This document shows positions 1-26,743 of a stretch of DNA of 26,743 bases, one piece after another. A model generated the notes under the pieces. The model did not search any database and had not been told where the DNA came from. It was given only the letters and a program-made list of their open reading frames with translations. Source of the DNA: a virus; the IMG/VR virus record IMGVR_UViG_3300046003_003424, positions 1-26,743 of that record; one strand, written 5' to 3'. Every line of letters begins with the position of its first letter. Within the stretch, counting starts at the first letter, position 1. A program made the translations under genes and the position numbers.

Positions 1-577
1 AACAATGTCCTTCAGCGACATGCCAATGTTCGCTGCGGTCAAAATGCCGTTGCATGGTCAGGGTTTGTCCTGGATTAATAGTAAGCTCTTTAACCTTAGT
101 ACCCAGCACTTCGTGTAATATACGGTAGTAACCCCAAGGACGATCTGTCTTGGGTGCTTTCCATTCTTCTAAGATCCAACTACTTGAATTCTTTTTGTCT
201 ATGCCGCCAACCCCAAACACAAATTTGACATTAGATTCTGACATCTCCGGTATATTTTCTGCTGTGCGATCACCACCGTTGGCAAATATGATTTCGCTAT
301 TAGGATACATGATCTTGACGTTACGTATGGCTTCTATAGCATGATCTTCTGTGTCATTAAACAATATACAATGATCTACCATACGGAGATTTTCAATGAT
401 CTGAACACGCTCATAGCTGGGCATGAACTCGCGACCTTTCTTGCGTCTGAGCCAACTATCGCTATTAACTCCAACTACTAGGACGTCACCCAGACGTTTG
501 GCCGCACGGAAGTATTCTATGTGTCCTGAGTGTAAAGGGTCAAATCCGCCCGTGCATAGGACCACTCTATTTACCAT
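1..577 (-). CDS. Nucleotidyltransferase-cupin fusion protein (3' end outside window)
   Basis: The start codon is at 577 and the reading frame stays open to the window edge, giving 192 visible residues. Residues 1-60 look like a cytidylyltransferase/RfaE2-type nucleotidyltransferase: a GGFDPLHSGH segment (residues 10-19) carries the HxGH nucleotide-binding motif. From about residue 145 the sequence changes to a cupin resembling the C-terminal domain of type II mannose-6-phosphate isomerase (PWGYYRIL, then LTINPGQTLTMQRH and EHWHVAEG). The His-rich strands fit a metal-binding cupin. By family, it would activate a sugar phosphate with a nucleotide and may isomerise or bind a sugar; the substrate is unknown. 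The start overlaps the methyltransferase stop by 11 bases, so translation is probably coupled. Family assignment is fairly secure; the reaction is inferred. Confidence 0.75.
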   Translation of the reverse strand, partial: MVNRVVLCTGGFDPLHSGHIEYFRAAKRLGDVLVVGVNSDSWLRRKKGREFMPSYERVQIIENLRMVDHCILFNDTEDHAIEAIRNVKIMYPNSEIIFANGGDRTAENIPEMSESNVKFVFGVGGIDKKNSSSWILEEWKAPKTDRPWGYYRILHEVLGTKVKELTINPGQTLTMQRHFDRSEHWHVAEGHC

Positions 578-1484
578 GTTTATAACTCTTTCTGGTAGGT
601 GGAGTGCTCTTAATCGTTAATGGTTTAAGTACCGGAGTTTCTTTTGATTTAGGTGCGGCTTGCGCAACTGTTGTTTTATTAGAACGTGTAGTTTCATTCA
701 ATGTTCCTGTCGTTTCTGTAGCTGGGGGAAATTCCATACGTTGACTCTGATAATCAATAAAATACAATTCTTTGTCTAACCACGGCATGCAGATTTCTTC
801 TTGTTTAAGAAATCCATTAGCATTTACACTATCTACTATTGTAGGATGTAATAGATTTTTATCTGCCAGATCAAACCATGTAGTTGTTAATGGATCCATT
901 GGTGCTATGTCTGTTTTATATACTGCCATGTTGATCCACGGATCTTGGAATTTCTTTAGTAAATATGCATCGCGACAGTCAAACCCATTGACGGCTAGCA
1001 TATAAATTAAATTAATTGGATTGTAATGAAAATAACATCCGCTATAGCCTCTGCTATAATGTTTATTATATTCAATACCAGTATGTTGAGGTACACTAAG
1101 CAACAACATGCCATTAACAGTCATATAGCTATTCCACATGCGAAGAGTTTCTAATGGATTTATACTATATTGTAAACTATCGTGAGCCCATATGAGGTCT
1201 ATACTAACAGGAAATAAGAATTGTCTATCATAAATGTCATGTACTTTATGAATATTTTTTAGATCTGGGACTTGTCTCAGACGATCAGCATTATTGTCAA
1301 CAGCAAAACAATTAAAATTATAAGGTTCTGGTGGGTCATTATAATTTTCTAAGGTAGCCCACCAATGGACGTCTTCACCTGTACCGCAACCTAGATCCGC
1401 TACATGTCGCAGGCTTTCTAAGAACGTATCATATTGTCGTATAGTTTCTAATATACTTAAACTATGTCTAGCCAATTGATGCAT
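567..1484 (-). CDS. Class I SAM-dependent methyltransferase
   Basis: This 305-residue protein has the glycine-rich SAM-binding motif I (VADLGCGTGED, residues 28-38), a later acidic strand end (CFAVDNN) and an aspartate-rich strand (IDLIWAHDSLQY), all typical of Rossmann-fold methyltransferases. The methylated substrate cannot be read from sequence. After about residue 245 the chain becomes a Thr/Pro/Lys-rich low-complexity tail, probably disordered and perhaps a linker or interaction tail. It overlaps uvsY upstream by 17 bases and the nucleotidyltransferase-cupin gene downstream by 11 bases. The sugar-type neighbour suggests methylation of a sugar, a small metabolite or a surface glycan rather than DNA; no DNA methyltransferase catalytic motif such as DPPY was seen. 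The fold call is strong and the role is inferred. Confidence 0.8.
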   Translation of the reverse strand: MHQLARHSLSILETIRQYDTFLESLRHVADLGCGTGEDVHWWATLENYNDPPEPYNFNCFAVDNNADRLRQVPDLKNIHKVHDIYDRQFLFPVSIDLIWAHDSLQYSINPLETLRMWNSYMTVNGMLLLSVPQHTGIEYNKHYSRGYSGCYFHYNPINLIYMLAVNGFDCRDAYLLKKFQDPWINMAVYKTDIAPMDPLTTTWFDLADKNLLHPTIVDSVNANGFLKQEEICMPWLDKELYFIDYQSQRMEFPPATETTGTLNETTRSNKTTVAQAAPKSKETPVLKPLTIKSTPPTRKSYKHGK

Positions 1485-1929
1485 CCTCCATACCTGCTGT
1501 TCTTAAGCGTGTAACGTGTCCTAGCATGAAGTTCTTGCTTTCAAGTCCTTTCATTATGCCTAACCACTTGTTGCGTAAGAGTGCCACTTCGTTAATGATA
1601 GTTTCAAAGTCAATGACTTCATCTTCACCGTCTACATACTTTTCAGCGTCGCGACTAGTTAAAGCACGAGCGTATCCTTCTAGATACTTTTGGAAGTGTT
1701 TCTTGCGTATTTTTCTTAACTGAATGTTGAGGTAATTAAGAACTGCTTCAATCTCTTGTAGCTGATTAAAACGTCGTTCTGTAATTCCGGGCAGGCCAGC
1801 AAGATTCTTTTCTATGTTACCATAGACTCCAACTTCCTTTCGTGCGTCTTCTAGTTCCTTTTCATAATGTTGAATAAAATCAGGAATACTACCTAAACTT
1901 GCTACTACGCGACTATACCACATGTTCAT
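1468..1929 (-). CDS. uvsY: UvsY-like recombination mediator
   Basis: The 153-residue product resembles the T4 UvsY family. In T4, UvsY loads UvsX recombinase on gp32-coated single-stranded DNA. The first half is helical and charged. The second half follows the T4 pattern: a basic stretch (RKIRKKHFQKY), then a TSRDAEKYVDGEDEV segment, a helix, and a final GLESKNFMLGHVTRLR, matching the T4 region that ends in a short Arg-containing tail. T4 UvsY is 137 aa. Position supports the call, since uvsX and gp32 lie just upstream. The start at 1929 overlaps the radical SAM stop by 17 bases; an alternative start two codons later (1923) is possible. Similarity is judged by eye and is moderate, so the genomic context carries weight. 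Confidence 0.72.
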   Translation of the reverse strand: MNMWYSRVVASLGSIPDFIQHYEKELEDARKEVGVYGNIEKNLAGLPGITERRFNQLQEIEAVLNYLNIQLRKIRKKHFQKYLEGYARALTSRDAEKYVDGEDEVIDFETIINEVALLRNKWLGIMKGLESKNFMLGHVTRLRTAGMEDASIG

Positions 1930-3160
1930 ACCTTCCTAACCATGGAAATACAGTTCTCCAATTGGTTCCTCTTCTACGATCTTTTTCATTTAAAAATATA
2001 ATTAGATTTGCAATTTCTTCATTATTTTGCTCTGACTGTAATATCTGATTTAAAATACCTTCCATATATTCATATGCTAATATATTTTCTTCAGAATCTC
2101 TAGGAAGCAAGGAAAATATTTTTTTTGCATCTTGCGCAAACTCTTTACCAAATATTTCACCTTTCATATATGACGGACCAGGAGTAACTCCGCTAAACCA
2201 ATGTCCAACGTGTCTGTTTTTACGCCAGCTGGATAATTTTAATAACAATTCTGGCATAGTTTTTATAGTCAATACTGATATAGTCTGATTTATATTTAAA
2301 TGGATCCATTTGGTTTCTAAAAGTAAGTTAAAGTTTTCTTCCCATTGATCAAGTTTTATCCCCCATCTGGCGTATTCCTGTTCGGCTCCCCAACAGTCAA
2401 TGCTACAGGTTATATCTATTCTTTTTAACTTTCTATTGGTTAATAACTGTTTAAATTTTAAAATAAAGTTCTCTAAAGTTTTTTTTGGAACCATTAGATT
2501 AGTCACTATATTAAGCTCGCATTCTGGATTGGGATTCTTTTCTATCATATCTAATAACTTATCAAATTCTTTCTGATATAAAGGTTCTCCACCTAATATA
2601 TGCAAGCGTTTTAACGTAGAGAATCCTGTTTCCATCCATTGCCAAAAATATGGCATTAGATCTTTAAAATGATTAGTACCATTGGTTAATATTACTCCTT
2701 TCTGTGAAAATTCGCCAAATTTTTTATTTTCGGACTCAATAGTAGAACTCAATGATCCATCTGAGGGACAATATAAACACCCTAAATTACAGGCATTATT
2801 AAAATACACTTCAAGTATCGTTGGAGATACTATAGTTGCTTCAGAATTTATTTCAAGTTCAGTTGGGGATAAATTTGGTATAGATAGATGTCTGATTCTG
2901 TCACTTACTCCTCCTATTTCTTCAATTTTTCGACAGTACCCACAGCTTTCCTTAGGCCAATTTCCCTGCAACATTTGTTGCCGATTACTAAGTTTCAAAG
3001 GTGTATTATGAAAATTGCTAAAATTTTCAGGGGTGATCTCTGAATACGCAGTTCTATGACAACTGCCAGTGATGCCACTATTTAAATATATAGTGCTCCA
3101 GGCCCATTTAAGTTGACAAGCGGTAGCTGTTTTTATTGGAAAATACTTTTTTCCAGACAT
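1913..3160 (-). CDS. Radical SAM enzyme (twitch-type)
   Basis: A 415-residue protein with the radical SAM cluster motif CNLGCLYC (Cys124, Cys128, Cys131), which binds the 4Fe-4S cluster and cleaves S-adenosylmethionine, followed by the SAM-contacting GGEP motif (residues 190-193). The N-terminal region holds more cysteines (15, 34, 73, 76, with C73 and C76 in an ESCGYCRK segment), which may bind a second metal site. The C-terminus has an Arg-rich DRRRGTNWRTVFPWL segment. Phage relatives annotated as twitch-domain radical SAM proteins exist, but their substrates are, to my knowledge, undefined. Its start shares one base with the stop of the small acidic gene upstream, and its end overlaps uvsY. 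It is an accessory gene sitting inside the recombination operon. Sampled lines look AT-richer than UvsX, which would fit later acquisition, though no full count was made. Confidence 0.88.
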   Translation of the reverse strand: MSGKKYFPIKTATACQLKWAWSTIYLNSGITGSCHRTAYSEITPENFSNFHNTPLKLSNRQQMLQGNWPKESCGYCRKIEEIGGVSDRIRHLSIPNLSPTELEINSEATIVSPTILEVYFNNACNLGCLYCPSDGSLSSTIESENKKFGEFSQKGVILTNGTNHFKDLMPYFWQWMETGFSTLKRLHILGGEPLYQKEFDKLLDMIEKNPNPECELNIVTNLMVPKKTLENFILKFKQLLTNRKLKRIDITCSIDCWGAEQEYARWGIKLDQWEENFNLLLETKWIHLNINQTISVLTIKTMPELLLKLSSWRKNRHVGHWFSGVTPGPSYMKGEIFGKEFAQDAKKIFSLLPRDSEENILAYEYMEGILNQILQSEQNNEEIANLIIFLNEKDRRRGTNWRTVFPWLGRYEHVV

Positions 3161-3405
3161 TAGTAGTCATCATCTCCATCATCGTCATCATACGCAGATT
3201 CTTCTTCATCTTCACCTAGGTATTCTTTCAATGCACGTTTGAGATAGCTGTCGGTGCCACCGAACGCTTTTAATTCGCGCTCGACGATGTTATGATCTGC
3301 TACTATAGCCAACACATGATCAGCTGCCGCCTGGCGGTCTTTAGGCGCGATATACTCCTTACAAGTCAACCAAACTTCGCCTAATGCATCTAACTCAATA
3401 CTCAT
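3160..3405 (-). CDS. Small acidic protein downstream of UvsX
   Basis: An 81-residue protein of unknown function. Residues 1-60 look helical (CKEYIAPKDRQAAADHVLA, then ERELKAFGGTDSYLKRALKEYL). The last 18 residues are almost all Asp and Glu (GEDEEES, then DDDDGDDD). It starts inside the uvsX stop with a 4-base ATGA overlap and ends with a TAATG overlap onto the radical SAM start, so it is translated as part of the operon. An acidic tail next to recombination genes recalls DNA-mimicking or partner-binding tails such as that of T4 gp32, but this is inference. It is probably real given the tight coupling on both sides. Confidence 0.7.
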   Translation of the reverse strand: MSIELDALGEVWLTCKEYIAPKDRQAAADHVLAIVADHNIVERELKAFGGTDSYLKRALKEYLGEDEEESAYDDDDGDDDY

Positions 3406-4481
3406 TCTGCTATCTCCTCTTCTGTTTCTTCAACTACTTTTGATTCAGTACTTAGTAGGGTTACATTAGATGATAATTCTTTCATAACCTTATCTAAACA
3501 ACCATCTTCATTACGTTCCCAGGCTTTGCGGAATTGTTTAATAGTTGTTTTATCAGCAAAGGTATAAACTAAACTGTTGCCTTCTTTCTTAAGCAAGTTT
3601 TTAGCTTCTAACATGTCTGTCAGGCCGCTATATGGACTCATACCAGTTTCATACGGAATCTCAACTTGTACACTTTCAAACGGTTTGGCATATCTGGTCT
3701 TCATGATCTTACAAGCAGCACGGATACCGTTAACTGTTGTGGTTTTATTACCGTCAGCGTCTGTTTTAAGTTTAAGTTTGCGCATAGCTACAACAATTGA
3801 ACTTGCGTAGATAAAGCCCTGCCCACCGCTAATCTTATCATCTGGATCAAACATATCTTGTGAAGCGTATGTATGATTAGTACAAACTAATCCAAGATTC
3901 AATGTACCAAACATGTTTACACAGTTACGAACAAGTGCTGTAAGTGCTTTAGGTTTACGACCCATGTCACCTTTCATTTCACCCGCTTCAAACTGGTTAA
4001 CATCTGTTGGAGTTAACATCATACCTAGTGAGTCTAGAACAAACAATACTTTAGGGCGGTCTTCTTCTGGTAGTGTGCGATACTCTTTAACAAAGTCACT
4101 GATAACCTTAGCCACATCATCAATCATAGCCATGTTAAGTTTAAGTAGTTTATCTTCGCCTGTATCTACACCAAGTGCGTGTAACCATGCTTCATCAAGT
4201 GCGTTTTCTGTATCGATTAAGATTACATAAATGCCTTGCTCTTGTGCGTGGCGTACAATGTTACCTGAACAGATAAATGATTTACCTGCGCCTGATTCGC
4301 CTGCAAATACAGTTACTTTACCCATCGGAATACCTCTTTCAAAGTTACCAGATAGTAAGTAGTTTAATGTGTAGTTGCCGGTGCTGATCCAATCTGTCGG
4401 ATCGTTAAAGCCAATACCTAAGCCTTCAATGCTTTTGGTAATTGACTTTCTAAATTTACTTATATCAAATGGTTTTGCCAT
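3402..4481 (-). CDS. uvsX: UvsX RecA-like recombinase
   Basis: UvsX is the phage RecA-type recombinase: it forms a filament on single-stranded DNA and drives strand invasion for repair and recombination-dependent replication. The 359-residue protein has a Walker A loop (GESGAGKS, residues 61-68), the aromatic/acidic strand ILIDTENALDE, a Walker B strand (VLFVLDS, about 145-151), TNHTYAS and the loop-2-like SGGQGFIY region. T4 UvsX is 391 aa. I choose the ATG at 4481 because GAGG lies 9 bases upstream and the protein then begins MAKPFDISKF; an in-frame ATG at 4511 would add ten residues that fall in the intergenic hairpin. The C-terminus is acidic (VEETEEEIAE). gp32 lies upstream and UvsY downstream, as expected for a recombination module. 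Confidence 0.95.
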   Translation of the reverse strand: MAKPFDISKFRKSITKSIEGLGIGFNDPTDWISTGNYTLNYLLSGNFERGIPMGKVTVFAGESGAGKSFICSGNIVRHAQEQGIYVILIDTENALDEAWLHALGVDTGEDKLLKLNMAMIDDVAKVISDFVKEYRTLPEEDRPKVLFVLDSLGMMLTPTDVNQFEAGEMKGDMGRKPKALTALVRNCVNMFGTLNLGLVCTNHTYASQDMFDPDDKISGGQGFIYASSIVVAMRKLKLKTDADGNKTTTVNGIRAACKIMKTRYAKPFESVQVEIPYETGMSPYSGLTDMLEAKNLLKKEGNSLVYTFADKTTIKQFRKAWERNEDGCLDKVMKELSSNVTLLSTESKVVEETEEEIAE

Positions 4482-4505
4482 ATTTTTATCCTCATTGAAA
4501 TAACA

Positions 4506-4529
4506 GGGCAAGCCTCAGACTTGCCCGTT
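4506..4529 (-). terminator. Stem-loop between gp32 and uvsX, possible weak terminator
   Basis: A 7-bp GC-rich stem (4506-4512 with 4520-4526) with a 7-base loop lies between gp32 and uvsX. Three more pairs (4502-4504 with 4527-4529) form if one A at 4505 bulges out. In the direction of transcription it is followed by TTATTTC rather than a clean T run, so it may be a partial terminator or an mRNA-processing or stabilising hairpin that adjusts the gp32-to-UvsX ratio. Confidence 0.5.
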
Positions 4530-4553
4530 ACCTTTTCTTATTTACTTACTTTT

Positions 4554-4598
4554 TGACGATTACGGATAATTCTTATCAATCGTCTGACGATTACGGAT
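4554..4598. repeat. 14-bp direct repeat at the gp32 3' end
   Basis: TGACGATTACGGAT occurs at 4554-4567 and again at 4585-4598, 31 bases apart. The first copy read on the minus strand encodes the end of the conserved-looking gp32 tail (IRNRQ); the second copy falls out of frame and supplies the stop codon. This has the shape of a 31-bp duplication or insertion at the gene end. Confidence 0.85.
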
Positions 4599-5585
4599 CA
4601 TCGCTAGGATGTCTTCAGCACGTGTTGGAGTTCCACCTGCTGGAGGTGTCGCAACTGGTGCTGTAGGAGCCGCTGGTGCAGCCTCTGCGACCACTGGAGC
4701 AACTACAGCTGGCGCAGTTTCAAATTCTTCATCTGCCACTGCTGGTGCGGCTGTTTGTGCTACGGGTATAGCTGATTCAGCTGAGACGATTGTCACGCCT
4801 CTTGGTTTGTAGTAATTACCCCAACGTTCTGCGTCATATGCCTGACCATCTACACTTGCTTCAAACATTTCTTTCATGACTTTAAGTTCAACTTCGCTGG
4901 GTTTCTTAGGTAAGAAATCTTTCAAGTTGTATAAGCCATGAGTTTCAATCGCCGCAGCTTCTTCTGCTGTAAGTGCAGATTCTTTGCGTGACCATTTTGA
5001 CGTTGAGTAGTCAGCATAACCACCTTTTGATGTTTTAGTGACTGTAAAGTCTAAACCACCTTGGTAGTCTGTTGGCAAGTTTTCTAACTCTGGATCAAGT
5101 AATGCTGATTTGATCAAGTTAAAAATCTGTGGACTAATGATAAACCTACGAATTGGATTTTCTGGTGTCTTATCGTCTGTGATAGGATTCTCACGCACAA
5201 AACCTTGGAACAAGTATGATCTTTTCTTCCAATATTTACGACCCATTTCTTCTAAACTTTGGTCCTTAAACCAAGTACGAACTTCTGCTAAGATTGGACA
5301 TGCTTCGCCCCACATCTCAACGCATGGTACTTGTACAGTGACTGGTTTACTATCTGCTTGGCCTTTAACGCCAGCAAACGGTAAGTTGATCATTGCTCGT
5401 TCTGCCCAAAAGAATGTGTTTTTTGTGTCTGCGTCTGGAAGGAATCTAATGCGAGCGTTTGTGCCTTCTTGGATGTTCCAGTGTGCGTAGATAGCGTTGT
5501 CGCCACCACTTTGTGAATTACCGCCTGTGCCACGGTTTTCTGATGCTTGTAACTTTGCACGGATTTCTGCTAAACTTGTTGCCAT
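4560..5585 (-). CDS. gp32: gp32-like single-stranded DNA-binding protein
   Basis: The 341-residue protein starts with a gp32-type N-terminal helix (SLAEIRAKLQ). It then has an OB-fold-like core (ARIRFLPD, FFWAERAMINLPF, VTVQVPCVEMW, RKYWKKRSYLFQGFV, IRRFIISPQIFNLI, GGLDFTVTKTSKGGY) that fits marine T4-like gp32 proteins. It coats single-stranded DNA in replication and recombination. T4 gp32 is 301 aa and binds zinc with one His and three Cys; here only Cys88 and Cys96 are visible in the equivalent region, so the zinc site may be lost. The T4 acidic C-terminal domain is replaced by an Ala/Pro linker (about 270-320) and a short TRAEDILAMIRNRQ tail. The start follows AAGGAA with 7-base spacing. 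UvsX lies just downstream. Confidence 0.85.
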   Translation of the reverse strand: MATSLAEIRAKLQASENRGTGGNSQSGGDNAIYAHWNIQEGTNARIRFLPDADTKNTFFWAERAMINLPFAGVKGQADSKPVTVQVPCVEMWGEACPILAEVRTWFKDQSLEEMGRKYWKKRSYLFQGFVRENPITDDKTPENPIRRFIISPQIFNLIKSALLDPELENLPTDYQGGLDFTVTKTSKGGYADYSTSKWSRKESALTAEEAAAIETHGLYNLKDFLPKKPSEVELKVMKEMFEASVDGQAYDAERWGNYYKPRGVTIVSAESAIPVAQTAAPAVADEEFETAPAVVAPVVAEAAPAAPTAPVATPPAGGTPTRAEDILAMIRNRQTIDKNYP

Positions 5586-5664
5586 GATGTTATTTCCTTT
5601 TTAATTTAAGTTGGTCTTTAATATGCCTAAACGTGTTATGCATCTATACATAATACGCTACTAT

Positions 5665-5672
5665 TATTTATT
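5665..5672 (-). promoter_or_regulatory. T4-late-type promoter octamer upstream of gp32
   Basis: Read on the minus strand this is AATAAATA, seven of eight matches to the T4 late consensus TATAAATA and a match to the looser NATAAATA. It lies about 80 bases before the gp32 start, in the 102-base gap after the SGNH gene. AT-rich DNA yields such octamers by chance, and T4 gene 32 is mainly driven by early and middle promoters, so confidence is modest. Confidence 0.35.
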
Positions 5673-5687
5673 CCACAAGAGGTATTT

Positions 5688-6479
5688 TTAATAATTTTTT
5701 ACCAAATAGGGTAAAATCTCATCAACTAGCCTACGATACCCTTGTAAATTTGGGTGTACTTCGTTCCAATGTTTGTATATTAATTTCAATTTATCTTCAG
5801 CGTCAATAGTTAATTGTTTGAATGCAGTTCCAACATTGGACATAAATTCTTTATCGTTGGCCAGCAGTGAATACCATTCTGGATCACTCATATAAACATC
5901 TCGTTTGAGTTCTGGTATTAATAGTTTAGTGGCGCTAGGTACAACAGCCACTAAATTACTATATCGTGATATGCTTGGATGTAGTTGACTCCACCCACCA
6001 ATCATCAGTATTTTTTTATTGTGTTTTACTGCAAATGAATTAAGTCTGGTATAAAATTTATCGAAGTAATTATCAATGATTTCATTTAAAGATGTATACT
6101 GTCTTAAGGCTATTATAAACTCCTGTTCTAAAGTTTTCCAACGGGTTTCAGGATCTTCAGGATATTTTTTAGCATAGTAATATCTTTCTCTGAATATATC
6201 TGTTTGTAGAAATACTATATGATCAATTGATTCTAAATCAAATTTTACTTTGTCTCTGACGTCTGCACCAAATAAACAACTGCCTGTATCGTGCCATTTG
6301 CCTTCTAATCGATCTAACATCAGTGCATTGGCTATGCCCATTTTGCTGATATTAATTACTTCATGTCCCATTTCTGTCAGGATAGAATGTATACCTTCTC
6401 CTGTTGCCCTATAAGAGTCACCTTGTCCAGAAAATACTCCAACTCCCCAGCTATCACCTGCTATTAATATACTTTGCAT
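5688..6479 (-). CDS. SGNH/GDSL-like hydrolase
   Basis: A 263-residue protein that begins with a short strand and a GDS motif (IAGDSWGVG, nucleophile Ser10), the block I signature of SGNH hydrolases. A glycine follows in the ISKMGIAN block II position and a conserved-looking HPNLQGYR block V near the end (His242). Block III is LQTDI instead of the usual GxND, and the DxxH acid position reads NEVH, so Asp is replaced by Asn239. It may be a weakly active or altered esterase. SGNH enzymes often remove or add acyl groups on carbohydrates, and the glycosyltransferase-like gene overlaps it by 26 bases upstream, which supports sugar decoration. No signal peptide or membrane segment was seen, so it acts in the cytoplasm. 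Confidence 0.65.
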   Translation of the reverse strand: MQSILIAGDSWGVGVFSGQGDSYRATGEGIHSILTEMGHEVINISKMGIANALMLDRLEGKWHDTGSCLFGADVRDKVKFDLESIDHIVFLQTDIFRERYYYAKKYPEDPETRWKTLEQEFIIALRQYTSLNEIIDNYFDKFYTRLNSFAVKHNKKILMIGGWSQLHPSISRYSNLVAVVPSATKLLIPELKRDVYMSDPEWYSLLANDKEFMSNVGTAFKQLTIDAEDKLKLIYKHWNEVHPNLQGYRRLVDEILPYLVKNY

Positions 6480-7473
6480 ATTCTGTCCGGTTGTGTTGAA
6501 ATATTGGCATCATTTCTAAATACATTTTTGATAAGTCTGTTAGATTCATCCTACCTAATCTATCTATTTCTTGTTTAATTGCTTCTAATCGTAAATAGAT
6601 ATTTGGTTCTCTATCATACGTTTCATTTATCCAAGGACTAAAAGATTTAAAACCAAATTTTTGAAGTTTGTCTAAACTACCTTGTCCCCCCATTAAAATA
6701 AATGGTTTCCCTATATATAAATTTTTAACTGTTTTCTCTGTGATCCAATTAGTTGTTAATATATCAGTTTCAGCAACTATTTCTATAAAATATTCTTTAT
6801 AAGGTTTGCGTTTTTCTCCTACTATCAGATCAAAATCAAACACACGATTAGGAAAAAGTTGATCATAGACGATCGGTGTGTGTTTATTAGCCCAGATTAT
6901 GTTGTCATCAAAATTTGATTTGATTGTTCTATCTAACACCACACCCTGCTCTTGATAACTAACGTAAGAATCTTCATTATAGTTTTCAAATAAATGCCTA
7001 GCTAGTTCTAATCTGAAAAAAGAACCACGATTGAACCAACATGCAAATTTTTTAGTAAAAGGACCTTGATGTATGTCTATGTTTTTGATATGTGTGTACA
7101 GAACCCTGCACCAATATGGAATTGATTCATAATTAATTACTGTGGCATTTTCTAATTCAAAATCCTCTCTGCAGATCACTGCACAAGTATTTTTGTTAAG
7201 TTTGAAACAATCAATTATGTTTTTTATAATTTCAATAGCACCAGACTGCTGTAACAGAGCACCATCTTCTGTCAGAAATAAAAATCTTTTATTTTCACCA
7301 AATTTATGGCACAGATAAATCAATTGGTCAGAGGCTCTAATAGAACCTTCTCTTTCGTACAAACAGTCAAAATTAACAATAACTACATCTTGTACAAGTT
7401 GTATAGGCTGATATCTGTCTGATGGTGGAGTTTTGCAAACTACGCAATTATAAAAACTTTCTAAATCTAACAT
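6454..7473 (-). CDS. Putative glycosyltransferase-like protein
   Basis: From the ATG at 7473 this is 339 residues. The clearest region is about 231-286: ITEKTVKNLYIGKPFILMGG followed by GSLDKLQKFGFKSF and INETYD. This resembles the C-terminal nucleotide-sugar binding half of phage and bacterial glycosyltransferases related to GT10 or exostosin-type enzymes, where a TEK...K..A/G.PF pattern recurs. The N-terminal half, rich in Cys and aromatic residues, is not recognisable. A longer frame starting at a GTG (7503) is rejected because that codon lies inside the terminator stem at 7496-7518. There is no good ribosome binding site, so expression may be low or the start uncertain. It overlaps the SGNH-like gene by 26 bases. 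The enzyme class is an inference from one motif region. Confidence 0.5.
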   Translation of the reverse strand: MLDLESFYNCVVCKTPPSDRYQPIQLVQDVVIVNFDCLYEREGSIRASDQLIYLCHKFGENKRFLFLTEDGALLQQSGAIEIIKNIIDCFKLNKNTCAVICREDFELENATVINYESIPYWCRVLYTHIKNIDIHQGPFTKKFACWFNRGSFFRLELARHLFENYNEDSYVSYQEQGVVLDRTIKSNFDDNIIWANKHTPIVYDQLFPNRVFDFDLIVGEKRKPYKEYFIEIVAETDILTTNWITEKTVKNLYIGKPFILMGGQGSLDKLQKFGFKSFSPWINETYDREPNIYLRLEAIKQEIDRLGRMNLTDLSKMYLEMMPIFQHNRTEYAKYINSR

Positions 7474-7490
7474 ACATCTACTTATCACTG

Positions 7491-7518
7491 AAAAAAAAGG
7501 CACTATAAAAGTGCCTTT
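7491..7518 (-). terminator. Strong intrinsic terminator after the 801-aa gene
   Basis: An 8-bp perfect stem (AAAGGCAC 7496-7503 with GTGCCTTT 7511-7518) has a 7-base loop and, in the minus direction, runs straight into a tract of eight T. It lies 14 bases beyond the stop of the 801-aa gene and closes the packaging transcription unit before the accessory glycosyltransferase-like gene. Confidence 0.85.
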
Positions 7519-7532
7519 AGTAATAAAATATT

Positions 7533-9938
7533 TTATTTCAGGCCTGCTAAATTTTTAATGTCTGTCATTGGGTCCGGAACTTGTGTGCTATATTTTGGTT
7601 GCATTTTTGGTGTTGCTCCGCCTGTGATTGTTGCTACAAGTCTTTGCCATAATTGTTTAATTGGGCCTGGAGTTTCTTCTACTGGTTTTAAATCTTTAAA
7701 ATGTACTGCTATTGTTGTACCGTTGGCTAGATCAACTACTAAACTGTTTGAGAAACGGGTCTTCTCTGCTACTTTTGCTACTGTGCCTTTTTGTCCTTCT
7801 GCGGGTACATAGAATGTTTGTCCTATAAATGATTGCAGTTTGTCTGATACCTGATCTTCTGTGAATGTATCATCTTCATTTACTAATCGGTCAAATGCTT
7901 CTTCTAATGTTTCGTCTTTGCTCATCTTTTCTGTTTCACGGCGTGCTTTATCGCTGAGATTATGGATTTTGCCTATAGGATCTTTCTTCTTGCCTTTAGT
8001 TTTTTCCCAATCACCTTCGTGTTCCCAGCCTGTTAATTTGCCTGTTTTAGGATCATATTTGATTGTGTCTTTAGCTTCATTCATATTGTCATCAAACTCT
8101 TTTTTAGTTTCCCAATGGTTTTCATCACAGCAACTAAATTTGTCATCGCGTGGTTCACCACAGTATGTACATACTTCTTCATTATCATCAATATCTCGTT
8201 CTTCTGTTACTTTATATAAGTCATCAATGTCGCCTAAGTAGCCATCGCAAGCGTGTTCTTCATCGTTTGGACAATCACCTCCGCAATATTTACATTCTTC
8301 TTTATCTTCGTTTACTTCTTCTGGATAGTCTACGCCGACTTCACGGTATACTTCGCGTACCATGATACTAACATCGCTCGAACCTATTTCTTCCATTGGT
8401 GCATGGAATGATGCTACATCACTTGCAGCATTCATGATACCTTCTGGACCTGCTTTTTTAAGTAACTCACTGTGATCATCGATGCTGTTTAAGATTCTAC
8501 GTATGATCGCTGATTGTATATCTTCAATATTTGCTAATTGGTCTTCTTGGTTATCTTCTTCGTAGACCACACCATCTATGCCACTGTTGCTTGAGCCATA
8601 TGTGTTGCCTTCATCTATGTCACTACTTTCGATGTCTTGTTCTGCTGGGTAGTCCGGATCACCTATTTCATTTTCAATCTGTTGATAGATATTTGGTAGA
8701 TGTTCCTGTAGCCAATCTGCGACTAAATCACCCACATCGTGTTCTGGATCTATTCTTGCTATTTCTTGTATCTTATCAAATAGTTTGTCATCACCAATTA
8801 GATTATATAGTGCGTTGGTAGCATTTTGTCCATCAACGCCAGCTGGTAAAGGATTACTTAATAATTCAATTAGTTTATCCACGTCATCGTCGGTGTTAGG
8901 AACTGCCCATGTGCCTTCGGCTATGGTATCTGCCCAGTTGACAAATTGTTCTGCGAATTTATTTTCTTTTTTCATATTATATGCCTTGTGTACCAAAGGT
9001 AGTGCTTCTTCTAACCGATCGTCAAATGTTCGTTTCTCAAAACGTTGTTTCATTTCTTCTGTATCAATTTCTGGAATATATGAGGTTGATGTTGCTACAA
9101 ATTGTTCTTTACATCTTTGATACCCTTTCTTACCAGTCATGCGTTTTAGTGTGTTGTTTAATAGACCATGATATTCAACTGCTGCTTCTGCCATTGATTG
9201 TGTTTCTGTATCTTCAAATGTGCGATTTCTTGTGTTGTTTATGAATGGTTTTAGTTTAGCACATTCTTCTGCCATTTCACAGATGTGCTGACCTAGGTCA
9301 TCATGCATACTACCACCATGTTTGACATGTTGTGCCAGAGCACGACCTAGTCTAAGGCTTTTAACTGGTAGCTTGAAGCGTTCACCTTCCTGTGTTTCAA
9401 GATAGATGCTGTTGATATTGTGTGTGCGGGCACGGCGATTTTCTATTTCATCAAGTGCTTTAGTATGACGGACTATTAATCGCACAGGACCTTTACGTTC
9501 ATAGCTAGATTTGCGTGTACCATATAGGCTTTCGCTGATGACTTCATCTTTGTCGTAGGTACTGTCTGCTTTGCTAACCTGTTGTAGGTCTCGATGTTTT
9601 AATGTGCTTCTTGTTATATCTCTAGGTTCAAAGCTCAATAGGTTTGATTTAGCGAACCTGCGTAGTTCTTTGAGAAAGCCGTACCAATCATGGCGCTGTT
9701 CGTCTGTTAGATCGTCGCTGATATTCTTGCTAAAATAGACTTTTAGGCTGGTTTCATCGATGATGCTAAGGGTTACATTACCAAGATTTTCATCATCTAC
9801 AGTGTAGTCAAAATTGAAAAAACGTGCTTTTTCAGGATCTTGTGTGGCCTTGGCTTTATCATCACCCAAGCTAACATCCTCAAATCTATCACGGATTTTC
9901 TCAAATAGACCTTCTGCGATTTTGTTAATTTCTCTCAT
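7533..9938 (-). CDS. Large acidic protein with two Cys clusters, candidate internal virion protein
   Basis: An 801-residue protein of unknown function following gp17. Its N-terminus MREINKIAEG resembles the T4 capsid-targeting leader pattern, with a possible prohead-protease site IAE|G at residues 7-10; the same string recurs at 339-342 (TIAEGTW). Residues 471-536 form a helical region. Two Cys clusters follow: CKYCGGDC...HAC (549-564) and CTYCGEPRDDKFSCC (590-604), which look like zinc-binding knuckles. Residues 700-755 look like a small beta barrel (FYVPAEGQKGTVAKV, LVVDLANGTTIAVHF). The chain ends with MTDIKNLAGLK, a motif shared with two neighbours. The terminator at 7491 follows. The start ATG has no clear ribosome binding site and lies only 12 bases after the gp17 stop. 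It is certainly a gene; the virion role is inferred. Confidence 0.75.
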   Translation of the reverse strand: MREINKIAEGLFEKIRDRFEDVSLGDDKAKATQDPEKARFFNFDYTVDDENLGNVTLSIIDETSLKVYFSKNISDDLTDEQRHDWYGFLKELRRFAKSNLLSFEPRDITRSTLKHRDLQQVSKADSTYDKDEVISESLYGTRKSSYERKGPVRLIVRHTKALDEIENRRARTHNINSIYLETQEGERFKLPVKSLRLGRALAQHVKHGGSMHDDLGQHICEMAEECAKLKPFINNTRNRTFEDTETQSMAEAAVEYHGLLNNTLKRMTGKKGYQRCKEQFVATSTSYIPEIDTEEMKQRFEKRTFDDRLEEALPLVHKAYNMKKENKFAEQFVNWADTIAEGTWAVPNTDDDVDKLIELLSNPLPAGVDGQNATNALYNLIGDDKLFDKIQEIARIDPEHDVGDLVADWLQEHLPNIYQQIENEIGDPDYPAEQDIESSDIDEGNTYGSSNSGIDGVVYEEDNQEDQLANIEDIQSAIIRRILNSIDDHSELLKKAGPEGIMNAASDVASFHAPMEEIGSSDVSIMVREVYREVGVDYPEEVNEDKEECKYCGGDCPNDEEHACDGYLGDIDDLYKVTEERDIDDNEEVCTYCGEPRDDKFSCCDENHWETKKEFDDNMNEAKDTIKYDPKTGKLTGWEHEGDWEKTKGKKKDPIGKIHNLSDKARRETEKMSKDETLEEAFDRLVNEDDTFTEDQVSDKLQSFIGQTFYVPAEGQKGTVAKVAEKTRFSNSLVVDLANGTTIAVHFKDLKPVEETPGPIKQLWQRLVATITGGATPKMQPKYSTQVPDPMTDIKNLAGLK

Positions 9939-9943
9939 GTAAG

Positions 9944-9951
9944 TATTTATC
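9944..9951 (-). promoter_or_regulatory. Late-promoter-like octamer abutting the 801-aa gene start
   Basis: GATAAATA on the minus strand, ending five bases before the ATG at 9938 and beginning at the last base of the gp17 stop codon. If used like a T4 late promoter, the transcript would start at about the first codon and be leaderless. It may be a chance match. Confidence 0.25.
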
Positions 9952-11519
9952 TAACTAATGAAGAACGGCATGGGCTCAACTATATCTTCTAGGCTGTCTT
10001 TCATAGTATAGTCAAGTTGGCTGTCAAAGCTCTGTAGCATCTGTGCCATGCGCACTATAAGGATAAGACTCATTACCAGATCATCTGTTTCGCCTGGTTT
10101 AGCCGCATAGCTAGCACCGTGGGCTACAAATGTTTTAAGTTCTGATATTAGTGGACGGCTAACGATCATCATACGCTTGCTTTCTATTAGATTTTTAAGT
10201 TTAGCACAGGCAGATATTTTACTGCTGTTTGTAGTATTAAAGCCCTTACGATATCGTCTACCACCACCTATTTTTCTAGGCTCACTTAAAAATATACCTT
10301 TGATATTTTCTTCACCGATTTCACTGATACAGACCAATGCTGCTTCGCCCACGGTATTATTTTCTACACTGTAATAAACATTATTGGGGTTGGCATTTTC
10401 AGCTAGATATTTGGTAATTTCTGTTAGTATGCCCACCTGTTGTTGTATAGGTGTGCGATTATGTTGCCATTCTGCTACTTGTTTAAAAGTAGGCAACTCA
10501 AATACCTGTATACCGGCGGGGTCGCCGCCAGTGCCTAAACTAGGATCCAACGATACTACATAAGTATATTGTGATTCTGGCTTCTTATACCAACGTACCT
10601 GTCCTTGTCGTTCTATAGGATCTAATCCCGACATTTCAATTAAATGCCCTGGATTGATCAATGTTTCGTCCCAGATGATGAATTCACAGTCCATCTCACG
10701 ACGGAAACGTTCATCACCTAGTTGACTACGAGTCTGTACTGCCCATGCTTCGTCACGATCTGGGTGCTCATTCCAATAGCTACGGAACGCTTTAAATCCG
10801 TTAATACCCAATTCTGTGGGATTACCAAATTCATCAAATTGTTTGTTAGCGCCTTTCCATAAGGTAGCAAATTGATCTTCATCGCTGTTGGGGGTTGAAG
10901 TGATAATACATTTACCACCAGTTGCTAGTGTGGGGCTGATTGAAGTCCAAAATTCACGACCAATGGTAGGGCGGACGAACGCAAACTCATCTGCATATAG
11001 TAATGATATACTCATACCTCGACCAGTGTTTTCTGTTGTAGTAGCACTCACTATGCGACTACCATTGTCAAAGTCTATACTACCCTTGTTGTAACTCACA
11101 GCACCAGCACGTATAAAGTCAGGCACGCTTTCATAAGCGTAGCGTATACGTTGCATGATTTCCTGTGAGCCTGTGTATTTGTGTGCGGCAATCAGGATAG
11201 TGCTGTCTGGCACGAACATCGCGTACCAAAGCAAGTACCCTGCGGCACTTGTTGATTTACCTGTTTGCCGAGGCATCAGTGAGATGCTGAATCGGTAGTT
11301 ATGGTATGAATGTATTAGGCGTTTTTGATACTCAAATGGTTTATACAACATACGTCCTTGGGTAGGATGCTGTATATAGAAGTAGTTACTCATAAAGTAT
11401 TCAGGACCCGTAACAGGATCTGCGCACTTTGCGAATTCTCTTAATTGTTCTTCTGTAAAGCTCTCACGTGTATGAGGCTTCTTTACTAGAACGCTGTCTG
11501 TACCTTTTGCTGTTGCCAT
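9951..11519 (-). CDS. gp17: Terminase large subunit (gp17)
   Basis: The packaging motor and nuclease: it pumps DNA into the prohead using ATP and cuts the concatemer. The 522-residue protein has a Walker A loop (PRQTGKST, residues 83-90), a Walker B strand (LLYADE, 173-178), the coupling motif STPNS (208-212), and an RNase H-like nuclease domain with acidic residues at Asp325 (SLDPSLG), Glu386 (SVENN) and Asp479/480 (GETDD). These correspond to the T4 catalytic set. T4 gp17 is 610 aa, so this version is shorter. In T4 the small subunit gene lies next to it; here the probable gp16 gene is about 5 kb upstream, with five other genes between. Only a weak ribosome binding site (AAGATAAG) precedes the start. 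Confidence 0.95.
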   Translation of the reverse strand: MATAKGTDSVLVKKPHTRESFTEEQLREFAKCADPVTGPEYFMSNYFYIQHPTQGRMLYKPFEYQKRLIHSYHNYRFSISLMPRQTGKSTSAAGYLLWYAMFVPDSTILIAAHKYTGSQEIMQRIRYAYESVPDFIRAGAVSYNKGSIDFDNGSRIVSATTTENTGRGMSISLLYADEFAFVRPTIGREFWTSISPTLATGGKCIITSTPNSDEDQFATLWKGANKQFDEFGNPTELGINGFKAFRSYWNEHPDRDEAWAVQTRSQLGDERFRREMDCEFIIWDETLINPGHLIEMSGLDPIERQGQVRWYKKPESQYTYVVSLDPSLGTGGDPAGIQVFELPTFKQVAEWQHNRTPIQQQVGILTEITKYLAENANPNNVYYSVENNTVGEAALVCISEIGEENIKGIFLSEPRKIGGGRRYRKGFNTTNSSKISACAKLKNLIESKRMMIVSRPLISELKTFVAHGASYAAKPGETDDLVMSLILIVRMAQMLQSFDSQLDYTMKDSLEDIVEPMPFFIS

Positions 11520-11555
11520 ACTATTACTTATCTTGGCAAGATTAGGTTATTACAA

Positions 11556-11783
11556 TTACCAGGGTTTTTCGCCTGTTAGGTATGGTAAACTAAACCATAA
11601 TTTGAACCATTCTGGAGTGCCAGGTTGGATATTGTGTGTGTTTTGATACTGTATTTTTTCGTTGGCAGTTACGCTCATATTACTGCCTTCGGTGTTGACT
11701 GTACCCTCACCTTTGTATTCTTGTAGTCGACCTACGTTTTGTGTGATACCTGCTAGTTGTTTAATTTGATCTAAATCATTCAT
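11556..11783 (-). CDS. Small protein of unknown function upstream of gp17
   Basis: A 75-residue product. Residues 4-13 (LDQIKQLAGI) share a motif with the C-terminus of the 801-aa protein and with residues 813-822 of the 1086-aa protein. A possible prohead-protease site follows (RLQE, about residues 19-22). The C-terminal half ends in an aromatic-rich segment, HNIQPGTPEWFKLWFSLPYL, then TGEKPW; I have an impression that such a segment recurs in small aquatic phage proteins but cannot verify it. A GGAG site six bases before the ATG sits in the last codons of the 121-aa gene, so translation is coupled. It is too short and dissimilar to be gp16. Likely real; function unknown. Confidence 0.6.
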   Translation of the reverse strand: MNDLDQIKQLAGITQNVGRLQEYKGEGTVNTEGSNMSVTANEKIQYQNTHNIQPGTPEWFKLWFSLPYLTGEKPW

Positions 11784-11784
11784 A

Positions 11785-12150
11785 TTAAACTCCGTATTTG
11801 TTACGTTTGGGTTTGGCTACTGGACTGACTTTGTTAATTTTTTCTAATTCTTCACTGCCTTTTCCGCTGTGTTTTCTCACTTTTAGTCCAAATTCTTTAC
11901 GGGCATGATCGATGATTTCTTGATCTGCAGAACTATAACCTACAGTAACAAATTCACTTCCAATTGGACCCAATTGATCTGTTACATCATCAGGACTTTT
12001 TGCTAATGCCATACCAAATCTATAAGCAACATAAGGGTGACTGTTGTTGTCTAAGTATGGATAACTATCCACAGCTGACAGAGATTGTCGAGTTACCTTA
12101 CGAAACTCACCTCTTTCCAATGCTTCTGTGATGATCTCATTAATTTTCAC
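11785..12150 (-). CDS. Unknown protein with T4-like capsid-targeting leader
   Basis: A 121-residue protein starting at a GTG codon, with GGAG ten bases upstream. Its first residues MKINEIITEA closely resemble the T4 internal protein leader, which as I recall it reads MKTYQEFIAEA in IPIII, where the prohead protease cuts after the Glu; the site here would be ITE|A. The remainder (residues 25-60 with YPYLDNNSHPYVAYRFGMA, then a region with GYSSADQEIIDHARKEFG) is a compact domain I do not recognise, ending in a Lys-rich basic tail (PVAKPKRNKYGV). A small basic protein with a cleavable leader fits an internal head protein packed with or injected alongside DNA. That is inference; no structure or activity can be read. 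Confidence 0.62.
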   Translation of the reverse strand: MKINEIITEALERGEFRKVTRQSLSAVDSYPYLDNNSHPYVAYRFGMALAKSPDDVTDQLGPIGSEFVTVGYSSADQEIIDHARKEFGLKVRKHSGKGSEELEKINKVSPVAKPKRNKYGV

Positions 12151-12153
12151 AGA

Positions 12154-12753
12154 TTAAACACTCCAAAATTTTCTTAGATGTGCTAGAGTTGCGTCTAGAT
12201 CAGCCTCTTCACTGACGTCACCGTCTTCATCGTAAAACGCTTCTGAAGCTTGCTTAAAGGCATTATTTCTAGCATCAAAAGTTCTGCTGTCAATCATCTC
12301 ATCATCATAGTCTGCTCTTAGAGCATCATCTGTAAAATCCATAGCCCATTCTAATGTACGGGAATCTGCTTGTGGCGCTAGTAATATGCTTTTTAGACGT
12401 TTGTTGGTTAAGTGATCAAATGACTGTGATTCGTATATGTCGTCATCTTCGTCTTCGTTACCGCTGTCAATCAAGATACTGCGTAGGCTAGCTATGCTAC
12501 CTGGTTGGCGACGATCATCTATGAAGCTTTCTAGGTGTGGTGCTAGGTAACTACGGATTTGGCCACTAAATGGCCCTGGAAGATCGCGTCCATAACGTGC
12601 TAGATCACCGGCGATACCTGCAGCTTGATTAAGATGTTCTTCGAGCTGGTCTAGCATATCACTGAGATGTGTTCTATCTACACTATCTTCTTGGATAGGT
12701 CGACCTGCTTCGATAGCGTCCATCATCTCAACAAATTCTTTAAGCTCTTTCAT
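12154..12753 (-). CDS. Acidic protein of unknown function
   Basis: A 199-residue, mostly helical and strongly acidic protein. It begins MKELKEFVEMMDAIEAG, a leader-like helix similar in composition to the neighbouring proteins but without a canonical L/I-x-E cleavage site there; a possible site is PIQE at about residues 19-22. An acidic patch (NEDEDDDIYE) sits near residue 110, and the C-terminal part is a helical segment with TNKRLKSILLAPQADSRTLE and a DATLAHLRKFW ending. It lies one base after the 1086-aa gene and three bases before the 121-aa gene, clearly in one operon. No known family was recognised. Membership of the same virion-internal set is suggested by position. Confidence 0.6.
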   Translation of the reverse strand: MKELKEFVEMMDAIEAGRPIQEDSVDRTHLSDMLDQLEEHLNQAAGIAGDLARYGRDLPGPFSGQIRSYLAPHLESFIDDRRQPGSIASLRSILIDSGNEDEDDDIYESQSFDHLTNKRLKSILLAPQADSRTLEWAMDFTDDALRADYDDEMIDSRTFDARNNAFKQASEAFYDEDGDVSEEADLDATLAHLRKFWSV

Positions 12754-12754
12754 A

Positions 12755-15700
12755 TTATGCCTTAACGTCGTTGATCATTGCCTGATAATCATTCCATAGC
12801 ATATTTTGAATAGCTTCCTTGACTGCCATTGGGTTGTCACCAGGATATTCTTTCTTATACTGACGTTTAGCACGATTTAAATCAGCACCAGCGGGGATAG
12901 CAGCATCTGTTCCTGCCACTTCTTCACGTGGTGAGTTTGTGTATTCTACATCACGTTCCTTGGGGCCTTCTTCTGCAACAATTTCTTCAGCCACGGCTGG
13001 TTGTGCTTGGATAGCAACAACTGGCATACCACTTAACTTGCGGATTAGATTAACTACATCTTCTTCACCGTTAGCTGTAACGTTAATGTTGATGTCTTCT
13101 TTTACTGTATATTTTTTACCGTCCACTTCAAACTCCTTTTTTCCTTCAGCGCGAGCCTTGGCTAATGCGCCTGAGAATTCGTTACCTTCACCTACTTCTT
13201 CTTCACCGACCATTACTTCATCTTCGATAGGAGTAGTGTCAATACCTGCAGCTGCTAAAAACATTTCCTTTTTAAATCTTGAATTTTGTTGCTTGAATAT
13301 GTCTGCATGATACATAGCTAGCTCTGTGCGTTTAGCGATATCCGGAATTGATTTTAGTAGATTAGCTACCATGCGGAAATCTTTGCGTGTCGCAGCTTCA
13401 TTTAGTTCATCTTCGCTACAGCCCATACCTTCGTCCATGGCTTTTTCATCTTCACAACAGCAAGGATCTGCATTGCATTTTGAGCAACCTGCATAGGTCA
13501 ATGGACTTGCTGAATCACCTGGTACCATTGGATTGAAGTCTTCACGTGTCAGACCTGCTAGTTTAGCGATTTCTGCTAGCTCGTGTTCTGCATCTATTAG
13601 AGGTTCTTCACTGACGAAACTGTTCATTGGTGAGCCACATTCCATGGCTTCTTTGGCTTTGCTGTCACAGAAATGGCTGTATGACGTAGCACAATCACTG
13701 ATGAAGTCCTCATCATAGTGTACTAACCAACGAGCCGCTTTTGGTGTCAACTTCATTTCAATTAGTTCGTCATAGACTGCTTTAACAAATGCTTCTGAAT
13801 TAGCATCTAGCCCTGGTTGTTCGTCTGATAAGATACGACCAATAGTTTCGTAAGTATATTCACTGCTTTCTGGATTACGACCTTCTTTGACCATTTTGTG
13901 TTTTTTTAATTCTGCTTTAGAATTCTTAATCTTGTCACCAAATCCTGTAGCTTCTTCTACTTGGCCTTTTTTGTGTGCTTTCCATGTTGTAGCATAAGCG
14001 ATTGCTTTATCTTTACCAGATAAATGACCGTCTTTGCTTAAAGATTTTTTAATACCTTTAACCATACGTTCAGCTTTGGCGCCTGGAGGTGCTACTTCTT
14101 CTAATTCGCCTGGTTTCTTTGGAGCCATAACAGGTACTGGTGTTCCTTGTGGGCTATATTTTGTTCCAACTTGTTTATTAGGTTGAGGATTACCACTTGG
14201 CACATATTTTGGTGGTGGTGTAACACCCGGAGGTAATGCTTCATCCATCTTATCATGTTTAGCACGTAGCACGGCCATTTTCTCTTTGCTAGCACCTTCA
14301 CGACCTGCTTTTTGAAGTGCTTTCATGCCTTCTTTGCCATATTTCTTTTTACCTAAGTATGCTTGTAGACCGCTTTCGTCGAGATCTTTATCTTCATCAT
14401 CTTTTTGTGCGGCACCACCATAAGCACGACCTTTAACAACACGTGAGGATGATTTGCTATCAGAATCACCTTTCTCGGCACGTTCGTCTTCTTGCTTGTC
14501 TTTTAATGCTTGTAGGCGTTTGCGTTTAGCAACTGCATCGCTGTCTGGCTTAGCTGGCTCATGATCTTTAGCTGATTTAGCCGCTGATTTCATAGGCTCT
14601 TCAGTGTCGCCATCCTTGTCAAGATCTAAAAAGTCTGGTTTTGTATCTTCACTGAATTTTGCAAATCTTTCCATCAGACTTGTTGCTAGTTTGTTAACAT
14701 TTTCTTGCATATCGTCGGTCCTAAATAAATCACGTTGCCGTGGTGTTGTCATATATTTATAATAATCTGTGCCCTTTAACCCCGGTTGTTGGGTTTGTTG
14801 CGGCTGTTGAGCGGGGATCTGAGCTGATTGTGCTTGTTTTGGTGCATTGTAATCGATGTTAGTTTGCTTGGCTTTTTGTGCTAGAGTCTGTGCTCGTTTT
14901 ATAGCAGTCCTTAATTTACTAACTTCACTCGTTTTTAAAAGATAGTTAACAGTCTTGTAGTCATTTAGATTAGATTTTATTAGATTTTTTAAGAAATCGT
15001 TGTCTAACCGTTGATTTTTCTGACCAAGGTATCTTGTGCTTTTACCTATTAAGTAACGATAAAGGGCTTCAACATCTAATGGCTGTAAATGTACTGGTGG
15101 ATTATCACCAAATTCTAATTTAATCAATGGTTGTGGATTTAATCTAGCATTACTGAGTATTTCCCAATTTTTTCTAGCTATACCAACATCATTGGCCGCT
15201 TCTTGAGCTTCAGCAACCTTCTCAACCTTCTTTTGATCATCCCAATCAATTTGTGGATTATCGATGTTTGCAGTGGCAAGTTTTGCTAATCTTTCTTTTT
15301 CTACTTCGGCTTCTTTGGCTTTTCTTGCCGCATCAATATCGACTACATTAGCAGCTGGTGTAGGAGCAGTTGCTGGTCTGGTCTGCACTGGTTTGGCAAT
15401 TGGTGTTTGATCTGGTTCTTCTGGTTCTGGTGTAGTAGCTACAGGTGCTGGAGCCTGAACCTGAGCCTGTGTTTGTGCAATAATATCTTGTGGTGCTGCT
15501 TGTGGCTGTTGAGAAAATGCTAATGCGGCCTGAGCCTGTTGTTTGACATCTAATTCGCTGGCTGCTACCTGTTTAGTAAAGTCTTGAAAACGTTTTTCTT
15601 GAGCATCATATCGAGCATTAGCATCATTAACTGCCTGTGCTGCTCGAGCAATATCTTGTTGCTGTTTAGCTATGGTTGTTTTGGCTGTATCAACTACTCG

Positions 15701-16015
15701 TTTGGTTTCTTCGGCCTGATCCCCCATACGTGCCACTAATGCTTCTGTGGGGCTACTAGCTTCAGGATATTCTGCCATGGCTAACTGTAATTCTCTCTTG
15801 GCTTTGGCTATCTTGAAATCTGACGAGTCATCGGTTTTGTCAGTTGAAACTTGAGGAGTGTCTTTATACTTGTAGAATTTTTCTTCTAATTTACGGACAT
15901 CTTCTAGTAAGTCGTTACGAGGATCTACGTTTTCGTATAGAGGTTCAGGTTCCATAGAACTTGTTGGCATGTCCTTTGGAAACTTAGCTAGGATATCGTA
16001 GATATTCTCGCTCAT
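12755..16015 (-). CDS. Large mosaic protein of short phage modules
   Basis: A 1086-residue protein of unknown function built from distinct segments. Residues 35-170 are coiled-coil-like. Residues 170-225 and 390-415 are Gln/Ala/Pro linkers. Residues 295-380 form a compact domain. Residues 463-472 (LDLDKDGDTE) resemble a calcium-binding EF-hand loop. Further modules are KYGKEGMKALQKAGREGAS (558-576), the basic KDKAIAYATTWKAHKKG (668-684), a Cys cluster with CSKCNADPCCC (844-854), a helical RKDFRMVANLLKSIPDIAKR segment (877-896) and EFEVDGKKYTVKE (961-973). Several of these I associate with assorted proteins of marine T4-like phages. An exact late promoter and a good ribosome binding site precede Met436, so a shorter 651-aa product may also be made. 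Position between terminase genes suggests a head or internal protein. Confidence 0.7.
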   Translation of the reverse strand: MSENIYDILAKFPKDMPTSSMEPEPLYENVDPRNDLLEDVRKLEEKFYKYKDTPQVSTDKTDDSSDFKIAKAKRELQLAMAEYPEASSPTEALVARMGDQAEETKRVVDTAKTTIAKQQQDIARAAQAVNDANARYDAQEKRFQDFTKQVAASELDVKQQAQAALAFSQQPQAAPQDIIAQTQAQVQAPAPVATTPEPEEPDQTPIAKPVQTRPATAPTPAANVVDIDAARKAKEAEVEKERLAKLATANIDNPQIDWDDQKKVEKVAEAQEAANDVGIARKNWEILSNARLNPQPLIKLEFGDNPPVHLQPLDVEALYRYLIGKSTRYLGQKNQRLDNDFLKNLIKSNLNDYKTVNYLLKTSEVSKLRTAIKRAQTLAQKAKQTNIDYNAPKQAQSAQIPAQQPQQTQQPGLKGTDYYKYMTTPRQRDLFRTDDMQENVNKLATSLMERFAKFSEDTKPDFLDLDKDGDTEEPMKSAAKSAKDHEPAKPDSDAVAKRKRLQALKDKQEDERAEKGDSDSKSSSRVVKGRAYGGAAQKDDEDKDLDESGLQAYLGKKKYGKEGMKALQKAGREGASKEKMAVLRAKHDKMDEALPPGVTPPPKYVPSGNPQPNKQVGTKYSPQGTPVPVMAPKKPGELEEVAPPGAKAERMVKGIKKSLSKDGHLSGKDKAIAYATTWKAHKKGQVEEATGFGDKIKNSKAELKKHKMVKEGRNPESSEYTYETIGRILSDEQPGLDANSEAFVKAVYDELIEMKLTPKAARWLVHYDEDFISDCATSYSHFCDSKAKEAMECGSPMNSFVSEEPLIDAEHELAEIAKLAGLTREDFNPMVPGDSASPLTYAGCSKCNADPCCCEDEKAMDEGMGCSEDELNEAATRKDFRMVANLLKSIPDIAKRTELAMYHADIFKQQNSRFKKEMFLAAAGIDTTPIEDEVMVGEEEVGEGNEFSGALAKARAEGKKEFEVDGKKYTVKEDININVTANGEEDVVNLIRKLSGMPVVAIQAQPAVAEEIVAEEGPKERDVEYTNSPREEVAGTDAAIPAGADLNRAKRQYKKEYPGDNPMAVKEAIQNMLWNDYQAMINDVKA
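14708..14722 (-). promoter_or_regulatory. Ribosome binding site and possible internal start in the 1086-aa gene
   Basis: Read on the minus strand, TTTAGGACCGACGATATG places AGGA eight bases before an in-frame ATG (Met436, 14708-14710). The peptide that would start there, MQENVNKLATSLMERFAKF, looks like a natural N-terminal helix. It lies about 44 bases downstream of the TATAAATA at 14754-14761. Confidence 0.4.
14754..14761 (-). promoter_or_regulatory. Exact late promoter octamer inside the 1086-aa gene
   Basis: TATAAATA on the minus strand, a perfect match to the T4 late consensus, inside codons for TDYYKYM (residues about 416-422). A ribosome binding site and in-frame ATG follow 44 bases downstream, consistent with an internal transcript encoding residues 436-1086. 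A codon-driven chance match is possible. Confidence 0.4.
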
Positions 16016-16016
16016 A

Positions 16017-16622
16017 CTACCCTTTTGGATTTGGGATAGTGTTTTGTTTGCTACCTACTGGGCTTAATTCGCCAGGCGCTACATCATTTAATGTTTTACC
16101 ATCAGCAGATTCATTGCCTTCAATTTTAACTTTAGGTGTTTTGTTTAATTCTTTAAGGATAGTTTCTGCACCAGCATAGGCCTTGCTTGCGGCTTTTTGA
16201 TCTGCATCGGGTGCTGGATAAGGTTTTGTTAATTCTGCATCGCCTTGTTTATATTCTTTAATTTCGCTTTCGCCATCTATGTTCCAACGCCAGATTTCTT
16301 CTGGGTTATATTTAGGAACCACTACCACACTGGCTGCAGGGCAACCTAGGCGTTCAGCGACGATACTACGTAATTGTGCATCATTCACTGGATACTTCAA
16401 TACTGCATCCATGATGTATACTTCACAATTAGGAATGCTTGGGAAATCGATGTCATTGGCTTTTATTGGTAGGCGTTTGGCAGCACTGACGCTTTCTACA
16501 GCGTATTTTGCAAGACCAACTTTAAGACCATCTAATTTATCTGCTGGGTCGCAATTAGCGAGTTTGATACGGAATTCATAAGTTTTTTGAACTTCTGAAA
16601 GATATTTTAAAAAGTTTTTCAT
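16017..16622 (-). CDS. Unknown protein, candidate internal head protein
   Basis: A 201-residue protein. It opens MKNFLKYLSEVQKTYEFRIK; the first ten residues match the length and pattern of T4 capsid-targeting leaders, with a possible LSE|V cleavage site. The body (residues 15-115) reads as an alternating strand/helix domain: TYEFRIKLANCDPADKLDGL, then SIPNCEVYIMDAVLKYPVND, then QLRSIVAERLGCPAASVVVV. The last third is a Pro/Lys/Asp-rich extended tail. It follows gp16 by 20 bases, and a GATAAATA late-type octamer lies 22 bases before the start. The domain reminds me of conserved unknown proteins in aquatic T4-like phages, but no function is known to me. Confidence 0.6.
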   Translation of the reverse strand: MKNFLKYLSEVQKTYEFRIKLANCDPADKLDGLKVGLAKYAVESVSAAKRLPIKANDIDFPSIPNCEVYIMDAVLKYPVNDAQLRSIVAERLGCPAASVVVVPKYNPEEIWRWNIDGESEIKEYKQGDAELTKPYPAPDADQKAASKAYAGAETILKELNKTPKVKIEGNESADGKTLNDVAPGELSPVGSKQNTIPNPKG

Positions 16623-16642
16623 ATGTTTATGTCCTATTAGTG

Positions 16643-17143
16643 TTATTTATCAGATTTACCCAAGATTTGCTTGAGCAATTCGTTGCGATCCAATACTACT
16701 GCGCGGCCATCTTCGGCATCAATGATCTTATCACCGTCTGTTTTAGTGCTGTCTTTGGCTATTTGTGCATCTAAACGGGCCTTTTTCAGCTGTAAATCAA
16801 CCATACGTAGCTTTTTATCCAGCTTGGCTTGCTTGGCTGTAATAGCATGTCCTAGCAGGGTGCCTGCTGTGGCTAGGATGTGTCCGCTGAAGCGTGCTTC
16901 AACGTTCATGCCTAGATCAATTAGGTCCTGGAATTTTTCTTTAGCAAGATCGCTGAGATCATCTAGCTCTCGATCGCTGATGTCTAGGTCGTTTACGTAG
17001 GGAAGTGCGGCATCAATCTTATCAATGGCTAGATCTACTTCTTTGATGATAGCACGATTTTCTTCAATGCTGGATTTGGCTTCTTCTGGGGTTGTAGCAT
17101 CAGAAGGTGGTAGGTTAAATAGTTCTTCTAGTTTTTGTGTCAT
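16643..17143 (-). CDS. gp16: Probable terminase small subunit (gp16)
   Basis: A 166-residue, largely helical protein. The layout fits marine T4-like gp16: an acidic helical N-terminus (ELDDLSDLAKEKFQDLIDLG), a middle helical pair with EARFSGHILATAGTLLGHAI, and a long charged helix (AKQAKLDKKLRMVDLQLKKA) that would pack in an oligomeric ring. T4 gp16 is 164 aa, nearly the same length. The small subunit recognises DNA and stimulates the gp17 motor. The conserved Pro-Arg pair I expect at the central helix in relatives is not obvious, so the assignment rests on length, helix pattern and position right after gp4. Alternative: another small helical head or neck protein. No other gene in the window is a better gp16 candidate. 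Confidence 0.6.
   Translation of the reverse strand: MTQKLEELFNLPPSDATTPEEAKSSIEENRAIIKEVDLAIDKIDAALPYVNDLDISDRELDDLSDLAKEKFQDLIDLGMNVEARFSGHILATAGTLLGHAITAKQAKLDKKLRMVDLQLKKARLDAQIAKDSTKTDGDKIIDAEDGRAVVLDRNELLKQILGKSDK
16644..16651 (-). promoter_or_regulatory. Late-promoter-like octamer before the 201-aa gene
   Basis: GATAAATA on the minus strand, ending 22 bases before the start at 16622 and overlapping the last codons and stop of gp16. Spacing to the start fits a T4-type late promoter. Confidence 0.4.
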
Positions 17144-17154
17144 AGTAGCAGTAT

Positions 17155-17586
17155 TTACCGCTTCTGATTTTTGAAGATATCGTATTCGGTAACTACTCTA
17201 AAGCGCATGTTATTGGCACGGGCCCAGCTGTCGGCTGCAGCCCACTTGGCCATATTGATTGCTACGCTGAGCTTATCACGATAACTGCGGGCTGATTCCA
17301 TAGTGGTTTCTGTTGAGGGTTTAACTTCTACTACTTCTGTGTGTTGTTTTTGATTAGCGTCTACATAGACTATTAGGAAATCTGGGACATAGATAGTATT
17401 CTTACCGCTAACTGGATTATAATAAGGAATCTTAACACTTTCACTGGTCCAATTTAACACTGCTGGATTATTATCGCAAAAATTCATAAAAGCAAATTCC
17501 CAACTACTACGATAAGTGGGTGTGCGTTTTCCCATATATTTTTCTGGATTTTTAACTGTGTATTTTCCGTTAGCGTATTTGGCCAT
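17155..17586 (-). CDS. gp4: Head completion protein (gp4/gp50), nuclease-fold
   Basis: A 143-residue protein matching the T4 gp4 head-completion family, which acts after DNA packaging when the head is sealed and the neck is attached. Diagnostic segments are PEKYMGKRTPTYRSSWEF (residues 14-31), WTSESVKIPYYNP (46-58), IYVPDFLIVY (65-74) and EVVEVKPS (84-91). Glu30, Asp69, Glu87 and Lys89 have the spacing of a PD-(D/E)xK nuclease core, in line with the TnsA-like fold known for this family. Its start shares one base with the stop of the 171-aa gene (TAATG), indicating coupled translation. gp16 follows after 11 bases. Confidence 0.92.
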   Translation of the reverse strand: MAKYANGKYTVKNPEKYMGKRTPTYRSSWEFAFMNFCDNNPAVLNWTSESVKIPYYNPVSGKNTIYVPDFLIVYVDANQKQHTEVVEVKPSTETTMESARSYRDKLSVAINMAKWAAADSWARANNMRFRVVTEYDIFKNQKR

Positions 17587-18101
17587 TATGCGAGTATGGT
17601 TCTTTGTATGTATTTGCCGGTGCGAGGCCTATTAGTTAATCCTAATAGGCTGGTGCCTACGCGATTGAGATTAAGTAACATGGTCAAGTATGCGTCTAGT
17701 TCACTGAGATTATTGTAAGGAACGCTGGGTCCTGGTTTGGCGTATTGATTACCGCTGCTAGACCAAGTTCCTGTTTGAGAATTATATACATCAGTATCAA
17801 CTGCGTCTTTGTTGGTTTCACTAGAATAAGTCGGACTTGTTAGTCTATTTTTATCGCTGAATTTTTTCAACTGTTCAACTACTGCCAATGGATCTAAACT
17901 CTGTTGAATACAAGTATACACAACAGCACCTGCAAGAGTTTTTCCTGTTTCCTTGTCTCCAGTGATCATCTGGAAATAAGCGACCACAGCATCATTTTCG
18001 CCAGGCCCGACAGTTGATTGTTGCACATAGAAATTGTTAAAATACTGTTGAGTTTGACTTGTGCCGTTTCCGGTTGGTAGATTTCCTGATGTAGCTGACA
18101 T
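17586..18101 (-). CDS. Unknown virion-block protein (171 aa)
   Basis: A 171-residue protein between the tube-cap-like gene and gp4. The N-terminus is Ser/Thr/Asn/Gln-rich. Residues 37-85 form a helical domain (ENDAVVAYFQMITGD, GAVVYTCIQQSLDPLAVVEQ), then a Ser/Thr/Asn-rich linker, and a C-terminal segment LDAYLTMLLNLNRVGTSLLG followed by NRPRTGKYIQRTIL that looks conserved. I associate similar proteins with the tail/neck region of marine T4-like phages but cannot name a function. It does not resemble T4 gp53, gp14 or gp15 in visible motifs. An AAGGATAAAG ribosome binding site overlaps the stop of the upstream gene, and it shares a base with gp4, so it is expressed with structural genes. Confidence 0.65.
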   Translation of the reverse strand: MSATSGNLPTGNGTSQTQQYFNNFYVQQSTVGPGENDAVVAYFQMITGDKETGKTLAGAVVYTCIQQSLDPLAVVEQLKKFSDKNRLTSPTYSSETNKDAVDTDVYNSQTGTWSSSGNQYAKPGPSVPYNNLSELDAYLTMLLNLNRVGTSLLGLTNRPRTGKYIQRTILA

Positions 18102-18112
18102 ATTCTTTATCC

Positions 18113-19138
18113 TTATACGTCTGTTCGACCTTGATTGCTTGCACCAAAAATACCAGAAGTAGCTTTACTGATACCTTGTTGAACTGATCCGCTGGTTGGC
18201 ACGAAAATACTGCTCAACGGATTACGACCTTTCATAATACTTTCACCTATCTGGCTCAGATCTAATGCAGGTGCTTGTTTAAGTTGTGTATTTGTTCCTG
18301 TAAGTATGTTTGTGGCATTTATTACATTCTGCACTGTGCTGCCCAAATCGCCATTTTCGATACTGTTTAGGATACTGCCGCCAGCACCAATAAGTGCGCC
18401 GAGATTACGTAATGGACTTGAGGTTTGATCATAATGGACTTCAGCAAAGCCCAATACTGTGCCATTACTTACAGGTCCTGTGTCATATAACACAGATTCA
18501 TAGTTCACTGTCATTGAATGTTCCAATGGAGCATACGCACCAGATTCGTGTTGACCGTGTTGAAAAATTTGTATCATTGGACGCATTAGTGTATAACTGC
18601 TGAAACGTTTTTGATGTAGACTATAAATCCTTATGCTGGTGATAAACGGAATGTTGCCAGCTAGATCAGTCTTGGGACTGTAACCCCAATTTTGTTGTTG
18701 TCGCTGTTTATACTTGCTGTCATCTTTAAAATTCTCAATAGGATAATCACTGTCTCTATAGTAGTAACTATAGTAATTATACCAAAACTTACGGACTATA
18801 TCAGCACTGTCATCATGGAAGGTAATAGTAACTGGATCATATGTAACTTTTTCCTGTTGGATAGTTTTTCTATTGTATGCATTATGTGTTTTAGTGGCAA
18901 CAGTAAACTTAGGTAACTGTACCTGTTTGGCCATCAAACCTGTTTCAATTTGACTTAGCTGATCGATATTGGCTATATTTTGATTAACATCAATGAACAC
19001 ATGGAATAGATTATTTAATTTAGGACTAAGTCTGTATAATCCATCAATAAAAGTTCGTGCGGCATGTTGGTAATCGCGAATATTTCTATTAGGTGCTATT
19101 GACTGTAATATATCGCCGAAGATATTGTTTTGTGACAT
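18113..19138 (-). CDS. Baseplate tube-cap-like protein (gp48/gp54 type)
   Basis: A 341-residue protein with a tail-tube-like core. Residues about 40-120 read LFHVFIDVNQ, GLMAKQVQLPKFTVATKTHN, RKTIQQEKVTYDPVTITFHD, the strand order expected where a tube protein fold begins a tail tube. Middle residues (FWYNYYSYYYRDSDYP, then a QRQQQNWGY segment) and the strands LEHSMTVNYESVLYD complete the domain. The C-terminal 100 residues are low-complexity Gly/Ser/Asn. T4 gp54 (320 aa) and gp48 cap the baseplate and start the tube; length and position beside gp19 fit either. I cannot separate gp48 from gp54, and a tail-tube-like chaperone or terminator is a less likely alternative. A terminator and a late promoter lie immediately upstream. 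Confidence 0.6.
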   Translation of the reverse strand: MSQNNIFGDILQSIAPNRNIRDYQHAARTFIDGLYRLSPKLNNLFHVFIDVNQNIANIDQLSQIETGLMAKQVQLPKFTVATKTHNAYNRKTIQQEKVTYDPVTITFHDDSADIVRKFWYNYYSYYYRDSDYPIENFKDDSKYKQRQQQNWGYSPKTDLAGNIPFITSIRIYSLHQKRFSSYTLMRPMIQIFQHGQHESGAYAPLEHSMTVNYESVLYDTGPVSNGTVLGFAEVHYDQTSSPLRNLGALIGAGGSILNSIENGDLGSTVQNVINATNILTGTNTQLKQAPALDLSQIGESIMKGRNPLSSIFVPTSGSVQQGISKATSGIFGASNQGRTDV

Positions 19139-19156
19139 AAGCCTTTCCGTTTTATA

Positions 19157-19164
19157 TATTTATC
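19157..19164 (-). promoter_or_regulatory. Late promoter for the tube-cap-like gene
   Basis: GATAAATA on the minus strand, 18 bases before the start at 19138 and immediately after the terminator that follows gp19. A GGAAAGG ribosome binding site lies between. The terminator-promoter-start arrangement makes this one of the more convincing late promoters here. Confidence 0.55.
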
Positions 19165-19166
19165 CG

Positions 19167-19201
19167 GAAAAAAAAGCTCGGTTTTTTACGCCGAGCTTTT
19201 T
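19167..19201 (-). terminator. Strong intrinsic terminator after gp19
   Basis: An 11-bp stem (AAAAGCTCGG-type, 19171-19181 with 19191-19201) and a 9-base loop, followed in the minus direction by a T run. It lies 18 bases beyond the gp19 stop, so gp19 can be made as a separate abundant transcript. The plus-strand side also ends in T residues, so it may act both ways. Confidence 0.85.
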
Positions 19202-19218
19202 GAGTTGTTTCGTCTGGG

Positions 19219-19836
19219 TTAACCAGTGATTACTGTGCCTAGTGTTCTTGTTAGTGTAGCACCAATGCCAGATCCTGTAGGTGTTTGTAGTGCGTTATCG
19301 TAACGGATAGTTAATGCAATAGTCACTGGATCATTTGTAGCATAGTTAACATCCATATAATCTGTTGTGCTTAGATAGCAACCATACATCTCCCAAGTTT
19401 CAAGGATATTAGGAGTATTCGTTCCGTTACCGCCATCAAGGATTTCAAGTAATGTTATAAATTTGTAGTCAATACCTGAACTAGCAGAACTTTGTTCAAA
19501 GAAGTCATATTGTTTCTGCATCTGTTCACCAACACGTTTGCTGACTTCACCGCCCGAATCATCACGTAGTTGGCAAGTTACTTCAGCCCAGGTAGGTTTA
19601 CCAGCTAGATAAACTTTGCTGTTGTAGATAGGAATTTCAATAGGGTCAAAACTCACGCTTGGACGCTTGAACTCCATAACCTGTTTGGTCAGCTCAGTAG
19701 TAGGTTGTGTAACACCAAAATTCAAGAAAGTCACGCGAAAGCGGAACTTTAATTTTGGCATTAGTAACCCTTGGCTACTTGCGCTTTGGTTAGTACTTAA
19801 CGGTACTGTAAAATTTGTTAATGATGCTACTGACAT
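19219..19836 (-). CDS. gp19: Tail tube protein (gp19)
   Basis: The major inner tail tube subunit, stacked in hexameric rings inside the sheath. The 205-residue protein shows the gp19 pattern: LKFRFRVTFLNFG (residues 29-41), TKQVMEFKRPSVSFDPIEIP, a YNSKVYLAGKPTWAEVTCQL segment (about 69-88) that forms the tube beta hairpin, and a C-terminal DPVTIALTIRYDNALQ strand typical of tube subunits. T4 gp19 is 163 aa; the extra length is at both termini and in loops. It lies between gp18 and the tube-cap-like gene, has a good AAGGAA site before its start and its own terminator, consistent with a highly expressed late gene. Confidence 0.88.
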   Translation of the reverse strand: MSVASLTNFTVPLSTNQSASSQGLLMPKLKFRFRVTFLNFGVTQPTTELTKQVMEFKRPSVSFDPIEIPIYNSKVYLAGKPTWAEVTCQLRDDSGGEVSKRVGEQMQKQYDFFEQSSASSGIDYKFITLLEILDGGNGTNTPNILETWEMYGCYLSTTDYMDVNYATNDPVTIALTIRYDNALQTPTGSGIGATLTRTLGTVITG

Positions 19837-19863
19837 CTTATTTTCCTTTTAATACTATATAAG

Positions 19864-19871
19864 TATTTATT
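19864..19871 (-). promoter_or_regulatory. Late promoter for gp19
   Basis: AATAAATA on the minus strand, 27 bases before the gp19 start at 19836, next to a run of nine A residues. Spacing to the start and the position of a highly expressed gene support a late promoter. Confidence 0.55.
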
Positions 19872-19890
19872 TTTTTTTACCTAACGCTTG

Positions 19891-19908
19891 GGGAGGATTG
19901 CTCCTCCC
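19891..19908 (-). other. GC-rich hairpin with GNRA loop after gp18
   Basis: A perfect 7-bp stem (19891-19897 with 19902-19908) with a four-base loop that reads GCAA in the transcript, a stable GNRA tetraloop. It lies 15 bases beyond the gp18 stop. No T tract follows, so it is better read as an mRNA end-stabilising or processing hairpin, or a weak terminator, than as a standard intrinsic terminator. Confidence 0.55.
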
Positions 19909-19922
19909 ATTAAGTGCGTATA

Positions 19923-22900
19923 TTAATTAATAGTCAAAGCCGCACCAGTGTTTTGCAAACGAACTGGAATGTAAATAAACTCAATCGCTTTAACTGGTTG
20001 TATTGCAATATCAATCCACAACTCATTGTTATCAATTCTGATAGGTGTGTTGTTAGTTTCGTCGCAAACTACCAAATAGTCATAGATTGCACGTTTAGCA
20101 ACTAGGTCGTTGAATACAGCGTTGAATGCTGATGCAACCTGGCTACGTGTAATCGTATCGTTTGGTTCAAATATAAATGGGCTTGCTATACGAGCTAGAA
20201 CAGTTCTTAAGTATACCACTAGACGAGCTACGTTGATACGATCCATTGCACTTGCCTGTGCTGCTCTTGTTTTTTGACCATAAGCTACTAAGCCAACACC
20301 AGGTAGAATTGTTATCGGATTTACTCTGTCACGATATAATACATCACGTAGACCAACCGTTACGCCGATACTCTTAAATGTATTGTTGTCTGAGGTATCT
20401 ACATAACCAATGGCTGTAACGTTATCTATTAGACCACGACGTACACCAGCTGGTGCAAACCATGGATAGCTCACTGCATCTGAACGGATGATCGTTCTTA
20501 ACATCATATGACTTGGAGGAACTACAACACTTTCACCATCTAAGTTAGTAGCTAGACCGCTTGGATAGTAAACACCTAGGTATTCACTGTTACTTACCAG
20601 GCCTTCTTCGCCATTGTCTACTGCTAGGTTAGTGTTATTAGCCCAAGCATTGAGTGTCGTTGAATCACTTGGTAAATCTATTGGACTATCACCAATGATA
20701 AATGCAGTGTTAGTGCGATCATTGTTTAAGGTGATCATGTCTTGGATTAGTTCTGGGTATCCTGGGCAGCAAATCAAGTTAAACTGTGTCTGTTCTTCAC
20801 GTAGTGCTGTGCTAGAAGCAATAGCTGATTTAAGTGCCTCAACAACTGTTGAACGTTGTGCTTTAGAACCAAAGTATGGAACTGCTGTTGTAGGATCAAC
20901 ACCGCTTTGTGTGAACCATGTTGCAGTTTCTGTACCAGTAACTGTTGCTAGTTGAGCACTTGTAAAACCTTCGCTTTCAAAGCGTTTAACATTGTAGCCT
21001 GAACGACGAGTGTTAAACAATAGTGTACCACGAGCATATAGTTGATATGCTGGACAATCTGGATCTTTATAATTGCTAGTGATCAAACTAGAAATAGTTG
21101 GTAAGCTACCTGTAATAACATCAACGTTGCCTGTAGCTGACCAACGTGCATCTGCGAATACGATACCGTCGGCACTGACGTCATCTGCATTATCGATAAG
21201 AACCCAATTATTTACTGCACCACCACCACCATTAGTTGTTGTGTAACGATAGATAACAGGATAATTAGCAAGATCAGCGTCACTTGTGCTAATCCATAAA
21301 TCACCAGCTACTAATTGGCTTGTACCATCACTTTGTGTAAGTGGTTGGCTAGCTGAAAAAATTGGACCATTTGGATCTGTTGCTGTTAAGTCAGCACCAC
21401 GTGCATCATTGGCTACGTTACGATAACCTTTCCAACCTGCTCCGTCATTAATCATGATGTCAGCTACTAATGGGTCGCTGTAATACCATAATGTGCCATC
21501 ACGTGGATCACTGTAAGGTGCTGTTGCTGAATATGTATAAGTTAATGGTGTCCATGGACTAGCTAAGTATGAAAGACTTGCTACTAGTTCTTGAACATGT
21601 GTAGCATCATTTAAACCAGCTGTGTCCATTGGAGTACCGACTAGTTGAAACCATGCAATAGTGCCACCTGCTAGATGACTAACAAAAACTTGTCCATCTG
21701 CATTAATACCTGCTGTAATATTTGGTAAGTTTGCTGCTAGAATAGCACTTACTAACGTTGTAGCTGGTTGTGTAGTACCACTACCTCCAAGTGTCACTGT
21801 TGCTGTGCTTAATGTTGAACTACCAGGCTCGCTAACTGACATAGTAAAGCTATCGTTAGCACGATATGTTAATGCTGCGCCACCTGCCACTGTGCCTTTG
21901 ATTGTTAAAATACCTTGAACATTTTTAATATAAGGTTTGAAAGTTGCTGTGCCGTCTTTGAAATATGCATCATATTGTACATATAGTGCACCTGCATCAA
22001 GGCTTGCACCGCCCCCTACTGGATCTAGTCCGTAGATCGCAGCACTGTCATTTAAATATAGTGGAGCACTTAATAGTGTGAAACTGTCTAATACAGCACT
22101 GTATTCTTTGATCGCCCAGCTAGCACCGTTACCAGTGGCTGTTGTTTTAAACCATACAGAACCATCTGGACGTGGAGTTACATCACTGGTTCTCCAAGCT
22201 GGGGGTGCTGTATAACCAGCAAATTCAACAGTTGGACCATTGTATGAGAAAGTATTACCACCATCACTAATACTGCCTAATGGTGATTGTAAGAGTCCTA
22301 AATTAGCTGAACAGTCAACATTTGAACCAAGTAATACTGAACCTTTAGTAATTGTTAGTTCTCCTGATATACTTGTAGCTGTGTCAATAGTACCACGTAG
22401 ATTACCAGCTGCATTACTGTAAAGGATTGTGCTACTGTCAACAAAAATTTCTAATTGTGTACTTGAATTTACTCTAGCTGTAACCCCTCGAATAGAGGCT
22501 CCATTAATTGCTATATTTGCCGCATCAGCTGTAGTACCACCAACTGTCACAAGATTACCGTTAATAAACAATTTACTACCGTTTGTTACTGTTGGACTTG
22601 CTACATTACCTGTAATTGTTGGGACTACTGCCATCCAACTGTCACTACCTACTAAAGTCCATGCATTTTTATAACCTTTGTAGTAAATTGGATTATATGA
22701 ACTTGTAGAAACTACAGCGTAATCACCAATGCTACCATAACTTGCTAATGGTACACCATTGCTTAAATAACTCGTTGATGTAATTGTAGACGGAGGTGTA
22801 AGTGTAAATCCATCTTCTTGGGTCCACTCATAGATACCATAATTTGTAGTGCTAAGATCTAACCAGTAAGTACCATCAGCTGCACGACCAGTTGGCTGTG

Positions 22901-23270
22901 TGCCTGAACCTTCTAGCTGTGCTAGGTCGACGTTTGCACGTTGAACATACATTGTATTTGTTACACCTAATGCGCTATATGCAGCTAATAGGCCGTATTC
23001 GTTACGTTCATCGGCGTTTATTGGATTATCGTTTGCATCTACAGCAAAGAAGGGTGTGCCAAAATAATTTACTAGATCACGTTGGCTGGTCACTGTGATG
23101 ATCTTTTCGGCATTGGCTATGGTTGTGCCATCTGCAAGTGTATCACCTGGAGATAATTTGTCTTGTGCTGTTGCAAGTATAACCAAGGGTATTGAACCAG
23201 CTTGGGTTGGTGCGTATTGGCTTTGATCGATGATCGTTACCTGAACGCCTGGGGAAACTAATGATACCAT
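19923..23270 (-). CDS. gp18: Tail sheath protein (gp18), greatly enlarged
   Basis: The contractile sheath subunit. At 1115 residues it is far longer than T4 gp18 (659 aa). The N-terminus has the sheath start (LVSPGVQVTIIDQSQY, then GSIPLVILATAQDK). Conserved C-terminal core residues lie after about 740: AYQLYARGTLLFNTRRSGYN, NLICCPGYPELI, SYPWFAPAGVRRG (where the sheath core is usually recognised), and DRINVARLVVYLRTVLARIA. Between about 120 and 700 lies a repetitive, Ser/Thr/Gly-rich insertion with five units centred on GxxW or GDxxV patterns (near 132, 182, 369, 591, 656) and two units resembling flagellar-hook-IN-type strands (228-280 and 488-532). This region probably forms surface domains on the outer sheath. 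An AGAGGA site and an exact late promoter precede the start. Confidence 0.93.
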   Translation of the reverse strand: MVSLVSPGVQVTIIDQSQYAPTQAGSIPLVILATAQDKLSPGDTLADGTTIANAEKIITVTSQRDLVNYFGTPFFAVDANDNPINADERNEYGLLAAYSALGVTNTMYVQRANVDLAQLEGSGTQPTGRAADGTYWLDLSTTNYGIYEWTQEDGFTLTPPSTITSTSYLSNGVPLASYGSIGDYAVVSTSSYNPIYYKGYKNAWTLVGSDSWMAVVPTITGNVASPTVTNGSKLFINGNLVTVGGTTADAANIAINGASIRGVTARVNSSTQLEIFVDSSTILYSNAAGNLRGTIDTATSISGELTITKGSVLLGSNVDCSANLGLLQSPLGSISDGGNTFSYNGPTVEFAGYTAPPAWRTSDVTPRPDGSVWFKTTATGNGASWAIKEYSAVLDSFTLLSAPLYLNDSAAIYGLDPVGGGASLDAGALYVQYDAYFKDGTATFKPYIKNVQGILTIKGTVAGGAALTYRANDSFTMSVSEPGSSTLSTATVTLGGSGTTQPATTLVSAILAANLPNITAGINADGQVFVSHLAGGTIAWFQLVGTPMDTAGLNDATHVQELVASLSYLASPWTPLTYTYSATAPYSDPRDGTLWYYSDPLVADIMINDGAGWKGYRNVANDARGADLTATDPNGPIFSASQPLTQSDGTSQLVAGDLWISTSDADLANYPVIYRYTTTNGGGGAVNNWVLIDNADDVSADGIVFADARWSATGNVDVITGSLPTISSLITSNYKDPDCPAYQLYARGTLLFNTRRSGYNVKRFESEGFTSAQLATVTGTETATWFTQSGVDPTTAVPYFGSKAQRSTVVEALKSAIASSTALREEQTQFNLICCPGYPELIQDMITLNNDRTNTAFIIGDSPIDLPSDSTTLNAWANNTNLAVDNGEEGLVSNSEYLGVYYPSGLATNLDGESVVVPPSHMMLRTIIRSDAVSYPWFAPAGVRRGLIDNVTAIGYVDTSDNNTFKSIGVTVGLRDVLYRDRVNPITILPGVGLVAYGQKTRAAQASAMDRINVARLVVYLRTVLARIASPFIFEPNDTITRSQVASAFNAVFNDLVAKRAIYDYLVVCDETNNTPIRIDNNELWIDIAIQPVKAIEFIYIPVRLQNTGAALTIN

Positions 23271-23303
23271 AATATGAGATCCTCTAAATAGGTTACTTTA
23301 AAC

Positions 23304-23311
23304 TATTTATA
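23304..23311 (-). promoter_or_regulatory. Exact late promoter for gp18
   Basis: TATAAATA on the minus strand, a perfect T4 late consensus match, 33 bases before the gp18 start at 23270. It lies in the 113-base gap between the divergent gp18 and HNH genes. Confidence 0.7.
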
Positions 23312-23383
23312 ATTATTTAAGCAAATATATGGTATAAGGTGCCCTTTGAAAGGTTCGCTTGCTAGACTAAGCTAAATAGCTGT

Positions 23384-23734
23384 ATGGAATATCGAAAAAT
23401 ATGCGAAATCTGTGGTAAAAAGCCGGTTGCAGTCAACTATAAGATGCATGGTAAGATTTACTATAGATCTAAGTGTGATACCTGTTGTAGAAAGAAGCGT
23501 AACAAACCAGCACCTAAACCTCGTTGGATGTTAACCGGCTACAAAAAGAAACCGCACTGTGAAAAGTGCGGATTTAAAGCTAAGTTAAAACAACAACTAT
23601 TTGTCTATCATATTGACGGTGATCTAAACAATTCCAGCGTGACTAACCTCAAAACAGTATGTGCTAACTGCCAATATGAAATTGCTCGAGAGGGATTGGG
23701 GTGGCGTCAAGGAGATCTAATTCCTGACTATTAG
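23384..23734 (+). CDS. HNH-type zinc-finger protein on the opposite strand
   Basis: The only gene on the plus strand, 116 residues. It carries four CxxC knuckles: C7/C10 (CEIC), C31/C34 (CDTC), C59/C62 (CEKC) and C93/C96 (CANC). Between the last two lies YHIDGDLNNSSVTNLKTVC (75-93), the HNH layout in which His76 would be the general base and Asn82/Asn83 the middle motif, with zinc held by the outer cysteines. HNH proteins nick or cut DNA, either as homing endonucleases or as packaging helpers. The very basic middle (RKKRNKPAPKPRW) fits DNA binding. I recall related opposite-strand genes near the sheath in marine T4-like phages. Its 3' end overlaps the gp1 3' end tail-to-tail by 71 bases. No clear ribosome binding site was seen. 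Confidence 0.72.
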   Translation: MEYRKICEICGKKPVAVNYKMHGKIYYRSKCDTCCRKKRNKPAPKPRWMLTGYKKKPHCEKCGFKAKLKQQLFVYHIDGDLNNSSVTNLKTVCANCQYEIAREGLGWRQGDLIPDY

Positions 23735-24365
23735 TTATGCTCATTTCGATCTGATTATAAAGCTCGTCTAGTGTGCCGTCGTTATTTAAAGTTATATCAA
23801 ATTTAGTTCCAACCCAGGCTGTTTCACTAGCATGGATACCTAGTTTTTCAATATTGTGTTTGCTTAGAGCCCAGTTCATATTGCGATTAGGTCCTCGATT
23901 CATGCTACGAGCATCATCATACCATTCGGGCTCTGGACCACGCTTGATACGCACAACTTTGCCGCCTGCATTACGTATGGCTTTGATCTCATTAGGAAAG
24001 CGGCAATCCGTGATAACGATGTCATCTGTTGACTTGCGTAGGCGATTTTCCAAGCTAGCTACCCACATGTCATCATGGAATCCTTTGCGGACTACTTCTG
24101 TTCCCCAATACTGTAGGACCCAGCGTGGAGTGATTTCCTGCTTTAACCGCTTGCTCCACCATTCATCTTTGGTTTCACGCCATTCCCTAGACTGTTTACT
24201 ACGACCTTCCAGCATTTCGCGATTCCACCCAAAAACCTGTGCCACAGCATCTTTAAGGCTGTTAGCAAAGCTCTCGCGCCTGAATCCATGGAAGTTAACT
24301 AGATAATCTGCGACTGTGTCTTTACCACTTCCGATAAAACCCACGATACCGATGACTTGACTCAT
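23664..24365 (-). CDS. gp1: Deoxynucleoside monophosphate kinase (gp1)
   Basis: A 233-residue P-loop kinase matching T4 gp1 (241 aa), which phosphorylates dNMPs to dNDPs for phage DNA synthesis. The Walker A loop is GFIGSGKDT (residues 9-17, Lys15). Further family features are the DDIVITDCRFPNEIKAIRNA strand-helix (about 114-133), the LQYWGTEVVRK segment and the C-terminal hydrophobic strand KFDITLNNDGTLDELYNQI. An AAGGGG site precedes the ATG at 24365. A nucleotide metabolism gene among tail and neck genes is unusual for T4 but its position beside gp13 is coherent here. Its 3' end overlaps the opposite-strand HNH gene by 71 bases. Confidence 0.88.
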   Translation of the reverse strand: MSQVIGIVGFIGSGKDTVADYLVNFHGFRRESFANSLKDAVAQVFGWNREMLEGRSKQSREWRETKDEWWSKRLKQEITPRWVLQYWGTEVVRKGFHDDMWVASLENRLRKSTDDIVITDCRFPNEIKAIRNAGGKVVRIKRGPEPEWYDDARSMNRGPNRNMNWALSKHNIEKLGIHASETAWVGTKFDITLNNDGTLDELYNQIEMSITNSQELDLLDATPIPLEQFHIGS

Positions 24366-24425
24366 TGAAATCCCCTTGATTGTTACTACTATTTTACGAG
24401 AAAATTGTGTGCGTGTCTAGACTTT

Positions 24426-25619
24426 TTAGCCCATTAACCAAGTTAATGGTTGACCACCGTCTACATAGTTCCTGATTTCTTCATCAAGTTTATCTAATAG
24501 AGCTTGGCCTTCTTGTTTGAGTGCTGTACCGTTTAGGCTAGTGCCGCCTTGTGGGCCTGCGATTGATGCAAATTTTTCACGTGCTTGACCTATACTCATT
24601 GATGTTAAAGCATAAGCGTAGTCCTGGATCCATGGAAATACCTGTGGGTCGTTAAGTAACATGATGTCTGGTTTATAGTTATATAAATGTAATAACACTG
24701 TTTCTGTAACAGCATTATCTGGGCTACTAGGTGAACTAACATAGGTTGAGGCTAGGGCCATGTCATTAACCACCGTGGCACCTAGTGCTGCTGTATTTAA
24801 GAATGTAAAGATTTGTTGCGTTGGATCTACGCTAGTAATTGTGTATGTTCCGTTATATCCAGCAACTGGACAATTGGTAATACTTACTGTGCTACCTACG
24901 CTAACTCCTTGCCAAGGTCCTTGATTAGAAATTTGGAATGTAACTGTACTACCTGGTGCTGTCCCACTGGCTGTTAAACTTCTTAATCTAAGTGTAGCGC
25001 CTGCACCTTGGAATGGGATTTTGCGAACTAAAGTCATTTTTTTAGTGACTTTATTCCAAGTAAAGTTCATAAAACCACCAAACATCTTCATAGCAAGTTT
25101 TTGATAGTCTACAAACAATTCATAATTAGTTAAGCCACCCACTCGTCCAGCTACCAACATATAAGTGTTCAAGTAGCCACTTGCAAATGGTTCAAATTGG
25201 CTAGCTGTGGTACCTGTTACACTACCGATACCACGACGATAAATTGCTTTAACATCCATGACTGTGTTAGGTAGTATGTATTCTTGTGTTTCGGGATATA
25301 AATCTAAAAATGCATAACTTTCTTCTACTGAGTTACTGCTCTTTTGTCGATAACGGATCAGTGCTTGTTTAATACCCATGTCAAAGTGTTCTTTATCAGC
25401 TTCAACATCGATCATACCATACCCTAAACGTAGGCGTATATAATCAACGATGTCGTTTTGTAGGCTTTGGACTGTGGTTAACTGTGCTTGTAGATTAGCA
25501 TCAAACGCTATATGTCCAGAACCCGAACCCGTATATGGATTATACAAGCTCTCAGTTTGCATACTGAGAGTCGCTGTTAAGTTACCGGTTGCTGAAACGT
25601 TTGCTGGAAGTAAAGACAT
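24426..25619 (-). CDS. gp13: Neck protein (gp13-like)
   Basis: A 397-residue protein matching the gp13 neck family, which with gp14 joins head to tail after packaging. Family segments: VDYIRLRLGYGMIDVEADKE (about 58-77), QALIRYRQKSSNSVEESYAF (85-104), YILPNTVMDVKAIYRRG (114-130), LFVDYQKLAMKMFGGFMNFT (168-187), and a C-terminal helix (EGQALLDKLDEEIRNYVDGG) ending in TWLMG. T4 gp13 is 309 aa. The extra length is a Gly/Ser/Thr-rich insertion at about 210-295 with GYNGTYTITSVDP, a pattern seen in Ig-like or small beta-sandwich decoration domains. A late promoter enclosed by a 10-bp inverted repeat lies upstream. Confidence 0.8.
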   Translation of the reverse strand: MSLLPANVSATGNLTATLSMQTESLYNPYTGSGSGHIAFDANLQAQLTTVQSLQNDIVDYIRLRLGYGMIDVEADKEHFDMGIKQALIRYRQKSSNSVEESYAFLDLYPETQEYILPNTVMDVKAIYRRGIGSVTGTTASQFEPFASGYLNTYMLVAGRVGGLTNYELFVDYQKLAMKMFGGFMNFTWNKVTKKMTLVRKIPFQGAGATLRLRSLTASGTAPGSTVTFQISNQGPWQGVSVGSTVSITNCPVAGYNGTYTITSVDPTQQIFTFLNTAALGATVVNDMALASTYVSSPSSPDNAVTETVLLHLYNYKPDIMLLNDPQVFPWIQDYAYALTSMSIGQAREKFASIAGPQGGTSLNGTALKQEGQALLDKLDEEIRNYVDGGQPLTWLMG

Positions 25620-25624
25620 TTAAA

Positions 25625-25664
25625 TTATCCTGTTATCTTGTATTTATTGCCGACAACAGGATAA
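25625..25664 (-). promoter_or_regulatory. Hairpin that may hide the gp13 ribosome binding site, with late promoter in the loop
   Basis: A perfect 10-bp inverted repeat: TTATCCTGTT at 25625-25634 and AACAGGATAA at 25655-25664, with a 20-base loop. In the gp13 mRNA the second arm contains AGGA, the ribosome binding site eight bases before the ATG at 25619. The octamer AATAAATA (25641-25648) lies in the loop. A transcript started there would begin near 25635 and lack the first arm, leaving the site open. Confidence 0.6.
25641..25648 (-). promoter_or_regulatory. Late promoter for gp13
   Basis: AATAAATA on the minus strand, 21 bases before the gp13 start at 25619 and inside the loop of the surrounding 10-bp inverted repeat. 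Confidence 0.55.
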
Positions 25665-25691
25665 GTTTGGCTTTACGCTACCTTGAGGGGA

Positions 25692-26743
25692 TTAGATTAC
25701 CTTAAGTAGGATAGTATCTGCGTTGATACGTCCATTGAGTTTAATTTCTGTAGTTTTGATATTATCTAAGAACTTGCGTAGTTCTACTTTATTACTGGCT
25801 AGGAATGCTTTAACCTGTTCTTCAGGTTTACGCAGGGTTTTTTGTGTGCTCTTAGTTTCACTAAATCCTGTGATACTTGTACCTTTAACTCCGAGCACGC
25901 CACCTTGGTCTTCTGCTACATATCGACCTAGTTTACGATTTTTAACGTTATAAACCCATAACTGTTCTGCACCAACGATGTCCACTGGATTGATTGATAC
26001 CAGTTTCATACCGGCATCTTGTTTAAGATATTTCAAGCCACGGACTAGTTTTTCTTTAGCTGGCGGTTTACGTACTGCGGCTTTTTTAGTAGCTTTCTTA
26101 GTCTGATTGTAAGCAGTCAGATCGGCAAATAATTTGTCATAGAAAGCATCATAGCGTTTATAGTCTGCGGCTTTCATATAGCTGTAAGCGTCTTTAAGAT
26201 CTTCATCTTTGGTTGTTCTTGCTTCACGCACTTCTGCACAGCGTGGTTCAAACACTGCTGATATCTTACCTATCAATACCTGTGGAACATTGTTTTTTGT
26301 TAGGTATTCATAGGCTTTAGGATCCACAGACTCACCTGTATACAAGGCATCCTCGAGCATTTCAAAATAAAGGATATGCTTTTTAGCCACTTCATTCATA
26401 CGGTCTTGTATTGTCGGAATATAGACTTCTGGTTTCTTTATTTCTGGCTTAGCTTCAAAATCTTCATCGTTGTCTGCTTTTAAAGTCAATACTTTCTTGA
26501 CCGCTTCTAGGATATATTCTACATGACGATCACGCAAGGGCATGCCACGCTCATGTGCTTTGATCAGGGCGCAAACTGTAAATGGAGTTAGACAATCTGC
26601 ACTGCGTTGATAACGATCAATAGTAGTTTTATCTAACTTATGTAAACCTTCGCTACCTTCATGCTGACGTAGCCAAGCTACTACATACTTCTTAAGATCT
26701 TTGGTGCTGTAGTAGTAATTGTAATAGCGTAGGCTTTGGCTCT
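25692..26743 (-). CDS. Unknown virion-block protein (5' end outside window)
   Basis: The frame is open from the stop at 25692 to the window edge, giving 349 visible residues; the ATG at 26543 is internal because the upstream 200 bases stay open and encode a continuous helical protein (SLRYYNYYYSTKDLKKYV, IDRYQRSADC, CALIKAHERG). The middle is acidic to basic helical sequence with a Lys/Ala-rich linker (YNQTKKATKKAAVRKPPAKE). The end reads as a beta-rich domain (MKLVSINPVDIVGAEQLWVY, GVLGVKGTSITGF, LNGRINADTILLKVI). It lies directly upstream of gp13. I recall unknown conserved proteins beginning with such RYYNYY stretches in marine T4-like phages, but assign no function. Confidence 0.7.
   Translation of the reverse strand, partial: SQSLRYYNYYYSTKDLKKYVVAWLRQHEGSEGLHKLDKTTIDRYQRSADCLTPFTVCALIKAHERGMPLRDRHVEYILEAVKKVLTLKADNDEDFEAKPEIKKPEVYIPTIQDRMNEVAKKHILYFEMLEDALYTGESVDPKAYEYLTKNNVPQVLIGKISAVFEPRCAEVREARTTKDEDLKDAYSYMKAADYKRYDAFYDKLFADLTAYNQTKKATKKAAVRKPPAKEKLVRGLKYLKQDAGMKLVSINPVDIVGAEQLWVYNVKNRKLGRYVAEDQGGVLGVKGTSITGFSETKSTQKTLRKPEEQVKAFLASNKVELRKFLDNIKTTEIKLNGRINADTILLKVI

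Follow-up and report, generated by a model that had tools for sequence, protein, structure and literature searches.

The window analyzed here, a 26,743-nucleotide stretch of viral DNA, encodes on its minus strand a 397-aa gp13-like head-tail adaptor (neck) protein (24426..25619, start ATG at 25619). The product has a match to PHROG 211 (annotated as "head-tail adaptor Ad2"; E value, 2.8e-28), and tblastn links it to jumbo-phage proteins annotated as neck proteins; passages of a report on phage CBB (PMC5259590) describe the homologue there as related to T4 gp13 and as detected in virions by mass spectrometry; on these grounds we retain the name gp13-like. The gp13 of the window's clade carries an insert of ∼90 aa that is absent from many close relatives (compare L048-L080), with tblastn match lengths of ∼915 bases in relatives without the insert versus 1191. 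Upstream lies a co-oriented gene of no known function (25692..26743, minus strand; PHROG 11903), whose start and early promoter must fall outside the window, given that its frame stays open to the window end. Genes of PHROG 11903 are present in several jumbo and T4-like phages, and the one upstream of gp13 has the look of an early gene, judging by its promoter in relatives.

Between the two genes is an inverted repeat that encloses a candidate late promoter. Read along the minus strand, the layout is TTATCCTGTT-N20-AACAGGATAA, in which the 5' arm TTATCCTGTT (25664-25655), the loop GTCGGCAATAAATACAAGAT (25654-25635), and the 3' arm AACAGGATAA (25634-25625) are followed by TTTAA and then by the gp13 start codon. 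The octamer AATAAATA, the putative promoter, occupies 25641..25648 in the loop, and the AGGA Shine-Dalgarno (SD) sequence of gp13 occupies 25628..25631 within the 3' arm, making the 5' arm an anti-Shine-Dalgarno element. The complementarity of the two 10-nt arms is perfect, and in the RNA fold the stem extends to 13 pairs, including one G.U, that join 25664-25652 with 25637-25625. An earlier note on this DNA had described a perfect 10-bp repeat around an octamer with AGGA in its 3' arm; the sequence confirms this, and shuffling places the arrangement far from chance. When the 60 nt upstream were shuffled 20,000 times by mononucleotide, 19 of the shuffles contained any short-loop inverted repeat with 10 perfect base pairs, and the 86-nt RNA folds at -22.6 kcal/mol versus -10.8 ± 2.5 for dinucleotide shuffles (z of -4.7; 0/200 as low). 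Only three perfect 10-bp hairpins with loops of at most 30 exist in the 26.7-kb window, the gp13 hairpin among them, and this hairpin is not a chance product. Rfam, Pfam, and NCBIfam did not help to characterize the hairpin, gp13, or its upstream neighbor, an Rfam covariance-model search of 25300-26000 returning no match up to an E value of 1, and an exact-pattern search for further copies of the hairpin in related contigs was uninformative.

Because the T4 late consensus sits at -13 to -6 relative to the transcript start (PMC1524935), we place the predicted +1 of a transcript from AATAAATA at 25635 on the minus strand. The earlier note had proposed the same base and had located it exactly at the edge of the 3' arm; the position agrees with the T4 spacing, but the second part applies to the perfect 10-bp arm and not to the full 13-pair stem, within which 25635 lies by two bases, and the register of +1 against the stem edge is not conserved across relatives. 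What relatives do conserve is the location of the promoter in the loop or the 5' arm, which means that the late RNA would always lack the 5' arm. A count of octamers like TATAAATA shows no enrichment in the window on its own, and we therefore draw the evidence for the promoter from the strand bias of the motif and from gp55. TAAATA, which is kept at this site in relatives, is strongly enriched in the sense orientation upstream of their genes (51 sense versus 10 antisense in the related genome G002), and a gp55-type sigma factor (PHROG 234/12791) is encoded in 8 of the 13 genomes or contigs searched, with E values down to 2e-160. These include larger related contigs, and those contigs without a match are mostly fragments, as is the window.

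Independent support for this +1 position comes from genes that lack an SD sequence, many of which, in the window's clade, have their ATG exactly 5 nt after TAAATA, that is, at the predicted +1. Among SD-less genes of six genomes, TAAATA-ATG spacings of 3, 4, 5, 6, and 7 occur 2, 7, 30, 3, and 8 times, respectively, with six control hexamers together giving 20, 29, 19, 22, and 12; T4, GAP32, and RaK2 show no ATG peak at spacing 5. Such genes are probably expressed from leaderless late mRNAs. The window contains two of them, at 7533-9938 on the minus strand (GATAAATACTTACATG) and 23384-23734 on the plus strand (GCTAAATAGCTGTATG), and others are found in G002, G003, G004, G005, and G010 and at marine gp13 loci such as L333, L373, and L391. 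Elsewhere on the minus strand, the window carries tandem tail-tube-like genes (18113-19138 and 19219-19836; PHROG 4542), both of which have a late promoter of their own, and a terminator-like hairpin (19171-19201) precedes the first of the pair.

To compare RNAs that reach upstream of the promoter with RNAs that start at +1, we calculated the free energy required to keep the SD open in each. For gp13 of the window, the predicted folds give 14.8 kcal/mol in the read-through RNA versus 2.2 kcal/mol in the RNA starting at 25635, and AGGA is fully paired in the predicted fold of the longer upstream RNA. In T4, the same scan ranks I-TevI, I-TevII, 26, 51, e, and 49 at the top, with opening costs of 12.3 kcal/mol for I-TevI (late RNA, 0.6), 12.1 for e (late RNA, 2.1), and 9.9 for 49. 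The presence of several published cases among these top ranks indicates that the measure works, and its failure to recover the known case of soc (∼0 kcal/mol) indicates that it is not exhaustive. In most of the gp13-bearing contigs scanned, including the window and GAP32, gp13 has the strongest late-promoter hairpin; it ranks third among late-promoter genes in RaK2, and it was missed in G004, where the sequence GGGA lay outside that scan's SD list. Other strong late-promoter SD hairpins were seen at GAP32 235913 and RaK2 139479, at GAP32 16348, at RaK2 211210 and 25237, at G002 57881, and at GAP32 278826; the genes with such hairpins comprise a KTSC-domain gene (conserved in both GAP32 and RaK2), genes for a virion protein and a non-specific endonuclease, a tail tube gene, and two HNH-endonuclease-like genes. 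In T4, the divergent genes 26 and 51 (116428 and 116479) each have their late promoter inside an SD hairpin, on one stretch of DNA.

A search with the gp13 protein yielded 80 viral contigs, nearly all of which have a layout of the gp13 type upstream. These contigs, together with searches using divergent queries and ten annotated jumbo phages, provided a set of 93 different upstream regions, which we compared with two yardsticks: 1,860 sequences in which the region 5' of the promoter had been shuffled, and 213 other late-promoter genes from the same genomes. A stem score of at least 20 was reached by 85 of the 93 gp13 upstream regions, versus 14% of the shuffled sequences and 38/213 (18%) of the other genes, and a score of at least 25 by 74/93, versus 3% and 14/213. 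A promoter hairpin over the gp13 SD thus appears to be unusually widespread, extending over a large family of giant T4-like phages. A strong hairpin is missing from some co-oriented gp13 genes (those of L021, PA5oct, and a marine subgroup), two of the weak-hairpin loci even having a good sigma-70 promoter upstream, and the device is therefore not essential.

The earlier note had suggested comparing relatives for compensatory changes in the two arms, and the arms prove to be conserved in exactly this manner. The 83 rows compared contain 39 distinct arm pairs, in which 94% of cells are paired versus 39 to 45% when the partners are slid. The pairs range from TTATCCTGTT/AACAGGATAA in the window clade to AGTCCTACGATAA/TTATCGTAGGACT in L033, CCCGTTTAAAG/CTTTAAACGGG in L038, GTATCCTGTT/AACAGGATAC in L044, CCCCTAAATATG/CATGTTTAGGGG in GAP32, and AAGCACCTCTAAA/TTTAGAGGTGCTT in Hallingskeid, and the isolated phages GAP32, CBB, RaK2, 121Q, XaC1, and Hallingskeid have the layout in common with unrelated arms. 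The two G residues of the SD lie opposite C in 82/83 and 80/83 relatives. In a MAFFT alignment of 37 sequences (A2), 93.2% of cells are paired, there are 57 two-sided changes, and 6 of 8 pairs change on both sides; its covariation score is 0.506, versus 0.185 for shuffled alignments (0/500 as high) and at most 0.111 for slid partners, and RNAalifold, unprompted, finds the identical stem. Although the rows are related and the counts are not independent events, the 39 distinct arm pairs and their phylogenetic breadth make chance implausible.

We consider it likely that RNA from upstream reads through into gp13, since a near-perfect sigma-70 promoter is found on the co-oriented upstream gene in most relatives. 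Where the sequence of a relative covers the region, the upstream gene points the same way as gp13 and in many cases carries a perfect TTGACA-16/17-TATAAT at its 5' end; one such relative is L002, which has a gp13 100% identical to the window's and in which 24 nt separate the end of a perfect TTGACA-16-TATAAT from the upstream gene's first ATG. Across 50 co-oriented loci, sigma-70 promoters with at least 11 of 12 matches within 2.5 kb upstream were found in the sense orientation at 36/50 versus 3/50 in antisense, and among 32 loci with strong hairpins, 20 have such a promoter at the upstream gene's 5' end; promoters matching at all 12 positions are rare, with 0 to 8 per metagenomic contig scanned. 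A terminator scan of the window found none between the upstream gene and gp13. The upstream read-through RNA called for by the earlier note is supported to this extent, at the level of promoter sequences, and we found no transcriptome of a close relative in the open-access literature.

The orientation of the upstream neighbor was also recorded. The raw contrast is striking, in that loci with the hairpin number 71 with a co-oriented and 3 with a divergent neighbor, and hairpin-less loci number 35 divergent and 19 co-oriented, but a dependence of the hairpin on upstream orientation traces to about four changes in the phylogeny and is not significant once shared descent is considered. Of the three divergent "hairpins," two are palindromes formed by back-to-back late promoters. 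The near-constant absence of an SD hairpin behind a divergent neighbor is in line with the model of silencing on early RNA, with few independent origins. There are 24 divergent marine gp13 genes with their ATG at the predicted +1, and a two-way view can be put forward, in which a promoter hairpin would serve where gp13 follows an early gene and an SD-less leaderless mRNA would serve in many phages with divergent neighbors. We offer only tentatively, and doubt more than we believe, that late-only translation of gp13 is a conserved need across a wide T4-like group that is met in one or the other of these two ways; if it is true, gp13 would be translatable only from RNA starting at its own late promoter.

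The reading that we favor, to which we assign a probability of roughly 85%, is that gp13 is translationally silenced on early RNA and released by the late promoter in the hairpin loop. Early in infection, host RNA polymerase with sigma-70 would transcribe the upstream gene and read through into gp13; on this RNA TTATCCTGTT would pair with AACAGGATAA, AGGA would be hidden, and gp13 would not be made. Later, a gp55-type late sigma factor would direct initiation at AATAAATA, and the resulting RNA, starting at about 25635, would lack the 5' arm, leave AGGA single-stranded, and be translated, so that production of gp13 would be late.

The hairpin lies at the end of what looks like an early gene, and on a rival reading it would act chiefly as an intrinsic terminator or attenuator for the early operon upstream, with a late promoter that overlaps it by accident and yields RNA that, having no 5' arm, is not terminated. 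The downstream T-run that such a terminator would have is present in 12 of 15 rows of the GAP32/RaK2 type (at least 6 T in the 8 bases after the stem) but in 0/28 rows of the window clade and 8/40 others. The window hairpin is likewise absent from the terminator-scan list, its loop of 14 to 20 nt and A+U-rich stem base fit a terminator poorly, and termination has no need of the SD, which is nonetheless paired in nearly all rows. We regard termination as an unlikely main function, while noting that in GAP32-type phages, with their T-run after the hairpin, it may act alongside SD sequestration or in its place. The hairpin also comes shortly behind the stop codon of the upstream gene (21 to 73 nt separate that codon from the gp13 start in most loci), as expected if its main role were to protect the 3' terminus of that gene's early mRNA or to serve as an RNase processing site, with SD pairing incidental. 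The 3' arm, however, tracks the SD and start codon of gp13 and not the upstream gene, the distance to the ATG is nearly fixed while the upstream gap varies, and such a hairpin is rare at the other late genes of these genomes, all of which makes this role very improbable.

The symmetry of the repeat around the promoter could instead mark a DNA operator at which a bound dimeric protein represses or activates the late promoter in the loop, and an operator overlapping the I-TevI late promoter is known to be bound by I-TevI itself (PMC2988022). A protein site would be expected to keep its sequence and spacing, whereas here the arms are swapped wholesale between relatives with pairing kept, loop length varies widely, and what is conserved in the arm is the SD together with its complementary bases. 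The stem also accepts G.U pairs, which are common in it and favor RNA over a DNA palindrome, and we consider an operator extremely improbable.

If gp13 is silenced on early RNA, a mechanism familiar from the lysis, decoration, and homing genes of T4 also operates on a gene for the virion neck, and in jumbo phages. Conservation of the hairpin through repeated rewriting of its arms suggests that early production of gp13 is costly, and it raises the question of what premature neck protein does to virion assembly. The layout also offers a purely sequence-based means of finding late genes behind early promoters. In 121Q (L084, annotated gp13 start 1435) and RaK2 (L090, 1432), the annotated start codons fall within the hairpin (ATGAGGTGC...); an ATG past the 3' arm, 12 to 15 nt downstream, is the likelier start in both, and the hairpin layout suggests shifting the two annotations to the ATG behind it.

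Judged by sequence, the anatomy of the gp13 locus matches the T4 type point by point, including the placement of the late promoter: the 5' arm lies upstream of the predicted +1 at 25635, and the predicted late RNA therefore lacks it. The mechanism itself is known from T4; the novelty lies in its proposed use for a neck protein, in the group of phages involved, and in how deeply the arrangement is conserved. The earlier note knew of no report of such a switch for a neck gene, and our survey of the open-access literature agrees, with none found for gp13 or for giant T4-like phages and no mention of gene 13 in a T4 review; the passages found in PMC5259590 do not describe hairpin sequestration at gp13, and our fold scan of T4 shows no late-promoter hairpin over the SD of T4 gene 13 itself. 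Passages of PMC5259590 do report an ATAAATA motif upstream of structural genes and a gp55-like sigma factor in CBB and GAP32, a late promoter motif that the gp13 locus has in common with them. In T4, late genes are present on long transcripts together with early and middle genes (PMC2988022), a setting that the promoters upstream of gp13 in relatives would reproduce. The late genes soc, 49, and 26 of T4, which share long RNAs with early or middle genes, have ribosome binding sites (RBS) hidden by RNA structure (PMC2988022, PMC3014915), as in our model of gp13, with other gene functions. For I-TevI, I-TevII, I-TevIII, and segB of T4 and mobE of Aeh1, a hairpin covers the RBS on early or middle RNA and the late RNA lacks the inhibitory arm (PMC2988022); the late promoter is placed, as at gp13, such that this arm is omitted, but these are homing endonucleases, several of them within introns, and I-TevI also represses its own promoter (PMC2988022). 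In the leader of T4 e, the late promoter lies in the 5' part of the stem that hides the SD on early RNA, late transcripts are without this part and are translated, and repression is ∼100-fold (PMC3014915). The gp13 locus resembles e in having its late promoter inside the hairpin predicted to hide the SD and a predicted late RNA without the 5' part, whereas e is a lysis gene with two late promoters and a lower computed opening cost (12.1 kcal/mol), and gp13 is a virion neck gene whose stem has been rewritten many times across divergent phages.
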